Below are positions 1 to 64,000 of a stretch of 64,000 nt of DNA, one piece after another. A program made the translations under genes and the position numbers. Source of the stretch: Rosistilla oblonga (GTDB lineage: Bacteria; Planctomycetota; Planctomycetia; Pirellulales; Pirellulaceae); the NCBI RefSeq assembly GCF_007751715.1, contig NZ_CP036292.1, positions 992,001-1,056,000 of the forward strand, given 5' to 3'. Below the pieces are notes generated by a model. The model was not told where the DNA came from. It saw only the letters and a list, made by a program, of their open reading frames with translations, and ran no database searches. Numbering within the stretch: position 1 is the first letter of the stretch; each line of letters begins with the position of its first letter.

Positions 1-1377
1 ATCGCGTTGGATGTGGTGCCAGGCTTCAAGTCGATCCAGTTGCCGCTGTCGCACGAGATCATGCCTGTGGCGATGGCCTGGCGCGATCCGCAAACGATGT
101 TCATCGCCGATCTCAAGGGACGTGTCTTCCGCGGCGAGGATACCGATGGCGATCAGATTCCCGATCGCGTGACGCAGTACAGCGACGAACTGGCCGCGCC
201 GTTTGGTATCAGCGCTGGCGAAGACTACGTCGATGTGATCACGAAATATGCGTTGCTGCGTCTGTTCGACGACGGCCGCGTGGAGAACCTGGTGAGCGGA
301 TGGGGGCATACCGCCGACTATCACGATTGGGCCACCGGGTTGCCTCAAGATGCCGACGGCAGCTATTACGTCGCTCTCGCATGTCAGCAGGATACGCGGA
401 CTCAGCCAGCTGCTTATCTGCGAGGGACTGTGTTGCGGTTGAATCCGCGGCGGCCGAGTGCCGCCAATCCGCAGCATTTCGATATCGAAGTGCTCAGCGG
501 CGGGCATCGCTTCCCGATCGGAATCGCCCGGAACCGTGGAGGCGATCTGTTTGTGACCGACAACCAGGGCAACTACAACCCGTTCAATGAACTCAATCAT
601 GTGATGAAGGGGCATCGTTACGGATTTATCAACCGGCTGGAACGCAAGGACGGATTTAATCCGCCGCTGACCGCACCGGCGATCGATATCCCGCACCCTT
701 GGACGCGTAGCGTTAACGGGATCTGCTTCCTTGAGTCGCCTGAGGAGTTGGGCAGCGATGCGTTTGGTCCCTTCGAAGGGCATCTGGTCGGATGCGAATA
801 CGATACGCGGCGGCTGGTTCGCATGAGTCTTGAAAAAGTGGGCGACACGATTCAGGGAGCGGCTTATCCGTTCAGCTACGATCAACCGCCGACTGGCCCG
901 GCGATGTTGGGGCCGATTTCCGCAGCGGTCTCGCCCGACGGAGCGTTGGTGATCGGCAACATCCGCGACAGCGGTTGGGGAGCGGGGCAGAACACGGGAA
1001 GCGTCGTGCGGATGGAGCTCGTCGAATCGGAACTGCCCGCGGGGATTCGAGAAGTGCGAGCAACATCGACAGGGTTTATCGTCGAGTTTACCGGAGAGGT
1101 CGCTGCGAATGCGGCAGCCGATTCGGACAACTACGCGGTCCAATCCTACACGCGAGAATCGACGCCCGCGTACGGCGGCGACGACAAAAACAACCGCTCC
1201 GAAACCGTGGCCTCGGTCGCTTACGATCCGGACAAGCGAACCGCAGTCATCGAACTGGCCAATCCACTGCGTCCCGATTACGTCTACGAATTCAATCTGA
1301 AGTCGATGGCAAAGTCAGACTCAGCGGCCTTCTTCCCCGACCGCGCGTTCTACACGCTACGAACGGTTCCTAAGTAG
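1..1377 (+). CDS. Propeller-type sugar dehydrogenase-like protein, C-terminal part (5' end outside window)
   Basis: The reading frame is open to the left edge, so only the last 458 or so codons are seen. The visible part resembles the soluble glucose/sorbosone-dehydrogenase-type beta-propellers common in planctomycetes: repeated blade-like segments such as 'GDLFVTDNQGNYNPFNELNH' and 'GHRYGFINRLE', and a late 'GPISAAVSPDGALVIGNIRD' blade. The last 110 or so residues look like a separate Ig-like beta domain. Such proteins are usually secreted and often carry a haem-binding domain, but none is visible here. The substrate is unknown. It converges on the hydrolase gene ending at 1451. Confidence 0.7.
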   Translation: MALDVVPGFKSIQLPLSHEIMPVAMAWRDPQTMFIADLKGRVFRGEDTDGDQIPDRVTQYSDELAAPFGISAGEDYVDVITKYALLRLFDDGRVENLVSGWGHTADYHDWATGLPQDADGSYYVALACQQDTRTQPAAYLRGTVLRLNPRRPSAANPQHFDIEVLSGGHRFPIGIARNRGGDLFVTDNQGNYNPFNELNHVMKGHRYGFINRLERKDGFNPPLTAPAIDIPHPWTRSVNGICFLESPEELGSDAFGPFEGHLVGCEYDTRRLVRMSLEKVGDTIQGAAYPFSYDQPPTGPAMLGPISAAVSPDGALVIGNIRDSGWGAGQNTGSVVRMELVESELPAGIREVRATSTGFIVEFTGEVAANAAADSDNYAVQSYTRESTPAYGGDDKNNRSETVASVAYDPDKRTAVIELANPLRPDYVYEFNLKSMAKSDSAAFFPDRAFYTLRTVPK

Positions 1378-1450
1378 GATCGGTGGCACGTTTTGACTCC
1401 GGAGGAGTTCCCGTCGGTAGCTCGGGGCGTCAGCCTCGAGACCGTTCGAG

Positions 1451-2419
1451 TCAGTTTGTTTGCCATTCGATTCGGCGGACCTTGCCGCCGAGGCTCTTCT
1501 TCACCAAGGCGTTGCGAGCGGTTTGGTCGAGCTTGGGAGCGCCGCGGAGGTAGGTGTCCAGAATTCGCGGGACAATGATTTGCAACGCATGGGTGACGTC
1601 GGTGTCGGTCCGCATCAGCTTGCGGGAGCCGCCGGTGGGATCGGAAAAGCTGAAGTGATTGGCATCGTAGAACCACAGCAGATGTTTGTCCTTTGAAGGC
1701 ATCAGCTTAAAAAAGTCACGGTGCCCGTTCCCTTGAATGTCGCGTGTTCCGGAGATCCCGACAAACGGAACCTCGACTTCGGAAAAGCTGTTTCGGTCGA
1801 AGAAGTTTCCGTTGGAACTCTGCGGACTCATGGCGATCCCCAGTCCGATGCGAGGTTCGGAAAGGTCCTCGTCGATGCCAACCGGTTTGACTCCGCAGCT
1901 GACCATCGCGGTGTAGGCACCGTAAGAATGTCCTAGGATCGCGATCTTCGATAGGTCGATGCGATCTCGGATTCTGGCGTCCGAACTGTTGAGTCGCTCG
2001 GCGAGATCGATCGCGAACCGTACGTCGAGCGGTCGGTTCTTTCTCGCCGTCATGTCATCGCCGCATTCCAAAAGAGCTTCCTTGAAGCCAAGCTTTTGGA
2101 TTCGCATACGACGGCGGATGTCGTCGGTGTTGCTGGCGACGTGCTCCAGGCAGATCACAACATAGTCTTGTTTCGCCATTTCGGCGGCCAAGGCGTACAA
2201 ACCATGACGACTGCCCGCCCCGCCGTGGGAAACCAGTACCAGCGGCTGAGCCTCGCGGCTATTCGGCAGATGAATCGCCACCGGAACATTGCGTTGGCGG
2301 GTTTCATCAAAATTCCTCGGCAGGTCGATGACCGCTTCTTGAGCGACGGCAAATCCAGCGGTTGCAAACAAGGTGGCGAGTAAAGTGGTTCGAAAGACCG
2401 AGGGGATCATCGGTTTCAT
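1451..2419 (-). CDS. Secreted alpha/beta hydrolase (PAF-acetylhydrolase/dienelactone hydrolase-like)
   Basis: A 322-residue protein starting at the ATG at 2419. An in-frame upstream start at 2455 exists, but from 2419 a clean signal peptide follows ([20 protein letters not shown], cleavage near AVAQ). The fold is supported by an oxyanion-type '[13 protein letters not shown]' segment, a nucleophile elbow 'GHSYG' (Ser nucleophile) and a late 'DANHFSF' segment that can supply the catalytic His. This suggests an exported esterase or lipase-like enzyme; the natural substrate cannot be read from sequence. A weak GGAACG motif precedes the start. The next upstream gene, also on the minus strand, is 174 bp away. 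Confidence 0.8.
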
Positions 2420-2593
2420 CGTGATTCGTTCCAATCGAGTAGAGTCGTCGTTCAAACGGTTGGTGGTACCCGGGCGTTGCAGGTTCTGAATTTCCTGTGC
2501 AGCCGATCCGATGTCGCTAGCTCAGGCTTGCCCGTATGCGAAGCTGTAAGCGATTGTTCCGTTGGGATTGGTTGGGGCGAAATAGCATTGCGT

Positions 2594-3913
2594 TCACTTG
2601 GTGGCGTTGGCTGAGAGCGGTTGATGGTATCCCTTGGCCGGATAGGTTCGGCTGTTGAACGCGGTTCCCAGACCATCCCAACCAGGGCTGGGCTGCATGT
2701 ATGCCGCGTCAGCCTCTTCGGCCACCACCGTTGCATCGGTCTCTACTTTGCCGCGTGCCGTCTTGCGATGAGTCTGCGGGCATGACGTGATTAGGCAATC
2801 GCGGAGCGTGATCGGTTGCTTCGCCTTGTCGTCGGTCTGTACCGCGGCGGTTCGCATGGCATGGAAAGTCGACCGGTCGACGGTGATCGGCCCGCCGTTG
2901 CACCACAGGCCGCACGATGCCCAACCAGAAAAGCAATTTTTCAGCGTGGCGGACTTCCAGATCCGGATGTTGCGCGAGTTGCCAAGTGCGATGCAATCGA
3001 CAAGCTGGACGCCGTCGACCTTCAGATCGAAGCCGCCGTCCTGGTTGCGGATGGCTCGGCAACCCGTGAAGCGGACGTCCGATGTATTCCCTTCGACGAC
3101 AAAGCCGTCACCATTCTTGTAACGCTTCTTCTGCAGCGGCATCAGGTTGTTCTGCGCCAGGCAGTCTTCAAACACAAACTGTGAGTTGGGGACGCCGCCG
3201 TTGTTGACGATAAAGCCAAACGGAAACAACTCCGTCTTCGTCTCCCAATAGGCGTCCCCTTCGGAGCAATCGGCCGTGCACTGCCGTAGGGTCACGCGGT
3301 TGCAACCTTGTTCAAATCGGAACCCATGTTTGGTGTAGCGGCGAAGATCGCAGCCATGCAACTGCAAGTCGTCGCAACCGGAGAGGTAGAACCCGTGCCG
3401 AAACCGCCGCATGTCGACGTCGTTGAAGACCAGGTGCGGACAGTTCGCTCCCTCCTTCCCGGCAGAGACCAGGACGCAGTTTTTGTAGTCCTCGATCCGC
3501 AGCCCTTCGAGAACCAGATACCCAGCTCCCGGTTTGATCTGCACTGCCGTGGCACCTTTGTCGGGTTTATCCTCCGACCATGTCGATATGAAGACCGGCA
3601 GGCCCTCTCCGCGGTCGACGCCCGCGATCGTCTTGGGGGATCCGTCGGCGCCTCCTTGAGTGATCGTCAGTCGAGCGTCCTTGTAGACGCCGCCTCCCAA
3701 AAGCAACCGATCGCCCGGCATCATCGTTTTGTTGACGACGTCCGAGAGTGCCTGCTGGTCCAGGGCGTGTTCCCAGGTGGAGCCATCCTTGCGTCCGGCC
3801 CCTTGCACAGTCAGATGGAAATCGGCGGCATCGACAAGGCACGGCAGGCAATGGCTTGCGATCAGGATCCAGGTCGCGTAGAGGGGCATCGAGAAGTTGG
3901 TGGTCCGCTTCAT
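2594..3913 (-). CDS. Secreted right-handed parallel beta-helix protein
   Basis: A 439-residue protein starting at ATG 3913, where a signal peptide begins (MKRTTNFSMPLYATWILIAS, cleavage after VDAA); an in-frame start at 3946 would spoil it. After 'GRKDGSTWEHALDQQALSDV' (typical of the N-cap in polysaccharide-lyase-like right-handed beta-helices) come many short beta rungs rich in N, G, C and V, for example 'DDLQLHGCDLRRYTKHGFRF' and 'NTSDVRFTGCRAIRNQDGGF'. The fold belongs to pectin lyase-like or carbohydrate-active proteins, and some members are only binding proteins. No lyase catalytic signature was recognised, so activity is not assigned. Confidence 0.75.
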   Translation of the reverse strand: MKRTTNFSMPLYATWILIASHCLPCLVDAADFHLTVQGAGRKDGSTWEHALDQQALSDVVNKTMMPGDRLLLGGGVYKDARLTITQGGADGSPKTIAGVDRGEGLPVFISTWSEDKPDKGATAVQIKPGAGYLVLEGLRIEDYKNCVLVSAGKEGANCPHLVFNDVDMRRFRHGFYLSGCDDLQLHGCDLRRYTKHGFRFEQGCNRVTLRQCTADCSEGDAYWETKTELFPFGFIVNNGGVPNSQFVFEDCLAQNNLMPLQKKRYKNGDGFVVEGNTSDVRFTGCRAIRNQDGGFDLKVDGVQLVDCIALGNSRNIRIWKSATLKNCFSGWASCGLWCNGGPITVDRSTFHAMRTAAVQTDDKAKQPITLRDCLITSCPQTHRKTARGKVETDATVVAEEADAAYMQPSPGWDGLGTAFNSRTYPAKGYHQPLSANATK

Positions 3914-4005
3914 TTCAATTTCCGTTGGGGCCGCGGACGCCAGCAACCGTCACTGCGGAGCATGGCGTGGTGCGTCGAAGAGTCGGTAGATCGTTGCGTG
4001 CGAGT

Positions 4006-4371
4006 TTATTCGCTTCGCAGGATCTTTTCCATCTTCCGGCCTTTGGCGAGTTCGTCGACCAATTTGTCCATGTAACGGACTTTCTGTGTCAGTGGGGTCT
4101 CGATCTCTTCGATGCGATACCCGCAGATGACTCCCGTGATCAGGTGCGCATTAGGGTTCAGCTTCGCCCGCTTGAAGAATTGTTCGAATGTCGTGTTGTC
4201 GTCGATCTGTTTCTGCAACGCCTTGTCATCGAATCCGGTCAGCCAGCGGATTACTTGATGTAATTCCTCGCGACTGCGTCCCTTCTTCTCCACCTTCGCA
4301 AGATAGTGCGGGTAGACCGACGCAAAGGTCAGGTTCGCCATCCGATTGTCGTGGTCGCTGGTGGTGCCCAT
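4006..4371 (-). CDS. DUF2200 domain protein
   Basis: A 121-residue protein. The frame continues upstream to 4590, but the upstream part has no family character and DUF2200 members are about 115-120 residues, so ATG 4371 was chosen. The family signature is clear: 'FASVYPHYLAKVEKKGRSRE', 'VIRWLTGFDDKALQKQIDD', 'LNPNAHLITGVICGYRIEEI' and the C-terminal 'YMDKLVDELAKGRKMEKILR'. DUF2200 proteins are small cytosolic proteins of unknown function found across many bacteria. It is not obviously co-transcribed with a neighbour, as the next minus-strand gene begins 93 bp downstream. Confidence 0.88.
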   Translation of the reverse strand: MGTTSDHDNRMANLTFASVYPHYLAKVEKKGRSREELHQVIRWLTGFDDKALQKQIDDNTTFEQFFKRAKLNPNAHLITGVICGYRIEEIETPLTQKVRYMDKLVDELAKGRKMEKILRSE

Positions 4372-4654
4372 TCTGGGATACTCTTCCAAATCGCGGCGGT
4401 GCTGGATTGCCTCAACCGATTTTAACCATCGAAGGCCCTGAAAGTTCTTTGGTTTACGCGAAGAAATAGAAACAGGTGGGGACGGGAGCTGTTGGGAGCA
4501 TCCGGTAACTGCTGGGCATCGATTGCGAGTTGGGCTGTGCCCGTTGGGAGCCCTGCCCTGGACCTGCTGTGCAAAACGAAATGTTTCCAAGTTTGTTGAG
4601 GCTGCGACGAATACTTCGTAGAAAAGTATCTTCCCTCAAGCCGGAGTGCCACCG

Positions 4655-4783
4655 ATGTTTGGAATTGGCGTCTTGGAAATCATCATTATTGCGGCCGTTG
4701 GTTTGGCGGGAATCGCCATACCGTTCTGCATCGTTTACGCGGCAGTGCGTTTGGGGAACCGCGATTCCAAAAAGCGTGAGTAA
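4655..4783 (+). CDS. Small single-span membrane peptide (42 aa)
   Basis: A 42-residue open frame beginning MFGIGVLEIIIIAAVGLAG and ending in the charged tail NRDSKKRE. A GGAG ribosome site at 4643-4646 lies 8 nt before the ATG. Residues about 5-32 form one hydrophobic membrane span. The 'FGxGxxE' start followed by a long aliphatic helix recalls TatA-like proteins, but the Phe-Gly hinge and amphipathic helix are missing, so it is not called TatA. It stands alone between a minus-strand DUF2200 gene and a minus-strand barrel gene. Function unknown; the ribosome site and the membrane-peptide composition are the reasons to believe it. Confidence 0.55.
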   Translation: MFGIGVLEIIIIAAVGLAGIAIPFCIVYAAVRLGNRDSKKRE

Positions 4784-5092
4784 TCAAATGGTAAGGAGAG
4801 AAGGAGACATCCACGAAATGCTTGGCTAGCGTTTTCGATTCCTCTCCCAAGTTATGCTGTCTCTGCTTGCCGCCACCAATCTTATCATCGCTGCTGCGAT
4901 CGATCTGCCAATAAACCCCGTCCTGAAGATCGGATCGAGATCAACCGGATCGACTGCGTGGCTCAACAGCAACAGTTCGGTCACGCCGCTTAGATGATTG
5001 CCGGGATGAGGTTGGCAGAATAGTTGACTCTTCCAGAGTCAATTTATGCAACCTCGCACCGGAGTGTCCGCCCTTCTGTCGCGCGACGTGGA
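4784..5092. other. Intergenic region, 309 bp, no gene seen
   Basis: No convincing coding frame on either strand. The only structure noticed is a short perfect hairpin at 5024-5042 (8-bp arms TTGACTCT/AGAGTCAA, 3-nt loop), 50 bp beyond the stop of the minus-strand barrel gene. It has no good T-tract, so a terminator role is only possible. Confidence 0.5.
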
Positions 5093-6088
5093 TCAATATC
5101 GGAAGATCATGTCCACTGTCACTCGGTCTTCCAAAACGTCTTTGAACGCAGTCAGGGGGAACTCGTAAGCGATACCAGCTTCGATATTTCCGCTTGGTTT
5201 AAACTTCATGCCAACATTGTGTGTGACCAAATCGTTGCCTTCGACATCGGTCGCCGCCAAGTTGAGCAGGTCTTGTCCCGAGACACCCAGTGCCAAACCG
5301 TTCTCCGCTTCATCGACCCAGTGCCACCAAGAGTTTTCGGTGAACAGGTAAACGCGGTCGGTCACCTTCATGTCAATGTGATTGTTCCAGTGGACCGTGG
5401 TGCTTTGAACCGATTGATCCACCGGCAATTGCCAGCCAATCGAGCTAAGAATGTGAGCGTTGCCACCCAATAAACGCTGACCACCGGTCGCGAAAAAGTG
5501 GAACTGGCCATCGCCGATAGCCTGAGACGATTGTTTGCTACCGAGTGGAATCTCGTAGGTGAAACCGCCGGACAGCAACGTTCCCGATTGTGTGTCGCGG
5601 ATGAAGTTGTACTTCAGGCCCGCCGTCACATCCGCCCATCCGGAATCCAACAACAGCGTGTCCAACGCTCCTTCGCTATTGTCCAAGATGTATCCATCTT
5701 TGACCGCGATAAAGCTGAGTCGTTCGGTCAAAGCCATGCGGAACTGCAACGCAAAAAGTTGTACCGAACCGCCCGCAGGAATGTTCCCCGGGCCAAGCGT
5801 CGCGGGGAATTGATGCGTCATAAAGATGGGACGCAGTTCCGTCAAGTTGCGAGGATCTTCAAAGTGAACAAAGTCGATCATTGGGCTGATGAAGTCATCA
5901 AAGCAGTGATCGCTTGGACGCAGATGTTGTTTCAGCGAAGACAGCCATCCATCGGCGTCGTAACTCGCTGGCTCGTACCCGACCAGCCCCACTGGATTGG
6001 ACTCACTGGTTTGCTCGGCTGAAACAAATGACGTCAAACAAAACACCATGACGACGGCAAGAGCCGAGACCTTCCAAACACAATTCAT
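5093..6088 (-). CDS. Outer-membrane beta-barrel transporter-like protein
   Basis: A 331-residue protein with a signal peptide (MNCVWKVSALAVVMVFCLTS, cleavage after SA). The remainder alternates amphipathic beta strands with Gly/Asn/Asp turns and ends with 'DRVTVDMIFRY', an aromatic C-terminus expected of an outer-membrane barrel. Segments such as 'GLKYNFIRDTQSGTLLSGGF' and 'HNVGMKFKPSGNIEAGIAYE' resemble the transporter/MetA-like barrels that are widespread in planctomycetes. Location is probably the outer membrane; substrate unknown. The gene is monocistronic, with 632 bp of non-coding sequence upstream. Confidence 0.65.
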   Translation of the reverse strand: MNCVWKVSALAVVMVFCLTSFVSAEQTSESNPVGLVGYEPASYDADGWLSSLKQHLRPSDHCFDDFISPMIDFVHFEDPRNLTELRPIFMTHQFPATLGPGNIPAGGSVQLFALQFRMALTERLSFIAVKDGYILDNSEGALDTLLLDSGWADVTAGLKYNFIRDTQSGTLLSGGFTYEIPLGSKQSSQAIGDGQFHFFATGGQRLLGGNAHILSSIGWQLPVDQSVQSTTVHWNNHIDMKVTDRVYLFTENSWWHWVDEAENGLALGVSGQDLLNLAATDVEGNDLVTHNVGMKFKPSGNIEAGIAYEFPLTAFKDVLEDRVTVDMIFRY

Positions 6089-6720
6089 AATCCATCCCCT
6101 GTGCCGATGACATTGTCGATGACCGATCCACGGGGCCGATCAACTCGAACAACGCGCAGTTTTCATAGGGAAGCGAATCGACCGGCAGAGCCTCGCTGCT
6201 GCGTTTTGATATCAGCGAACAACACAGATTGCCAAGCTGCTATCAATCGCAGATCCGTCGTCACCCGAAGCCAAACCCGCTCTGCCTTCAGGCAAAATTG
6301 TGCGTTCCTGTCACATGAGCCGCACGCACCGCATCACCGAGGTACCAATTCGACTCCGCCGATAGCCAATTCCCTCAAGTGAACGCTCAACTTGAAACAA
6401 CTCAACCATTCAAAAAAAAGACCCAGCGTCCACACAGCCCCTCTGGCTGCGACAACCCTTCCAGAAGAGTCGCCCTTCGGTGCAGGCAACATTTTCGCAG
6501 ACGTCACACCCTACCATGCTCGCCCCGGCAAGCGATTTTGATGTGACCTGAAACGATACTTCGTCCCGGTCTGCGTTTGATTCCCGGTTGGGAACGCCCA
6601 GAAAGCAATCGCTGTGACTCTCAAGGCGTGGAAGGTGCCTGTGGCCACGTGGTTGCTCGTGACCGTACGGGTACCGAAAGAAAAAGGAATCGTCACCTCG
6701 GCCCCAAACCGAGAGCCGGA
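6089..6720. other. Intergenic region, 632 bp, no gene seen
   Basis: This lies between the start of the barrel gene and the stop of dxs, both on the minus strand. It must hold the promoter of the barrel gene, but no clear -35/-10 pair could be picked. Short frames such as 6101-6382 (+) have no protein-like character. An A-rich tract lies near 6413-6422. No tRNA or strong hairpin was recognised. Confidence 0.5.
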
Positions 6721-8604
6721 TTAGACCGCGACGGTGCTTTGGATTCCGCGGCAGGCTTTTTTGATCGCGTCGGCGTCCAGCGAGAGATCGTGCAGCAGTT
6801 CCTCCCGTTCGCCGTGCTCGACGAACATGTCGGGGATTCCCAGTCGCGTGATGCCTCGGGTGTCCAGGTGCATGTCGTTAGCCGCTTCCAGGAAGGCCGA
6901 ACCGAAGCCGCCTTGCAACGCACCCTCTTCGAGCGTGATCACATGTCCGCAGCTCTCAATCACCTCGGCGACCATCTCGCGATCGATCGGCTTGGCGAAT
7001 CGGGCGTTGACCACGGTCACACTCATTTCCGATTCCAATTGCTTGGCAGCTTCTAAGGCTTGATCCAACAACGCTCCGAAGGAGACGATCGCCACGTCGG
7101 TGCCGCGTTGGATATATTCCGCTTTGCCGGTTTCGATCGGATCGGGTTTGCGCTGCATGTGCAGTGCCGAGCACTTGGGATAGCGGAGCGATGTGGCGAC
7201 ATCCGATTGGAGCGCGTAGTCGAGCATTGGGGCGAGTTCTTCCGAGTAGCCGGGCGCCATGACTGTCAGGTTCGGGAAGACACGCATGTATCCGATATCG
7301 AACAGGCCGTGGTGCGTTGGGCCGTCGGGACCGGTCAGCCCCGCGCGGTCCAGCATGAAGACGACCGGCAGCTTTTGCAGGCATGCTTCCTGGAAGATCT
7401 GGTCGTAGCTGCGTTGTAGGAAGGTGCTGTAGATGTCGACGATCGGTCGCATGCCCGCTTTGCATTGTCCAGCGGCGAAGGCGACCGCATGCGATTCGCA
7501 GATTCCGACATCGAAGAACCGATCGGGGAACTGCTCGCGAACCGGCTCCAATTTGTTGCCCTGGCACATCGCCGCAGTCATCACCGTCACTCGCTCGTCG
7601 CGTTGCATCGCGTCGCGGATCGCATCGCGAGCAAAATTGGTGTAGGCCGGTTGGCTGGAACCGCTGGCCGGGACCGGCTTGCCCCCTTCATCGACAAACT
7701 TCGGAGGGGTGTGGAAGTAGACGGGATCCTGTTCGGCGGGGACATAACCGCGTCCCTTTTCGGTCACGACGTGCAACAGCACGGGGCCGCTGAGATCCTT
7801 GACCATCGCCAGGTACTTTTTCAGCAGGCCGATGTCGTGGCCATCGATTGGACCGACGTAGCGGAAGCCGAGCTCCTCGAACATCATGCCGCCGAGCACG
7901 CCCGCTTTGACACCTTCCTTCATCTGAGCCAGCAGGCGTTCGGTCGGATCACCGAAGACGGGAACGTGGTTCAGTACCCGCGCCACCTCTTGCTTGAGGC
8001 CGGTGTAGAAGGGATTGCCGCGGAGCCGATCGAGGTAGCGGGCGACGCCGCCGACGCGCGGGCAGATCGACATCTCATTGTCGTTGAGGATCATCAACAG
8101 ATCTTTGTTCAGTTCGCCCGCGTTGTTCATCGCTTCGAAAACGATGCCGCTGGGGAACGCGCCGTCGCCGATCACGGCAACGCTCTTGCGATGCGATTGC
8201 CCCGCCAGGTCGTCGCCGCTGGCCAAGCCAAGGGCTGTGCTGACGCTGCACCCGGCGTGCCCGGTCATGAACAGATCGTAGGGGCTCTCGTGCGGGTTGG
8301 GGTAACCCATCAGGCCACCTTTGGTGCGAATCGTCTTGAATTCGCTGTACCGTCCGGTGATCAATTTGTGCGGGTAGATTTGATGGCCGGTATCCCAGAT
8401 CAAGCGATCGCTGCGGAAATCAAACACGCTGTGCAGAGCGATGCAGAGTTCGACGACGCCCAGGTTCGATGCGAAGTGAGCGGTGCGAGTGGCCAGCAGA
8501 TTGCACAAGACATCGCGGATCTCATCGGCCAATTGGTCGAGTTGTTTGACCGAGTAGTCTTTGAGCGGTTCGGCGGAATCAAGCTGTGCGAGTAGTTCGT
8601 GCAT
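6721..8604 (-). CDS. dxs: 1-deoxy-D-xylulose-5-phosphate synthase
   Basis: Condenses pyruvate and glyceraldehyde 3-phosphate, the first step of the MEP route to isoprenoids, using thiamine diphosphate in the cytosol. The 627-residue length is normal for DXS. Visible landmarks are 'ASNLGVVELCIALH', 'WDTGHQIYPHKLITGR', the ThDP/Mg motif beginning 'GDGA' with 'LNDNEMSI' downstream, the transketolase pyrimidine-binding domain near 'FDVGICESHAVAFAAG' and 'PDGPTHHGLFDIGY', and a C-terminal transketolase domain. Two normally rigid segments differ from the E. coli form: 'GHAGCSVST' for GHSSTSIS and 'GDGAFPSG' for GDGAITAG. The gene follows ispA by 2 nt, so the two are very likely co-translated. Confidence 0.96.
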   Translation of the reverse strand: MHELLAQLDSAEPLKDYSVKQLDQLADEIRDVLCNLLATRTAHFASNLGVVELCIALHSVFDFRSDRLIWDTGHQIYPHKLITGRYSEFKTIRTKGGLMGYPNPHESPYDLFMTGHAGCSVSTALGLASGDDLAGQSHRKSVAVIGDGAFPSGIVFEAMNNAGELNKDLLMILNDNEMSICPRVGGVARYLDRLRGNPFYTGLKQEVARVLNHVPVFGDPTERLLAQMKEGVKAGVLGGMMFEELGFRYVGPIDGHDIGLLKKYLAMVKDLSGPVLLHVVTEKGRGYVPAEQDPVYFHTPPKFVDEGGKPVPASGSSQPAYTNFARDAIRDAMQRDERVTVMTAAMCQGNKLEPVREQFPDRFFDVGICESHAVAFAAGQCKAGMRPIVDIYSTFLQRSYDQIFQEACLQKLPVVFMLDRAGLTGPDGPTHHGLFDIGYMRVFPNLTVMAPGYSEELAPMLDYALQSDVATSLRYPKCSALHMQRKPDPIETGKAEYIQRGTDVAIVSFGALLDQALEAAKQLESEMSVTVVNARFAKPIDREMVAEVIESCGHVITLEEGALQGGFGSAFLEAANDMHLDTRGITRLGIPDMFVEHGEREELLHDLSLDADAIKKACRGIQSTVAV

Positions 8605-8606
8605 CG

Positions 8607-9506
8607 TTAGCGGCTCCTTTGCAGTACATAGTCAGCTAACTGGGATAACCGTTGGCCGGTGCCGCGGAATAACTCCGCGTGCTGTTTGGCCGCAGTGACC
8701 AGTTCGCTGGCTTTGCTTCGGCTGGCGTCAACGCCGATAAATCCTGGGAATGTCAATTTGCCACGAGCGGCATCTTTGCCGCTCTGTTTGCCCATTTCGT
8801 CGCCGTCGCCTTCCCAGTCGAGGAGGTCGTCAACAATCTGGAACGCCAAGCCCAAGTCTCTAGCATAGTCCGTCAACGACGCGATTTGCGATTCTTGAGC
8901 CCCTACACTAATTGCACCCAATTGTAGTGAACATGTGAAGAGGGCTCCCGTCTTTCTGCGGTGAATCGCTTCGAGCCAGGCGAGGTTATGCCGCTCGTTT
9001 CGGTTTTCCGCAAGCAGGTCGTCCGTTTGGCCGCCGACCATCCCCGACCGGCCCGCTGATTTTGCGAGCACTTCGCAGGCGCGGACGGCTCGTTCGGGCT
9101 GGGAGATCCCAGTCGCTAGCGTCTCAAAGGCTGCCGTTAGCAGCGCGTCGCCGGCCAGGATCGCGGTCGCTTCGTCGAATTGCTTATGGCAGGTAGGCCG
9201 CCCGCGACGCAGATCGTCGTCGTCCATCGCCGGCAGGTCGTCGTGGATCAAGGAGTAAGCGTGGACCATCTCGATCGCTACCGCAGCGGCGATCGCTTCG
9301 CTGCGCTCGCCGCCACACGCCTCAGCCGCCATCAGGACCAGCGCTGGTCGCAACCGCTTACCGGGGCTCATCAGGCTGTAACGCATCGCTTCGTTCAGCT
9401 CGGGAGGGCAGCCCTCCTGGGGAGCTAGCGCCGCGTTGAGCGCCGCATCGATTTCGGGGACCAAGTCGGCTAGCGGGTTTTTTACGGGCGATGCGGGATT
9501 CGACAT
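8607..9506 (-). CDS. ispA: Polyprenyl synthetase (farnesyl/geranylgeranyl diphosphate synthase type)
   Basis: Chain-elongating prenyltransferase that joins dimethylallyl diphosphate with isopentenyl diphosphate units. The 299-residue protein has the first Asp-rich motif in 'LIHDDLPAMDDDDLRRGRPT' (the DDx4D form of bacterial short-chain synthases) and the second in 'FQIVDDLLDWEGD', with the allylic 'GKRLRPAL' motif near residue 52. Product length (C15 or C20) cannot be settled by eye. It sits between xseB and dxs, the conserved xseB-ispA-dxs order. A 185-bp gap carrying a long palindrome separates it from xseB, while dxs begins 2 nt after its stop. Confidence 0.94.
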   Translation of the reverse strand: MSNPASPVKNPLADLVPEIDAALNAALAPQEGCPPELNEAMRYSLMSPGKRLRPALVLMAAEACGGERSEAIAAAVAIEMVHAYSLIHDDLPAMDDDDLRRGRPTCHKQFDEATAILAGDALLTAAFETLATGISQPERAVRACEVLAKSAGRSGMVGGQTDDLLAENRNERHNLAWLEAIHRRKTGALFTCSLQLGAISVGAQESQIASLTDYARDLGLAFQIVDDLLDWEGDGDEMGKQSGKDAARGKLTFPGFIGVDASRSKASELVTAAKQHAELFRGTGQRLSQLADYVLQRSR

Positions 9507-9604
9507 GTTGGGATCAAAACAATGGTTGGTTCGGCGATGCGACTTCGGCTTGCTGGTATCTCAATCAGCAGGCTCGAATGTTTGACGATGGGCTTTGAAC
9601 AATG

Positions 9605-9665
9605 GTCGCCTTTCGCTCCGCGAAAGTGGGGTTGCTGATCGCACTTTCGCGGAGCGAAAGGCGAC
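9605..9665. repeat. Perfect 23-bp inverted repeat (family B: TTTCGCGGAGCGAAAGGCGAC)
   Basis: Arms 9605-9627 and 9643-9665 are exact reverse complements over 23 nt, with a 15-nt loop. The same core returns at 44647-44668 and, with one change, at 44722-44742, so this is a dispersed element. Here it interrupts the xseB-ispA gap of an otherwise tight operon, where the RNA hairpin could affect mRNA stability or read-through; that role is inferred. Confidence 0.85.
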
Positions 9666-9691
9666 AAACCTAATCGTTCAAAAACTCGGTG

Positions 9692-10075
9692 CTAAAAAAG
9701 GTTGGCATTGTCGTCGGTTGATTTTTTGGATGCAGCGGCGCCGCGTCGGCGGCCGCGCCCTTGTTGCTTCTCTTCGAGCGTCATCTCCGATTCATCGAAC
9801 GGTTCGGTGATCGGGTTGCCTTCTTTGTCGAAGCCGGTCAATCGTTCGATCCGCCGTTCGAAGCTGTTCAGCAGTTCTTGGCAATGTCGGATCGTGCGGA
9901 CGCCCACTTCGTAGGCTTGCAGCGATTCTTCGAGCGTCAGGTCTCCACTCTCCAAATCGCGGACGATCTGCTGGGTCTTCGACAGCCCCTCTTCGAATTG
10001 CAGCGGCGGTGTGTCGTCGTTGCTGTTATCGGAGGCGGTTTCGCTGGTCTTGGTTCGAGCCGACTTTTTCTTCAT
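9692..10075 (-). CDS. xseB: Exodeoxyribonuclease VII small subunit
   Basis: Small subunit of the exonuclease VII complex, which degrades single-stranded DNA together with XseA; xseA is not in this window. The family core is 'QFEEGLSKTQQIVRDLESGD' followed by 'LTLEESLQAYEVGVRTIRHC' and 'LNSFERRIERL'. At 127 residues it is longer than the usual 75-85: a polar N-terminal extension of about 25 residues and a basic Arg/Gly-rich C-terminal tail ('GRGRRRGAAASKK') are added. It is first in the xseB-ispA-dxs cluster. Confidence 0.93.
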   Translation of the reverse strand: MKKKSARTKTSETASDNSNDDTPPLQFEEGLSKTQQIVRDLESGDLTLEESLQAYEVGVRTIRHCQELLNSFERRIERLTGFDKEGNPITEPFDESEMTLEEKQQGRGRRRGAAASKKSTDDNANLF

Positions 10076-10181
10076 GACGCTGCGTTGGGTAGTCTTCGCT
10101 TCAAGGTCCGGCGGGCAAGGCTGTGGTTGCCAGTTGCCGTCGGGACTATTGGGGAGAGTCGTTTCGTTTTACACCGACCGA

Positions 10182-11321
10182 TTATTTGAAGTCGGCGAGG
10201 TCGCGATCGTACAGACGATAGGTCTTGGTGATCTGAGCTCCGCCCCGTTCGATCGAGGCACGCGACAGTTGATTGCTCTCGAGCACCCAAGAGAGTTCGC
10301 CTTCGGTCAGCCCGAACTTTAGGGCGTCGGGCAAGATCCGATAGATCGTCACAACGCCCAGTCCCCAGCGTTGGTATTCGGGCAGGACGTTGGTGCTGAG
10401 CAGGCGGGCGCGTTTTAAGTGGCGGCGTCCCAATAGTAGGCGCAGCCAGCCGAAGGGGAACAGTTTGCCATCGATCTTTTTAATCAGCGGGTTGTAATCG
10501 AGCAGCCCAAAGCAGGCGCCGATCGGTTTGCCTTTGATCGATGCGATGCTGGTCATCTCGGGCGTCACCAGCATCCGCAGCTGCTTGCTCTGGTGGTCGA
10601 TCTCCGCTTCGGACAACGGGACGTAGCCCCAAGTGTTGACGAGCGATTTGTTGTAGATATCCAAGAACAAGCGGACGTCGCTCATGAAGTTCTTGCGGCT
10701 CAGTGGACGCGTTTCAACTTCAAATCGGCGAGCGACCTCTTCGACGACAAATTTAAGTTTGGGGTCGAGGTTGTCGAGCATCGATAGCTCGACATCGTAC
10801 GCATAGAGATCCTCTACTTTGGCGAGCCCAAACGATTCGACCAGCGCCGGATAGTAGGGCCGGTTGTAGGTCATCATAAAAGTAGGAGGTCGATCGAAGC
10901 CATCGATCAGCAGACCACACTCGTAGTTTAACGAGGGGTTCACCGGGCCGCGCATCGCGTCCATTCCCTTATCGGCCAACCATTTCGCAGCGGCTTCGAA
11001 CAGGCCGGTCGCCGCCTCTTGATCGTCTTCGCATTCGAAGAAACCGAAGAAGCCACGCTGCTCGTCGAATTGACGATTGTGAGCGTGGTTCACCAACGCT
11101 GCGATACGGCCGACGACCTTGTTACCGCGAGCTGCCAAGAAGGTTTGAATCTCGGCGTCTTGGTAGAATGGATGTGGCTTGAAATTCACCATCTCGCGTT
11201 GGTGCGAGCGGATCGGCGGAATCCAATTCTCGTCACCTCTATAGATTTGCCAGGGGAGAGATAGGAATTGCTTTTGATCTTTGCTCGATTGAACCGGCCA
11301 GATTTTCAATGTTTCAGTCAT
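10182..11321 (-). CDS. GNAT-like acyltransferase-fold protein, function unknown
   Basis: A 379-residue cytosolic protein from ATG 11321 (MTETLKIWPVQ); a GTG at 11348 would add nine residues. The N-terminal half contains 'PWQIYRGDENWIPPIRSHQR', 'FLAARGNKVVGRIAALVNHA' and 'FFGFFECEDDQEAATGLFEA', a pattern typical of a large GNAT-related family, and the C-terminal half has a second acetyltransferase-like part with 'STNVLPEYQRWGLGVVTIYR' and 'GELSWVLESNQLSRASIERG'. Members appear to have two tandem GNAT folds. Substrate not known. It is monocistronic, 106 bp upstream of xseB on the same strand. Confidence 0.75.
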   Translation of the reverse strand: MTETLKIWPVQSSKDQKQFLSLPWQIYRGDENWIPPIRSHQREMVNFKPHPFYQDAEIQTFLAARGNKVVGRIAALVNHAHNRQFDEQRGFFGFFECEDDQEAATGLFEAAAKWLADKGMDAMRGPVNPSLNYECGLLIDGFDRPPTFMMTYNRPYYPALVESFGLAKVEDLYAYDVELSMLDNLDPKLKFVVEEVARRFEVETRPLSRKNFMSDVRLFLDIYNKSLVNTWGYVPLSEAEIDHQSKQLRMLVTPEMTSIASIKGKPIGACFGLLDYNPLIKKIDGKLFPFGWLRLLLGRRHLKRARLLSTNVLPEYQRWGLGVVTIYRILPDALKFGLTEGELSWVLESNQLSRASIERGGAQITKTYRLYDRDLADFK

Positions 11322-11425
11322 TAATTTGCGATGTATGTTTACAGGCACACGTTAGGGGGTTGCCACGTGGAAAGTGGCAGGTTGTTCCCTATCGATCAGC
11401 GGCAACATAGTGGTTGTTGAAGGGC

Positions 11426-12451
11426 ATGAACGAATCTGTATTGGTGACTGGGGCGGCAGGTTTTATCGGATCACATCTCGTCGCAGATCTGGTGAAGCAG
11501 GGCCGACCCGTTCGGTGTCTCGTCCGAAAGACGTCGAATCGAAAGTGGTTGGATGGCTTGGACGTCGAAATGGTCGAAGCCGATTTGTCTGACGAAGCCC
11601 AGGTTTCAAAAGCTTTGGAAAACGTGGGTGCCGTCTATCATCTAGCCGGGGCAGTCGCGGGCACTCGCCAGCAACTCCAGCACGCTAATGTAACGTGTAC
11701 CCGAGGTTTGTTGCAGGGCTGTGCAAAAATGCCAAATCCAGTGCGGGTGGTTCATGTCAGCTCGCTGGCTGCCGCCGGCCCTTCGACGCGGCAGCGTCCA
11801 CGCCGCGCTACCGACCCGTGCCAGCCGGTCTCTCAGTACGGCCAGAGCAAGCTGGCTGGCGAGCAGGTGGCGTTGGAGTTCGCCGATCGATTGCCGATCA
11901 CGATCGTTCGCCCTGGAGCTGTCTTTGGCCCTCGCGATAGTGAGTTTGCTCGACTGTTTCGGTTGATTCGCTCGCTCCGGTGCAATGTTTTGCTAGGCCT
12001 GCACGATCCACCTGTCGGGATGGTGCACGTCGCCGACCTGGTGAAGCTGTTGGTCGAAGCGGAGATGCAGGGAACCTGTTTGCAGTCCCTAGCCGGACCG
12101 ATGCATTCGTATTCGGTCGAGGACGGCGTTTATTTTGGATCGGATCCAAACCCACTGTCATTTCGTGAGCTCGGTTTGAGGGTCCGCGGCATGCTGCAGC
12201 GGCCTCATGCTTGGACGATTCCGTTGCCCGTCACCGCGGTTCGACCGATTGCGTTGATGAGCCAGGTGGTCGCTCAGGTGAAGCAGCAGCGAATCACATT
12301 CAATCTCGACAAGTTACGCGAGGGGGCTCAGGACGCTTGGACCTGCGAGGTCAAGCGCGAGTTTGCCGAACTGAATTGGCGGCCGCGGCGTTCGATCGAC
12401 GAACGATTCCGCGAAACGATCCAATGGTACTTCGACAACCATTGGCTATGA
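11426..12451 (+). CDS. NAD-dependent epimerase/dehydratase (extended SDR)
   Basis: A 341-residue extended short-chain dehydrogenase/reductase. The cofactor-binding 'VTGAAGFIGSHL' lies near the N-terminus, 'VYHLAGAVAG' follows, and the catalytic 'YGQSK' (Tyr-x3-Lys) sits in 'VSQYGQSKLAGEQVALEF', with the Ser in 'VHVSSLAAAGPS'. 'ITIVRPGAVFGPRD' and 'GMVHVADLVKLLV' are family-typical. It probably acts on a nucleotide sugar or a sterol/flavonoid-like substrate; none can be named. ATG 11426 was chosen over two TTG codons just upstream because AAGGG lies immediately before it. The TrmH-family gene follows after 39 bp. Confidence 0.88.
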   Translation: MNESVLVTGAAGFIGSHLVADLVKQGRPVRCLVRKTSNRKWLDGLDVEMVEADLSDEAQVSKALENVGAVYHLAGAVAGTRQQLQHANVTCTRGLLQGCAKMPNPVRVVHVSSLAAAGPSTRQRPRRATDPCQPVSQYGQSKLAGEQVALEFADRLPITIVRPGAVFGPRDSEFARLFRLIRSLRCNVLLGLHDPPVGMVHVADLVKLLVEAEMQGTCLQSLAGPMHSYSVEDGVYFGSDPNPLSFRELGLRVRGMLQRPHAWTIPLPVTAVRPIALMSQVVAQVKQQRITFNLDKLREGAQDAWTCEVKREFAELNWRPRRSIDERFRETIQWYFDNHWL

Positions 12452-12490
12452 TGTGCGGATCTCCACGTTGCCCTCTCGATTGCGTCTAAA

Positions 12491-13312
12491 ATGCCACTGA
12501 CCATCACCAGCCGTTCGAATCCCCGCTACCGCGGATGGGTCCAATTGCGATCGCGGCGGGCGCGGAAGCGGAGCGGTGAGTTTTTGATCGACGGAGCGCG
12601 CGATACGCTTCGCGCGATCCAGTCGGGGATTTTGCCGCGCGAGATATTATGTTCGGCGGACTGCGATCTGGAGGCTGTCGCTGCCGAATCGGAACTTGGG
12701 CAAGTACTCGCTTGGGCCGAAGCTAACGATGCGCTGATTCGAGTTGCCTCCGCCCTGTTCCCCGCAGTCTGCTACGGTCAACGCGATTCGCACGTCGTCG
12801 CGGTCGCATCGGCTGCCAGTTCAGCGTCACTGGACGGGCTGTCGGTTCCGCAGGCTCCTTTGATTGTGATTCTCGATGGGATCGAAAAGCCGGGGAACGT
12901 GGGAGCGATCTACCGGACTGCTGATGCGGTTGGAGCTGACGCGGTGCTGCTGACCGGCACCACGACCGATCGGTTTAATCCCAACGCGATCCGATCGAGC
13001 GCGGGGACCGTGTTTGCGATGCCGACTGCGATCGGCGATCACGATGCGGTTGCGAAGTGGTTGGCGGATCGGAAGATCGAAGTCGCGTTGGCTCGCGTCG
13101 ATGGCGAGTGTTCCTATTGGGATCTTCCGCTGACCGAAGCGATAGCTATCGTCTTTGGCAACGAAGCCGAGGGTTTGGGAACACAGTGGGAGCGGGCGCC
13201 GCACGAGGCGTTTCGGATCCCGATGGCGGGGATCGCTGACAGTCTAAACGTGTCGGTGAGTGCTGCGGTCGTCCTGTTTGAAGCGAAGCGGCAGAGGTTG
13301 AGCAACGTTTGA
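12491..13312 (+). CDS. TrmH/SpoU-family RNA 2'-O-methyltransferase
   Basis: SAM-dependent 2'-O-ribose methyltransferase of the SPOUT superfamily, acting on tRNA or rRNA. The 273-residue protein has an N-terminal substrate-binding part ('TSRSNPRYRGWVQLRSRRAR', 'GEFLIDGARDTLRAI') and the trefoil-knot catalytic domain with its three motifs: 'EKPGNVGAIYRTADAVGA' (motif 1), 'IVFGNEAEGLG' (motif 2) and 'IPMAGIADSLNVSVSAAVVL' (motif 3). The exact target nucleotide cannot be told apart from sequence (rlmB-, trmH- or tsnR-like). It lies 39 bp behind the epimerase gene and may share its transcript. Confidence 0.92.
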   Translation: MPLTITSRSNPRYRGWVQLRSRRARKRSGEFLIDGARDTLRAIQSGILPREILCSADCDLEAVAAESELGQVLAWAEANDALIRVASALFPAVCYGQRDSHVVAVASAASSASLDGLSVPQAPLIVILDGIEKPGNVGAIYRTADAVGADAVLLTGTTTDRFNPNAIRSSAGTVFAMPTAIGDHDAVAKWLADRKIEVALARVDGECSYWDLPLTEAIAIVFGNEAEGLGTQWERAPHEAFRIPMAGIADSLNVSVSAAVVLFEAKRQRLSNV

Positions 13313-13578
13313 TCCCCGTTTCGGGGGCTCGAATTGAGAAGCGTGCGTTCTAGGTAACCCTGTCAAAGTTTACCGGCAACGCCGCGTTGCTAGCACTCTA
13401 ATAATCCGCAAAACAAGCGATACATTCGTTACAGCTTGCAAGATTATTGAATTCGGGCCAATGCATCTCCCGATACCATTCGTGACGATCATTGCAGCCC
13501 GCTTGTAATGGTCGATTTCGAGGCGACTGCCAGGGGGGCGGTCGATGTCGAACTCACGACCTCATTGGACAGTCAATC

Positions 13579-15162
13579 ATGCGTTGGCCACAACGACGAT
13601 GCCTTGCCAGGCATCTGCGGCGTGCTGCCCTTGTGTCGCTCATCACAGCGACCAGCAATGGCTTCAGCACCGCCGATCAGCCGCAAGCCAAACTTGCTCC
13701 TGTGCAACAGAATCAGTACGCGACGCCAGCGCTGAGCGAAGAGGTCCGAGGGCCGATTTCCAAGCCGCGTATCATCGCTTACACCGCGGCCGAGCAGGTA
13801 GGGGAAGACGCATCGAATCGCCGCAGCGTGCGATTGATCGATAGCCAAGTTCAGCACAATCCGCTGGCGGTCATTCAAACAGCCGCTCCCGATTCGACGT
13901 CGACACTGGAATTCCGCACACCAGCCGCCACTGTGGTTCCTAAATCGAGTGGCGATATGCCCTCGATCTCGAGGCTGAATCTGCGTTCGAAGGCGTTGAA
14001 AGAACTTCCAACAGCCGAAACTCGCAGTCTGTTGACGATCGTTCCGCCGCCGAGCCATGCGCCGGTTGAAGAGGAGGCGGGGATTTCGTTCAGCATCTCG
14101 GATGAATCGCTTTCGATCCCCGAACTCGCACCAGAAACCGCTCCCGTCGAATTGGTTCGACCGGGCCGAGCGGCGATCGTCGAAGTCGTCGATTCTCCGA
14201 TAAGTCCCCCGGCAGTTGTGTCGGTTGTTGAATCCGAAGAATCGGCAGAGCAAGAGCCCATTGCCAAGAAGCCCGAGCCAGCGGTGGAAACCGAAGTCTC
14301 TCCGAGTGGTCAGACTTGGAAGATGCCTAAAATCAGTCCACTGGTTTCCGCCGATCGGGGCAATCCGCTGGCAGAACGCAAGCTGAGCTCGAGCGGGGCG
14401 GCCGAAACTGCGTCGCGGCATGCAGCACCACAAGGTGTCGTGAGCACCGCTCCTGCTGGGCTCGCTCCCAAACCGCTAGCTCAACACAGTGGGCATCGTC
14501 GCATCGCAGAGTTGCCCGAAGCTGGCTCGGCCGAAGAGGTTGCTACGCCTGCGGATAAATCGGTTGCGATGTCGCTGGAATCAATTCCGGCTCCAGCGCT
14601 CGTCAAAGAATCCAAGGTTGTCGTCGATGTGCCGCAGCCTATTGCCAAGCCCAAGTCGAAGCCGGTGGTGGATCCCGCAGTCGTCGCGATTAAGTCGACG
14701 ATGGATCCTGCTGCCAGCCTTGTCGCGCGTTCGCAGTTTGTTGTCAGCGTCGCCGAGAGCCGCGTGTTGTTTGCCGGGGACCGGATCGTCCGGGTGTCGG
14801 TCGAGCATCCCGATGTGTGTAACGCTGTGACGACGGGCAAAGAGAGCGTGATGGTCGTGGGCCGCAAATTGGGCCGCACGCGAGTCGCGATTTGGACCGA
14901 GAGCACGCCCAACTTAGAACCCGATTTGTACGTGATCCAAGTGGATGGCGAACAAGGTGAATCCGAGGACCAGCAACTGGCGGGGAAGATGAGCGCGACG
15001 GTGACGTCGATGTTCTCCGATGCCCAGGTCACGGTCCAAGTTGTCGAAGACGGGTTTGTGGTATCGGGAACTGCGGAAACGGAAACGCAAGCAAGAAAGA
15101 TCATGCAGGTCGTACGCTCAGCGTGTTTACGCCGTGTGCGAGATGAGATCGTTGTACGTTAG
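13579..15162 (+). CDS. Exported protein with pilus-assembly N-terminal (secretin-associated) and BON-like C-terminal region
   Basis: A 527-residue protein from ATG 13579, chosen because a basic N-terminus and hydrophobic stretch (MRWPQRRCLARHLRRAALVS) follow; the frame is open 87 nt further upstream. The middle (about residues 30-370) is low-complexity and rich in P, A, S and E. The C-terminal 150 residues contain 'LFAGDRIVRVSVEHPDVCNA' and 'VMVVGRKLGRTRVAIW', the pattern of the pilus/secretin N-terminal domain of type II/III secretins, then a BON-like 'VTVQVVEDGFVVSGTAETET'. No secretin barrel is attached. It probably acts in the periplasm as an accessory to an export or pilus system elsewhere. 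A barrel gene follows after 70 bp. Confidence 0.65.
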   Translation: MRWPQRRCLARHLRRAALVSLITATSNGFSTADQPQAKLAPVQQNQYATPALSEEVRGPISKPRIIAYTAAEQVGEDASNRRSVRLIDSQVQHNPLAVIQTAAPDSTSTLEFRTPAATVVPKSSGDMPSISRLNLRSKALKELPTAETRSLLTIVPPPSHAPVEEEAGISFSISDESLSIPELAPETAPVELVRPGRAAIVEVVDSPISPPAVVSVVESEESAEQEPIAKKPEPAVETEVSPSGQTWKMPKISPLVSADRGNPLAERKLSSSGAAETASRHAAPQGVVSTAPAGLAPKPLAQHSGHRRIAELPEAGSAEEVATPADKSVAMSLESIPAPALVKESKVVVDVPQPIAKPKSKPVVDPAVVAIKSTMDPAASLVARSQFVVSVAESRVLFAGDRIVRVSVEHPDVCNAVTTGKESVMVVGRKLGRTRVAIWTESTPNLEPDLYVIQVDGEQGESEDQQLAGKMSATVTSMFSDAQVTVQVVEDGFVVSGTAETETQARKIMQVVRSACLRRVRDEIVVR

Positions 15163-15232
15163 TCCTGGGTTTGAAATTTAAGGTTTCGAGAGACCTTGAT
15201 CTCTCACGGAAGTAAACCTTCGAGGCAGAGAA

Positions 15233-16450
15233 ATGAAGAAGTGTGATATGACACAACCGCGAACTCTCCGGTTGCCCCCAAGGGCAGCGTGCAACGCAAC
15301 CTTTGTAGTGGCGATCCTGCTAGCAGGAACCGCATCTGCGCAGGGGTGGCCATTCAACGACGCCCCCGAACCGGTTGGATTTGGAATCCTGCAGACTGCA
15401 AATCAAGCTGCAGTTGGTCAACCCGATCACGGCGGCAGCGGCGTGATCATGTCGGCCGAAGCATTGGAACTGGGCCCCGGCGAAGAGGTTATCGGTGGCG
15501 ATCCGATCCTACGACAATCGGGGATCATTCGCCAACCTGCTGGCGGCGGCGTCTCGGGCGGATCCCATCTACCGCTGAATCAATCGGGGCACGGCGCCCA
15601 TCGCCGCCCACGTGGCCGAACACACTTCGGACCCAACGACTGCTATGACTGTGCTTGGGGCTGTCCCGACGGTTGTGCTCCAGCATTTTACGGCAGCTTC
15701 GACGGACTTTATTTCACTCAAGGTGATATGGATTCCGCGAACTACAGCAGCAACCCTTTCGGATTTGTCGGCGACGACTACCAGCCCGGCGTGCGTTTCA
15801 CCGTTGGCCGAATGTTTAATTGCTCCGATGGGTTTGAAACGACTTTCACTGGTCTGCTGGAATGGGAATATGGTGGCAACGATTTAGTGACCACCGCCAA
15901 TGAACGCCAAGACTTCAAAACTCGATTCAACAGTATTGAGTTTAACCATCGACAATGGGGCTGGGATGTGATCTCGACCGTCGCAGGTGTTCGCGTCATT
16001 CGTTACGAAGAGCGATTTGATATGACATCCGATGATCCCCTTAACAGAACTCTTGGACGGGCATACCAGCATGACATCGATAACACGATGGTCGGTGCTC
16101 AGTTGGGGCTCGATCTGATGTATCCGGTGATGAAACGGCTGATGGTTGGAAGCCGTATTCGCGGCGGACTCTATGCTAACTTTACCGATACTGACATCGG
16201 CCTAATCAACTTTTCGGATGTTCGCTTTGCAAGTTCTGCAGATCACACCGACATTTCAGGCTTGATCGAATACGGCATCTCGGCCGACTACCACTTCACC
16301 AACTTCCTCTCCGCCAAGATTGGCTACGAGTTCTGGTACTTGATGAACGTCAGTACGGTTGCTGCGAATCAGTCGGCAGCATTTGTTTCCGGCGAAACCG
16401 ACGAGGTCGGATTCCACGGTGCGACAGCTTCGGTCGAAGTTCTGTTCTAA
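15233..16450 (+). CDS. BBP7-like outer-membrane beta-barrel protein
   Basis: A 405-residue protein with a signal peptide ending at 'GTASA' before QGWPF. A Gly/Pro/His-rich linker (about residues 37-130) leads to a Cys-rich patch 'CYDCAWGCPDGCAP' and then a barrel that opens with 'FYGSFDGLYFTQGDMDSANY' and ends in 'EVLF', an outer-membrane C-terminus. This matches the BBP7 family of planctomycete barrels. Ligand and role unknown. A GAGG site lies a few nt before the ATG. Two in-frame ATGs (15233 and 15248) are possible starts. It follows the pilus-N/BON-like gene by 70 bp and is probably co-transcribed with it, ending at the hairpin at 16495. Confidence 0.72.
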   Translation: MKKCDMTQPRTLRLPPRAACNATFVVAILLAGTASAQGWPFNDAPEPVGFGILQTANQAAVGQPDHGGSGVIMSAEALELGPGEEVIGGDPILRQSGIIRQPAGGGVSGGSHLPLNQSGHGAHRRPRGRTHFGPNDCYDCAWGCPDGCAPAFYGSFDGLYFTQGDMDSANYSSNPFGFVGDDYQPGVRFTVGRMFNCSDGFETTFTGLLEWEYGGNDLVTTANERQDFKTRFNSIEFNHRQWGWDVISTVAGVRVIRYEERFDMTSDDPLNRTLGRAYQHDIDNTMVGAQLGLDLMYPVMKRLMVGSRIRGGLYANFTDTDIGLINFSDVRFASSADHTDISGLIEYGISADYHFTNFLSAKIGYEFWYLMNVSTVAANQSAAFVSGETDEVGFHGATASVEVLF

Positions 16451-16494
16451 GCGAAGCCGCGGTCTCGACCGCAGCATCGAATCGAAACGACGCG

Positions 16495-16535
16495 CACGCT
16501 TGCAAGCTCTCTGCCCTTGCAAGCGTGTTTGCGTT
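16495..16535 (+). terminator. Intrinsic terminator-like hairpin
   Basis: A 12-bp perfect stem (16495-16506 with 16516-16527, arm CACGCTTGCAAG) with a 9-nt loop lies 44 bp beyond the stop of the BBP7-like gene. It is followed by a weak T-rich stretch (TTTGCGTTTGT), so it is plausible but not a textbook terminator. Confidence 0.6.
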
Positions 16536-16622
16536 TGTACCCATCGCTTAAGGCGGATCTCGCCCCGAGCCAGCCGAACAGCCAGCCCAAATCACTAGGC
16601 AAACTCTCGCGTCACAGAAATC

Positions 16623-16817
16623 GGCAACCCGATGCGTGAGCGAGTGATTCGCATGGTTTCTCTTTCACGCGTCGGGTTGCCAGCAATCCTCCGACACAAA
16701 CCGTGATTTCCCGTAGTGCTAAACCGGGGCAAATCACTGTTTCAATTTGAGCTATCAGCCGCCATGCGCAAGCGTAAGGTTGTCCAAGGGAACCGGACGC
16801 TAACGCGTGGCGGCTAA
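16623..16817. repeat. Two stacked inverted repeats (families C and D) upstream of the HtrA-like operon
   Basis: Family C has arms 16623-16639 and 16665-16681 (17 nt, one mismatch; core GGCAACCCGAYGCGTGA). Family D has arms 16755-16775 and 16797-16817 (21 nt, four mismatches; core ACGCTAACGCGTGGCGGCT). Both cores are of a kind that recurs in Rhodopirellula-type genomes (recollection, not searched). The rest of the 501-bp gap 16451-16951 holds no gene; the promoter of the downstream operon should lie between about 16820 and 16950. Confidence 0.7.
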
Positions 16818-16951
16818 TCTGGCTAGGCTCAAACAGTTAACAGCACTGGGTGGCAAATTCTCAGTGCAAGACATGTTTGTGATTTCAGCCTACAATGGAG
16901 CATCGGAACGACCTGCGTTCCCGTTGTTCAATACTGCTGGCTTAGCGAAAC

Positions 16952-18100
16952 ATGTCTATTATTGGGTTATTGCTGATTGCTGCGGGGCTCGGTCAAGTGA
17001 CCGTCGACCGCGTCGATGGGCAAAGGGTCTCGGGCGAATGGGTGGCGATCGACGAAAACGCGATCTCGATCCAGACCGCCGGTAAAACCGAACAGTTCCC
17101 GCTCGAATCGGTCGTCAAACTGCAACGCGACGCCGATTCATCGACTTCCCCCACCGCGGTCCGCGTCGGGCTGGCCGACGGCAGCCAATTGCTCACCCGC
17201 GACGTGAAGATGCAGGGCAAGTCGGTGGAGATCGATCTGCTGGGGGCCGCGGCCGACGACGCTCTGTTGAGTGTCCCCGTCTCGCAAGTCGCGTCGATCC
17301 GCTTCCGCCCTCCAGTCGCCAAAGCGATCAACGATCAATGGGAGCAGAAGCTGGGGGCCGACAAGCCGTCGGACACCTTGGTCGTGCGAGCGGGCAACGA
17401 TCAATTGGACGAAGTCGCCGGGACCGTGCTGGCGATCAACCGCGATGCGGTCTCGTTCGATCTTGGGGGCCAACAGGTCGAAGCTCCGCTGGATCGCTTG
17501 GAAGGGATCGTCTTCCGCAGCAGCGACGGCGACGCGGCACGCATTCAAGCTCAGATCACCGACGCCGGCGGATCGACTTGGTCCGCTAGCAAAATCACCG
17601 GCCAGGGGAAGACGCTGCAGCTGGAGACTCCCGCCGGCATCTCTCGCTCGATCCCCTTGGATCGGATTCACCAAATCGAATTCCGCGGCAACGTGCGAAT
17701 GCTGCGAGCCGCCGACGCGGCAAACGTCTCTTTCACCGCTGCGATCGGCGGGCTTTTGGATCCCGAATTTTCCAAGTCGATGTTTGGCCCGCGCGATGTC
17801 GCTGCGGGGATAGCGTTGTCGGCTGGTTCGGAACTGACGATCCGGTTGGGCGACGACGACCGCTTGTTCGAAACGATCGTCGAAACTCCCAACCGCTCCT
17901 TCGACGGCGGCGTCGTCCGTTTGGTGATCCAGTTGGACGATGATGCGGCGTTGGACAAGAAGCTGACGGCGGCGGAATTGCCCGAAGCGATCCAATTGGA
18001 TGTCGCGGGGAAACGACGGATGCAGATCCGCGTCGAATCGGGGCAGGATAGTTCGACCGGAGATGCTCTTCTGCTCAGGAAACCGAGGTTGCGAAAATGA
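16952..18100 (+). CDS. Secreted beta-domain-repeat protein, NPCBM-like C-terminus, first gene of the HtrA-like operon
   Basis: A 382-residue exported protein; a short signal peptide (MSIIGLLLIAAGLG) is followed by three or four related beta modules. Each has a form like 'VDGQRVSGEWVAIDENAISI' then 'FPLESVVKLQ'; others are 'LDEVAGTVLAINRDAVSFDL' with 'APLDRLEGIVF', and 'SIPLDRIHQIEFRGNVRML'. The last 150 residues resemble the NPCBM/NEW2-like galactose-binding fold used by planctomycetes in secreted proteins; this is a similarity by eye only. The stop overlaps the start of the next gene by 4 nt (ATGA), so translation is coupled to the HtrA-like protease. The module repeats suggest a binding or scaffold role in the same compartment. 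Confidence 0.6.
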   Translation: MSIIGLLLIAAGLGQVTVDRVDGQRVSGEWVAIDENAISIQTAGKTEQFPLESVVKLQRDADSSTSPTAVRVGLADGSQLLTRDVKMQGKSVEIDLLGAAADDALLSVPVSQVASIRFRPPVAKAINDQWEQKLGADKPSDTLVVRAGNDQLDEVAGTVLAINRDAVSFDLGGQQVEAPLDRLEGIVFRSSDGDAARIQAQITDAGGSTWSASKITGQGKTLQLETPAGISRSIPLDRIHQIEFRGNVRMLRAADAANVSFTAAIGGLLDPEFSKSMFGPRDVAAGIALSAGSELTIRLGDDDRLFETIVETPNRSFDGGVVRLVIQLDDDAALDKKLTAAELPEAIQLDVAGKRRMQIRVESGQDSSTGDALLLRKPRLRK

Positions 18101-19815
18101 TCGACCGGAAATCGTTTTTAGCCGCGTGTCTGCTTGTCGCCCTGCCGGCAACCAGTGGGGCTGCGGATGTCGATGCAAGTGTTTTGAAAGCCGAAGCGGA
18201 TCGGATTGCGGCGATCGCCGAGGCGACCAAGTCGGCTGTTAGCGTGTTTGTTCCTAGCGGAGCGGGGGGCGGCAGCGGAGTGGTCATCGATCCCGAAGGT
18301 TTCGCGCTGACCAATTTCCACGTCAGCAGCCCCGCGGGTGCCTACATGGTCTGCGGGATGGCCGACGGGAATCTATACGACACCGTGATCGTGGGAATCG
18401 ATCCGGTCGGCGACCTGGCTCTGGTCAAGCTGCTGGGACGCAGCGACTTCTCCGCCGCAGAGCTAGGTAACAGCGACCGCGTCCAACAGGGCGATTGGTG
18501 CATGGTGATCGGCAACCCGTTCCTGCTGGCCAACGACCTGCAACCGACCGTCACCTGGGGATTGATCAGCGGCGTCCATCGCTATCAATATCCGTCGGGA
18601 ACGCTTTTGGAATATGCCGATTGCTTGCAAACCGACGCGTCGATCAACCCAGGAAATTCGGGCGGTCCGCTGTACGCCGCCGATTCGAAATTGATCGGCA
18701 TCGTCGGCCGTGCCTCCTTCGAAAAACGGGGCCGCGTAAACGTTGGCGTCGGCTATGCGATCTCGATCAACCAAGCCAAGAATTTCCTCGGCTATCTGCA
18801 CAGCGGCCGGATCGTCGACCACGCCACGCTAGGTGCGACCGTTGCCACCGACGAAGGGAAGGTGATCGTCAGCAACATCCTCGAGAACTCCGACGCCTAC
18901 CGCCGCGGGCTGCGTTACGGTGCCGAAATCCTGGCGGTCAACGGCCGCGACGTCGCGTCGGCTAACGATCTGCAAAACGTGCTCGGCACGCTTCCCAAGG
19001 GCTGGCGAGTGCCGATCAGCTTCCGCCACGAAGGCCGCAACGTCGACACGATCGTCCGCTTGGCGGGCGTCCACGGCCGCGATGAACTGCTGGAGAAGAT
19101 GGCCGCGTCGATGCCGCCACCTCCACCCCGACCGAAGCAAAAGGAAGGGGACGCCGAGAAGGATCAGATCGCCGCTGCAAATGCGCACGACGCCGAACTG
19201 CCCGCGTCGGTCGAAGCGGTTTACGAAGCCAAACATGGATACGCCAATTACTACTTCAATCGACTGCATCAGCAGCGGTTGTGGGAGTCCTTAAAAAAGC
19301 ACAGCCCCGATGCGTCGGGATCTTGGACGATCGAAGGCCCGACCGACAACGATGGCCCCGTGCTGGAGTTGACTCTGGGCAAGCAGGTCTCGATCGCAAC
19401 CGATGGTGGCCAACCGACTCTCCTCGACCCGACCGCTCTTTACGACGGGATCGATAGCCAGCAATTGCCCGCTTTCGCCGCTTGTCTGGACGCGTGGCAT
19501 CGGATGGTTGAATTGGGGCCGGATCGATTCGGTGAGGTCTATTATCTGGGGACGATGCCACTGCGTGGCGAATATCCGCTCCGCGACGTCTTGGTCGGCA
19601 CCTCCGGAGAACTCGAGTCATGGTTCTACTTCGATCCGGAATCGGGGCGGCTGGAAGCTGTCGAATGCTGGGCCGATCGCTTTCGCGACCCGGCGGAGTT
19701 GTTGATCGAAGCGGGGGACAATAATCAACCCGTGGGACTGTCGCTCTACTTCGGCGAGCGACGGGCTTGGCGGATGCAGGTCGAACAATGGAAGGCGTCG
19801 GCAAATGAACAATAG
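18097..19815 (+). CDS. HtrA/Deg-like trypsin-fold serine protease with PDZ domain, intact triad
   Basis: A 572-residue exported protease. The signal peptide ends near residue 23 (GAA). The trypsin-like domain has His75 in 'LTNFHV', Asp106 in 'PVGDLALVKL' and Ser188 in 'INPGNSGGPLY', so all three catalytic residues are present. One PDZ domain spans about residues 240-330 ('VSNILENSDAYRRGLRYGAE', 'ILAVNGRDV'). A Pro-rich link ('PPPPPRPKQKEGD') leads to a 215-residue C-terminal domain of no known family, more than classic DegP or DegS carries. It starts inside the previous gene (4-nt overlap), and its last 11 nt overlap the next gene. Likely role: periplasmic protein quality control or regulated cleavage, with its triad-less neighbours as possible partners. 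Confidence 0.88.
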   Translation: MIDRKSFLAACLLVALPATSGAADVDASVLKAEADRIAAIAEATKSAVSVFVPSGAGGGSGVVIDPEGFALTNFHVSSPAGAYMVCGMADGNLYDTVIVGIDPVGDLALVKLLGRSDFSAAELGNSDRVQQGDWCMVIGNPFLLANDLQPTVTWGLISGVHRYQYPSGTLLEYADCLQTDASINPGNSGGPLYAADSKLIGIVGRASFEKRGRVNVGVGYAISINQAKNFLGYLHSGRIVDHATLGATVATDEGKVIVSNILENSDAYRRGLRYGAEILAVNGRDVASANDLQNVLGTLPKGWRVPISFRHEGRNVDTIVRLAGVHGRDELLEKMAASMPPPPPRPKQKEGDAEKDQIAAANAHDAELPASVEAVYEAKHGYANYYFNRLHQQRLWESLKKHSPDASGSWTIEGPTDNDGPVLELTLGKQVSIATDGGQPTLLDPTALYDGIDSQQLPAFAACLDAWHRMVELGPDRFGEVYYLGTMPLRGEYPLRDVLVGTSGELESWFYFDPESGRLEAVECWADRFRDPAELLIEAGDNNQPVGLSLYFGERRAWRMQVEQWKASANEQ

Positions 19816-20815
19816 AATTCGATGCGTGATCGTGGCGTTGCTGGCGACGCTGGTCCTGAACACCGCCACGCTGCGGGCTCAGTATCCCGTCAAAAAGACG
19901 ATCCAAGACGCGCGGCGTAAAGTCGTGAAGGTCTACGGTGCCGGTGGGCTGGGAGGTTTGGAAGCCTATCAAAGCGGTTTCCTCGTCTCTCCCGAAGGGC
20001 ACATCGCGACGGCCTGGAGCTATGTCCTGGACGTTGATCCCGTGGTGATCCTCGACGACGGGCGACGCTTCGAAGCCGAAGTTGTCGGATTTGAACCCCA
20101 GTTAGAACTGGCGGTCTTGAAAATCGAAGCGGGCGATTTGCCCTACTTTGCGATTCGCGAGGTCCCACCGACGCAAGCCGGCCAGCCGGTGCTAGCGATC
20201 AGCAACCTGTTTAACATCGCCACCGGACGCGAGCCCGCGAGCGTGATGCAGGGCTACGTCGCGGGCGTTGCCGAATTGGACGCTCGCAGCGGCGTCTTCA
20301 AATCGGCTTATCAAGGCGAGGTCCTGATCTTGGACTTGGTCGCCAATAACCCCGGCGCGGCGGGAGGTGCTTTGGTCACGCGAGCTGGCGAATTGGTCGG
20401 CATGCTGGGGAAGGAACTTCGCGACGCGCGTAGCGGTGCTTGGTTGAACTACGCCCTTCCCGCAACGACGCTGCGGCCGCGGCTGCTAGCGATCGTCTCG
20501 GGCGAAGCGATCGTTGAGCCGCCAAAAACGGAGCTGTTGGCTCGCGACAAATCGCATAATTTCCAAACGCTGGGGTTGTTGATGGTCCCCAATGTCTTGG
20601 ACCAGACGCCCGCTTACGTCGACGCCGTCGTGCCGAAATCGCCCGCCGCCGCGGCGGGGCTGAGGCCCGACGATTTGATTCTGTTGGTCGGGAAGGTCCG
20701 GATCGAAAACCAGGACCGCCTGTTGGAGCAGCTGCGTAGCATCGATCGCCGCGATCCGGTATCGGTCGTCCTGCAGCGGGGCTCGGAAATCTTGTCGCTG
20801 AGACTGGTTCGATAG
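19805..20815 (+). CDS. HtrA-like pseudoprotease with PDZ domain (triad lost)
   Basis: A 336-residue exported protein; signal peptide MNNRIRCVIVALLATLVLNT, cleavage near LRAQ. It aligns along the trypsin-like domain of the upstream protease, but every catalytic position is changed: the His site is Ser72 ('ATAWSYV'), the Asp site is Glu101 ('QLELAVLKIE') and the Ser site is Ala186 ('NNPGAAGGAL'). The glycines and prolines around the active site are kept, so the fold is probably intact. A C-terminal PDZ domain (about 250-336) has 'VPKSPAAAAGLRPDDLILLV'. It overlaps the upstream gene by 11 nt and the next gene begins 9 nt after its stop. It is most likely a non-catalytic binding or regulatory partner. 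Confidence 0.82.
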   Translation: MNNRIRCVIVALLATLVLNTATLRAQYPVKKTIQDARRKVVKVYGAGGLGGLEAYQSGFLVSPEGHIATAWSYVLDVDPVVILDDGRRFEAEVVGFEPQLELAVLKIEAGDLPYFAIREVPPTQAGQPVLAISNLFNIATGREPASVMQGYVAGVAELDARSGVFKSAYQGEVLILDLVANNPGAAGGALVTRAGELVGMLGKELRDARSGAWLNYALPATTLRPRLLAIVSGEAIVEPPKTELLARDKSHNFQTLGLLMVPNVLDQTPAYVDAVVPKSPAAAAGLRPDDLILLVGKVRIENQDRLLEQLRSIDRRDPVSVVLQRGSEILSLRLVR

Positions 20816-20824
20816 TCAGTTAGG

Positions 20825-22786
20825 ATGAAACACATGAGACAAAACAACCAGTCGCCGCGGCCAGGCCGCCGGTTTATCACGCCGTTTGTTGCGGGCCTTG
20901 GGCTGGCCGTCGCGGTTGCCGCGTCGCTGTCGCCGAGCATCGCAAACGCTCAAGACGCCGAATACGCAGCGATCCAACAAGCGATCCAACAGACGGCTGG
21001 TGCCGTCGTGCAGATCGAAACGATCGGAGCTTCGGCATCGCAGGGAGAACTGACCCTGGGAGCGCCGATCTCGGGAACGCGGATCGATGACCAAGGGCAT
21101 ATTCTGACCAGCCTGTGGGGCTTGGAAGAGACGCCGGCGAGCATCTTGATCGTCGAAGCGGATGGTTCGCGGCAGCCAGCCGAACTTGTCGCGCGGGACT
21201 TCAGCCGCGAACTGGTGCTGCTGAAAACAAAGCCTAGCGGTTCGGGGAACCATGTCGCGTTGCAACGCAAGGAAAAGGTGCGAGTTGGCCAGTGGGCGAT
21301 CGCAGTCGGCCGCGGGATCGCGCCGGAAACTCCTTCGGTTTCGATCGGCATCGTCAGTGCCACCGGGCGGATGTACGGCCGAGCCGTTCAGATCGATGCT
21401 CGAATTTCACCGTCGTTTTACGGCGGTCCAGTCGTCGATATCGAAGGCGAAATGATCGGAATCTCGGTCCCGATGAAACCCGAAGCCGGTTCGGCGGGAG
21501 AGAAGTCGGACTGGTACGATTCGGGGATCGCCTTTGTCGTTTCAGCCGAAGCAATCGCCAGCCGGATCGACCAAATGAAGGCGGGGAAAGACATTCGCGC
21601 GGGCAAGCTGGGGATCGTACCGGCCAGCAAGATGCCATTTTCCGATGACCGCACGCTGTCGGCGGTCCTGGCCCTCTCGCCAGCGAAACGAGCCGGCATT
21701 CAAGCCGACGACGAACTGTTAGCGATCGATGGAGAAGCGGTCCGCTGGAACGCTGATATCAAACAACTGCTGGGGCCACGCGATGCGGGAGAGGTCTTGA
21801 AAATCAAGGTCCTCCGCGACGAGAAGGAACTGGAATTCGAGGTCGAATTGGCCGCTGATATCCCCGCTTTCCGGCCTCGCGTCCTCGGCGTGCTGGCCGA
21901 TCCGCAGGGCGAATCGCTGGAAATCACTTACATTTTTGACGACTCAGCCGCCGCCAAGGCGAAGCTGCAGATCGGCGACACGATCCAAGCGATCGATGGC
22001 AACAAGATCGACGACGTCGATCGAGCCCGGTTGTTGGTGATGACACATCCTCCCGGCGAGGACTTGGATTTGACAGTCCTGCGCGACGGCAAACCGTTGG
22101 ACGTTCGTTGCGACCTGCAATCGACTCCCGCAACCGTCGTTGCCGAACTGCCCGAACTGAAGGATCCGATCGGCGAAGAGGCTTGGGAGATCGTCCCCCG
22201 TTCGCTGCCCGACGTCTCGAACAAGAGTTGTCTACTGAAGCCGAAGGGAGACAAAGGACCGCAGCTGGGCCTGTTGGTCTTGTTGGCTCGCCCGGGTACC
22301 GAGAAATTGGAACCGTTGGTCGAAGCATGGCGCAGCGTCGCGGCGAAGCATCAATTGGCGATCCTGGCGATCGGGCCGGCCGAAGGCGATCGCTGGAAGC
22401 CCGCCGAATCGGACGTGATCGTGCGGTTGATTCAACAGACGCAACAGGCGATCAACGTCGCGCCGCAACAGATCGTCGTCGGCGGTTTCGGAGCGGGAGC
22501 GGAGATGAGCATGTTGGTCGCGCTGCGTGACCGCGAACTGGTCCGAGGTGGCATCGCCGCTTCGGGCAGCCGCCCCGGCGGGTTTGCGTTGAGCGAAAAC
22601 GATCCCGCCTCGCCGGTCCAATTTCTTGTCGTCGGCGGAACCGAGATGCCTGTCTGGGGACGCGTGATCGCCAACGTTGGTTTCCCCGTATTGCAGCAGC
22701 CATCGACGGAGAAGGAACCGTTGGCGGATGACCCTAAAGTTCGCGATGCGGTCGGACGTTGGATCCGATCGTTGGAACGGATCTGA
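20825..22786 (+). CDS. HtrA-like pseudoprotease with two PDZ domains and an inactive-looking alpha/beta-hydrolase domain
   Basis: A 653-residue exported protein. The N-terminus has a twin Arg (GRRF) before the hydrophobic part, with cleavage near IANAQ (residue 42). In the trypsin-like domain the His site is Trp98 ('LTSLWGL'), the Asp site Glu129 ('FSRELVLLKT') and the Ser site Tyr199 ('SPSFYGGPV'). Two PDZ domains follow at about 245-340 ('ALSPAKRAGIQADDELLAID') and 345-430 ('DSAAAKAKLQIGDTIQAIDG'). Residues about 470-653 look like an alpha/beta hydrolase, but the nucleophile elbow reads 'GGFGAGAEMS' with Gly556 where Ser is expected. Both enzyme-like domains therefore seem catalytically dead. 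Spacing to both neighbours is under 10 nt, so it belongs to the same transcript. Confidence 0.8.
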   Translation: MKHMRQNNQSPRPGRRFITPFVAGLGLAVAVAASLSPSIANAQDAEYAAIQQAIQQTAGAVVQIETIGASASQGELTLGAPISGTRIDDQGHILTSLWGLEETPASILIVEADGSRQPAELVARDFSRELVLLKTKPSGSGNHVALQRKEKVRVGQWAIAVGRGIAPETPSVSIGIVSATGRMYGRAVQIDARISPSFYGGPVVDIEGEMIGISVPMKPEAGSAGEKSDWYDSGIAFVVSAEAIASRIDQMKAGKDIRAGKLGIVPASKMPFSDDRTLSAVLALSPAKRAGIQADDELLAIDGEAVRWNADIKQLLGPRDAGEVLKIKVLRDEKELEFEVELAADIPAFRPRVLGVLADPQGESLEITYIFDDSAAAKAKLQIGDTIQAIDGNKIDDVDRARLLVMTHPPGEDLDLTVLRDGKPLDVRCDLQSTPATVVAELPELKDPIGEEAWEIVPRSLPDVSNKSCLLKPKGDKGPQLGLLVLLARPGTEKLEPLVEAWRSVAAKHQLAILAIGPAEGDRWKPAESDVIVRLIQQTQQAINVAPQQIVVGGFGAGAEMSMLVALRDRELVRGGIAASGSRPGGFALSENDPASPVQFLVVGGTEMPVWGRVIANVGFPVLQQPSTEKEPLADDPKVRDAVGRWIRSLERI

Positions 22787-22792
22787 TCGCCG

Positions 22793-23134
22793 ATGAGCAG
22801 TGAAAACAAAATCGACATCCAACGCGTGCTGATCTTGATCGTCGCGGTCGTTCTGCTGGCGTGGGGCGGGATCGGCGAATTGATGAGCGATCGACTGGGC
22901 CAATCGGTCTCCAACGCCGCCTTGCTGCGGGTTGGATTTGTGCTGTTCGCATGTTGGGTCGCCTACCCTGTCGTCCGTCGCCCCACGGCGTGGCTGGCTC
23001 CTGGGGCGACAGCGATCGGAGTGATCTTGATCGGTGCGGCGTTCTTCAATCCCAAATTGCTGATCGTCTTGATCCCGCTGTTCGGTTCGCTGCTAGCGTT
23101 TGGAGCGTTCATACGCTACTTCCGCTCTTCATAG
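22793..23134 (+). CDS. Small three-span membrane protein, last gene of the HtrA-like operon
   Basis: A 113-residue protein with three hydrophobic segments at about residues 12-30 ('VLILIVAVVLLAWGGIGELM'), 42-60 and 70-105 ('LLIVLIPLFGSLLAFGAFIR'). It begins 6 nt after the stop of the two-PDZ pseudoprotease, so it is probably co-transcribed and may anchor or assist that set in the inner membrane; this is inferred from position. No family was recognised. Confidence 0.7.
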   Translation: MSSENKIDIQRVLILIVAVVLLAWGGIGELMSDRLGQSVSNAALLRVGFVLFACWVAYPVVRRPTAWLAPGATAIGVILIGAAFFNPKLLIVLIPLFGSLLAFGAFIRYFRSS

Positions 23135-23632
23135 CTGGCGTTTGCGCCGCCATCGGTCTGGATCGCGAAGCGTTTTTCACCTCTTCCGATCCACTTCACC
23201 TCTCGCCGGCGGCCTTCTGGGGACGCGGTTTCACCAGGGGGCGGAACGTTCGCTTTCGGTTCGCCGCGGCTCTGCGAAAACGACTTTGGCCAGCCGCCGA
23301 GTTGTCCGTTGGCACACGCGTTCGACTCGCTGCTGGCTGCGCAACGCGCCACCGTAAGCTACGCAGAATCGTGAAGACCAACAAAATCGGAAAAAACCGT
23401 ATCGGCTGCATATTCGTTTGGCCGAAAACTAGACAGGAAACAGGTTTGCGCTAGGCATCGCTGCTCGGCTGAAACCCGTTACCGTCAAAACGCATTTGCC
23501 GATCAGGCAGATCGATCCAGAAGGTTTTTGTTAGGTGGCAGCGACACTGGTCTCAGACCGCTTTCACCGGTAGAGAATCGCAGCAAGAGATCCAACGGGA
23601 TCCACAAATTGAACTTAGGGAGGGGGGATACC
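23135..23632. other. Intergenic/leader region, 498 bp, no gene seen
   Basis: No credible coding frame. It ends in an unusually strong purine-rich ribosome site (GGGAGGGGGG at about 23618-23627) directly before the BON-protein ATG. The stretch may contain the end of the HtrA-like transcript and the promoter and leader of the BON gene, but no clear terminator or promoter was found. Confidence 0.5.
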
Positions 23633-24955
23633 ATGCGACGACTATTTGTCGGTATGGCAATGATGGCAACGATGTCGATGCCGCTGAGTGCGTGGTCGGG
23701 AGATCGCGAGATCGCCGAACAGATTATTGCAAAGCTGAAGACGCATCGCGACTCGGGCGCGTTGAAAGATTTTAAGGTCGACCTGAAGGTCAACGATGGC
23801 GTGGTTGCCTTCAATGGCAGCGTCGCTTCGGCGACTCAACGCAAGTTGGTGCTCGACGCAACCAAGAGCGTCGATGGCATCAAAGACATCGTCGACGGGA
23901 TGCAACTGCCTGCTGCAAATGCAAGCAAAGCTGCACCATCGTCGGCACCTACTTTGGTAAAGACGAAGCCTGCTGTTAAAGCTGTACCAAGCAGCAAGGG
24001 TGTTTCTTCGATCAAGATGCCGCAACCGGTAATGATCGTCGACGCCAACGCGACTGGCGTTGTCAAACCCGCTGCCGATATCAAGGCTCTGGGGCTCGTA
24101 AAGCCGACCGGTCAGGTGATCGCTCCCGAAGCGATGGTTCAACCTGTCGCCGGTCCTGTGACTCAATTGGCTTCGTCGGTCGAACCGATCGAAGCTGGCG
24201 ACCGCGACCGCGAACTCAACGCACGGATCACCAAGGCTTTGACGCAAGCAAAGCAAGATGGTCGTCTGCGTGGATTTGCAATGGACATCACCACCAACGG
24301 TGGCGAAGTTTGGTTGCAAGGCCGCACCGTGACCGCGGAACAACGTCAAACGATGTTGGAAATCGTTCGCAACGTGCCAGGTGTCAACAACGTTTTGGAT
24401 GACATCAAGGTGATGATGCAAGGCAACGGAGCTAAGGTTCGCCAAGCATCCGATTCGGTTCCCGTCTTCGCTGCGGCACCGGTTCCAATGCCATCGCCAG
24501 GACTTGCTCCTGCGTCGGTTCGTCCCGTTCCACGCCCCGCGGTTGCTCAAGCAGCACCACACGCTGGAATGGCTCGTTCGCCAGCACGCATGATGCCGGT
24601 TCCTTATCGTCCTAGCACCATGCCACAACCGTATGCCAACGCATCTCACGGAATGGCAGTTAACCGCGCGTCGATGATGGGTGGTCAACCGATGCCGATG
24701 CAACCTGCATCCGCTGGAATGGCTTATGGTTCGCCACGAACCGATCAGCCCAACTTGCCTAACTACGCATGGCCCGGCTACTCGGCTTACCCAAACTACG
24801 CCGCGTTGTCGTACCCCAAGCAGTACAGCCCATCGGCTTGGCCTTACATCGGCCCGTTCTATCCTTATCCCCAAGTGCCATTGAACTGGCGTAAGGTGAC
24901 ACTGGAATGGGACGACGGATGGTGGCAGCTGGACTACTCTTCGAAGTCTCGCTAA
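23633..24955 (+). CDS. Exported protein with two BON domains
   Basis: A 440-residue protein from ATG 23633, which has the strong ribosome site and a signal peptide (MRRLFVGMAMMATMSMPLSA); the frame is open 105 nt further upstream. BON domain 1 covers about residues 25-95 ('VDLKVNDGVVAFNGSVASAT', 'SVDGIKDIVDGM') and BON domain 2 about 187-258 ('MDITTNGGEVWLQGRTVTAE', 'NVPGVNNVLDDIKV'). BON domains bind phospholipid membranes or act as periplasmic adaptors. The C-terminal 170 residues are rich in P, M, A and Y with repeated 'YPNYAAL/PYP' motifs and end in a conserved 'PLNWRKVTLEWDDGWWQLDY'. Likely periplasmic or envelope-associated. A strong terminator follows 38 bp after the stop. Confidence 0.82.
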   Translation: MRRLFVGMAMMATMSMPLSAWSGDREIAEQIIAKLKTHRDSGALKDFKVDLKVNDGVVAFNGSVASATQRKLVLDATKSVDGIKDIVDGMQLPAANASKAAPSSAPTLVKTKPAVKAVPSSKGVSSIKMPQPVMIVDANATGVVKPAADIKALGLVKPTGQVIAPEAMVQPVAGPVTQLASSVEPIEAGDRDRELNARITKALTQAKQDGRLRGFAMDITTNGGEVWLQGRTVTAEQRQTMLEIVRNVPGVNNVLDDIKVMMQGNGAKVRQASDSVPVFAAAPVPMPSPGLAPASVRPVPRPAVAQAAPHAGMARSPARMMPVPYRPSTMPQPYANASHGMAVNRASMMGGQPMPMQPASAGMAYGSPRTDQPNLPNYAWPGYSAYPNYAALSYPKQYSPSAWPYIGPFYPYPQVPLNWRKVTLEWDDGWWQLDYSSKSR

Positions 24956-24993
24956 CCGTCATTCAGAGAACCCCTTCTGAACCGCTTGCGATG

Positions 24994-25026
24994 AAAGGCC
25001 CTCGATATCATGTCGAGGGCCTTTTT
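24994..25026 (+). terminator. Intrinsic terminator of the BON gene
   Basis: A 12-bp perfect stem (24994-25005 with 25013-25024, arm AAAGGCCCTCGA) with a 7-nt loop runs straight into a T-tract (CCTTTTT). It lies 38 bp beyond the stop of the twin-BON gene. Confidence 0.9.
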
Positions 25027-25133
25027 CGGTTTCTAGCGGACCTTCTTTGCGAGCAAACGCAAGCTCTATCCGCGGCGGCACATCGAACTGCGATCCCTCT
25101 GGCTCGCTTTCGATCACTCTCCGGCGCGAGATC

Positions 25134-25202
25134 GCCCGCTGACAAAAGACGCCCGCTGACAAAAGACGCCCGCTGACAAAAAACGCCCGCTGACAAAAAG
25201 AC
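25134..25202. repeat. 17-bp tandem repeat, four copies
   Basis: Units GCCCGCTGACAAAAGAC at 25134-25150, 25151-25167, 25168-25184 (one change) and 25185-25202 (18 nt, one extra A). The copies abut without spacers, so this is a minisatellite and not a CRISPR array. It lies in the 665-bp gap 24956-25620, which otherwise holds only the BON-gene terminator and the promoter of the lipoprotein gene. Confidence 0.9.
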
Positions 25203-25620
25203 GACCGCTTCGAAACGGTTCTTTTGCTTTTGGGCGGCCAGTCGACGCGTCCAGTCGCTCAGTCCTCTCGGCCTGCCGGGCGGGTTCTGCCCTCCCACTG
25301 CTGCGGTCAGGATCTGGCTGGATGCTCGTTCAGAGAAGCCCCCGGATAGGCGATCAACGCAGCTCTAACAAGCGTTACGCTGCGTTTCCCGCCCTCTGGG
25401 TAGCGGGCCGAAGAGAGTCGAATGGGAGCCGCCCGCGGCGTTTCGAATTGCTAGCGGCAAGGAATTTGACGGATTACCTGAAAAACCCGCAAGATCGTTA
25501 CAAGTTTACACGATAGATAATATTGGAAACAGGATTTCCATAAGCAGCTTGCGTGCATCAGGAAGAGCACTGCATCGGCTGCTGGCGACGATGGATAGTC
25601 AACCGCGAAGGACTGATTGG

Positions 25621-26196
25621 ATGAATCGCAAAGGATCACAGACCCTCCTCACCCTGCTTGCCGCATTGGCGGCTGTCAGTTCAGCGGGTTGCTTTGGTGT
25701 TAACTCAGGGGCAACGTTGGGAATTTTCGGATTCCCGATCCCTGTCAGCCCTTATTACCAACATCGGCAAGAAGAAAAGTTTTGGGAGCACGAGCGCTAT
25801 GCTCGCGTGCCAATCCTGGGGCCGATCACCTCCGGTGGTCCTCCCATCGCTTTGGATCCTCCCAGCGACGACGAGATCATGATGGCTCTCGAAAAGGCGC
25901 GGCCGATCCAAGGCGGGATTCCGTTGTTGTTTGAGCGTCAACGCAACAACGTCCGGATCATCAAAGAGAAGATCGCCGACTATGTCGATCCGCCTCGCGT
26001 GATGCCTCTGGTGGGCCCGGTTCAATTGCACCACGCTCACTACAAGTGCACCGTCTACTTCTCCGAACGAACGATCGTCGGATACCCAGTACCGCACACG
26101 CTTGAAGATCAAGACTCCGTCGAAGTCATCTACGTCGATCACAACCACTTGCACATGGTGGGCGACGTCGACCCAGCAACGGTTCCCGAACTGTAA
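25621..26196 (+). CDS. Lipoprotein, conserved in planctomycetes, function unknown
   Basis: A 191-residue protein from ATG 25621; an upstream in-frame start at 25549 would bury the signal sequence. The signal is of lipoprotein type: MNRKGSQTLLTLLAALAAVS followed by lipobox SAGC, giving a lipidated Cys near residue 23. Downstream are 'FGFPIPVSPYYQHRQEEKFW' and 'DPPSDDEIMMALEKARPIQG', then a C-terminal part with 'HHAHYKCTVYFSERTIVGYP' and 'VEVIYVDHNHLHMVGDVD'. No enzyme motif was recognised. The His-rich C-terminus could bind metal; this is inference. The gene ends at the shared terminator at 26221. Confidence 0.72.
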   Translation: MNRKGSQTLLTLLAALAAVSSAGCFGVNSGATLGIFGFPIPVSPYYQHRQEEKFWEHERYARVPILGPITSGGPPIALDPPSDDEIMMALEKARPIQGGIPLLFERQRNNVRIIKEKIADYVDPPRVMPLVGPVQLHHAHYKCTVYFSERTIVGYPVPHTLEDQDSVEVIYVDHNHLHMVGDVDPATVPEL

Positions 26197-26220
26197 GCCG
26201 ATTCGACTTCCGACGTAACA

Positions 26221-26263
26221 AAAAAAAAAGCCTGGCCGCGAGCGATCGCAGCCAGGCTTTTTT
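26221..26263. terminator. Bidirectional intrinsic terminator between convergent genes
   Basis: A GCCTGGC/GCCAGGC stem flanked by an A-run on the left (26221-26229) and a T-run on the right (26258-26263). It therefore works as a terminator on both strands for the lipoprotein gene (ending 26196) and the PQQ-propeller gene (ending 26297). Confidence 0.92.
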
Positions 26264-26296
26264 CGTTGAAAGCGACGGTTCAGAAAACCGCTTGCT

Positions 26297-27601
26297 TTAT
26301 CGTTTCAGATCAAACGCGAAGACCAGGTCTTGGTCGCGTAGGAACAAGGTGTTGCCAGCGATCACCGGGTGAGCCCAGATCGCTCCCTTGCCGCGGTCGA
26401 TGTCCGTTTGTTCGGGCAGCACAAGCTTCCCTTTCACGACAAGACCATTGCGACTTGGTTCAGCCAACACGACCGAACCGTCTTGGTCGCCGTAGCAATA
26501 CAGTCGGCCATCGGCATACGCGATCGAACCGCTGCGCGTCTTGCCGACCGATTCCATCCACAGCGTGTCGCCGGTTTGGAAGTCTTGAGCCATCCAGTTG
26601 CCACGATTTGTCTTGGTGAATCCATAGATCACGCCATCGACCAACACGACGCCGCCGTGGTGGTTCTCCATGCTTTTGGATTCCTTCGAAAGCGAATAGA
26701 CAGGTTCAACAGCCAGGGTTCCCGAATCTCCCTTGGCCAATTTGACCAACGTGTTGCCGGCATCGTAGGCCGACGTGTGGTAGACGAAGTCGCCCGTTGC
26801 GATCGGCGTTGGGATCACCGCGACGCCGTTGGCAGTGCCCGTGTCGGCAAACACCTGCTTGCCGCTGGTTGCATCGACGGCGATCAGTCCCGGGTTGCTG
26901 GCGGTGACGTAAAACGTGATCCCATCGACTGTGTGTTTGATTACCGACGCATACTGCGCCTTCGCTTCGATCCCTTCGCTGCCCCAAATCTGTTTTCCGG
27001 TTCGTTTATCCAAACCGATCATAAAGTTCTTACCGCCGGGAGTGACGATCACGCGGTCGCCGTCGATCAACGCCGATTCGCTGTAACCCCATTTGGGAAT
27101 CGAGCCGCCGAAGTCGTCGACCAGGCTGACTTTCCAAACCAGTTCACCGTCGGCGGTTTTCAAGCAGGCCAACACGCCGGCATCGCTGAGCGCATATAAA
27201 TGATCGCCATCGACGGTGGGAGTGCTCCGCGGCCCGCCACCCCAGCCCATTAGATAGGCGTCTTCTTTTGCAGCCGGTCCGATCGGCGTGCGCCAGAGTT
27301 CGCTTCCGTCGCTCGGCTTCAAAGCGATCACATAACACTGGCCCTCTTCCAGCCCCATCGTGAATAATTGGTCACCCACGATCGAGAACCCCGAATATCC
27401 GACGCCGCAATCGCGGAAGGTCCACTTCAGCTTGGGGCCACCCTCGGGCCACTGCTGCAACAGCGCCTGTTCGGCTGCTTTGCCGTCGCGATGCGGACCG
27501 CGCCACTGCGGCCAATCGGTCGACTGTCCGAAGAGCGACGTGGCGGGGAGGAATAAACACAAAATCTTAACCATTATCGGCAATCGATCGTTGGTCTTCA
27601 T
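26297..27601 (-). CDS. PQQ-binding-like beta-propeller, exported
   Basis: A 434-residue protein from ATG 27601, preceded by AAGGA; the frame is open further to 27796 but without signal-peptide character. The N-terminus MKTNDRLPIMVKILCLFLPA ends near SLFGQ. Then comes the planctomycete propeller opening 'DWPQWRGPHRDG', followed by repeated blades such as 'SDGSELWRTPIG', 'LDKRTGKQIWGSEG' and 'QTGDTLWMESVG', the Trp-docking motifs of the PQQ/BamB-like family. PQQ-binding residues cannot be confirmed, and many members are non-enzymatic. Location is probably periplasmic. The next gene is divergent with 388 bp between. Confidence 0.85.
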   Translation of the reverse strand: MKTNDRLPIMVKILCLFLPATSLFGQSTDWPQWRGPHRDGKAAEQALLQQWPEGGPKLKWTFRDCGVGYSGFSIVGDQLFTMGLEEGQCYVIALKPSDGSELWRTPIGPAAKEDAYLMGWGGGPRSTPTVDGDHLYALSDAGVLACLKTADGELVWKVSLVDDFGGSIPKWGYSESALIDGDRVIVTPGGKNFMIGLDKRTGKQIWGSEGIEAKAQYASVIKHTVDGITFYVTASNPGLIAVDATSGKQVFADTGTANGVAVIPTPIATGDFVYHTSAYDAGNTLVKLAKGDSGTLAVEPVYSLSKESKSMENHHGGVVLVDGVIYGFTKTNRGNWMAQDFQTGDTLWMESVGKTRSGSIAYADGRLYCYGDQDGSVVLAEPSRNGLVVKGKLVLPEQTDIDRGKGAIWAHPVIAGNTLFLRDQDLVFAFDLKR

Positions 27602-27989
27602 TGCAAAGAATCCTTGGAAGGCGGGAGAGCAAATGGCGAGTCCAATGCTGCGTTGCGATCCGGGGAACACCCGGTTGTCGGATAGGGAACGACTGCGGAA
27701 ACCGCGTTCAGCAGCCTGCGACGCTCCTTGGCAATCGGTATGAAACTGTCTGCGGAACGCTGCGTCAACCGGCGGCTCGGCAACGGATGCAGCCAAATCG
27801 GTGGGAGCGCCAGCATTGCAAGGATGTTGCGGCGTCGCGATTGAAGTATAACATCAGGCCTTCGGTGAGACGTTCACTTGATAACCCACCGCGTGCGGCA
27901 GCACCCTGCGCCAGCGGCAACCCTCGATAACGAAGGTCGATCGGTCGTCCCTTCCACGTGGACCAGAACAGGCAACATTTGGCAACGCG
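27602..27989. other. Divergent intergenic region, 388 bp
   Basis: This separates the PQQ propeller (minus) from the aldo/keto reductase (plus), so promoters for both should lie here. TATAAC (plus) and TATACT (minus) overlap near 27848-27854 as possible -10 sites, but no good -35 partner was found. No gene seen. Confidence 0.4.
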
Positions 27990-28985
27990 ATGAAACAATC
28001 CACCCTTCCCGGATCCGACGTCACCGTTTCGCAACTGGCTTTGGGCTGCTGGGGTTTGACCAGCGATTTCCATTGGGGCCAACGCGATGCCGCAGCGGCA
28101 CAAGCGACAGTCGCTGCCGCGTTGGATGCCGGGATCACGCTGTTCGACACCGCCACAATGTATGCCGACGGCGCCAACGAAACGCTGTTGGGTGAATTGC
28201 TGGCGGGGAAGCGCAACGAAGTCCAAATCGCGACCAAGTGCACGCCGGCGCAAACCACTGCCGACGAGGTCGCCGCGGGGCTCGATGCATCGCTGACTCG
28301 GCTGAAAACCGACTACGTCGACCTCTACCAAATTCACTGGGCCGGCACCGATGAGGAGCTAGCCGAAGTCTGGGGCGCGTTGATCCAACTGAAGCAGCTT
28401 GGCAAAGCGCGTGCTGTCGGCGTCTGCAACCTCGGCCCAAAACAACTCGACGTGGTGGCTTCGTTGGAGAAACCGTCGACCGATCAATTGCCCTACAACC
28501 TGTTGTTTCGCGCGATCGAAAACGAGATCCTACCCCGCTGCAAAACGCAGAAGATGGGTGTTCTCGCCTACAGTCCGCTGATGCACGGGATGTTGCGAGG
28601 CGAATGGAAAACGGCCGACGAGGTGCCAGCGACGCGGGCTCGCAGCCGACACTTCTCGTCGCAGCGCGAACACGTCCGCCACGACGAAGACGGACACGAG
28701 ACGCTGACGTTTGATACCATCGAGTGCTTGCAGCAGTTCGCCGACGTCTCGCACAATACAATGGTCGAACTGGCGCTGCGTTGGTTGGCGTCGAATCCGC
28801 AGATCACGTCGATCTTGGTCGGTGCCAGTTCGCCAGAACAAATCGCAGCCAACGCCGAAGCGATCGCGCGACCGTTGGACAAAGAATTGCTGAAACAAGT
28901 CAACCAAGTGACCGATCCGCTGAAACAGGCGATGGGAACGAATGCCGACCTTTGGCAATCGGCCGCCGGATCGCGGATTCACTAA
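27990..28985 (+). CDS. Aldo/keto reductase
   Basis: A 331-residue NADPH-dependent oxidoreductase of the AKR superfamily (TIM barrel), cytosolic. The catalytic tetrad is visible: Asp53 and Tyr58 in 'FDTATMYADG', Lys83 in 'IATKC' and His116 in 'YQIHWAG'. 'ARAVGVCNLGPKQLDVV', 'LPYNLLFRAIENEILP' and 'ITSILVGASSPEQI' (cofactor binding) complete the pattern. Substrate not identifiable. The next gene, astD, begins 16 nt after this stop if the TTG at 29002 is used, or overlaps it if an ATG at 28942 is used, so the two are likely co-transcribed. Confidence 0.93.
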   Translation: MKQSTLPGSDVTVSQLALGCWGLTSDFHWGQRDAAAAQATVAAALDAGITLFDTATMYADGANETLLGELLAGKRNEVQIATKCTPAQTTADEVAAGLDASLTRLKTDYVDLYQIHWAGTDEELAEVWGALIQLKQLGKARAVGVCNLGPKQLDVVASLEKPSTDQLPYNLLFRAIENEILPRCKTQKMGVLAYSPLMHGMLRGEWKTADEVPATRARSRHFSSQREHVRHDEDGHETLTFDTIECLQQFADVSHNTMVELALRWLASNPQITSILVGASSPEQIAANAEAIARPLDKELLKQVNQVTDPLKQAMGTNADLWQSAAGSRIH

Positions 28986-29001
28986 ACCGAAGGCCAGACC
29001 G

Positions 29002-30501
29002 TTGCCAGAATCCACCCGCCGCGAAGAACCGCTGTCCGATCTGTTCATCGAGGGAAACTGGATCGCTGGCGAGGGGCCGCCGCTGAATCGAACCAGCCCA
29101 GCCGACGAATCGATTGTCTGGTCGGGACGTCAAGCGAGTGGCGACCAAGCTCGAACTGCCGTTCAATCGGCCGCCGGCGCCGCGGCCGATTGGGCCGCTT
29201 GCTCTTTGGCGGATCGGATCGCCGTCGTCCGCCGCTTTGGCGAACAACTTGCCAGTCGCCGCGACGAATTTGCCCGCTGCATCTCACAACAGGTGGGTAA
29301 ACCTGTCTGGGAAGCAGCGACCGAAGTCGCGACATCGATCGCGAAAGTCGAAGTTTCGATCGCCGCAATCGACGACCGCACTCCTGTGACTCAGCAAGAC
29401 CTCGATGGTTTCCGAGCCGTCGGTCGCTATCGTCCGATCGGCGTAGTGTTAGTTCTCGGGCCGTTCAACTTCCCCCTGCACCTTCCCGGCGGCCAGATCA
29501 TCCCCGCGCTGTTGGCTGGCAATACGGTCGTCTTCAAACCGAGCGAACTAGCGCCGGCGGTTGGTCAGATGTTGGTGCAGGCTTGGCAAGCGGCGGGGTT
29601 GCCAGCGGGAGTGATCAACCTTTTGCAGGGGGACGCCAAGGTTGCCGCCGCGGCGATCGATCATCCGAAAACCGGCGGCGTCCTGTTCACGGGCAGCCGA
29701 ACCGCGGGGGCGGCGATCCATCGCCAATTGGCGGGGCGTCCCGAAGTCCAATTGGCTCTGGAAATGGGAGGCAACAATCCGTTGGTCGTCGCCGACGCGC
29801 AACCGATGGCTGCGGCGATCGATCTGGTGATCCAGTCGGCTTTCCTTTCCGCCGGCCAACGCTGCACCTGCGCCCGCCGATTGATCGTTGTCGAATCTCC
29901 GGAGAACCGCGAGTTTGTTAAGCGTTTGGCGGCGGCGATCCCTCGCATCCGCTGCGGTCTGCCCGACGCCGACCCGCCCCCGTTCTGCGGTCCGTTGATC
30001 TCTCCCGCCGCCGCTGAGAAGGTGTTGGCGATTCAAGCGGCCTTGTGTCAGCAGGGAGGTCTGCCGCTGGTGGCTGCGTCGCGCGATTCGGTCTGCCGTG
30101 CGTTGGTGTCGCCTGGACTGATCGATGTGACCGCAGCAGGCGTCGACGACGAGGAGTGTTTTGGCCCGCTGTTGCAGTTGCAATGGGTCGACGATTTCGA
30201 CGCAGCGATCGCGGCGGCTAACGCGACTCGGTTCGGACTGGCGGCTGGATTGGTCGGCGGTTCGGCCGACGACTTCGCTCGTTTTCGCCACGAGGTTCGC
30301 GCCGGAGTGATCAATTGGAATCGGCAGACGACCGGCGCCAGCGGCCGTTTGGCCTTTGGCGGTATCGGCGAGAGTGGCAATCATCGCCCGGCCGGTTATT
30401 TTGCCGCTGATTTCTGCAGCGATCCGGTCGCTTCGCTGGAGAGCGATCGGCTGACGCCACCCGCTTCGCTTCTACCTGGATTAGAAGATACCCAACCGTG
30501 A
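29002..30501 (+). CDS. astD: N-succinylglutamate 5-semialdehyde dehydrogenase
   Basis: Oxidises N-succinylglutamate semialdehyde to N-succinylglutamate in the arginine succinyltransferase (AST) pathway. From the TTG at 29002 (AAGG 10 nt upstream) the protein has 499 residues; an in-frame ATG at 28942 would overlap the aldo/keto reductase. It follows AstD closely: 'LFIEGNWIAGEG', 'KPVWEAATEVATSIAKVEVS', 'GPFNFPLHLPGGQIIPALLA', Glu254 in 'ALEMGGNNPL', catalytic Cys288 in 'SAGQRCTCARR', and the C-terminal 'FGGIGESGNHRPAGYFAADF' and 'SLESD'. Its stop overlaps the start of astB by 4 nt, which confirms the pathway assignment. astA, astC and astE are not in the window. Confidence 0.94.
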   Translation: MPESTRREEPLSDLFIEGNWIAGEGPPLNRTSPADESIVWSGRQASGDQARTAVQSAAGAAADWAACSLADRIAVVRRFGEQLASRRDEFARCISQQVGKPVWEAATEVATSIAKVEVSIAAIDDRTPVTQQDLDGFRAVGRYRPIGVVLVLGPFNFPLHLPGGQIIPALLAGNTVVFKPSELAPAVGQMLVQAWQAAGLPAGVINLLQGDAKVAAAAIDHPKTGGVLFTGSRTAGAAIHRQLAGRPEVQLALEMGGNNPLVVADAQPMAAAIDLVIQSAFLSAGQRCTCARRLIVVESPENREFVKRLAAAIPRIRCGLPDADPPPFCGPLISPAAAEKVLAIQAALCQQGGLPLVAASRDSVCRALVSPGLIDVTAAGVDDEECFGPLLQLQWVDDFDAAIAAANATRFGLAAGLVGGSADDFARFRHEVRAGVINWNRQTTGASGRLAFGGIGESGNHRPAGYFAADFCSDPVASLESDRLTPPASLLPGLEDTQP

Positions 30502-31832
30502 CAATTTCCGAGATCAATTTCGATGGTATCGTAGGCCCCACGCATCACTTTGGCGGATTGGGGATCGGCAACTTGGCATCGCATCGGCACGCCGGGGAGG
30601 TTGCCAATCCGCGAGCTGCCGCGCTGCAGGGGCTCGACAAAATGGCGACTCTCGCACGACTCGGCTGCCGACAAGCCGTGCTGCCGCCGCAACCGCGCCC
30701 CGACATGGGACTGCTGCGCGTGTGTGGGTTCGAGGGGACGCCGGCGGAGATTATCGGTCGGGCGAGCCAGGCGGCGCCGAGCCTGTTGTCGGCGGCTTAT
30801 AGCGCGTCGAGCATGTGGGCGGCGAACGCCGCGACGGTCACGCGCAGCAACCGCGGCGGCGATCGGCGGACTCATTTTTCGCCCGCCAATCTGGTCAGTA
30901 GCTTGCACCGCTCGATCGAGCCGCACTGGACGACGGCTGTGTTGCGCGAGATCTTTGCCGACGACAGCTTTTGCGTCCACGATCCGCTTCCGCCAGCGAC
31001 GCCGCTGCGAGATGAAGGGGCTGCGAACCACATGCGGTTAAGCGATCCGAGCGGCGACGATTCCTGGGATCTCTTTGTCTACGGTGAAGCTCAAGGGACG
31101 CGGTTTCCGCCACGCCAAGCGGAAGCCGCTTGCCAAGCGATCGCCCGGCGGCATCACCTGCCGCCACAGCGGACTCTGTTTCTGCAGCAACATCCCGCAG
31201 CGATCGAGGCTGGCGCATTTCACAACGACGTCGTCGCCACCAGCTGCGAAAACGTGCTGCTGTATCACCAACTGGCGTTCGAGGATGCGGAGTCGGCGTT
31301 GGACCAACTGGCCGCTGACTTTCAAAAATCGACTGGCGGGCCGCTGTACCGGATCGAAATCGCTGCCAACGATTTTTCGCTTGCCGATGCGATCGATACC
31401 TATCTGTTCAACAGCCAGATCGTTCGCGCTGGCGACGACCGCGATGGATCGCTGCGGTTGATCTGCCCGTTGGCGTGCCAGGGACATCCGCGGGCTCGCG
31501 CCGCGATCGACAAAATCCTTGCCGATCCCAATCCGATCACCGCCGTGGAATTTGTCGATCTGCGGGAGAGTATGAACAACGGCGGCGGGCCGGCATGTTT
31601 ACGGTTGCGCGTGCCGATCGACGACGGTCAATTGGAAAAGATCCCCGCGAGTCTGATCTGGTCGCCGCAGTTGGACGACAATCTGCGGGCCTGGGTCATT
31701 TCGCACTATCCGACTAAGCTAACGCTGGACGATCTGGGAGATTTCGATCGGATCGAACAGACGCAACAAGCGATGCGGGAACTGAGTTCGATCTTAGACC
31801 TGCAATCGATCCGACCCGACGTTTCCTTTTAA
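30498..31832 (+). CDS. astB: N-succinylarginine dihydrolase
   Basis: Hydrolyses N-succinylarginine to N-succinylornithine, ammonia and CO2, the second step of the AST pathway. The 444-residue protein starts with GTG inside the astD stop (GTGA overlap). Family landmarks are 'EINFDGIVGPTHHFGGLGIG', 'QGLDKMATLARLGCRQAVLP', 'LFLQQHPAAIEAGAFHNDVV', and 'MNNGGGPACLRLRVP' with the nucleophile Cys367, matching the position known for the E. coli enzyme. Length is normal. Coupled translation with astD fits a two-gene catabolic unit. Confidence 0.95.
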   Translation: MTISEINFDGIVGPTHHFGGLGIGNLASHRHAGEVANPRAAALQGLDKMATLARLGCRQAVLPPQPRPDMGLLRVCGFEGTPAEIIGRASQAAPSLLSAAYSASSMWAANAATVTRSNRGGDRRTHFSPANLVSSLHRSIEPHWTTAVLREIFADDSFCVHDPLPPATPLRDEGAANHMRLSDPSGDDSWDLFVYGEAQGTRFPPRQAEAACQAIARRHHLPPQRTLFLQQHPAAIEAGAFHNDVVATSCENVLLYHQLAFEDAESALDQLAADFQKSTGGPLYRIEIAANDFSLADAIDTYLFNSQIVRAGDDRDGSLRLICPLACQGHPRARAAIDKILADPNPITAVEFVDLRESMNNGGGPACLRLRVPIDDGQLEKIPASLIWSPQLDDNLRAWVISHYPTKLTLDDLGDFDRIEQTQQAMRELSSILDLQSIRPDVSF

Positions 31833-31856
31833 TGCCAGCCAACCGAGTGCTTCCGC

Positions 31857-33119
31857 GTGCGTGACAACAGAAAAAAAGAGGTCATCATTATCGGAGGCGG
31901 TCTGGCCGGCTTGGCCTGCGGCGTTCAATTGGCCAAGCGCGGCGTCGACTTTGAAATTCTGGAAGCGACCGACCGCGTCGGCGGACGCGTTCGCACCGAC
32001 ATCGTCGACGGTTACCGGCTGGATCATGGCTTTCAAGTTTTCCTGACAGCCTACCCCGCAGCCCAGCAGCTGCTGGATTACGACCGGTTGCAGTTGCGGC
32101 CGTTAGAACCGGGAGCGTTGGTTCGCTGCGGCGATCAATTTTCAGCACTGCTTGATCCCCGCCGCCGCCCCGCATCGATACTCGCCAGCGCGCTGAGCCC
32201 CGTCGGATCGCTATCCGACAAGCTTCGCATGGCTCGTCTGATTCGAGACGTCTGCCGTGGCGAATTGGAAGAACTCTGGGAGCACGTCGCCCAGCCGACT
32301 CGCTACCGCTTGCCGGGTCTGAACTTCAGCGATCGCTTTATCGAGCAATTCCTGCAGCCGCTGTTGGGAGGCATCTTTCTCGATCCCGAGCTGCAGACGA
32401 GCAGCCGGATGATGGAGTTTGTGCTTCGGATGTTCGCTCAAGGAGATGCCGCCGTCCCAGCTCAGGGAATGCAAGCGATCCCGCAACAGCTGGCCGAACG
32501 GATCCCGACCGACAGGCTTCAGCTGGAATCGACGGTCTCGGAAATCGAAGGGACGACGATTCGCATGACCGATGGTTCGCAGCGATCGGCGGCTCAGATC
32601 GTGATCGCGACCGAAGGCCCCGCCGCCGCGCGGCTGTTGAATATCGACGAAAGCATCCCCTGGCAACAGGTCAGCTGCCTCTATTTCACCGCCGACGAAG
32701 CTCCGCTGCAGACGAAGCAAATGATTCTGTCGGGGGAGACGTCGGGGCCGATCAACAACCTTTGCGAACTCAGCACGGTCGCTCCCGAATATTCTCCGGC
32801 CGGCAAAACGCTGATCAGCGTCAGCGTTTTGAAATCTGACGTGCCGGCGATGGAGCTGCACGAACCGGTGGTAAAACAACTCCGCAGTTGGTTTGGCGAA
32901 CAGGTCGACACGTGGTCGTTGCTGCGGACGTTTCACATCCCCTTTGCCCTGCCCGAACAATCGATCGATCGCATGCAAACCGTGATCAAACCGGTCCAAC
33001 GGGCGGGAATGCCGATTGTCTGTGGCGACCACCGCGAGACGGCGTCGATACAGGGGGCACTCAGTAGCGGGATCCGCGCGGCCGAAGCGGCGTTGGGCGG
33101 ACTCGGGGATGCTGGCTAG
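31857..33119 (+). CDS. FAD-dependent amine-oxidase/phytoene-desaturase-like oxidoreductase
   Basis: A 420-residue flavoprotein starting with GTG 31857. The dinucleotide-binding motif 'VIIIGGGLAGLACGVQLAKR' is followed by the acidic residue end 'FEILEATDRVGGRVRTD' and 'DHGFQVFLTAYPAAQQLLDY', the classic start of the amine oxidase/protoporphyrinogen oxidase/carotenoid desaturase group. 'IVIATEGPAAARLL' and a C-terminal 'PIVCGDHRETASIQGALSSG' (second FAD contact) complete it. Substrate not known; a carotenoid or porphyrin role is possible but unproved. It begins 24 bp after astB, so it may share that transcript although no link to arginine is evident. Confidence 0.87.
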   Translation: MRDNRKKEVIIIGGGLAGLACGVQLAKRGVDFEILEATDRVGGRVRTDIVDGYRLDHGFQVFLTAYPAAQQLLDYDRLQLRPLEPGALVRCGDQFSALLDPRRRPASILASALSPVGSLSDKLRMARLIRDVCRGELEELWEHVAQPTRYRLPGLNFSDRFIEQFLQPLLGGIFLDPELQTSSRMMEFVLRMFAQGDAAVPAQGMQAIPQQLAERIPTDRLQLESTVSEIEGTTIRMTDGSQRSAAQIVIATEGPAAARLLNIDESIPWQQVSCLYFTADEAPLQTKQMILSGETSGPINNLCELSTVAPEYSPAGKTLISVSVLKSDVPAMELHEPVVKQLRSWFGEQVDTWSLLRTFHIPFALPEQSIDRMQTVIKPVQRAGMPIVCGDHRETASIQGALSSGIRAAEAALGGLGDAG

Positions 33120-33315
33120 CTCCATCGCCTGCCGCGCGAAGCGATCTGCCGCTGGCACGCCCGACGATGGGCACAATCGGATGAATCGTTTCAACTAATT
33201 GGCAGCGAGCATTCAAAAGTGTTGTCGCCTGGTGAGATTCAGACTAATCTGAGGATGTTCGTGACCGTTCGTTTACTCTTCTCTACGCTTTCACAGCGAT
33301 GAAGGTGGCTTTCCC

Positions 33316-34734
33316 GTGATGATGATTTCAAATTCGCACTTATCGCTCCGCACACGACTCTTGAGTGCGTTGATGACGGTAGTTTTTGCTGGCCTGCCGC
33401 TTACCGAGGCCTACTCTGGCGACGATGGTGGTGGTGACGACAACAACCAGAATTTCAATCAGGTTGCGGGAATCGAGATCGACGCCGCGGGAGTCCTGCG
33501 GGTTCGCGAGTTCTCGCCCGAACTGACGCGGCAGCGAATCGCGGCCGCTCGGCAGCAATTGCCCCCCGATTTGGCGCGACGCAGCCCGTTGCGAAAGATC
33601 TCGCTGCAGCGGCTCGAACAAGCTGTTGCCGCCAAGGTGGAAGCGGGCGAAAAGATCCCCGAAGATATGCTTGCCCTCGCCGGTCTGACCGGTGTTGAAT
33701 ACGTCTTCTTCTACCCCGAAGAAGGGGAAATCGTTCTGGCGGGACCTGCCGAAGGCTTCGTCGAAGACGCCAGCGGACGTGTCCGCGGCATCGACACCGG
33801 CCGACCTGTCGTCCTGTTGGAAGATCTGGTCGTCGCGTTGCGAGCCTTTCCGCCACACGAGAAATCAAACGCAGTGATCAGCGTCTCGATCGATCCCACT
33901 GAAGAGGGGCTGCAGCGGATGCAACAGTTCCTGGCTAGCGTTCGCGGCCGAGTTCGCCCCAGCGACGCGGCTCGCTTGGCGGCCGGACTGAAGGGGACGA
34001 TGGGAATGCAAAACGTCAGCTTCAAGGGCGTTTCGACATCGACACACTTCGCTCAAGTGCTGGTCGAAGCCGATTACCGCATGAAATTGGTAGGTATCGG
34101 ACTGGAGAAACTGCCGGTCGGTCTGCTCAGCTACGTCGATCGGGTCCATCCGCGGCAAGTCGCTGCCAACGCGATGGAACGCTGGTACTTTGTTCCTAAT
34201 TACGATTGCGTTCGCGTCAGCGAAGACGAAAACGCGATGCAATTGCTCGGCAAAGGGGTCAAGTTGATCGCTGCGGGTGAACGCGTTGGGAAGGGAGGCG
34301 AACGCGAAGCAACGCGTGGCGTCAATAAAGCGAGCCAAGCCTTCTGCCAGGACTTCACCAACAAATTCGAAGAGATCTCGCGGACCGTTGTCGTTTACGC
34401 ACAACTGCGTAACCTGATCGACGTTTCGATCGCCGCGGCCTACATCCAAAAACAGGACTTCTACGGCCAAGCGGGCTGGGAAATGCCAGTCTTTGGTTCC
34501 GAACAAGCTTTTGCTGTCGAAACCCGCACCGCACCGGTTCAAGTCGAAACGGCTGTCAATGCGATCTGGCGTGGCAGCACGCTGATGACTCCCCTTGGTG
34601 GCGGTATCAAGCTGCAACCGCGAGTTGCACTCAACAGCAGCCGGATCCAACCCGACAGCGAAGGACGGGCGGCTCAAGCCTACAAATCGCAGCGGACCGA
34701 TTCGCTGAAGCCCGGCCAATGGTGGTGGGACTGA
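33316..34734 (+). CDS. DUF1598 protein, exported
   Basis: A 472-residue protein with a signal peptide (MMMISNSHLSLRTRLLSALM; cleavage near EAYS) and an acidic Gly/Asp/Asn stretch right after it. The body carries the DUF1598 pattern: 'LDRLEQA'-like helices in 'SLQRLEQAVAAKVEAGEKIP', 'LAGLTGVEYVFFYPEEGEIV', 'ISVSIDPTEEGLQRMQQFL', and 'VEADYRMKLVGIGLEKLPVG' followed by 'RWYFVPNYDCVRVSEDENAM'. DUF1598 is largely planctomycete-restricted and uncharacterised. Export suggests a periplasmic or cell-envelope role. It ends 138 bp before a strong terminator. Confidence 0.85.
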   Translation: MMMISNSHLSLRTRLLSALMTVVFAGLPLTEAYSGDDGGGDDNNQNFNQVAGIEIDAAGVLRVREFSPELTRQRIAAARQQLPPDLARRSPLRKISLQRLEQAVAAKVEAGEKIPEDMLALAGLTGVEYVFFYPEEGEIVLAGPAEGFVEDASGRVRGIDTGRPVVLLEDLVVALRAFPPHEKSNAVISVSIDPTEEGLQRMQQFLASVRGRVRPSDAARLAAGLKGTMGMQNVSFKGVSTSTHFAQVLVEADYRMKLVGIGLEKLPVGLLSYVDRVHPRQVAANAMERWYFVPNYDCVRVSEDENAMQLLGKGVKLIAAGERVGKGGEREATRGVNKASQAFCQDFTNKFEEISRTVVVYAQLRNLIDVSIAAAYIQKQDFYGQAGWEMPVFGSEQAFAVETRTAPVQVETAVNAIWRGSTLMTPLGGGIKLQPRVALNSSRIQPDSEGRAAQAYKSQRTDSLKPGQWWWD

Positions 34735-34816
34735 TCCATCTGGTAAGAAGCGTTTGGCGCTGGCTAATAGCTGGTGCCGGTTGCTTTGACCACTCGCGTA
34801 TTCCGATTGCTTTGAC

Positions 34817-34842
34817 CACTCGCTTGCGCTTCGTGCTGGTAT
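34817..34842 (+). repeat. Dispersed repeat copy (family A: CACTCGCTTGCGCTTCGTGC)
   Basis: One full copy of a 24-26 nt element that also occurs four times at 44560-44788. It is preceded by a short local duplication: TTGCTTTGACCACTCGC occurs at both 34781 and 34807. The site is in the convergent gap between the DUF1598 gene and the NarL-type regulator. Confidence 0.75.
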
Positions 34843-34871
34843 TTTCAGGCGGGGCGAGCATCAATCAAACG

Positions 34872-34908
34872 AAAAAAAGCTAGCTTCCAATCGGAGCTAG
34901 CTTTTTTT
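34872..34908. terminator. Bidirectional intrinsic terminator
   Basis: A perfect 14-bp stem (34872-34885 with 34895-34908) made of seven A/T pairs plus AGCTAGC-type core, with a 9-nt loop. T-runs of seven exist on both strands. It can terminate the DUF1598 transcript (plus) and the response-regulator transcript (minus). Confidence 0.92.
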
Positions 34909-35149
34909 GTTATCCGCTTTGGCGTCCCATCGGCAGCACCGCTGCGATGCGTCTCCGCATTGTGCGGGGCTGGAATGTGGGGACCGATCGCTTGCCGCAG
35001 GGCGACAGTTGGGAATCGGTCAAAGAGGCGGAGTTGGCCAGCTTGGATGATCGAAGCTGGCGGCAACCGCTGGGGCCCTGACTGGACCACTTGTCGTATC
35101 GATTCAAGTGATCCGTGGGGCGGAGAATTTCAGCCGTTGCGGGCTGGGC

Positions 35150-35788
35150 TTACGCCAAGCCCATCTTGACGGCGCGGACAGCTGCGTCGGTTCGGTCGGC
35201 AGCGTTGAGCTTGCGCAAGATGTTTTGCACGTGCTCTTTGACGGTTTCGACGCTGATGTTCAGCGAGCAACCGATCTCTTTGTTGCTCAAACCCAATGCA
35301 ACGTGTCGCAGGACTTGGACCTCACGGGCTGTCAGTGGCACATCCATAGGAGGTGCTTCCTTGCCCGATCGCGACATCGATTCGCCGATTTTACGCAGCA
35401 GGCTGTCGGAGGAAGGTTCCTCGCCGCTTGCTGCGCGGGTCAGGGCATCCAAGAAGACCGAGCGAGAATCGCCTTTGAGAACGTAATCGTTAGCACCCAA
35501 AGCGACCGAACGCGCGACGTAGGTCGGGTTGTCATAGGTGCTGACCATTACGATCGGCAGGTCGGGGTGGCTTGCTCGCAGCGTTTGCAGAGTCGACAGC
35601 CCGTCGTTGTCGGGCATCCGAATATCCAGCAGCACCGCGTCGGGCAATTGCTTGCTCATCAGTTCCAGCCCCTCCTGTCCAGAAGCAGCGCTACCGATGA
35701 CCGTAACTTCAGGCCCCGACAGTAAGCTCGTAATGCCACTGCGGACCACCTCGTGATCATCGATAATTACGACGTCCAAACTTTTCAT
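35150..35788 (-). CDS. NarL/FixJ-family response regulator
   Basis: A 212-residue two-component regulator from ATG 35788. The receiver domain (1-120) has the acidic pair Asp10/Asp11, phospho-acceptor Asp55 in 'VLLDIRMPDNDG', Thr/Ser in 'IVMVSTYDN' and Lys in 'DYVLKGDS'. The LuxR-type helix-turn-helix (about 145-205) reads 'LTAREVQVLRHVALGLSNKE' and 'ISVETVKEHVQNILRKL'. No histidine kinase lies next to it, so it is an orphan here. It is transcribed divergently from the NtrC-family regulator, with a 327-bp region between. Confidence 0.93.
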   Translation of the reverse strand: MKSLDVVIIDDHEVVRSGITSLLSGPEVTVIGSAASGQEGLELMSKQLPDAVLLDIRMPDNDGLSTLQTLRASHPDLPIVMVSTYDNPTYVARSVALGANDYVLKGDSRSVFLDALTRAASGEEPSSDSLLRKIGESMSRSGKEAPPMDVPLTAREVQVLRHVALGLSNKEIGCSLNISVETVKEHVQNILRKLNAADRTDAAVRAVKMGLA

Positions 35789-36115
35789 GGGTATTTTTGC
35801 CTTCAAGAGGGTCTAGTTTTTCGGAAATATAACAGAATAGCGACTCCCTCAACTAGCGATCTGAAATGCAAATTGCAGTGGAACGCGAGTGGGAGTGGTT
35901 TTCGGCCAATAGATAGTAGAGGAGAGTCAAGTTCAGCGAATGCGGGCGAAAACGCACACCCTAGCTTAAACATAGCTGGTTTTCGTCAGGAACGTCCGGC
36001 AATTGCTAGGGTTTTTCAGGAAGCCGGGGGAATTGTTGCTTCCAAGCGACATCGACGTTGACTTTTTGACGCACCCCAATTTGCAACCTAAATACTGGAA
36101 AGGAAGTTTTTCTAA
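35789..36115. other. Divergent regulatory region between two response regulators, 327 bp
   Basis: No gene seen. It must hold promoters for both regulators. A TTGACG (36066-36071), 17-nt spacer, TAAATA (36089-36094) is the only sigma-70-like pair noticed on the plus strand, and its -10 is poor. No clear sigma-54 site (GG-N10-GC) was recognised. Confidence 0.4.
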
Positions 36116-37621
36116 GTGCTGATCGTATCGTGGACGGTTGTTCACATGATCGCTGCACCAATTTCGAATATAGGTTCGCCGATGACCTTGAATCCCAAGT
36201 TGCTGTTAGTCGACGACGATCGACGTCTTGCCGAATCGATGGCCGACTGGCTGCGGTTCCAACAATTCAACGTCGACCAAGCCCATTCGTTGGCCGGCGG
36301 TCGCCGTGCGATTCAGGAACAGACCTACGATCTGATGCTCTTGGATCTACGTCTGGAAGACGGGGATGGTTTTGCATTAATTGCCGAAACCAAACGCCGC
36401 CAGCCCGATTGCGCGATTCTCGTCCTGACGGGGTACGCGACCCCCAATACAGCGATCGAAGCGGTGCAAGCCGGCGCGTTCGATCTGTTGACCAAACCGC
36501 TCGTCGACGAGGAGCTGTCGCACGCGTTGGAACGAGCGCTTGCTCAGCAGAACATTCAGGCGGAAAACGAAAAGCTGCGAGCTCAGCTGGACAGCCGCTT
36601 CGGCTTGGAACATATCCTGAGCCACGATTACCGGATGCTGAAGATCTTCGACGTGATCGATAGCGTCGCCGACGCCCGAGCTTCGGTTTTGATCACCGGG
36701 GAAAACGGAACCGGTAAATCGATGATTGCCCGAGCCGTGCACAAACGCAGCAATCGCCGAAACAATCCCTTTGTCGAGGTCGCCTGTGGTGCCCTCCCCG
36801 ACAATCTGCTCGAAAGCGAACTCTTCGGACACGTGATCGGTTCGTTTACCGGGGCGACGACCAATAAGGTCGGCAAGTTCAAACAGGCCGACGGGGGGAC
36901 GATCTTCCTCGACGAGATCGGGACCGCGTCGCAGGCTTTTCAGGTGAAGTTGCTGCGTGTTTTGCAGGAACTGCAGTTCGAACCGCTCGGCGGGACCGAG
37001 ACCGAAACCGTCGACACGCGGGTGATCTTGGCGACTAACGAAAACCTTGCCCAAGCTGTCTCCAGCGGCCAGTTCCGCCAGGATCTCTTTTATCGCGTCA
37101 ACGTGATCAATATCGAACTGCCCGCTCTGCGAGAGCGATCGGGCGATGTGCCGCTGCTGGTCGACCACTTCCTTCGCGAAGTCTGTGAGACGACGGGCCG
37201 CGATGTGCAGGGTTTCGACCGCGATGCACTGGCGATTCTGCAGTCGTACGCCTGGCCGGGGAATGTTCGCGAGCTGGAAAATGTCGTCGAGCGGGCGGTG
37301 TTGCTAGCACGCGATTCGGTCCTGACGCGAAACGATCTGCCACCGCATCTGTTGTCCAGTTCTTCGAACCCGCGGACGGCAAGCGATAGCTTCGATTCTC
37401 CAAGCACCCTTTCGAGCGATTCCGGCAGCGGGCAGACGTTGCGCGAAGCGTTGGAAGAACCCGAGCGACGGATCATCCTGGAATCGCTCCGTTTGCATAA
37501 CTGGAATCGGGCCGCAACGGCCGACACGTTGGGCGTGAATCGGACGACTTTGTACAAAAAAATGAAAAGACTTGGGCTCGACGATCCCCGCTTGCAATTT
37601 ATGGGTGCCGAAGCCCGCTGA
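36116..37621 (+). CDS. Sigma-54-dependent (NtrC-family) response regulator
   Basis: A 501-residue bacterial enhancer-binding protein. The GTG at 36116 has a strong AAGGAAG site 9 nt upstream; an ATG at 36182 (MTLNPKLLLVDDD) is the alternative and fits the receiver start better. The receiver has Asp77 in 'LMLLDLRLEDGDG' (GTG numbering). The AAA+ domain has Walker A 'GENGTGKS', Walker B 'GGTIFLDEI' and the sigma-54 contact loop as 'GSFTGAT' where GAFTGA is usual. The C-terminal Fis-type helix is 'NWNRAATADTLGVNRTTLYK'. It activates sigma-54 promoters on phosphorylation. No kinase is adjacent. Confidence 0.93.
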   Translation: MLIVSWTVVHMIAAPISNIGSPMTLNPKLLLVDDDRRLAESMADWLRFQQFNVDQAHSLAGGRRAIQEQTYDLMLLDLRLEDGDGFALIAETKRRQPDCAILVLTGYATPNTAIEAVQAGAFDLLTKPLVDEELSHALERALAQQNIQAENEKLRAQLDSRFGLEHILSHDYRMLKIFDVIDSVADARASVLITGENGTGKSMIARAVHKRSNRRNNPFVEVACGALPDNLLESELFGHVIGSFTGATTNKVGKFKQADGGTIFLDEIGTASQAFQVKLLRVLQELQFEPLGGTETETVDTRVILATNENLAQAVSSGQFRQDLFYRVNVINIELPALRERSGDVPLLVDHFLREVCETTGRDVQGFDRDALAILQSYAWPGNVRELENVVERAVLLARDSVLTRNDLPPHLLSSSSNPRTASDSFDSPSTLSSDSGSGQTLREALEEPERRIILESLRLHNWNRAATADTLGVNRTTLYKKMKRLGLDDPRLQFMGAEAR

Positions 37622-37817
37622 GCAAGTGTTTTACAGATCCAGACCGATCAGCGATTCCGTTGGCCAAACCACCTCGCTCGCACCGGTCTGGGGTTTTCTT
37701 CGACTTGGTTCCCGATCCGCGTTGACACGCCTGATTCGATCTTGGTAATTGCCTTGTCTATCGGACTAACCACCCGCGTGGAGGTCGTCCGACGATCGAG
37801 ACAAAAGCCATTTGAAG

Positions 37818-38037
37818 CTGTGCCGTCACAGTTGTTGGATTGCGGGAACTGACAACTGCATCTCTCTCGAGGGATGGAGCAAGAACCAACTGGGACCCTA
37901 TCTGGGTCGAGGGTCCCACGCGGTGCTTCGCGGTAGAGCTTTACTGTGCACCGAGGTGTCGCAGCCGCGACACCTCGGTGCCAGAGAACAGCAGAGGGCG
38001 GTTGGTTGTGAATTTTCACACTCAACCGCCCTCTTTT
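37818..38037 (+). ncRNA. Candidate structured RNA: run of five hairpins ending in a terminator
   Basis: Within a 547-bp gene-free gap (37622-38168), successive hairpins can form at 37818-37831, 37831-37856, 37891-37918 (8-bp, arm TGGGACCC, with an alternative inner pairing GACCC/GGGTC), 37949-37980 (14-bp perfect, arm CACCGAGGTGTCGC) and 37993-38034. The last runs into TTTTCGTTT. It matches no 6S, tmRNA, RNase P or SRP signature that I know. It could be a small RNA, the 3' UTR of the NtrC-family gene, or the leader of the lipoprotein gene. Confidence 0.4.
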
Positions 38038-38040
38038 CGT
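37993..38040 (+). terminator. Intrinsic terminator
   Basis: Outer 12-bp stem AGAGGGCGGTTG (37993-38004) with CAACCGCCCTCT (38023-38034), an inner TGTGAA/TTCACA stem, then TTTTCGTTT. It terminates plus-strand transcription 372 bp after the NtrC-family gene and 130 bp before the LRR lipoprotein. Confidence 0.85.
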
Positions 38041-38168
38041 TTACTCTCCCCGCCCCTTCGCTGTCGGCTAAAATGGTGCGTGGTGGCGGTCGTAACGCCG
38101 CGACGATTCCAATCTGCTGCCGCTTCAGGCGGGAACAGCTCGCTGCAGTCTCAAAGTACCCAAATTTA

Positions 38169-38963
38169 ATGCTCCAATCGAAACGTTCCTTGCTGCGCTT
38201 CCCCCTTCCCCTCCCCCGGCGGTTGCTGTCGCAGTCGATCGCCGTGGCGTTCTTAATCGTCGCCGCGGGATGTGGTTCCCAGCAAACGCCCGATGCGGTG
38301 GTTGGCGAGTCCGACCCGCCCAGCGCAAATACTGTCGCCGATCCGAACGAGCAATCGTTGGCACAACAGATCGCCGATGTCGAAGCGTCGCAAAGCGAGC
38401 GGATCTTTCTCAACGCTCCCGTTGTCGATTCCGATCTGACTCAGCTAGCCCAGCTGGAGAGTTTGTCCGACTTGCTGCTCGATGGCGGTGCGGTGACCGA
38501 TACCGGCATCGCTGCGATCGTCACTTGCCCCAACCTGAAGCATCTGCGGCTGCGGTTTTCACCGATCGGGGACGATGGGCTACGGCAGATCGCCCAGCTG
38601 AAGGATCTCGAAATTCTCAACCTGCCACATTCGGCATGCACTGCGGCGGGGATTGGCGAATTGGCGAGTCTGCCCAAGCTGCGGCAACTGCGGCTCGGCT
38701 CGGATCGCGCCACGGCAGAGATCTGCCAGGCGATCAGTCGGCTCGAATCGCTCCGCTCTCTTCATCTGATCGATATCCCCGTTGACGATGAAAATCTGCT
38801 TCGGCTAGCGGATCTAAAGAATCTGCGATCGCTATATATCGACGGCGGTCGAGTGAGCGACGCGGGCTGGCAGGCGCTGTTCGCCAAACGCTCCGATTTA
38901 CATGTCCATATCGATCAAACCCACCATGACCTCGATCCCGGTAAACACGATCCGGACCATTAA
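38169..38963 (+). CDS. Lipoprotein with leucine-rich repeats
   Basis: A 264-residue protein from ATG 38169; the frame is open upstream to 37812 but that part overlaps the structured RNA and has no signal. The N-terminus has Arg-rich 'LLRFPLPLPRRLLSQSI', a hydrophobic stretch and lipobox AAGC, so it is lipid-anchored. About six leucine-rich repeats of 23-24 residues follow, for example 'LEILNLPHSACTAAGIGELA', 'LPKLRQLRLGSD' and 'LKNLRSLYIDGGRVSDAGW'. LRRs mediate protein-protein contact. The C-terminus is His/Asp-rich (HIDQTHHDLDPGKHDPDH) and could bind metal. Partner unknown. The cytochrome gene starts 163 bp downstream. Confidence 0.82.
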   Translation: MLQSKRSLLRFPLPLPRRLLSQSIAVAFLIVAAGCGSQQTPDAVVGESDPPSANTVADPNEQSLAQQIADVEASQSERIFLNAPVVDSDLTQLAQLESLSDLLLDGGAVTDTGIAAIVTCPNLKHLRLRFSPIGDDGLRQIAQLKDLEILNLPHSACTAAGIGELASLPKLRQLRLGSDRATAEICQAISRLESLRSLHLIDIPVDDENLLRLADLKNLRSLYIDGGRVSDAGWQALFAKRSDLHVHIDQTHHDLDPGKHDPDH

Positions 38964-39126
38964 TAGCGGAGCTCAAACCGTTGCCAGCCCAGGCGACGCA
39001 GGGAACCGCGTTAGTCGCCAGGTGCAAAATCGTTTACAATGCATCGAATCGGCTCGACAAAAGTCCCGCTGTTTTTCTCTCCTTCCCCATCGCCTCCCAG
39101 CACTCTCCCACCTTAAAATCACTGCG

Positions 39127-40104
39127 ATGAAAACAAACAAATTTCTTGGGATCGTCTTTTGCTTGGCGTTCCTCTCCAGCTCAGCCGCGATTGCCGCGGG
39201 CCCTTTAAATGCTGACGGCCAAGTCATCGACTTCCAGCGCGACGTCGCGCCGATCTTGCGAACCAAGTGCCTCTCCTGCCACGGCCCCGACGACGCCAAA
39301 AACGATTTCCGCGTCGACGATCCGGAGATCATGGCCGACTACATCGAAGCCGGCGATCACGAATCGAGTTCGCTGTACATCGACTACATCGTCGCCGAAG
39401 ATCCCGATATGCTGATGCCGCCGGAATCCGAAGGGCCGATGTCTCCTGCGGAGATCGCGATCCTTCGGTTGTGGATCGAAGAGGGAGCGAATTGGCCCGA
39501 AGACGCACAGGTCGTTCTCAGCGATCCAGCCGCCGTCGACGTCGTCATCGTCGAACCGGTCCCGGTTCCCGACAGCCTGGCCAGCCGCGTTTGGGCGTTC
39601 CAAGGCTATCTGCATCCGGCCACGGTCCACTTCCCCGTCGCGCTGCTCACCTTTGGCGCGGCCTTTGTCGTATTGGGATACAAGTGGCCGCAACTCGCCC
39701 ATCCGATTCCCTTCGCCTGCCTGTTGTGCGGTGCACTCTCGGCGATCGCCGCTTCGGCGATGGGCTGGTCCTTTGCGGACCAAGAGGGATACGGCAGTTG
39801 GTCCAAAGGGCTGGAAGCTTCGATCTCGCGGCACCGTTGGACGGGCGTCGGTGTGACGATCACCTCCGTCGCGTTTGCCTTGATCGCGATCAAAGCTGAA
39901 ATGAACGAGAACCTCCGTTTGCGTAAGGTCTGGCAAATCGGTCTGTTGATCAGTGCCGGGATGGTTGGCCTGGTCGGCCACATCGGCGGCGAACTGACCT
40001 ACGGCGAAGAGTTTTATCACAAAGCTTTCGAGATCCTGTCCGGTACGGATTCGGAACTGCCGGTGATCGAAATCGAAACGGTTTCGACCGACGGCGAATC
40101 TTAA
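39127..40104 (+). CDS. Planctomycete-type cytochrome c fused to a DUF2231 membrane domain
   Basis: A 325-residue exported protein from ATG 39127; signal peptide MKTNKFLGIVFCLAFLSSSA, cleavage near IAAG. A planctomycete cytochrome c domain with one haem site Cys48-x-x-Cys51-His52 ('RTKCLSCHGPDDAKNDFRVD') and 'LMPPESEGPMSPAEIAILRL' spans about 33-120. Residues about 160-300 form four membrane spans with 'LHPATVHFPVALLTFGAAFV', a DUF2231-type segment whose conserved His residues suggest haem or metal binding. It probably passes electrons in or across the inner membrane. Redox partner unknown; adjacent genes do not obviously relate. Confidence 0.86.
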   Translation: MKTNKFLGIVFCLAFLSSSAAIAAGPLNADGQVIDFQRDVAPILRTKCLSCHGPDDAKNDFRVDDPEIMADYIEAGDHESSSLYIDYIVAEDPDMLMPPESEGPMSPAEIAILRLWIEEGANWPEDAQVVLSDPAAVDVVIVEPVPVPDSLASRVWAFQGYLHPATVHFPVALLTFGAAFVVLGYKWPQLAHPIPFACLLCGALSAIAASAMGWSFADQEGYGSWSKGLEASISRHRWTGVGVTITSVAFALIAIKAEMNENLRLRKVWQIGLLISAGMVGLVGHIGGELTYGEEFYHKAFEILSGTDSELPVIEIETVSTDGES

Positions 40105-40174
40105 AATTTCACGGTGCCTGGACTACCTCGCGACGGGTAAAGCGTCGCGAGATCCGAAGGGCCCCGATGGTGAC

Positions 40175-41050
40175 ATGAAAAGCACGATGGCTGAACCCAA
40201 CCAAGGCCCGCACTACGGACGCGTCCTGCTGACGTTTGCCCGCAACAGCTTGGTCCGCGACATGACGTTTCGGGCCAACTTTTTGTTCCAGTGCATCAGC
40301 AGCGTCTCCTGGACGTTGATGAACGTCGGCTTCTACTTGATCATCTTCCAGTACACCAATTCGATTGGTGAAGGGACCGGTTGGCACAAGCACCAGTTTT
40401 TCCTGTTCCTGGCGACGACCTGGTTTATCAACAGCCTGGTCCAAGCTTTTTTCATGCCCAACGCCGAAGAGTTCAGCGAATTAATCCGCACCGGCGGGCT
40501 CGATTTCGCCCTGCTCAAACCGATCGACACGCAGTTTCTGGTCTCGTTCCATAAAGTCGATTGGTCCAGCCTGTCGAACTTTGCCGTCGGTCTGGTTCTG
40601 GCAGCGATTTCGCTCAGCTACCTGATCACCGATCCCGTCGCTCCGCTGCAGATCACCGCCACGATGGTCATCTTGTACCCGCTGTTCATCCTCTGCGGCG
40701 TCGCGATCATGTACAGCTTGATGATCTCGTTATCGGCGACAAGCATCTGGCTGGGCCGCAACCAAACGCTCTACAATTTTTGGTTCTACATCACCAACTT
40801 CAGCCGCTATCCGATGGAGATCTATCAGAACGGTTGGGGCTGGAGCCTGTGGGGGCTGTTCACGTTTGTGATCCCCGTGCTGGTCGTCGTGAACGTCCCG
40901 GCGCGGATCATCGCCAAGCCGCTGGATCCGCGGGCGGCTTGGGAATGGCCGCTGGCTGGATTCATGCTGTTTGCGACCGTCGTCTGCCTGGTCGCCAGCC
41001 GTTGGGTGTTCCGCAAAGCCTTGCTCAGCTACCGCAGCGCCAGCAGCTGA
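40175..41050 (+). CDS. ABC-2 type transporter permease
   Basis: A 291-residue polytopic membrane protein with six predicted spans: 'ANFLFQCISSVSWTLMNVGF', 'FFLFLATTWFINSLVQAFFM', 'FAVGLVLAAISLSYL', 'ILYPLFILCGVAIMYSLMIS', 'WSLWGLFTFVIPVLVVVNVP' and 'LAGFMLFATVVCLVASRWVF'. The 'IRTGGLDFALLKPIDTQFLV' stretch is typical of the DUF990-type ABC-2 permeases, which normally sit in an operon with an ATPase and a second permease. Here neither partner is adjacent (upstream is the cytochrome, downstream a convergent trpA). Substrate unknown. Confidence 0.82.
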   Translation: MKSTMAEPNQGPHYGRVLLTFARNSLVRDMTFRANFLFQCISSVSWTLMNVGFYLIIFQYTNSIGEGTGWHKHQFFLFLATTWFINSLVQAFFMPNAEEFSELIRTGGLDFALLKPIDTQFLVSFHKVDWSSLSNFAVGLVLAAISLSYLITDPVAPLQITATMVILYPLFILCGVAIMYSLMISLSATSIWLGRNQTLYNFWFYITNFSRYPMEIYQNGWGWSLWGLFTFVIPVLVVVNVPARIIAKPLDPRAAWEWPLAGFMLFATVVCLVASRWVFRKALLSYRSASS

Positions 41051-41052
41051 GC

Positions 41053-41207
41053 CTTCGTTTAACCGCGTGCCCAGCGGGCCGCGCGTCGCTCGCCCTGGCA
41101 GTGTCTCGATGAAAACTCGCGGGGCGTTGCCGCCGCGGTTAAACGAAGTTGGCCACCACTATCGTCGAAGCGAGTCGTTTAACCGCGTGCCCAGCGGGCC
41201 GCGCGTC
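41053..41207. repeat. Repeat cluster: 32-bp direct repeat plus internal inverted copy (family E)
   Basis: The 32-nt unit starting CGTTTAACCGCGTGCCCAGC is present at 41056-41087 and 41176-41207, exactly 120 bp apart. A 15-nt inverted copy of its left end (CGCGGTTAAACGAAG) lies at 41134-41148 and can pair with 41053-41067. It fills the convergent gap between the ABC permease and trpA. Confidence 0.88.
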
Positions 41208-41248
41208 TTGATCGGCTGAAGCCTCGACTCCAGCGTTTCGCGCGTCTT

Positions 41249-42058
41249 CTATTTGACTGCGTTGATTGCGGCCAGCATCTCGCGGACGTAGCGATCGATC
41301 TCGCCACGGACCTCGCCGCGATTCTCCGCGTTGGCTTGAGCGATCCGTCGCACGATCGCCGATCCGACGATCAAGCCATCCGCTACCGGGCCCAGCTTGG
41401 CGACGTGTTCGGGCTGGCTGATTCCAAACCCGATGCAGACGGGGACGTCGGTCTGTTCACGCAACCACCCGACGTTGTCGATAAGTTGCGGCGGCAGTTC
41501 GTTCCGCTCGCCGGTGATCCCGGTTACCGAGACGAAATACAAGAAGCCCGACGACGATTCAGCGATCCGCACCTGGCGTTCCCGTGGCGTGGTGGGAGTG
41601 ACCAATTGGATCAGGTTGAAGTCGCGGTCGGCGCAAAGTTTGGAAAACTCCGCCGCCTCTTCGACCAACAGATCGGGGACGATCACGCCGCAGAATCCAG
41701 CCTCTTGCGATTGCTCGATGTAGCGTTCCAGCCCCACGCGGTAGATGATCGCGTAACTGGCCATCGTCAGCGTTGGGATCGTGACTTCCGCCGCAACGCG
41801 CTTTCGCATCTCGAACAGCTGTTGCAATCGAAAGCCCGATTCGAGGGCCCGTTGATAGGAGGCTTGGATCACCGGCCCGTCGGCGACCGGATCGCTGTAG
41901 GGGACGCCGACTTCACACGCCGCAACGCCCGCCTTGCCGAAGTCTTTCAGCAGGTCGCCGGTGAAGTCGAGATCGGGATCGCCGGCCGTGATGAAGGGAA
42001 GCAGGGCCTTGCGCCCCTCGGATCGTAATTTGGCAAAGGTTTCGTCGAGCAACGACAT
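41249..42058 (-). CDS. trpA: Tryptophan synthase alpha subunit
   Basis: Cleaves indole-3-glycerol phosphate to indole and glyceraldehyde 3-phosphate; indole is passed to TrpB inside the alpha2-beta2 complex. From ATG 42058 the protein has 269 residues, and the catalytic residues fall at the same numbers as in E. coli: Glu49 and Asp60 in 'CEVGVPYSDPVADGPVIQ'. 'ALLPFITAGDPD', 'GVIVPDLLVEEAAEF' and the phosphate-binding 'CIGFGISQPEHV' and 'ADGLIVGSAIVRRI' are in place. It lies 150 bp behind trpB on the same strand. Upstream trp genes are not in the window. Confidence 0.97.
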   Translation of the reverse strand: MSLLDETFAKLRSEGRKALLPFITAGDPDLDFTGDLLKDFGKAGVAACEVGVPYSDPVADGPVIQASYQRALESGFRLQQLFEMRKRVAAEVTIPTLTMASYAIIYRVGLERYIEQSQEAGFCGVIVPDLLVEEAAEFSKLCADRDFNLIQLVTPTTPRERQVRIAESSSGFLYFVSVTGITGERNELPPQLIDNVGWLREQTDVPVCIGFGISQPEHVAKLGPVADGLIVGSAIVRRIAQANAENRGEVRGEIDRYVREMLAAINAVK

Positions 42059-42208
42059 GAACAACTTTCAGCAGATGGAAAACGGCACACGATAGGTCTT
42101 GGAAGCCGAGCGACGCCGCGGGGACTCCGCAGCGCAAAACCCTCCGGCAATGGGGCGGCAGTATAAATCAAAACGGGCGGCGGCGGAATCCACAGCCAGC
42201 GGCGGCCG

Positions 42209-43435
42209 CTACCACTCTTCGCCGCGCAACCGCGCCAACTCCATCGCATCCTTGTCGCCGCGACCCGACAGACAGATGACCAAGTTCTGGTCGGGGCTCA
42301 TCTTCCCCGCGACTTCCATCCCCTTAGCAATCGCGTGACTGCTCTCCAGCGCCGGCAGAATCCCTTCGCTCTTGGCCAACATGTCGAACGCCTTCATCGC
42401 TTCGTCGTCGCGGCACTGGATGTATTCCGCTCGGCCGGTATCCTTCCAATAGCTGTGCTCGGGGCCGACGCCGGGATAATCGAGGCCAGCCGACATCGAA
42501 TGGACATCGCAGGTCTGGCCGTCGTCGTCCTGCATCACATAGCTGTAGCTGCCGTGCAAAACGCCGGGACGCCCAAAGGTCAGGGGCGAGGCGTGTTGGC
42601 CCGGTTCGCTGCTGCGTCCCCCGGCTTCGACGCCGACCAAGCGGACGCCGTCGTCGGCGACAAAAGGAGCGAAGATGCCAGCGGCGTTGCTGCCACCGCC
42701 GACGCACGCGACGACGCAATCGGGCAGCTTACCGTCGAAAGCTTCCAGGCTTTGGACGCGGGCTTCGCGGCCGATCACCGATTGAAAATCGCGGACCATC
42801 ATCGGGAACGGATGCGGGCCGATCACCGATCCGATGATGTAGTGCGTGTCCTCGACGCTACTCATCCAGTCGCGCATCGCTTCGTTGACGGCGTCGCGGA
42901 GTGTTCGCGAACCGCTTTCGACAGCTCGGATCTCCGCCCCAAGCAACTTCATCGCAAACACGTTTGGCTTCTGGCGGCGAATGTCTTCGGCCCCCATATA
43001 GACCACGCAAGGCAGTCCAAAGTGAGCGCACGCGGTCGCGGTGGCGACGCCGTGCTGGCCGGCACCGGTCTCGGCGATCACGCGAGTCTTCCCCATCCGC
43101 AGCGTCAGCAGTGCTTGGCCCAGGGTGTTGTTGATTTTATGCGCCCCGGTGTGGTTCAGATCTTCGCGTTTGAGCCAGATCTGAGCGCCGCCGCAGGCTT
43201 CGGTCAGCCGCCGAGCAAAGTAGAGTGGCGAGGGGCGGCCGACAAACGTCTTCCACAGCCCATCGAGCTCCTCTTGGAACGACGGATCGGCTTTCGCTTT
43301 GTCGTATTCCGCGACCAGTTCGTCCAACGCTCGGGTGAGTGTTTCGGGAACAAAACGACCGCCAAACGAACCAAAACGGCCCGCCGAATCGGGAACAGAT
43401 TGAGGGCTGAGTGCCTTGGGCAGGGTGCCTGACAT
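42209..43435 (-). CDS. trpB: Tryptophan synthase beta subunit
   Basis: PLP enzyme joining indole and L-serine to L-tryptophan. The 408-residue protein (ATG 43435) has '[15 protein letters not shown]', the PLP Lys in '[14 protein letters not shown]', '[20 protein letters not shown]', the phosphate loop '[13 protein letters not shown]' and '[14 protein letters not shown]' followed by '[14 protein letters not shown]' and 'CLSGRGDKD'. This is the standard TrpB1 form that works with TrpA. Transcribed as trpB then trpA. The gap to mutM (227 bp, divergent) should contain its promoter. Confidence 0.97.
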
Positions 43436-43663
43436 ATCGACTATCCAGTGCATAAAATTGTTTCGAGAGCTTTCATCTATCCTACCCGTCAGCCCAAATG
43501 ATCGACAACCGGAGGCGGGCGTTTGGCCGGGGCAAAGTGGCCGACGAACCTAATGAGTGCTCCGGGCACGCCTAAGGTTCGGGCTACAAAATGAGCCGTT
43601 GGGCGAACGCCAAAGCCACAGCTCGCCAAACATTCGCGAATTCCCTACCACGAGACCCCTGCG

Positions 43664-44533
43664 ATGCCTGAATTGCCTGAAGTCGAAACGATGCGCCGCG
43701 GTATCCTGCCGATCGTGGGAGCCACGATTTCCAGCGTCCAGCGGCCGCCGTGCCATTGCCGGCCGATCTCGATCAAGCCGCGGATCGATCATTTGGACCG
43801 GCGAGCCAGCGGCCGAAAGATCACCGATATCGATCGACTGGGAAAACGAGTCGTGATCCATTTGGACGACGGCCAAGCGATCGTGATCGAACCGCGGATG
43901 AGCGGTTTGGTGCTGCTAGCCGATCCGCCGGGGATCGAGCATCTGCGGCTGAGGATCGAATTGACTGGCGTCACGCATCGCGAGCTGCTGTTCTGGGACC
44001 GCCGCGGACTGGGGACCGTTCGGCTGCTGTCGACCGAGGAATTGCGGGCGTTGGTCACCGAGCGACTGGGGCCCGACGCGCTGCAGATTTCGGCCGACCA
44101 GTTGCGCGGGGCGCTGCGAGCCAGCCGACGAGCGATCAAGGTGGCGCTGTTGGACCAAAGCGTGGTCGCCGGAATCGGTAACCTCTACGCCGCGGAGATC
44201 TTGCATTTGGCTGGCGTCGACCCGCGCACGCGGTGCGATCAGTTGAGCGGCCCGCAGTGGCAGCGGATCCAAGCGGCGATCGGCCAAATCCTGGAGACCG
44301 CGATCCGGCACGAGGGATCAACTCTTTCGGATGGCACCTACCGCAACGCGCTCAACGATCCGGGGAATTACCAGAGCCAGCACCAGGTTTACGATCGGGC
44401 CGATCAAATGTGTTACCGCTGCGATCGAGGGCCGATCACCCGCATCGTGCAAGCTCAACGCAGCACGTTTTATTGCCCCACGTGCCAGCAGAAACGCGGC
44501 CTGCACGAATCGTTGGCCGATTATCGATCCTAG
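43664..44533 (+). CDS. mutM: Formamidopyrimidine-DNA glycosylase
   Basis: Base-excision repair glycosylase/AP-lyase removing oxidised purines such as 8-oxoguanine. The 289-residue protein has the essential N-terminus MPELPEVET (catalytic Pro2 and Glu3), the beta-lyase-associated Lys in 'DRLGKRVVIHL', the helix-two-turn-helix segment 'DQSVVAGIGNLYAAEILHLA' and the C-terminal zinc finger with Cys pairs 'CYRC' and 'CPTC' flanking 'GPITRIVQAQRSTFY'. The family's Fpg subclass is favoured over Nei by PELPEVET. It is transcribed divergently from trpB. Confidence 0.96.
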   Translation: MPELPEVETMRRGILPIVGATISSVQRPPCHCRPISIKPRIDHLDRRASGRKITDIDRLGKRVVIHLDDGQAIVIEPRMSGLVLLADPPGIEHLRLRIELTGVTHRELLFWDRRGLGTVRLLSTEELRALVTERLGPDALQISADQLRGALRASRRAIKVALLDQSVVAGIGNLYAAEILHLAGVDPRTRCDQLSGPQWQRIQAAIGQILETAIRHEGSTLSDGTYRNALNDPGNYQSQHQVYDRADQMCYRCDRGPITRIVQAQRSTFYCPTCQQKRGLHESLADYRS

Positions 44534-44559
44534 GTGATGCGCGAGATACGAGCACGATT

Positions 44560-44792
44560 ACTAGCACGAAGCGCGAGCGAGTGGCTCACGAATCTCGCCG
44601 GTACCGTGAATGATCACTCGCTTGCGCTTCGTGCTAGTATGCGCGGCTTTCGCGGAGCGAAAGGCGACTAACTTGCGGGGTGGGAGATCACTCGCTGGCG
44701 CTTCGTGCTGGTATGCGCGGGTTTCGCGGAGCGAATGGCGACTAACTTGTGGAGTGAATAATCACTCGCTGGCGCTTCGTGCTGGTATGCGA
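44560..44792. repeat. Composite repeat: inverted family A copy plus 74-bp tandem units carrying families A and B
   Basis: An inverted copy of family A (44560-44583) faces a direct copy (44615-44638) with one mismatch in 24. From 44612 a 74-bp unit repeats exactly in phase (44612-44685, 44686-44759, partial 44760-44792). Each full unit contains the family A element then the family B core (44647-44668; 44722-44742 with one change). It fills the convergent gap between mutM and the ThuA gene. Confidence 0.9.
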
Positions 44793-44804
44793 TCACGGCC
44801 AGGA

Positions 44805-45560
44805 CTACTGCGCGTCGGGGGTGGTTGCCCATTGGATGCCTTTGGCTGTCAGGTTCAACCAGACATCGTCTTGCATCGTTTCGTTGTGGTGTCCCAGCGT
44901 GGTCCCGAAGACGCGAACGCCTTTGTAGGTATTGGTCCAGACGACCGGTTGATCCGCTTTCTCCTCGTCGCTGTACGCCGACGCCAGAACTTGAGTGTTC
45001 GGCCACGAACGTTCGATGATGTACAGCTCGCCATTGGGAGTCGACCAGGGGCTGGGGAAGCCTTCGAGAATCGGATGCTCCGCTTCGCGAGCGACCACCT
45101 TCAGACTGCGCTTTGCCTTTTCGTGCCGCTTCGATGTCACACCGATCAATCCACGCCAAGCGTCTGCGGTGGGAGCGTTGCGATACGAGTGCATCGAGCA
45201 GTGGATGACGACGGCGGGGACACCGGACCGGACGTGTTCGGCGACGATGCTCTCGACAAATTCGCCATCGGTCACGCCACCGAAGCATTCGTTGTGGATG
45301 ATCACGTCGAACGATTCCGCCCACTTCGGCTTGGTGTAAACGTTAGCCTTCCGGTCGCGTTTCTCATCGTATTGTTCGACGGTCCAATCGATCTTCAGAT
45401 GCTTGCCCAATCCAGCTTGCAAGATTTTGATTTGGTTTTCGTAATCGTGGCAACAACCGCCGGTGACTAGCAACGCACGCAGCGGTTCGGCGGCAGTGGC
45501 GCGACCACTCACGAAAAGCAAGCACAAGAAAAGAACAGAAGCGATCGAGGACAGACGCAT
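44805..45560 (-). CDS. ThuA-domain protein, exported
   Basis: A 251-residue protein with a signal peptide (MRLSSIASVLFLCLLFVSGR, cleavage near ATAAE). It belongs to the ThuA family (glutamine-amidotransferase-like fold, named for trehalose utilisation, abundant in planctomycetes): 'RALLVTGGCCHDYENQ', 'FDVIIHNECFGGVTDGEFVE', 'VPAVVIHCSMHSYRNAPTAD', 'WPNTQVLASAYSDEEKADQP' and 'TTLGHHNETMQ'. The HCSMHSYR stretch carries the Cys/His site typical of the group. Substrate unknown. It converges on mutM, with a repeat cluster between. Confidence 0.86.
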   Translation of the reverse strand: MRLSSIASVLFLCLLFVSGRATAAEPLRALLVTGGCCHDYENQIKILQAGLGKHLKIDWTVEQYDEKRDRKANVYTKPKWAESFDVIIHNECFGGVTDGEFVESIVAEHVRSGVPAVVIHCSMHSYRNAPTADAWRGLIGVTSKRHEKAKRSLKVVAREAEHPILEGFPSPWSTPNGELYIIERSWPNTQVLASAYSDEEKADQPVVWTNTYKGVRVFGTTLGHHNETMQDDVWLNLTAKGIQWATTPDAQ

Positions 45561-45719
45561 GGGACGCGCTCCGGGGAGGGGATATGATGAACCAACGCAG
45601 CGGGTTCGCGCGGACCGACCGGGCGACCTTCACTGTGAATCTCAGGCATCGTAGAGTAATCGAAACCGCCGCGGCATGTTGGCCCCGGCGACCTAAAAAT
45701 TCGGGGAGGATCCGTTCCG

Positions 45720-46190
45720 TTGTTTCTCAAATTGCTGCTCGCTTTTACGATCATCCCGCTCGTCGAATTGGCGATGCTGATTCAACTGTCCAAGGCGACC
45801 AGTCTGCTGGTGACCGTCGGGATCGTGATATTCACCGGGATCGTCGGATCGATGCTCGCCCGTTGGCAGGGGGCGCTCGCCTGGCAACGCTTTCGCCAGG
45901 CGCTGGCTGAAGGACGTATGCCCGCTCCTGAAGTCCAGGACGGACTGCTGATCTTCTTTGCCGCCGGGATGCTGCTGACTCCCGGGCTGCTGACCGATGC
46001 GATGGGCTTTCTGTTGTTGATCCCGCAGACGCGGTTATTGGCTCGGCACTTCCTGGCCGTTCGGATCGGCAGTCGCTTTCAAATTCAAACCTTCGGGTTT
46101 GGCGAAAACGCTCAGCCAACGCAGTCGGATCCCAACACGATCGATGCCGCCGCCGCGTCGGTCCGCAGCGACAAGCGGACCGACAGCTGA
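45720..46190 (+). CDS. fxsA: FxsA-family membrane protein
   Basis: A 156-residue membrane protein starting with TTG 45720, with GGGGAGGA 9 nt upstream. The FxsA pattern is seen: 'PLVELAMLIQLSKATSLLVT', 'GIVIFTGIVGSMLARWQGAL', 'EVQDGLLIFFAAGMLLTPGL' and 'LTDAMGFLLLIP'. About three membrane spans are followed by a polar C-terminal tail of 45 residues. In E. coli FxsA relieves phage T7 exclusion by plasmid F; the normal role is unknown. Monocistronic. Confidence 0.9.
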   Translation: MFLKLLLAFTIIPLVELAMLIQLSKATSLLVTVGIVIFTGIVGSMLARWQGALAWQRFRQALAEGRMPAPEVQDGLLIFFAAGMLLTPGLLTDAMGFLLLIPQTRLLARHFLAVRIGSRFQIQTFGFGENAQPTQSDPNTIDAAAASVRSDKRTDS

Positions 46191-46225
46191 TTCCGAGCGG
46201 CTGAGCTGCTGGGAAAATCGGCGCA

Positions 46226-46263
46226 CGAAAAAACCTCTGTCGCCAAGTTTGGCAGCAGAGGTT
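46226..46263 (-). terminator. Intrinsic terminator of the CC-repeat gene
   Basis: Stem AACCTCTG (46232-46239) with CAGAGGTT (46256-46263), inner GCC/GGC pairing and a 6-nt loop. On the minus strand the stem is followed by TTTTTTCGTG, so it terminates the minus-strand CC-repeat gene ending at 46374; the plus-strand side lacks a T-tract. Confidence 0.85.
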
Positions 46264-46373
46264 CATAGATTGTCGTCCTATTCAAGGACAGCCTTAGTTA
46301 TCGGCGTGCAAGCCGCACGCAAATTGGGTTCCCATCCCGGCTTGTACAATTCAACTTCAAACGTCCGGTCGAC

Positions 46374-46877
46374 TTAGCGACGGAAGCTTACCATGCGGTA
46401 AACGTTTGGAGCACGCAGGTTGCTAGCTTCTGGAGCGGGTGGAGCCGCGTCCGAAGGCGAAGCAGCGTCTGCAGCGGGCTCTGGAGTTGGAGCTGGAGCA
46501 GCAGGTGCAGCTTCTTCAACGATTACTGGAGCGCTTTCGACAACAGCACCCGAGCACGAAGCACATGCTGGTGCAGCTTCGACGACAACTGCGCCGCCAC
46601 AGCTCGAGCATCCGCTTGCAGCAACAGGAGCGCCACAGCAGCTTGGAGCTGGAGTGCTGCAGCAGCTTGGTGCTGGTGCTTCGCAGCAAGTTGGTGCTGG
46701 TGCTTCGCAGCAGACTGGAGCTGGAGCTTCGCAGCAGCTCAGTTCTTCAACCATTTCGCAGCAAGTTGGTGCTGGAGGGCAGCACTTGTTCTTCTTCTTG
46801 TGGCCTGCTTCTGCCGATGCGCCGAATGCGATGACCATTGCAAATACAGCAACGCAGCTAACGATAGTACGCGTCAT
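46374..46877 (-). CDS. Secreted CC-repeat protein (cysteine-pair, Pro/Ala-rich)
   Basis: A 167-residue exported protein from ATG 46877 (GGAG site 9 nt upstream). The signal peptide (MTRTIVSCVAVFAMVIAFGA) ends near SAEA, then GHKKKNK. Seven adjacent-Cys pairs follow at residues 32/33, 39/40, 48/49, 56/57, 64/65, 72/73 and 80/81; from 48 on the period is exactly 8 (CCEAPAPx). Two CxxC motifs (90-93, 105-108) come next, and an acidic Ala/Pro-rich tail ends in 'VYRMVSFRR'. It has 18 Cys in the mature part. This could be a metal-binding or disulphide-crosslinked cell-surface component. Paralogous short CC proteins are common in planctomycetes. Confidence 0.82.
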   Translation of the reverse strand: MTRTIVSCVAVFAMVIAFGASAEAGHKKKNKCCPPAPTCCEMVEELSCCEAPAPVCCEAPAPTCCEAPAPSCCSTPAPSCCGAPVAASGCSSCGGAVVVEAAPACASCSGAVVESAPVIVEEAAPAAPAPTPEPAADAASPSDAAPPAPEASNLRAPNVYRMVSFRR

Positions 46878-47187
46878 TCTGAAATCTCCAAACAAAGTTT
46901 GTGGGTACCCAATGCAAACCGATCCAACCGCACGTGCCGGAGTCCGATACGTTTAACCTGGTTCCCGTGAGGACCATCCTCGATGCATCGTCTGCACGCT
47001 GGAAATCAGGTCTATAACGGTCGTAATGCAATTTGCAACATTTTTACTGTCACGTTAAACTAACCAACACGCTGCGGTTGTCAATCTAGGCAGTTTGGCA
47101 AATAGCGTACATTTGAAACGTTTTTCGCGTTCTTGCTGCCCTCTGGCAAGCGATTCGACAACTCCTTGTACAGTTGGGAAAGTTGCA
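46878..47187. other. Divergent intergenic region, 310 bp
   Basis: This lies between the CC-repeat gene (minus) and the TPR gene (plus). The region around 47020-47090 is AT-rich. On the minus strand TTGACA (47084-47079) lies 16 bp before TAGTTT (47062-47057), a possible but weak sigma-70 promoter for the CC-repeat gene. No gene seen. Confidence 0.4.
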
Positions 47188-47922
47188 ATGCTTCCGTTTC
47201 TGCTTGCTCTGACGCTACTTCAGCCGGTGAAGACGATTGGCCAGTGGGAGGGCGAAGGCTATCGAGCTCTCCGCGACGGAAATCTCGACCGCGTCGCGGA
47301 AATTGCCAAAAAAATCGAGGATCAGCACCCCGCATCCTTCTCCGCAGCGATGGCCAGAGGCAGTCTGTTGCTGCGAGCCGGGATGGCCAAAGAAGCGCTG
47401 ATCGCTTTCGACGAAGCCGCCAAGCTGCAGCCGGCCCAGATCCCTTACATGTGGCAACGCGGGATCGCTCAATATTATGCGGGAGAGTTTGTTGCCGGGC
47501 GTAGACAGTTTGTCGTTCATCGCGAAGTGAACGCCCACGATGTCGAAAACGCTGTCTGGCATTACATGTGTGTCGCTCGCGTCGAAGGTGTCGACGCCGC
47601 TCGCCGCGAATACCTGCCCGCCCCGGGTGATTCTCGAGTCCCGCTGCAGGAGGTTTACGACCTGTTCGCCGGGACGGCCACGATCCAAACCGTCACCGAC
47701 GCAATCGATGCGATCCCAGCCCAGTCTCGCGGCGCCGCGTCGGCTCAGTTCTACGGCTGGCTGTACCTGGGAATGTACGAAGATGCTCAAGGCAATCTGG
47801 CCGAGGCGCGGAAGTGGCTCGAAAAAGCTGTCGCCTTAAAGCAGACCCACTACATGGCCGATGTCGCCAACGTCCACCTGCAACAGGTTGTCGCTCGGAT
47901 CGAGAAGCCGGCGGATAAATAG
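47188..47922 (+). CDS. TPR-containing protein, exported or membrane-anchored
   Basis: A 244-residue protein from ATG 47188 with a GGGAAAG site; the N-terminus MLPFLLALTLLQPVKTIG is a weak signal or anchor. Tetratricopeptide-like helices follow: 'GYRALRDGNLDRVAEIAKKI', 'SLLLRAGMAKEALIAFDEAA', 'QRGIAQYYAGEFVAGRRQFV' and 'YLGMYEDAQGNLAEARKWLE'. TPRs form protein-binding scaffolds. Similar proteins occur widely in planctomycetes with no assigned role. The gene converges on the CCA/poly(A) polymerase gene, 69 bp away. Confidence 0.78.
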   Translation: MLPFLLALTLLQPVKTIGQWEGEGYRALRDGNLDRVAEIAKKIEDQHPASFSAAMARGSLLLRAGMAKEALIAFDEAAKLQPAQIPYMWQRGIAQYYAGEFVAGRRQFVVHREVNAHDVENAVWHYMCVARVEGVDAARREYLPAPGDSRVPLQEVYDLFAGTATIQTVTDAIDAIPAQSRGAASAQFYGWLYLGMYEDAQGNLAEARKWLEKAVALKQTHYMADVANVHLQQVVARIEKPADK

Positions 47923-47991
47923 AGAGCGGCCTTTAGGAGAGCAGCCTTCACGTCAGCGATGACCCTTCGCGAGGGCAGCGCTTCTGCTTGC

Positions 47992-49308
47992 TCATAAATA
48001 GGTAGCGCTCACGTATTGAGCCGCCGTTTGGGCATCGTTCAACAGACCGTCCAATTGCCGAGCCCGCACGTCTTGCAGGATCTCGCGAAATCCTGGGCCC
48101 GGGGTGAGTCCCAGTTTCTGCAGCGTGTTGCCGCTGAGTAGCGCAGGCGGATCGAGCCGGTCGCGATCCCATCCGAGTCGCTGCCGCGCGGCGGCGACCG
48201 CGTCGCCCGGAAGATCCAACGCGCGGGTGACGGTTTCAGCCAGCGTGACGGCATCGCCAGCGTAGCGAGCCGCGAGGACTGGTTGCACGATCGACCAGGG
48301 CTGGCGATCGGCTTGCAGCACCGTCGGCAAACTCTCTAATGCAAACGCAGCTCGCGCCGTCTCTTCGTTCGACAATCGCCACAAGTCGGCGATTCGACGG
48401 AGCGCATCGCCCGAATCACCGCCGCTCCACTTGATCGCCAACAGACAAACGATCAATCCCGAGACGAAGTCATACTCGCGCCGCGCCACCAATAGTTTTG
48501 ACATCAGCCCTGCCCCAGTCGTTGCCGGGGCGGCGATCTCCGCCGGCAGATCCGCTTGACGAATCTCCGCGTCCCAGATTTCAGCTAGCTGGGGAAAGAC
48601 GACGTCGCTGATCCGTGTCTCGCGGAGGGTCGCGAGCCCATCGAAGGCGGCGGTCGCGGCTAACAGACGCCGCATCTCGGCGCCGACCCGCTCGTTGCTG
48701 ACGACATCGATTTCGGCGGCATGACGATGGAGCGCGTCGCGGGTTGCCGATTCGATAGCAAAACCGAATACCGTCGCCATCCGGACGGCTCGCAGCATCC
48801 GCAACTTGTCTTCGCAGATCCGGGCGTCGGGATCGCCAATCGCCCGCAGCACGCCCGCCTGGAGATCGCTGCGTCCGTCGACGAAATCGATCACGCGGCC
48901 GGCGATCGGATCGTAGAACAGCCCGTTGATCGTAAAGTCGCGACGTTGGGCATCGTGTTCGGGAGAACTGAATACCACCGAATCGGGGCGGCGGCCGTCG
49001 CTGTAATCGCCATCGCTGCGGAAGGTCGCGACTTCGATCGGGTCTTCCCCGGCACCTTTGCGACCCAATACACTGACCACTCCAAAGGCGGCCCCGATCG
49101 CCAGCGTTCGCCGTCGACCGAAGAGTTCGCGAATTCGATCGGGCGTGGCGTCGGTGGCGACGTCAAAATCCTTGGGCCGCAGACCGAGGATCCGGTCGCG
49201 GACGCAGCCGCCGGCGAAGTAGGCGATGTGGCCGGCATCGGTTAGTTTTTGCACGACGCTGCGGGCGAAGCGTTCGCGAGGGTCAAGCGGCTGGTCGGAG
49301 TCGGTCAC
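47992..49308 (-). CDS. CCA tRNA nucleotidyltransferase / poly(A) polymerase family
   Basis: A 438-residue class II nucleotidyltransferase. The GTG at 49308 is the likely start, because the frame's upstream TTG at 49359 would reach into the divergent Nudix gene. Signature parts are 'YFAGGCVRDRILG', the metal-binding Asp pair in 'KDFDVATDATPD', 'VATFRSDGDYSDGRRPDSV', 'RRDFTINGLFYDPIAG' and 'DPDARICEDKLRMLRAVRMA'. It adds CCA (or A tails) to RNA 3' ends. CCA versus poly(A) specificity is not settled by eye. The C-terminal half is helical and divergent. Confidence 0.88.
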   Translation of the reverse strand: MTDSDQPLDPRERFARSVVQKLTDAGHIAYFAGGCVRDRILGLRPKDFDVATDATPDRIRELFGRRRTLAIGAAFGVVSVLGRKGAGEDPIEVATFRSDGDYSDGRRPDSVVFSSPEHDAQRRDFTINGLFYDPIAGRVIDFVDGRSDLQAGVLRAIGDPDARICEDKLRMLRAVRMATVFGFAIESATRDALHRHAAEIDVVSNERVGAEMRRLLAATAAFDGLATLRETRISDVVFPQLAEIWDAEIRQADLPAEIAAPATTGAGLMSKLLVARREYDFVSGLIVCLLAIKWSGGDSGDALRRIADLWRLSNEETARAAFALESLPTVLQADRQPWSIVQPVLAARYAGDAVTLAETVTRALDLPGDAVAAARQRLGWDRDRLDPPALLSGNTLQKLGLTPGPGFREILQDVRARQLDGLLNDAQTAAQYVSATYL

Positions 49309-49349
49309 TACGGGTTTCCAAAATTCCACGAGAACAAGAGCAAGACGCA

Positions 49350-49796
49350 ATGGACACAAACAAGGATCGTGCCGATCGACGCCAACGGACCGGGATGGGA
49401 GTCGTCGGTGTCATTTTACGCGAAGATCGGTTTCTGTTGATCCGTCGCAGCAAAACGGTCACCGCGCCGGGATTCGTCTGTTTCGCTGGCGGCGGCGTCG
49501 AAGCGGGAGAGTCGGAACAGGACGCCTTGGTTCGCGAGATGCAAGAAGAACTGGCGATCGACATCGTCCCCACCCAACGGATCTGGGAGAGCGTTACGCG
49601 ATGGGGGACCGAACTGGGATGGTGGTTGATCGAAGCGGCCCACGATTTGGATCCGGTTCCCAACCCAGCAGAGGTCGAAGAGATTTTCTGGCTCAAGCGA
49701 AGCGAGATCACTCCGCGGCGGGATCTGTTGGGCAGCATGCCCGATTTTTTAGGAGCCTGGCAGCAAGGGGCGTTCAAGCTGCCGATCGATTACTGA
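49350..49796 (+). CDS. Nudix hydrolase
   Basis: A 148-residue hydrolase of nucleoside-diphosphate-linked substrates. The Nudix box spans residues 48-70 ('GGVEAGESEQDALVREMQEE' then LAI): Gly48, Glu54, Arg62-Glu63 and Glu66-Glu67 are in register, but the box's final Gly is Ala69. A 'GMGVVGVILREDRFLLIRRS' beta strand precedes it. Mg-dependent; the substrate could be an oxidised nucleotide, a cap-like or a sugar nucleotide. The start lies 42 bp from the divergent CCA gene start. Confidence 0.92.
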   Translation: MDTNKDRADRRQRTGMGVVGVILREDRFLLIRRSKTVTAPGFVCFAGGGVEAGESEQDALVREMQEELAIDIVPTQRIWESVTRWGTELGWWLIEAAHDLDPVPNPAEVEEIFWLKRSEITPRRDLLGSMPDFLGAWQQGAFKLPIDY

Positions 49797-49853
49797 TCGG
49801 TCGCCCCCGCGTGGGAACGACCTCGCGATGCGGCTACCTATTAATAGACGGGA

Positions 49854-50315
49854 TCAGGTTTCCGATGTCGGCTGACCGGTTCCCAATTGGGCCAAGACTT
49901 GTAGCACTCCGTTGAGGTGTGCCATCCGCGGTCCAAAGCGATCGACAAATTCGTTGAGCATGAATTCGCCATCGACAAGATGCTCGGCATTGTCGAGCAC
50001 TTCGACGGTCAGATTTTCCAGGAACTGGGTCTGCACGCGGCTGAGCGTTTCGGCGGCGCGGTGGCAGTGCTTTGATAGCAACGGGTTGGCATCTTTCCAC
50101 TGTTGCAGTTCGTTGGAGCGTTGCTTTTGCATCGCAGCGGTCTGTTGCGTCATCTGTTCGAGCAACTGATTCTGCTTCTGTTGGCCGACGACCAGTTCTC
50201 GCAGCAGCTCGATCACCTGCTCGTCGCCATCGAACTGAGGGCTTGCCGGTGTGGGGGGCTCCGCCGAGACATCGATGCTAAAAATAGGCGATACCGGTCG
50301 GTGAGGATTGGACAT
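49854..50315 (-). CDS. Conserved hypothetical, coiled-coil (153 aa)
   Basis: Starts at ATG 50315 (MSNPHRPVSPIFSIDVSAEP). A Pro-rich N-terminus is followed by a Gln-rich coiled-coil stretch at about residues 35-85 ('VIELLRELVVGQQKQNQLLE', 'MTQQTAAMQKQRSNELQQW') and a helical C-terminal part ('CHRAAETLSRVQTQFLENLT', 'GEFMLNEFVDRFGPRMAHLN'). No signal peptide, membrane span or enzyme motif, so it is probably cytosolic. Not assigned to any family. It is divergent from the small gene at 50656, with a 340-bp gap. Confidence 0.7.
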   Translation of the reverse strand: MSNPHRPVSPIFSIDVSAEPPTPASPQFDGDEQVIELLRELVVGQQKQNQLLEQMTQQTAAMQKQRSNELQQWKDANPLLSKHCHRAAETLSRVQTQFLENLTVEVLDNAEHLVDGEFMLNEFVDRFGPRMAHLNGVLQVLAQLGTGQPTSET

Positions 50316-50655
50316 CGTCGAGGCTCCAATGATTGCAAAAAATGAGGACTTTTCGAGTATAACCACGGCCTGTTAAAAATGTCGAGCATCTAGAAATGTT
50401 TATCAAATTGAAAGATTTGCGTTGCATGCCGGATCGAACGATAGCGCGATATAGACCCATCCAAGTTGGGTCGGGCGAGCCGGGAAAGCGGTCGCAATCG
50501 GGCCGATTGTAGGTTTGATAGCATCGGAAAATTCTCCGCTCGCATCGGTCAGCAAAGCTCAAGCGGTCGTAGGTGTCGTACCGATTGGAATGATTGCGGC
50601 GACTTTGCCGCGGCAATTGACGATGCAACATGAATGCCGCTGGAGGCACACGATC
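50316..50655. other. Divergent intergenic region, 340 bp
   Basis: No credible gene. The frame that runs from 50515 into the following gene has no protein-like character before 50656. The left part (50330-50420) is AT-rich and probably holds promoters. No repeat or strong hairpin noticed. Confidence 0.45.
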
Positions 50656-51159
50656 TTGGCGACCAAGAAAGACATCAACCTTGGTTTTTACCTGGTGCAA
50701 AACGACGAAACCGCAGGCTGGATGGGGGGCTATCTGGTCCTCAATTCCAGCGGCCGCCCGCTGGAGTTCCATTGTTCGTTGCCTCTGCGACCGACTCGCA
50801 CCCAACAAATCCTCTACGGTCCCTCCTTGGGCGCCTATCTGGTCGGCGACCTGATCGGCAAGGCGCTGTTGGATCGTGCCAAGATGAAAACTCAGTTGGT
50901 CCTTGCCGACAACGTCGACGCGCTGCCGCTGGCTCGCCGCAGCGGGATCCCGTTCGCCTGCACCGAGGTCAGCAAGCGAGCGAACATCGACGATGTGATC
51001 GAGGTCGACGGATGGCAAGCGATCGCGTCGCCGGGGCAGCGCGACGATGTGATGGAGATCCTGCAGAAGTTACCCGCGACGTTCGATCTGAACGAACCGT
51101 TCGATCGAATTCGCGAAGCGTTCAGTGAAGCCCGCGGCACGTCCCGCGCCGCCGCCTAA
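50656..51159 (+). CDS. Conserved hypothetical (167 aa) coupled to the SNF2 helicase
   Basis: A strong GGAGG site (50642-50646) lies 9 nt before TTG 50656, giving a 167-residue protein (LATKKDINLGFYLVQNDETA as TTG-start Met). The frame is open upstream but without a ribosome site. Visible features are 'GWMGGYLVLNSSGRPLEFHC', 'LYGPSLGAYLVGDLIGKALL' and 'LVLADNVDALPLARRSGIPF'. No known family. The SNF2-type gene starts 31 bp after its stop, or overlaps it by 35 bp if GTG 51125 is used, so both are likely co-expressed. Probably cytosolic. Confidence 0.75.
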   Translation: MATKKDINLGFYLVQNDETAGWMGGYLVLNSSGRPLEFHCSLPLRPTRTQQILYGPSLGAYLVGDLIGKALLDRAKMKTQLVLADNVDALPLARRSGIPFACTEVSKRANIDDVIEVDGWQAIASPGQRDDVMEILQKLPATFDLNEPFDRIREAFSEARGTSRAAA

Positions 51160-51190
51160 CGTTCCCACCACGAACCACTGCAAGGTACGC

Positions 51191-52990
51191 GTGAACCTAC
51201 TCGCATTCTCCGATCGAGCTCCCGAAGACGACGAACCGGCTGTCCCTGCGCGCCCCGATCTGCGGATCGTTCTCGCCGAACCGAGCTGGTATGCCGACGA
51301 GGATCCCGAGGCGCCGAGCGTCGAATTGATCAGCGAACCGCTGGCCTTCGAGACGCCGAAGTTGCTGTCGGTCAAGTTGAACAATATCAAGATCAAGACG
51401 ACCGGATTCGATTTCCCTGAATCGCCGATGTGGGGAAAGAAGTCGGAAGAGAAGATCGTCCGCAAGAAGGTTCAACCGGCCGACGAAATCGTTGTTCCGG
51501 AAGAGGATCCAGAGCCGAAGGCGAAGAAAAAGAAGTCGGCCACGCGGATCGAGCCGCCGTCGGATGTGATCAAGCTGCAGGACCGGTTGTACTATCTGTT
51601 GCAGCCGCCGATGGAATCGCTGGTCGGTTCGGGCGAGCTGAACTTTCCGTTTAAGCCTTTCCCGTATCAGTTCGATGGGATCGCGTTTCTGTTCCCCCGC
51701 TACGCCGCCGTGTTGGCCGACGAGATGGGGTTGGGCAAAACGATGCAGGCGATCAGCACGATCCGGTTCCTGTTGTGCTCGGGCGAAGCGAGCAGCATTC
51801 TGCTGGTCTGCCCCAAGCCGTTGGTTACCAACTGGCAGCGCGAGTTCAAACTCTGGGCTCCCGAGATTCCGGTGGGAATCGTCGAGGGAGATGCGGAGAA
51901 GCGGGCTTGGCAGTGGCGGCATCGGGCGACGCCAGTGAAGATCGCCAATTACGAATTGCTGATGCGCGATCGCGACGTCGTCACCGACCCCGAATTGAAA
52001 TTTGATCTGGTCGCGTTGGACGAAGCTCAACGGATCAAGAACCGCAACAGCACGACCAGCAAGATCGTCCATGCGATCTCTCGCAAACGGTCGTGGGCGC
52101 TGACCGGAACGCCGATCGAAAACAGCCCCAACGATCTGGTCGGGATCTTCGAGTTTTTGTCGCCTGGATATCTGAACAACGACATGACGCCGTTGGCGTT
52201 GGGCAAAGCGACTCGCGACTTTGTCTTGCGACGCACCAAAGATAAAGTGCTCACCGACATGCCGCCGCGATTGTTCCGCGACGCCGAATTGGATCTCACA
52301 CCCGAACAATGGGCGACCTATCAACAGGCCGAAGATAGCGGCGTGATCCAGTTGGAAGAGATGGGCAAATCGCTGACCGTCCAGCACGTCTTTGAACTCG
52401 TCCTGCGACTGAAACAGATCTGCAACTTCGACCCCGCCACTGGGACCAGCACCAAGATGGAACGCTTGGTCGCCGACATGGAAGAGGTGGCGGCGAGCGG
52501 ACACAAGGCGATCGTCTTCAGCCAATGGGTCAAAAGTATCGACAAGATGCGGCCGGCGCTCGAACGCTTCGGGCCGCTGGAATATCACGGCAGGATCCCG
52601 CACAAAAAACGGGACGGCGTGATCGATCAATTCAAGAACGATCCCAGCAAGCATGTGATCTTGATGAGCTACGGAGCGGGAAGCGTGGGGCTGAACCTTC
52701 AGTTCTGCCGGTACGTCTTCCTGTTCGATCGTTGGTGGAATCCGGCGATCGAGGATCAAGCGATCAACCGCGCTCACCGGATTGGAGCAGCCGGGTCGGT
52801 GACGATCACGCGGATGCTGGCGATGAACACGATCGAACAACGGATCGCCGAAGTCCTGGACCAAAAGCGTGAGCTGTTCGAATCGGTCTTCTCCGACAGC
52901 GCCAGCCCCGGCACCGTCGGGCTCAGCCGCGACGACATCTTCGGCCTCTTCAAGCTCCGCACCCCCGAAGGGATCGTCAAAACGATCTAA
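51191..52990 (+). CDS. SNF2-family DEAD/DEAH-type helicase (DEAQ box)
   Basis: A 599-residue ATPase of the Swi2/Snf2 class, DNA- or chromatin-translocating. GTG 51191 with AAGG upstream is preferred over GTG 51125. An N-terminal extension of about 150 residues contains a Lys/Glu-rich linker ('EEDPEPKAKKKKSATRIEPP') and no known domain. Helicase motifs are 'ADEMGLGKTMQAI' (I), 'LVCPKPLVTNWQREF' (Ia), 'LVALDEAQRIKN' (II, DEAQ in place of DEAH), 'ALTGTPIENSPNDL' (III), 'IVFSQWVKSIDKM' (IV), 'MSYGAGSVGLNLQFCRYVFL' (V) and 'QAINRAHRIGAAG' (VI). Its target is unknown; the small upstream gene is a candidate partner. Confidence 0.93.
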   Translation: MNLLAFSDRAPEDDEPAVPARPDLRIVLAEPSWYADEDPEAPSVELISEPLAFETPKLLSVKLNNIKIKTTGFDFPESPMWGKKSEEKIVRKKVQPADEIVVPEEDPEPKAKKKKSATRIEPPSDVIKLQDRLYYLLQPPMESLVGSGELNFPFKPFPYQFDGIAFLFPRYAAVLADEMGLGKTMQAISTIRFLLCSGEASSILLVCPKPLVTNWQREFKLWAPEIPVGIVEGDAEKRAWQWRHRATPVKIANYELLMRDRDVVTDPELKFDLVALDEAQRIKNRNSTTSKIVHAISRKRSWALTGTPIENSPNDLVGIFEFLSPGYLNNDMTPLALGKATRDFVLRRTKDKVLTDMPPRLFRDAELDLTPEQWATYQQAEDSGVIQLEEMGKSLTVQHVFELVLRLKQICNFDPATGTSTKMERLVADMEEVAASGHKAIVFSQWVKSIDKMRPALERFGPLEYHGRIPHKKRDGVIDQFKNDPSKHVILMSYGAGSVGLNLQFCRYVFLFDRWWNPAIEDQAINRAHRIGAAGSVTITRMLAMNTIEQRIAEVLDQKRELFESVFSDSASPGTVGLSRDDIFGLFKLRTPEGIVKTI

Positions 52991-53046
52991 AACTAATTCT
53001 GCTACCTAAGCAGCAGGATGATAGGAACTGGCAGAGCGAGGTTTGG

Positions 53047-53191
53047 CAGAATGATGGGGGCAGAATGATGGGGGCAGAATGATGGGGGAAGAATGATGGG
53101 GGAAGAATGATGGGGGAAGAATGATGGGGGCAGAATGATGGGGGCAGAATGATTACCTCGATAAAAATCATTCTGCCCCCATCATTCTGCC
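53047..53191. repeat. 14-bp minisatellite ending in a 26-bp palindrome (family F)
   Basis: Seven full 14-nt copies of MAGAATGATGGGGG run from 53047 to 53144 with C/A variation in the first position and a truncated eighth copy to 53154. The end of the array (53129-53154) pairs perfectly over 26 nt with 53166-53191, 11-nt loop. It lies in the 345-bp gap 52991-53335, which holds no gene. Confidence 0.92.
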
Positions 53192-53335
53192 AATCTCCAT
53201 TCCCAGCTAGCGCGAGTTCTGCGTGCAGTTCCTCTGCGTCGCTCCACGAGCCGTGGGAAACGACAATAGCGGTCTTCGCTGGCGGTGTTTAAACTGGTTG
53301 AGTTTCTCCCGTTCTCTACGCCAGCGAGCACCTTG

Positions 53336-54622
53336 ATGGATACACGCGCAAATCGATTCCTGCCAATCTTCCTCCTGTTGGCAGGCTTTGGAGTTTCCAA
53401 AGCGACCGCTGCCGAACCGACTTGGACTCAGTTCCGCGGTGCCGATCGAGCGGGGATCGTCCCGGACGCAGCGCTGCCGGTGCAGTGGGATGCCAAGAAA
53501 AACATTCGCTGGCGGACCGAACTGCCGGGCGAAGGTTGGTCGTCGCCGGTGACCGACGGAAAACGGATCTATCTGACCGCGGCGATTCCCAGCGACAAAG
53601 CGGCGGCGGGGGAAGATGCTTCCAACGGCAGCTTCGATCTGTCGCTTCTGATCATCGATGCCGAGACGGGCGAGCTGCAGACGCAACAAACGTTGATTCA
53701 TCAAACGGCGGAAGAGACTCAAAAGATCCACGCCAAAAATTCGCACGCCAGCCCGACCACGATCCTCGATGGCGACCGGCTCTATTCCCATTTCGGATTC
53801 CAGGGAACCGTCTGCACCGATTTGCAGGGCAAGACGCTGTGGATCAATCGCGACCTGAGCTTCAAGGCCATTCACGGTAACGGCGGATCGCCGGTGTTGG
53901 TTGACAATCGGTTGGTCTTCACTTGCGATGGTGCCAGCGAACCTTTCGTCGCAGCTTTGAAGACCGACACCGGCGAGTTGGCGTGGAAGTGCCCGCGGCC
54001 GGTCGAGGCGAAGAAGAAGTTCTCCTTTTGCACCCCTGCGGTGATCAAGGTCGACAGCAAACAACAAATCGTCGCACCGGGAAGTAATTGCGTTTTAGGA
54101 ATCGATCCGGCCGATGGATCGATCCTTTGGCAAGTCGACTACGACGGCTATTCGGTGATTCCTCAACCGGTTTACGCCGGCGGCATCTTGATCGTCTGCA
54201 CCAGCTACGACAAAGGAGGCCTGTTGGCGATCGACCCACGCGGTCGCGGGAACATCACCGAGACAAACGTGTTGTGGCAGCTGGACAAAGGAGCTCCCAA
54301 GACGCCGACGCCGCTGATGCAGTCGGGGCTGCTTTATATGATCAACGACGCGGGCGTTGCCTATTGCTTGGACGCCGCCAGTGGCGACCGGGTCTGGCAG
54401 AAACGGATCGGCGGACAATATTCCGCCTCGCCCCTGTTGGCCGACGGCAAGATCTACTTCACCAGCGAAGCGGGAGAGACGACGGTGATCCAGGCCAGTC
54501 GCGACTTCCAAGAGTTGGCGAGGAACGACCTCGGCGAGCGAACGCTGGCCAGTCTCGCTCCGTTGGATTCGTCGATCCTGCTGCGGACCGCCAAAGCGCT
54601 CTATCGCATCGAAACGCCGTGA
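53336..54622 (+). CDS. PQQ-binding-like beta-propeller, exported
   Basis: A 428-residue protein from ATG 53336; signal peptide MDTRANRFLPIFLLLAGFGV, cleavage near TAAEP. It begins with the planctomycete propeller opening 'TWTQFRGADRAGIVPDAALP' and 'IRWRTELPGEGWSSPV', then blades such as 'NGGSPVLVDNRLVFTCDG', 'DPADGSILWQVDYDGYSVIP' and 'DAASGDRVWQKRIGGQYSAS'. It resembles the PQQ-propeller gene at 26297-27601 in fold but not closely in sequence. Role unknown, periplasmic. Its stop (TGA) overlaps the GTG start of the next gene by 4 nt. Confidence 0.86.
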   Translation: MDTRANRFLPIFLLLAGFGVSKATAAEPTWTQFRGADRAGIVPDAALPVQWDAKKNIRWRTELPGEGWSSPVTDGKRIYLTAAIPSDKAAAGEDASNGSFDLSLLIIDAETGELQTQQTLIHQTAEETQKIHAKNSHASPTTILDGDRLYSHFGFQGTVCTDLQGKTLWINRDLSFKAIHGNGGSPVLVDNRLVFTCDGASEPFVAALKTDTGELAWKCPRPVEAKKKFSFCTPAVIKVDSKQQIVAPGSNCVLGIDPADGSILWQVDYDGYSVIPQPVYAGGILIVCTSYDKGGLLAIDPRGRGNITETNVLWQLDKGAPKTPTPLMQSGLLYMINDAGVAYCLDAASGDRVWQKRIGGQYSASPLLADGKIYFTSEAGETTVIQASRDFQELARNDLGERTLASLAPLDSSILLRTAKALYRIETP

Positions 54623-55074
54623 TTTGCACCGGCGAAGATGTCCTGATCGCGGGAACACCGGCCGAGGTCTTCCTGTGGTTGGATGATCCACAGCGGGTCC
54701 TGCAGTGGGTTCCGCAAATGATCGCCAACGCGCACCAAGAGGCGGCTGGCCAGCGGATCGGGACTCGGTTCCATCAACGGTTTCAATATAAGAACCGCGT
54801 CGTCGCAACATCGGGCGAGATCGTCGCCTTCCGCCAGGACCAATTGCTCGGCATGCAGATCGATCAAGGAGGGATGCGTGTGCGAGTCGATTACCGATTG
54901 GAGCCGGCGGGTGATCGGACGATCGTCAGGCAAGACGTTCAGCTGCACTTCCGCCCGCTGCTGCGAATCCCCACGCGGATGGTGGCTCCACTGATCCGTT
55001 GGATCGCTTGCAAGCGGATCCGCGGTAACTTGGGGCATCTGAAACGAGTCGTCGAACAGGCAGGAAACTCGTAG
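54619..55074 (+). CDS. SRPBCC-family (polyketide cyclase-like) protein
   Basis: A 151-residue protein beginning with GTG 54619, which overlaps the TGA of the propeller gene (GTGA), so it is translationally coupled. The frame is open far upstream within the propeller gene, but only the part from 54619 is protein-like. The START/SRPBCC lipid-binding fold is suggested by 'DVLIAGTPAEVFLWLDDPQR', 'QWVPQMIANAHQEAAGQRIG' and 'MRVRVDYRLEPAGDRTIVRQ', with a C-terminal helix 'IRWIACKRIRGNLGHLKRVV'. Such proteins bind hydrophobic ligands; the ligand here is unknown. Easily missed because it sits inside a longer frame. Confidence 0.8.
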   Translation: MICTGEDVLIAGTPAEVFLWLDDPQRVLQWVPQMIANAHQEAAGQRIGTRFHQRFQYKNRVVATSGEIVAFRQDQLLGMQIDQGGMRVRVDYRLEPAGDRTIVRQDVQLHFRPLLRIPTRMVAPLIRWIACKRIRGNLGHLKRVVEQAGNS

Positions 55075-55151
55075 CGAGATTGGTCGCGTCGCCAGTTGCA
55101 TTGCGTGTCGGCAGTGGCACGCTAGTGCAGCGTCAACACCAAAATCGAGGG

Positions 55152-55215
55152 TAGTGGACGAGGTCACGAGTCCTTTCGCGCCAGAGATTATGGGGACTCG
55201 TGACCTCGTCCACTA
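55152..55215. repeat. Perfect 21-bp inverted repeat (family G: TAGTGGACGAGGTCACGAGTC)
   Basis: Arms 55152-55172 and 55195-55215 are exact reverse complements over 21 nt, with a 22-nt loop. It sits in the convergent gap between the SRPBCC gene (ends 55074) and the zinc-ribbon gene (ends 55257), so it may also act as a bidirectional transcript end. Confidence 0.9.
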
Positions 55216-55256
55216 TCATCAGTCCTAAAATCAAAGTTTGACGAACCGCTCGCTCG

Positions 55257-55667
55257 CTAACTGTTGTTGCGTTTGCTGCGCTGCGACTTCAGCTTGGTTA
55301 CCCAGCTGGTCCACGATGCTGTTGATTCCTTGGGGGTGTCGAAGGCCTGAGCCTTCCCCTCCAGTTTGCGGCCGCGGGCGTCTCGCAAAATCTCGATCCC
55401 CTCGTCGACATATTTGTTGCAGCCCTTGCAATAGGTCGGCGGTTCGTTGACCGACTTTTGACAGTAGGGGCATCGGTAGCCGACGACTTGGCTCTCGGCG
55501 GCACGAAACAGTCCCCCCACATCTTGGGCATGGCACCAAGGGGAGTTCTCTTTACGACAAAGCGTCTCGCGCGTGACGACGCCTTGGCGAACCAGGTCGA
55601 GGAGTTCGCTGGGCCGCAGCGGCCCGAGTTCGGTTTCTGCGTCTTGTTGAATGAACCACTGGCTCAT
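55257..55667 (-). CDS. GYF-2 domain (DUF4339) plus zinc-ribbon protein
   Basis: A 136-residue protein from ATG 55667. The N-terminal 55 residues carry the GYF_2-type pattern ('QWFIQQDAETELGPLRPSEL' and 'LVRQGVVTRETLCRKENSPW'). A zinc ribbon follows with CxxC pairs in 'YRCPYCQKSVNEPPTYCKGC', and then a basic, polar tail. GYF_2 domains bind Pro-rich peptides in many planctomycete proteins. Probably cytosolic. Partner unknown. Confidence 0.8.
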   Translation of the reverse strand: MSQWFIQQDAETELGPLRPSELLDLVRQGVVTRETLCRKENSPWCHAQDVGGLFRAAESQVVGYRCPYCQKSVNEPPTYCKGCNKYVDEGIEILRDARGRKLEGKAQAFDTPKESTASWTSWVTKLKSQRSKRNNS

Positions 55668-55909
55668 GCTGAAAACAACCCCTTTGTCCGACAGGCTGTT
55701 TGGCATACAACCAGCCTGCGATTGTGTCGATGAAATACTGCCCGTTTGTGTTTTACCACCACCAGTAGCATATCTAAGTTGCCCGGCGAATTATATCGAG
55801 CGCTGGGCGATGTGGATCATTAAGAGTAAATTAACAGCGGTGCAGCGGCCAACAAATTTAGTCCGCGATTTTGCCTTTGCGTCGATCGATTCCGTGAGCT
55901 CCGATTCCT

Positions 55910-56377
55910 ATGCGATGTCCTTTCTGTCAACACGACAACGATCGAGTGCTCGACACTCGAGCCAACGAAGACGGATTTTCGGTGCGACGCCGCCGCTGCT
56001 GCAACAATTGTCGCCGGCGTTTTACGACCTACGAACGGGTCGAAGAGATCGGAATTCGCGTGATCAAAAAGGATCTGGTCCGAGAGCCTTTGAATCGCGA
56101 GAAGATTCGGGCGGGGATCGAAACCGCCTGCTGGAAGCGGCCGCCATCGCGCGAGCGGATCGATTCGGTGGTCGAAGGGATCGTCGCGGAGATTCACGGC
56201 CAGTTCGAGGACGAGGTCAGCAGCCGGCAGGTCGGCGAGATCGTCATGAAACATCTCGCTCCGCTGGACGCTGTCGCCTTCGTGCGATTCGCCAGCGTCT
56301 ATCAAGAATTCGATAGTCTAAACGACTTCGTCAACGTCCTCTCGGGACGCCAGCAGGCCTCCAAGGCAAGCGAATAA
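55910..56377 (+). CDS. nrdR: Transcriptional repressor NrdR
   Basis: Zinc-ribbon and ATP-cone repressor of ribonucleotide reductase genes. The 155-residue protein (MRCPFCQHDNDRVLDTRANE) has a Cys4 zinc ribbon (CPFC and CNNC pairs with 'RRRFTTYERVEEIGI') and an ATP-cone ('IKKDLVREPLNREKIRAGIE', 'VSSRQVGEIVMKHLAPLDAV') followed by 'AFVRFASVYQEFDSLNDFVN'. The length is normal. No reductase gene is adjacent. It converges on pfkA. Confidence 0.95.
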   Translation: MRCPFCQHDNDRVLDTRANEDGFSVRRRRCCNNCRRRFTTYERVEEIGIRVIKKDLVREPLNREKIRAGIETACWKRPPSRERIDSVVEGIVAEIHGQFEDEVSSRQVGEIVMKHLAPLDAVAFVRFASVYQEFDSLNDFVNVLSGRQQASKASE

Positions 56378-56387
56378 AGCCGGCAGA

Positions 56388-57536
56388 TCACTCCGCTAAA
56401 AACGGATTGATGTAATCCAGGGTATCGCCAAAGCTGATTCCCATCGCGCGAGCTGCGGCGACGGCGGAGCTGTCCGGCGGCACGCGGCGCAATTCTCCCA
56501 CCGCTTCGGCGATCGTTACGCTGTCGATCTGCGGCGGCTGGTAGCAGACCATTTCGCCAAATCGTTTTTGGACCACCAATCGAACCGCGTGAACGCCCAA
56601 CTGAGTTGCCAGCACGCGGTCGAAGTTTGTTGGTCCGCCACCCCGCTGCAGATGCCCAAGCACGACGTAGCGGACTTCCTGCTCGATCCGCTTGTTCAGC
56701 TGTTGCGAGATCTCGTTGCCGATGCCTCCCAGCAGAGTTTGGCGGTCGGTCTGCACCGATTCCCGGGTGACGACGGCGCCGCTGGGCAGTTCGGCCCCTT
56801 CGGCAACGACGACCAACGTGAAATTTTTTCCCATCCGACGTCGGTCATCGATCTTGGCGATGATCCCCTCATAGGACCACGGGATCTCGGGGATCAGGAT
56901 CACGTCGCCGCCCCCCGCGATGCCGGCGTGCAAGGCGATCCAACCTGCATGCCGCCCCATCACTTCTAAGACCATCACGCGATCGTGGCTCGACGCGGTG
57001 GTGTGCAGCCGATCCAAAGCGTCGGTGGCGCAGTTGACGGCGCTATCGAATCCAAACGTAAACGCGGTGCAGGAGAGATCGTTGTCGATAGTTTTGGGGA
57101 CGCCAACGACCGGCAATCCGGCGCGGTGCAGTTCCAAGGCGATCGAAAGCGACCCGTCGCCGCCGACGCAGATCAGTCCCTGCAGCTGCGTTTTTTGAAA
57201 CGTCTGCCGCACAGCTTCGATCATCGGTTCGGGAAGCGACAGCTTCAGATCCTCCCCCACGGTCACTCCGAATCGACCGCGATTGGTCGAACCGAGGATG
57301 GTTCCCCCCAGCGTCAGGATCCCCGAGGTGTTTTGTGGCGTCAGCGAACGGCAGCGGATGGGATCGACCAAGCCTTCGAAACCACCCTCGAAACCGAGGG
57401 TTTCGTAGCCCATCCGGTAGGCCGATTTCACAACCCCTCGGATTACCGCGTTCAGGCCCGGGCAGTCGCCCCCCGCTGTTAAGATGCCGATCCGTGGACG
57501 GGTGGAATCAATTGTTGTGGCATCGAAGGCTGTCAT
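56388..57536 (-). CDS. pfkA: 6-phosphofructokinase
   Basis: A 382-residue cytosolic kinase converting fructose 6-phosphate to fructose 1,6-bisphosphate. The family landmarks are 'IGILTAGGDCPGLNAVIRGV', the phosphate-binding 'GGDGS' at 125-129, 'PKTIDND' at 147-153 and 'VMGRHAGWIALHAG'. Gly127 in GGDGS favours ATP as donor, while Lys148 in PKTIDND is a feature of PPi- and mixed-type enzymes; the mixture is known in actinobacterial and some other ATP-PFKs. Donor should therefore be tested. It converges on nrdR with a gap of 10 nt. Confidence 0.9.
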   Translation of the reverse strand: MTAFDATTIDSTRPRIGILTAGGDCPGLNAVIRGVVKSAYRMGYETLGFEGGFEGLVDPIRCRSLTPQNTSGILTLGGTILGSTNRGRFGVTVGEDLKLSLPEPMIEAVRQTFQKTQLQGLICVGGDGSLSIALELHRAGLPVVGVPKTIDNDLSCTAFTFGFDSAVNCATDALDRLHTTASSHDRVMVLEVMGRHAGWIALHAGIAGGGDVILIPEIPWSYEGIIAKIDDRRRMGKNFTLVVVAEGAELPSGAVVTRESVQTDRQTLLGGIGNEISQQLNKRIEQEVRYVVLGHLQRGGGPTNFDRVLATQLGVHAVRLVVQKRFGEMVCYQPPQIDSVTIAEAVGELRRVPPDSSAVAAARAMGISFGDTLDYINPFLAE

Positions 57537-57716
57537 GTCGCAATTCCTTAGTGTCCAGTTTGTTTTCCATTTGGCAGCTATTGTAACTCAATGCATGGAA
57601 CTCGCCGACAGCCATCGCTTTCTTGGGTATCGACGATTGAAAAGCGAAACCGATTGTTATAATCGAGTTAAGAACGGGAGGGCTCGCAAGCAAATCAACC
57701 TCGGCGAGCGAATGCC

Positions 57717-57917
57717 ATGAAACAGCAAGTCTTATCTCTATTGCTGATCGCGTCTACCGGCGGATTCGTCGGTTCCGGTTGTGCCCCCAGGGTGGCTCCC
57801 GGAGATCCTGAAGTCCCACGCAAAACTGTCTATACCCGAGCCGAGATCGACGCGTTAAAAGCTGAAGGCGTATCGGATCGGGAGCTGAAGAATATGGGGA
57901 TCAAGGTGATCAAATGA
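57717..57917 (+). CDS. Small lipoprotein (66 aa) coupled to the DUF1559 gene
   Basis: A signal peptide with a lipobox (LLLIASTGGFVGSGC) makes it a lipidated peptide of about 45 residues with 'YTRAEIDALKAEGVSDRELK' and the end 'NMGIKVIK'. Its stop overlaps the ATG of the DUF1559 gene by 4 nt (ATGA). No family recognised; the overlap suggests a role with the pseudopilin. Confidence 0.75.
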   Translation: MKQQVLSLLLIASTGGFVGSGCAPRVAPGDPEVPRKTVYTRAEIDALKAEGVSDRELKNMGIKVIK

Positions 57918-59026
57918 CGAACCGATCTGAGGGTGAAGTTTGGGAGCAGAGCTGCGTTGGGAGGCGACGGGGCTTTTGCCCTGCCCCGCGGTGTTGCCGC
58001 TTGGCGGGCAGTTCTTCGCGGCGTGCTTTCACTCTCGTCGAACTGTTGGTCGTCATCGCCGTGATCGGTGTCTTGGTCGGCCTGTTGTTGCCGGCGGTCC
58101 AATCGGTCCGCGAGGCGGCGCGGCGGATGCAATGTTCCAACAATTTGAAACAGCTGGGCCTGGCGGCGCACAATTATCACGATACCCATCGCTCATTTCC
58201 TTCGGGGTGGATCAACCCCAAGCCCTGGGATGCCGATCGCGATTGTTACGGTTGGGGTGCGTTGATCTTGCCCTTTGTCGAAGGGACCGCGGCGGCAAAC
58301 GCGATCGATGCAGTCCGCGTTCCGTTTAATGCCGCGCTGAACGATTCGGAGAAGTTGCGGGTGATGCGGCAGAAGCAGGAGGTGTTCCGTTGTCCCAGCG
58401 ACGTGGGGCCGATCGAATCGAGCGACGGGGATCGGAAGCCCGGTGGGGAATCGACGGCCGTTTCAAACTACGTCGGGGCGAACAACATCGGTTGGGCTGA
58501 AGCGAGCGACAGCGGAGCCGCCGGCGACGGTGGGCCAGGTCGCCACGGAATGTTTGTCGAGGACAAGGGGATCCGATTTCGCGACGTCCGCGATGGGACT
58601 TCCGCTGTGGTGTTGTTTGGCGAGCGGAGGTGGCAATACAACGATGTTCTCGACCGCACGGTCCAGGTGGCCGCTGCGGCATTGGTCTACGGCCGCGAAA
58701 CAAACGGCAGCCTTTCTGCGGAAGCCAGCGCGGTGATCGGGTTGGGGATCGTGAGGATGAATTACGACGGAGCCAAGAGTGGCGATACCGGAGCGCGACG
58801 CAAAAAGACGGGCTTTTCCAGTCTGCATCCCGGCGGGGCGATGTTTGCGTTTGTCGACGGTAGCGTTCATTTCGTGGCGGACAGTATCGAATTCACTGTC
58901 AAACTGGAGACCGATCCGACCAGCCTTCACTACTTGGTCAACAACAACGAAGGGAACGGTCCGCCGGACGATGTCTATGAACGTTTGATCGCTCGCGACG
59001 ACGGGCAGGTTCTGGGGCAGTATTAA
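57914..59026 (+). CDS. DUF1559 pseudopilin-like protein
   Basis: A 370-residue protein with a type IV pilin-like N-terminus, here preceded by a 37-residue extension: 'RRAFTLVELLVVIAVIGVLV' then 'LLLPAVQSVREAARRMQCSN'. The DUF1559 body has 'NLKQLGLAAHNYHDTHRSFP', 'YGWGALILPFVEGTAAANAI' and the C-terminal 'LHPGGAMFAFVDGSVHFVAD' (H-x9-DG motif). Planctomycetes carry many paralogues; function unknown. Likely processed by a prepilin peptidase and held in the membrane by the hydrophobic helix. Coupled to the lipoprotein upstream by a 4-nt overlap. Confidence 0.93.
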   Translation: MTNRSEGEVWEQSCVGRRRGFCPAPRCCRLAGSSSRRAFTLVELLVVIAVIGVLVGLLLPAVQSVREAARRMQCSNNLKQLGLAAHNYHDTHRSFPSGWINPKPWDADRDCYGWGALILPFVEGTAAANAIDAVRVPFNAALNDSEKLRVMRQKQEVFRCPSDVGPIESSDGDRKPGGESTAVSNYVGANNIGWAEASDSGAAGDGGPGRHGMFVEDKGIRFRDVRDGTSAVVLFGERRWQYNDVLDRTVQVAAAALVYGRETNGSLSAEASAVIGLGIVRMNYDGAKSGDTGARRKKTGFSSLHPGGAMFAFVDGSVHFVADSIEFTVKLETDPTSLHYLVNNNEGNGPPDDVYERLIARDDGQVLGQY

Positions 59027-59132
59027 AAGTTGCTTCGAGTGAGAAGGCGGGTTCTTCAACGCAGCGATTCGGGGTATCTATTAAGATGTTCCCGTTTTGG
59101 TTTCGAACCCCTGCAATTTGAGTCTACCTTCC

Positions 59133-59756
59133 ATGACTTGGACGCTCACCGACGATATCGCTGAAAAAAATGCCGGCGTCTGGACCCTGCGCGGACCGCT
59201 GCAAGCTCCCGAAAATGGCTGGCAGATCGGTTGTGGCGAATCTTCGGAACTCGATCGCTTGTTAGCCCTCACCAGCTCCGTCGCGATGCCCGTTTTCCAA
59301 GAAGCCGACCGGCCTCTGGAGGACTTGGTCGCGCGGTATCGGCCAAGCGCCGAAGCTGGGATCAGCCTCGATATCCGCTATCAATTGCTGAACGTCTCCC
59401 CCTCTCGTTTGGTTTTGCAAGCGACGTATGCGATTCAAACCCGGGAGTTCGAGACGCATCCGTCGTTGCAGATTGCGATTCCCGGGCTGCCCGAAACCGA
59501 ACTCGCCACGATCAATCGGGCACATGTCGGGGCGATGCATCTGGCCGTCCTGATGCAGCCGTGCGACCTGGCTCAAGCGCGTCGAGTCGACGCTCCGCAA
59601 GATGGCGGGATTCAGTTCTACGGCGACTTTATGGAACGCGGCGTGATTCGTAAGTGCCGTCTGCGGTTGATCCTTTCGCCGCTGAGCCAACAGGAATTGC
59701 AGGCCGAAGAGGAGTTTGAGGCGTTGATGCGGGAACCGTTGCCGTTGGTCTCATAG
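59133..59756 (+). CDS. Conserved hypothetical protein (207 aa)
   Basis: Starts at ATG 59133 (MTWTLTDDIAEKNAGVWTLR); the frame is open 36 nt further up. The protein is mostly beta-rich with 'LDIRYQLLNVSPSRLVLQAT', 'LPETELATINRAHVGAMHLA', and a C-terminal 'KCRLRLILSPLSQQELQAEE'. No signal peptide, span or catalytic motif was recognised, and I do not know the family. Separated from DUF1559 by 106 bp on the same strand, so a shared transcript is possible. Confidence 0.65.
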   Translation: MTWTLTDDIAEKNAGVWTLRGPLQAPENGWQIGCGESSELDRLLALTSSVAMPVFQEADRPLEDLVARYRPSAEAGISLDIRYQLLNVSPSRLVLQATYAIQTREFETHPSLQIAIPGLPETELATINRAHVGAMHLAVLMQPCDLAQARRVDAPQDGGIQFYGDFMERGVIRKCRLRLILSPLSQQELQAEEEFEALMREPLPLVS

Positions 59757-60058
59757 CAAACCCGTCGGTTCGGTCACCGGCAGCGTCGATGCAATTTGCG
59801 GCTTCACAAATTCGTCTCTCCCCGTCTGAATAGGCGTAGGGCATTTGACATGCCGCAGCGTCGCAATAGAATAGAAGCTGTGGAGGAAACACCGAGTTAG
59901 TGGCGAACCAGCGTTCGACTGCTCGTATTTCTGCCTCCGGTTGACTTTCAACCCCGACAGACCGGTCCTGATAGCCCCATTCTATTTCGGTTGGCTATCC
60001 GCTTTCGCCGGTTGTTGGAGGGGTACTTGTACCCATCTAATAACGCGAGAGCGAACAA
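59757..60058. other. Intergenic region, 302 bp, upstream of the TatA-like genes
   Basis: No gene seen. It contains the promoter-like site at 59845-59872 and therefore a probable leader of about 180 nt before the first TatA-like ATG. Confidence 0.5.
59845..59872 (+). promoter_or_regulatory. Sigma-70-type promoter candidate for the TatA-like genes
   Basis: TTGACA (59845-59850), a 16-nt spacer and TAGAAT (59867-59872): a perfect -35 and a 5/6 -10. It is the best promoter match noticed in the window. A start near 59880 would give a leader of about 180 nt. Confidence 0.5.
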
Positions 60059-60253
60059 ATGACACAGTTGCTTGGTATCGGTATGCCCGGATTGCCCGAA
60101 ATGATGATCATTTTGGTGATCCTGCTGGTTCTATTCGGCGGGGCAAAGCTACCCACCTTGATGCGAAATCTTGGCCGCAGTGCCAACGAATTCAAGCATG
60201 GACTCAACGATCCGGTCTCCGAAGATTCCGACAAGGATAAGCCTGCAGAGTAG
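60059..60253 (+). CDS. tatA: Twin-arginine translocase TatA/TatE-like subunit
   Basis: A 64-residue membrane protein: short periplasmic start 'MTQLLGIGMPGLPEM', a transmembrane helix 'MIILVILLVLFGGAKLP' with the Phe-Gly hinge, an amphipathic helix 'LMRNLGRSANEFKHGLND' and an acidic tail. This is the standard TatA/E layout. It forms the pore-associated oligomer that, with TatC, exports folded proteins. tatC is not in the window. A second TatA-like gene follows after 121 bp. Confidence 0.92.
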   Translation: MTQLLGIGMPGLPEMMIILVILLVLFGGAKLPTLMRNLGRSANEFKHGLNDPVSEDSDKDKPAE

Positions 60254-60374
60254 GCGATCGACGTCGCTTGGGCGTCCTTAGCACGCTCTTGCTGCAAGCG
60301 TTGTTTCTTATCGGTGGCGGATTTCCGTCGCCGATCGTTCGTCCGCGCGAATCCTTCAAGTGATCGGAAGACGC

Positions 60375-60653
60375 ATGTTTGGTCTGAGTCCGTTTGAATT
60401 AGTACTCTTTGGCGTTGTCGCCATTCTGCTTTTTGGCAGTAAATTGCCCGAGGTGGCTCGTTCCTTGGGGCAGAGTTATAACCAGTTCCGCCGTGGGCTG
60501 AGCGATCTGCAGGGGCAATTTAAGATCAGCGAATTCACCAACCCGAGTCCTACTCCAGCGACTAAGTTGGAAGACTACGACGAACCCGAATACAGCAAAC
60601 CGGTAGCTCCGAAATTTACGCCGCCGCCGGCTAAGAGCCCAAGCGAAGAGTAG
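60375..60653 (+). CDS. Second TatA/TatB-like subunit
   Basis: A 92-residue protein from ATG 60375 (GGAAG site 4 nt upstream; an alternative GTG lies at 60360). The N-terminal 'MFGLSPFELVLFGVVAILLF' and 'GSKLPEVARSLGQSYNQFRR' match TatA-type helices with the FG hinge. The C-terminal 45 residues are Pro-rich ('NPSPTPATKLEDYDEPEYSK'), unlike the short acidic tail of the first copy. It may be a TatA paralogue or stand in for TatB. Same strand and 121 bp after the first TatA-like gene, so probably one transcript. Confidence 0.88.
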   Translation: MFGLSPFELVLFGVVAILLFGSKLPEVARSLGQSYNQFRRGLSDLQGQFKISEFTNPSPTPATKLEDYDEPEYSKPVAPKFTPPPAKSPSEE

Positions 60654-60805
60654 TCGCGGGAAAAGAACTGTCCCCAAGACATGCTCAAGTTCCCCGCCGG
60701 TTTTACCGATAAGGTAAGCGTTACGGGGTGGGTAGTTTTTGTCGCGAGTCGCCAGTTTTTGTCGAACTGGTTTGCTCCGGTTACCTCCAATTTGAAGTTG
60801 AGTGG

Positions 60806-61243
60806 ATGGGACCGGGACTGCAATTGCTGGCATTCACTTCGGCGGTCGATGTCGCCTCGCAGGTCGGCAGCATGGCCCGCGGCGCCGTGGGAAATTTTGC
60901 TGATTTGGTTTCGCCACAGTCGTCCAGCGAAACCGCGGAATCCGCCACTGCAACTTCCGTTTCTCTCCCCGATCTGCTCGATCGGATTCATGCCGCGGTG
61001 ACCGATCATCTCAAGCGTTTGGGCTTACCCGAACAGACACCGTTTCAGGTCGAAGTTCAGGGCGACGGCGATCTGCGCGTTCTGTCCGATTCCGGCAATC
61101 GTTTGGAGATCGAAGATGCGATTCTCAGCGACGATTTGTTGTCCGCAGAAATCCGACAATATGCCCGTCAGCAATCTCCATTTGGCGATTCGTATTCGGT
61201 CCACTGGCCGCCGCTGGAACCGTCGGAAATGCTGAACGGCTAA
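60806..61243 (+). CDS. Conserved hypothetical protein (145 aa)
   Basis: Starts at ATG 60806 (MGPGLQLLAFTSAVDVASQV); the frame is open 78 nt upstream. An Ala/Ser-rich middle ('SPQSSSETAESATATS') divides an N-terminal helix from a C-terminal alpha/beta part with 'LDRIHAAVTDHLKRLGLPEQ', 'FQVEVQGDGDLRVLSDSGNR' and 'LSAEIRQYARQQSPFGDSYS'. No known domain. The start codon has no strong ribosome site. Convergent with the Wzz-like gene. Confidence 0.6.
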   Translation: MGPGLQLLAFTSAVDVASQVGSMARGAVGNFADLVSPQSSSETAESATATSVSLPDLLDRIHAAVTDHLKRLGLPEQTPFQVEVQGDGDLRVLSDSGNRLEIEDAILSDDLLSAEIRQYARQQSPFGDSYSVHWPPLEPSEMLNG

Positions 61244-61309
61244 CGCTTCGATAAAGCGACGCGTTGGCAAGTTTATCGGCAGCGTCATTGTCGCGATTTG
61301 CGATCCCGA

Positions 61310-62929
61310 TTAGCGGGGATTGCTGCGTCGTTCCACACGTGGTTCGCCCGGCCCCGTTTGACTCGATTGAGCTGCCAGCCGTTGCAGGTTCTGCCAAGCA
61401 TCGGCGGCATGATTCGCTGGTGCGGATTCGGTTGCGGGCTCCGCCGGAACAGCAGTTTCCACTGGTTGTGCCGGGGTCGCTACCGTTGGTTGTGCTGCGG
61501 ACGCTACCACCGGTTGTGCTGCGGGCACTGCCACCGGAGCTGCGTTAAACTTGCTGCCGGAATAGTCCGACCAGCGTCGTCCGAAGTTGTCTTTTCCCGA
61601 TCCGGGAGCGACCAGGAAGACCATCCCCGCACCAAACAACAGGCCGGCGGTGATCGATCCCATCAACAACATCGTGTCGTTGGGGCCGACAGGTTTATCA
61701 CCACTTTGTACCGGACCCAGCGGCGAGATCAAATCGATCGACAGCGCCGCCTGACGCGATGCTTCGGCTTCGTTCAGCGATGCTTCGGCGCGTTCGAGCA
61801 GGTTGGTGCGATGTCCAAAGTCGGACAACAGGTTGCTGTACGTGGTCCGCATTTCAGCCAGTTCGTTCAGGCGGTTGCTGAGTTCATCCTGCTTCTTCTG
61901 TAGTTTGGCAACGCGATCCGACGCAATGCGGATCTGCGGTTCCATCGACTCGATCGAAGCCTGGATCTCCTGAAGGATCTTGTCGAGAATCTCGCGCTGT
62001 GCGGTTTCGGCAGCTCGCATCTTGGGGTGGTTTGCAGTGTAAAGACTGCTCAACGAGGAAGCTGCCAGCTGGGCGTCGGTGTATCCGTCTTTCAGACGTT
62101 TCAGTGTTGGTTGGCTGGCCAGCAGTTCGCCGCCCGAAACCAGTAACTGATCGGGATCGGCTTGCCCACGTTTGAGCAACGCCTCGAGTTCGCGGAGTTT
62201 CTCGAGTTCCAGTTCGGCTTGCTGGGATTCCTTTTGCAGATCGGTAAGCACCCGCTGCGAATTGCCGCTACCGGCAAAGTTCTCAGTCAAAGAACGCAGT
62301 TCTCCCAAGTCGCTACCGACGCTGGTTTCCAATGCTTGCAGTTTTTTGTTGGCCTCTTGGCGATGAGCCGCAGCGAGGTCGCGGGAGTGCGTGAGTTCTT
62401 GGATTACGCCAGAAAAGCGGTCGGCGCGAATGTCGCGCATCGCATTGGTGAGCGCTTCGCGGACATAATTGCATAACTTTTCAGCCCGTTCCTGCGTGGT
62501 TTCCCGTGTTTCTAAATAGATCACTTCGGTCGCGCCGAACTCGGAACCCTTGGGAGGTCGCACGATAATTCGGCTCCTGGCATCGGCGATAAAATCTTGT
62601 GATGGCCCGTTTTCGAGCTCTGCCAGTTCGGGATCCAACCGCGTCAGCGCAGCCATCAGTACGTTGCGGTTGTTCGATAGTTCAAGCACCGTTTCCTGCG
62701 CCGCCTTGAGATCGGTTTGGCTGGCGAAGCGCCCCAAAAGATCTTGTTCACCGTGGGCTTCGTTGCGGATCACCAGCGATTGGCTGGCCGAATACGTGTC
62801 GACGCGAACGCGGGTGTACGCGTATCCCAGTCCAGCAAACAGGATCGTCGCGCCGGCCCATAGGGGCAGGTAGACACGAATGGTATGGAAAAGATGACGC
62901 CACGCGATGGGGGCTGCGCTGCCGGACAT
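61310..62929 (-). CDS. Wzz/GNVR-type chain-length determinant-like membrane protein
   Basis: A 539-residue protein from ATG 62929. A first membrane span at about residues 20-40 ('YLPLWAGATILFAGLGYAYT'), a long periplasmic coiled coil (about 170-400, with 'AHRQEANKKLQALETSVGSD' and 'AETAQREILDKILQEIQASI') and a second span near 430-450 ('LLMGSITAGLLFGAGMVFLV') match the Wzz/exopolysaccharide co-polymerase layout. The C-terminal 90 residues are Pro/Ala/Val-rich with 'AAQPVVASAAQPTVATPAQP' repeats. No tyrosine-kinase domain is fused. It probably regulates surface polysaccharide length; no polymerase gene is adjacent. Confidence 0.85.
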   Translation of the reverse strand: MSGSAAPIAWRHLFHTIRVYLPLWAGATILFAGLGYAYTRVRVDTYSASQSLVIRNEAHGEQDLLGRFASQTDLKAAQETVLELSNNRNVLMAALTRLDPELAELENGPSQDFIADARSRIIVRPPKGSEFGATEVIYLETRETTQERAEKLCNYVREALTNAMRDIRADRFSGVIQELTHSRDLAAAHRQEANKKLQALETSVGSDLGELRSLTENFAGSGNSQRVLTDLQKESQQAELELEKLRELEALLKRGQADPDQLLVSGGELLASQPTLKRLKDGYTDAQLAASSLSSLYTANHPKMRAAETAQREILDKILQEIQASIESMEPQIRIASDRVAKLQKKQDELSNRLNELAEMRTTYSNLLSDFGHRTNLLERAEASLNEAEASRQAALSIDLISPLGPVQSGDKPVGPNDTMLLMGSITAGLLFGAGMVFLVAPGSGKDNFGRRWSDYSGSKFNAAPVAVPAAQPVVASAAQPTVATPAQPVETAVPAEPATESAPANHAADAWQNLQRLAAQSSQTGPGEPRVERRSNPR

Positions 62930-63061
62930 GATTCTAACTCTTCTATTCGACACCCAAGATTCAAAACGAAGCTGTTTGCAATACAACTTCTGTGGTAAGC
63001 CTAGGTTACAAATAGCGACAGTTCACTTTATGCATCGGCGCTGCTAAAACACCATCTCACC

Positions 63062-63802
63062 ATGATGGTTCTTGTCGTGACCGTTGTGCGAATTATCCGA
63101 CCTTTCCGCAACAAGCCGTTTTCCAAAATGGATGATCCCGATCTCGATGACAATTTCGAACCGCCAGTTCTGGAGTCGTCGGACCGCTTTTTTATGGCAG
63201 CTGTCGGATTTGAAGTTGGCCTAGGGGTTGTCGCTGTTGTCGTGGGGAGTTTTTTGGGCCCGAGAGCCAATGAATTGGTCCCGCCGCTTTCCGATGTGTG
63301 GGCAATTTTGTGGGGAGTTGGATTGGGGGCACTGTTGGCGCTGCCGATGGTCGCCATGGTCCAGGGGCTGCAGAAGTTGAGAATTCCGCAGGTCGAAGAA
63401 ATCAATCGCTTGGGACGCGATCGGATGTTGCCCCTGATGGAGAATCTGTCCAACTGGGAGCTAGCGATTCTCTCGATTTGTGCCGGAGTCGGCGAGGAAA
63501 TGCTGTTTCGCGGCTGGCTGCAGACGTGGATCACCGGCAGTGAATCGGAGTGGAGCGTTACTTCGATGGCGATCGGTATTTTTGTGGCATCGCTGGTCTT
63601 CGGATTGGCGCACGCAATCACCAAACTTTATGTGATCGTTGTCTTCGCGATGGGGATTCTGTTCGGAATCATGTTGGTGGCGACCGGGAATTTATTGGTT
63701 CCCATCGCGGCCCACGCGGTGTTCGACTTTATCCAGTTGAAGCTTGCCGTGAGCGAGTTGAAAAAAGAAGCCGCCGGCGGCGAAGTCTCCGCGCCAAAAT
63801 AA
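63062..63802 (+). CDS. CPBP-family intramembrane metalloprotease
   Basis: A 246-residue protein (or from ATG 63128) with about six spans. The CPBP/Rce1 motifs are in place: Glu145-Glu146 and Arg150 in 'GVGEEMLFRGWL', His184 in 'FGLAHA' and His218 in 'PIAAHAVFDF'. The family includes Rce1 CAAX proteases and bacterial immunity/abortive-infection proteins; here it is probably a housekeeping type, but the substrate is unknown. It converges on the partial gene at 63809, only 6 bp away. Confidence 0.9.
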   Translation: MMVLVVTVVRIIRPFRNKPFSKMDDPDLDDNFEPPVLESSDRFFMAAVGFEVGLGVVAVVVGSFLGPRANELVPPLSDVWAILWGVGLGALLALPMVAMVQGLQKLRIPQVEEINRLGRDRMLPLMENLSNWELAILSICAGVGEEMLFRGWLQTWITGSESEWSVTSMAIGIFVASLVFGLAHAITKLYVIVVFAMGILFGIMLVATGNLLVPIAAHAVFDFIQLKLAVSELKKEAAGGEVSAPK

Positions 63803-63808
63803 TCTCGG

Positions 63809-64000
63809 CTACGCCAGCAGCTGGTGAAGGTAGTTCTTCAATCCAGTCATTTGGTCGGGCGGAGAGCCGGGCCCCAAAATCATCGGCCCATCTTCGGCCG
63901 CCGGTCGCAATCCGTGACTGCCCCGAACAAGCGATGGATCCAGCGGGATCACATCCATTTTGTATCGCATCCCCATCTTCTTCTGCGCTAATCGCAATCC
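63809..64000 (-). CDS. Alkaline phosphatase/phosphodiesterase-superfamily protein, C-terminus only
   Basis: Only the last 63 or so codons are in the window; the frame is open at the right edge. 'MDVIPLDPSLVRGSHGLRPA' and 'EDGPMILG' resemble the C-terminal metal-binding 'GSHG...DGP' part of nucleotide-pyrophosphatase/phosphodiesterase or sulfatase-type hydrolases. Identity rests on a short stretch, so the product is provisional. It converges on the CPBP gene. Confidence 0.55.
   Translation of the reverse strand, partial: GLRLAQKKMGMRYKMDVIPLDPSLVRGSHGLRPAAEDGPMILGPGSPPDQMTGLKNYLHQLLA

Follow-up and report, generated by a model that had tools for sequence, protein, structure and literature searches.

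A conserved planctomycete gene trio combines an HtrA-like protease, catalytic as judged from sequence, with two triad-less paralogues

Why are two HtrA-like genes without a catalytic triad kept directly beside a third whose triad is intact? The locus raising this question lies in a 64,000 nt stretch of Rosistilla oblonga NZ_CP036292.1 (positions 992,001-1,056,000; family Pirellulaceae, class Planctomycetia, phylum Planctomycetota), referred to here as the window. Its five open reading frames, P1 to P5 (Table 1), are all encoded on the forward strand, overlapping by 4 nt (P1/P2) and 11 nt (P2/P3) or separated by gaps of 9 nt (P3/P4) and 6 nt (P4/P5). Nearly the full Pfam Trypsin_2 profile was matched in P2 (3e-27), P3 (5.1e-21) and P4 (2e-19), with a PDZ domain C-terminal of it in each protein and two copies in P4. 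ORF coordinates and Pfam agree with an earlier note on this DNA, which had described three successive, tightly packed trypsin-fold/PDZ genes on one strand, and the residues that it had placed at the triad positions of the three proteins were all correct on re-reading (Table 1). Every score of the NCBIfam HtrA models against the locus proteins was under the model cut-off.

Table 1 Features of the locus (window positions; residue counts are from the alignments of P3, 101 rows, and P4, 96 rows).
Feature	Position	Strand	Description	Basis or residue counts
P1	16952..18100	+	382 aa, secreted-looking	ORF, Pfam
P2	18097..19815	+	572 aa, HtrA-like protease, predicted catalytic	Trypsin_2, PDZ, triad
P3	19805..20815	+	336 aa, triad-less HtrA-like (trypsin fold and PDZ)	
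P4	20825..22786	+	653 aa, triad-less HtrA-like (trypsin fold 83-213, two PDZ, C-terminal alpha/beta-hydrolase-like domain)	
P5	22793..23134	+	113-aa membrane protein	ORF
P2 His75 codon	18319..18321	+	predicted catalytic	ORF, alignment
P2 Asp106 codon	18412..18414	+	predicted catalytic	ORF, alignment
P2 Ser188 codon	18658..18660	+	predicted catalytic	ORF, alignment
P3 Ser72 codon	20018..20020	+	His position; T-A-W-S-Y-V-L-D in the window	S 92, N 8, T 1 of 101
P3 Glu101 codon	20105..20107	+	Asp position	E 70, D 22, other 9 of 101
P3 Ala186 codon	20360..20362	+	nucleophile position, NPGAAGG	A 85, G 7, T 4, P 3, H 1, S 1 of 101
P4 Trp98 codon	21116..21118	+	His position	F 61, Y 14, I 7, W 5, L 3, A 3, T 1, H 1, M 1 of 96
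P4 Glu129 codon	21209..21211	+	Asp position	M 46, E 9, D 2, rest mixed, of 96
P4 Tyr199 codon	21419..21421	+	nucleophile position; S-P-S-F-Y-G-G in the window	Y 94, F 1, V 1 of 96
P4 C-terminal domain	22160..22783	+	alpha/beta-hydrolase-like, elbow GFGAG instead of GxSxG	Pfam, profile match

The putative catalytic member, P2, is built from a signal-peptide-like start, the trypsin fold, one PDZ domain and a C-terminal domain of about 210 aa. Its PDB matches were DegP/DegQ; the C-terminal domain gave no PDB match at E<=1, and only weak Pfam matches at E<=0.05 (DUF4292 in 6/41, LolB in 1/41). The H/D/S triad and the GNSGG motif were intact in all 98 P2 rows of the alignment of sampled class members, whereas the full triad was present in none of the 101 P3 rows and none of the 96 P4 rows, indicating that the fixed loss, twice, beside a putatively active paralogue that the earlier note had noticed in the window is general over the sampled class. 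The two lineages differ in what is left of the active site: the His was absent at position 72 of every P3, and the oxyanion-hole Gly184 was present in every one; in P4 the oxyanion Gly (position 197) was found in a single row and is replaced in the window. The trypsin fold was not broken in either structure model (mean pLDDT 78 for P3 and 77 for P4), the top PDB matches being DegS/DegQ/DegP for P3 and DegP (1.1e-31) for P4, with a TM score of 0.80 to DegS by the target's length; a broken fold of P3 and P4 was rejected on these grounds. Judged from their sequences, P3 and P4 are HtrA relatives by descent and fold, and not proteases.

P4 additionally carries a C-terminal alpha/beta-hydrolase-like domain, absent from the earlier note. 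Its Abhydrolase_2 match was barely at the Pfam cut-off, and its profile matched the esterase LC-Est1C (2.9e-11). Ser occupied the elbow column in 4 of the 88 ungapped rows, so the GxSxG expected of an active serine esterase is generally lacking.

The order P2-P3-P4, whose conservation in planctomycete genomes had been proposed as a check, was kept in 56/60 sampled loci of the family and in 37/40 from the rest of the class; P4 lay outside the operon or was not found near P3 in L067, L166, L167 and L168, and was split in L046. Beyond the class, 19 loci chosen from strong or paired P4 matches were compared: 14/15 carried P2-P3-P4 (the contig of the exception, L189, ends before P2), and the other four (L202-L205) carried a set of two or three more distant members. 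Among 198 class genomes, counted by hand with cut-offs that we set ourselves (P2 1e-50, P3 1e-30, P4 1e-25), all three genes were present in 146, none in 49 and a mixture in 3, counts in which a single whole-operon deletion can look like functional co-loss. All three genes were also found apart from one another, on the single contig of G167 and of G269 and over several places or contigs in G250 and G164. A scan of named genomes with the general INPGNSGG motif gave, among the matches listed (80 loci), eight relevant planctomycete loci (L208-L215), with P2 in 8, P3 in 7 and P4 in 3; no P4 was found downstream of P3 in the stretch examined of L210 and L213. Absence or decay of the triad-less genes in relatives, the finding that the earlier note had set against its own reading, was not what we saw, P3 and P4 being retained in most of the sampled loci. 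The recurrence of the trio in several classes of one phylum suggests that the dead copies are kept as working partners.

Phylogeny and substitution rates point in the same direction. P2, P3 and P4 each formed a single group in the tree (99, 90 and 99, respectively), and distant members joined each of them (86, 89 and 97). Among three sampled species of the genus, P3 had a dN/dS of 0.04-0.07 and P4 one of about 0.14 (0.04-0.15 overall). The view of P3 and P4 as selected non-catalytic paralogues was strengthened by their retention across classes, consistent replacements, low dN/dS, joint presence or absence and persistence when dispersed. The other Trypsin_2 ORFs of the same genome (those with two matches being read at the first match only) had H, D and S intact in 11 of 15 cases; of the remaining four, two read K/D/C and H/E/F, one was unaligned at His/Asp and one had no usable match. 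That P3 and P4 are ordinary HtrA duplicates was rejected on this survey, with its two altered and two unjudgeable ORFs.

The flanking genes differ in how closely they accompany the trio. P1, which the earlier note had counted as a further member and described as a secreted beta-domain protein, is a conserved neighbour, located upstream of P2 in 54/60 family loci and in 38/40 loci from the rest of the class. Its N-terminal part is beta and weakly SH3-like, and at its C-terminus we add an NPCBM domain of the carbohydrate-binding type (residues 284-379, Pfam 1.2e-6), matched in 44 of the 45 P1 proteins scanned (the window and 44 of 90 homologues); the P1 profile matches PDB 7js4 and 2vmg. The small membrane protein P5, also proposed as a member, falls outside the core: it had no Pfam match, and matches above 60 bits were limited, among the 60 family loci, to two loci of the same genus and L093.

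The trio lies downstream of a MoxR-DUF58-BatA-VWA cluster, on the same strand, in most of the relatives sampled. Bat-cluster genes were upstream in 16/20 long-flank loci, MoxR was typed in 3/4 frames that were scanned ahead of DUF58 (the one chosen in L314 matched nothing), and another gene, P0, was upstream on the same strand in 72/100 loci. The Phycisphaerales locus L214, a partly masked record, showed P0-P0b-P1-P2, and P3 and P4 were not found in it. The trio is detached from the cluster in the window's genome: a P0 profile search of the window found nothing, and MoxR-DUF58-BatA-VWA-P0-P0b is located apart, at about 2.530-2.543 Mb.

The nearest known parallel of the trio is MamE/MamO, likewise an active and a degenerate trypsin-2/HtrA paralogue within one gene cluster; in the excerpted text of PMC4794232, MamO is a dead HtrA required for MamE-dependent proteolysis, which binds transition metals and has a non-Gly residue at position 193. 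The degenerate triad is shared by P3 and P4, and the non-Gly residue by P4 (95/96 rows) but not by P3 (Gly in 101/101). The trio differs in having two dead lineages rather than one, with PDZ domains in both, in lacking among P2-P4 any Pfam match to the TauE transporter domain of MamO, and in its setting, with no magnetosome genes recognised beside it and a distribution over the phylum's classes and not in magnetotactic bacteria. Compared with DegP/DegQ/DegS of the Do/HtrA family (MEROPS S1C), fold and PDZ arrangement are alike, as is the triad in P2, but P3 and P4 are triad-less and P2 has its additional C-terminal domain. Mixed active and inactive protease rings are known from ClpP/ClpR. The idea of non-catalytic paralogous subunits within one protease is common to both systems, though ClpP/ClpR has another fold and compartment, and the trio is known from its genes, its assembly being a prediction. 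As to Bat literature, the excerpts of PMC3557215 do not mention HtrA pseudoproteases; those of PMC6411480, a paper on microbial PDZ proteins, contain neither "catalytic" nor "inactive", and the main text of PMC10632474, consulted for essentiality, contains no HtrA, DegP, PDZ or serine protease. The bacterial HtrA pseudoproteases found described in the literature searched were those of magnetotactic bacteria only, and no earlier description of a planctomycete trio was found among the matches listed. New here are the oxyanion Gly kept in P3 versus lost in P4, the esterase-like domain of P4, the NPCBM domain of P1 and the association with MoxR-DUF58-BatA-VWA.

The evidence slightly favours a periplasmic HtrA module in which P2 cuts and the old paralogues P3 and P4 are retained for non-catalytic tasks in the same process. 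P3, with its oxyanion Gly kept and its nucleophile replaced mostly by a small residue, may still bind peptide without cutting, and would hold substrate or act as an allosteric subunit. P4, with Tyr filling its pocket and the oxyanion Gly lost, would act as a scaffold or regulator via its PDZ domains and its esterase-like domain (found in most class members, mostly without the serine). P2, P3 and P4 probably assemble, at least transiently, into mixed HtrA trimers or cages tuning P2, and P1 may anchor the module to glycans. Because the trio sits behind the MoxR/DUF58/BatA/VWA genes in most relatives sampled, the wider process is probably homeostasis of the cell envelope, with that system serving it. 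The roles that the earlier note had suggested for P3 and P4, hetero-oligomer regulators or substrate receptors, are plausible candidates. Only tentatively do we go further and propose that the trio is an ancient, heteromeric HtrA machine, widespread across one phylum, in which one subunit cuts and two dead ones are obligatory, the first of these binding peptide and the second having its pocket filled. It would form the proteolytic arm of the MoxR/BatA/VWA envelope system and, if real, would be the periplasm's equivalent of mixed protease rings.

It is rather unlikely, though worth serious consideration, that P3 and P4 work on their own as non-catalytic proteins of the same envelope pathway, such as holdase chaperones or PDZ scaffolds, which never touch P2. 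Chaperone action is known for HtrA proteins, P4 carries additional domains and all the genes were kept without the operon in the four dispersed genomes, but the three are almost always present or absent together and are usually adjacent, which speaks for a tight functional unit. Repurposing of P3 or P4 for metal or small-ligand binding would find a precedent in the metal-binding MamO (excerpts of PMC4794232) and would fit the strongly conserved new motifs at both old active sites; no ligand motif was identified in either protein, and we regard this as improbable. Much the same doubt attaches, a little more strongly, to the trio as part of an immunity-like MoxR-vWA conflict system. Such vWA-MoxR ternary systems occur in planctomycetes too, with effector-position trypsin domains that are nearly all catalytically inactive (excerpts of PMC7159879), and MoxR and VWA genes usually precede the trio. 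A general Pfam scan of some of the upstream genes showed no VMAP, iSTAND, FtsH-pair or beta-propeller-vWA component among its matches. Against this reading, the partners here include DUF58- and BatA-type genes, the HtrA proteins begin like proteins with a signal peptide, the order of the genes is stable over many families whereas conflict loci are variable, and the MoxR genes fit AAA_3 (~1e-63) far better than bpMoxR (~1e-10).

Cryptic catalysis by another nucleophile is very improbable: the invariant oxyanion Gly of P3 and its Ser72 (92/101) would allow it, but P3 never has His at the base position and mostly has Ala at that of the nucleophile, and P4 has Tyr there and mostly lacks the oxyanion Gly. 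That P3 and P4 are relics en route to loss, held only by operon structure, is hardly credible; P4 is missing in L067, L167 and L168 and split in L046, but the class-wide replacement residues are consistent, dN/dS is low and the genes persist after dispersal, and decay was rejected on the first two of these points. Kept across the phylum's classes, with the triad lost differently but consistently in two lineages, the trio offers a natural test of dead protease subunits, and it connects HtrA with the MoxR/Bat envelope system, which is poorly understood and whose DUF58-, BatA- and VWA-type genes (and MoxR where typed) precede it in most sampled relatives.

Some triad residues persist in the triad-less lineages. 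Asp is retained in 22/101 P3 proteins and Ser at the nucleophile position in one, and the P4-like members of the distant loci L203 and L205 retain two triad residues.

Each of the three HtrA-like proteins of the operon (P2-P3-P4, hereafter the trio) covers the Trypsin_2 profile almost end to end, and the NCBIfam and PDB matches were HtrA/Deg proteins. The triad residues read in the earlier note were exactly right: His75/Asp106/Ser188 in P2, Ser72/Glu101/Ala186 in P3 and Trp98/Glu129/Tyr199 in P4. Among homologues (counts include the window and two same-genus rows, close copies of one another), P2 kept H/D/S in 98/98 rows. P3 position 72 was S in 92, N in 8 and T in 1 of 101 rows, and His in none; position 186 was A in 85, G in 7, T in 4, P in 3, H in 1 and Ser in 1; D was retained at the Asp position in 22/101. 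P4 position 199 was Tyr in 94, F in 1 and V in 1 of 96 rows, with His at the first triad position in 1/96 and Asp at the second in 2/96. A complete triad was found in none of the 101 P3 or 96 P4 rows, and the oxyanion-position glycine was present in 101/101 P3 rows versus 1/96 P4 rows. Across the three sampled species of the genus, dN/dS was 0.04-0.07 for both P2 and P3, 0.14-0.15 for P4, 0.10-0.20 for P1 and 0.11-0.16 for P5. The loss of the triad in P3 and P4 is neither chance nor decay.

Coordinates and make-up of the operon and related features (window positions, unless a position elsewhere in the same genome is given).
Feature	Position	Strand	Length	Content
Operon P1-P5	16952-23134	+		five ORFs, neighbours overlapping or at most 9 nt apart
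P1, NPCBM protein	within operon	+	382 aa	
P2, intact HtrA	within operon	+	572 aa	Trypsin_2, one PDZ
P2 C-terminal domain	19174-19812	+		present in P2 homologues
P3, triad-less	within operon	+	336 aa	Trypsin_2, one PDZ
P4, triad-less	within operon	+	653 aa	Trypsin_2, two PDZ
P5, small membrane protein	within operon	+	113 aa	
Upstream neighbour	15233-16450			weak BBP7-type porin-like protein
Downstream neighbour	23528-24955			BON-domain protein
Further adjoining Trypsin_2 ORF pair (L099)	C1:6119210-6120617			345-aa frame, H/D/S intact, then 391-aa frame, K/D/C
Single ORF (L100)	C1:2336717-2337994			two Trypsin_2 matches in tandem
Detached cluster (L311)	about 2.530-2.548 Mb			MoxR-DUF58-BatA-VWA-P0-P0b; very large PQQ-type protein upstream

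The genome of the window holds 20 Trypsin_2 matches in 18 ORFs. Besides P2-P4 there are 15 such ORFs: 11 align with the full H/D/S set, one reads K/D/C and another H/E/F, one failed to align at the His and Asp positions, and the last gave no usable match.

P3 was matched at 3e-60 or better in 126/149 genomes of the family (Pirellulaceae), and 60 loci around the best P3 match were drawn from those 126 genomes. The order P2-P3-P4 was found in 56 of them (exceptions: L067, without P4; L088 and L090, at contig ends; L094, P2 not found; in L046, P4 is divided over two frames) and in 37/40 extra loci hand-chosen across other families of the class Planctomycetia (exceptions: L166, P3 alone; L167 and L168, without P4). 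The best match of the BON-domain neighbour lay beside the trio in 5/60 family loci, and that of the BBP7-type neighbour in 0/60. The triad-less genes, suggested in the earlier note to be selected non-catalytic partners, are thus neither absent nor decayed in most sampled relatives: the order is kept, the site residues are consistent and dN/dS is low. Counted by hand at cut-offs of our own (P2 1e-50, P3 1e-30, P4 1e-25), 146 of 198 class genomes had all three proteins, 49 had none (45 of family f12, perhaps Isosphaeraceae, plus G153, G158, G255 and G322) and 3 were mixed (G316 without P4; G162 and G321 without P2). Deletion of the whole operon in one event can, however, look like functional co-loss. 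Among one-contig genomes, G167 and G269 retain all three genes far apart, and G212 and G314 retain all three with P4 distant from P2-P3.

The AlphaFold2 models of P3 and P4 rested on shallow alignments of 8 and 4 rows and had a mean pLDDT of 78 and 77. In Foldseek searches against the PDB, the best matches of the P3 model were DegS/DegQ/DegP (4.8e-22; TM about 0.55 and rmsd 8-12 with protease and PDZ taken together), and that of the P4 model was DegP (1.1e-31; DegS TM 0.80 by target length). Since both models match Deg proteases, the trypsin fold is predicted to be kept in P3 and P4, not broken. The most economical reading is that one cutting (P2) and two non-catalytic (P3, P4) HtrA paralogues would act on one envelope process. 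P3 may bind peptides without cleavage, which fits its retained oxyanion glycine and small substitute residue; P4, with its Tyr and missing glycine, would have a closed pocket and might serve as a scaffold or regulator. A mixed trimer of P2, P3 and P4 would be the natural assembly for HtrA proteins. A dead HtrA can be required for proteolysis by its partner, as described for MamO (PMC4794232).

The proteins carry further domains. NPCBM was found at the C-terminus of P1 in 44/45 sequences scanned (the window and 44 of 90 homologues), and the P1 profile matched CBM-type structures. The last ~210 residues of P4 matched alpha/beta-hydrolase families, any single family in at most 9/43 sequences scanned at E<=0.01; their profile matched the esterase LC-Est1C (2.9e-11) and also repeat-rich TAL proteins, the latter without a stretch of their own. 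Ser occupied the elbow column in 4/88 ungapped rows, three of them (L072, L079, L098) in a gapped alignment region. P4 is short (357-450 aa) in some class members (e.g. L148, L152-L157), and frames measured outside the class had 354-562 aa, except L207 (640). The C-terminal domain of P2 matched nothing in the PDB, and its similarity to DUF4292/LolB is weak and confined to a few homologues.

P4 was searched against 246 genomes of the phylum, and 19 loci from other classes were selected because their matches were strong or paired. In 15 of them (L188-L201, L207) P2-P3-P4 was present in 14, the contig of L189 ending before P2, and P1 in 10. At the eight loci aligned by residue P4 read aromatic, non-Asp, Tyr, and P3 lacked His, two P3 being unaligned at the nucleophile. 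L202-L205 hold a more distant set in a different order, in which an active member is accompanied by dead or half-dead ones (F/D/V, F/D/S, H/D/L, T/E/D); their P4-like members, keeping one or two triad residues, are possible intermediates in the loss. A quick-method tree of 122 protease domains (126 less L192_P3, L200_P3, own_269907 and own_5949581; SH-aLRT support only, 55/119 branches weak) gave P2 (99*) and P4 (99*) as single starred groups and P3 as one group (90), with distant members joining the P3 (89), P4 (97*) and P2 (86) sides. Judged from these loci and this grouping, the two dead lineages appear to be ancient and distinct and to predate the class. Among the matches listed, eight relevant named loci (L208-L215) had P2 in 8/8, P1 in 7/8, P3 in 7/8 and P4 in 3/8 (L208, L209, L212); in L211 and L215 the sequence ends shortly past P3, in L210 and L213 P4 was not found in the stretch examined, and in the partly masked record L214 (titled Phycisphaerales) P0-P0b-P1-P2 was present and P3/P4 were not found.

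P0, a coiled-coil-like gene, lies upstream of the trio on the same strand in 72/100 loci (38/60 family, 34/40 class), followed by P0b in the loci inspected except L158. Of 20 long-flank loci, 16 had P0, P0b and a third conserved gene, with VWA-, BatA- and DUF58-type genes as far as the sequence extends; L299-L302 had none of these upstream genes. In L295, DUF58 (1.4e-50), BatA N-terminal (1.1e-13) and a weak VWA were typed. Four frames lying upstream of DUF58 were scanned; three were MoxR-type AAA_3 (~1e-63), and the frame chosen in L314 gave no match. The end of a MoxR/DUF58/BatA/VWA cluster is therefore the usual place of the trio, which is detached from it in some family members, including the genome of the window, where the cluster (L311, its own MoxR matching AAA_3 at 4.9e-64) lies apart at about 2.530-2.543 Mb. 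P0b was found at 1e-30 or better in 149/153 non-f12 genomes, with only weak matches in 20/45 f12 genomes, and was missing as well from the trio-less G153, G158 and G322; G220 (trio without P0b) and G255 (P0b without trio) were discordant. An aerotolerance role should not be assumed, because a Bat deletion in Leptospira biflexa is reported to cause no oxidative-stress phenotype (PMC3557215). Inactive trypsin domains are reported in other MoxR-vWA systems (PMC7159879), a parallel to the trio worth bearing in mind.
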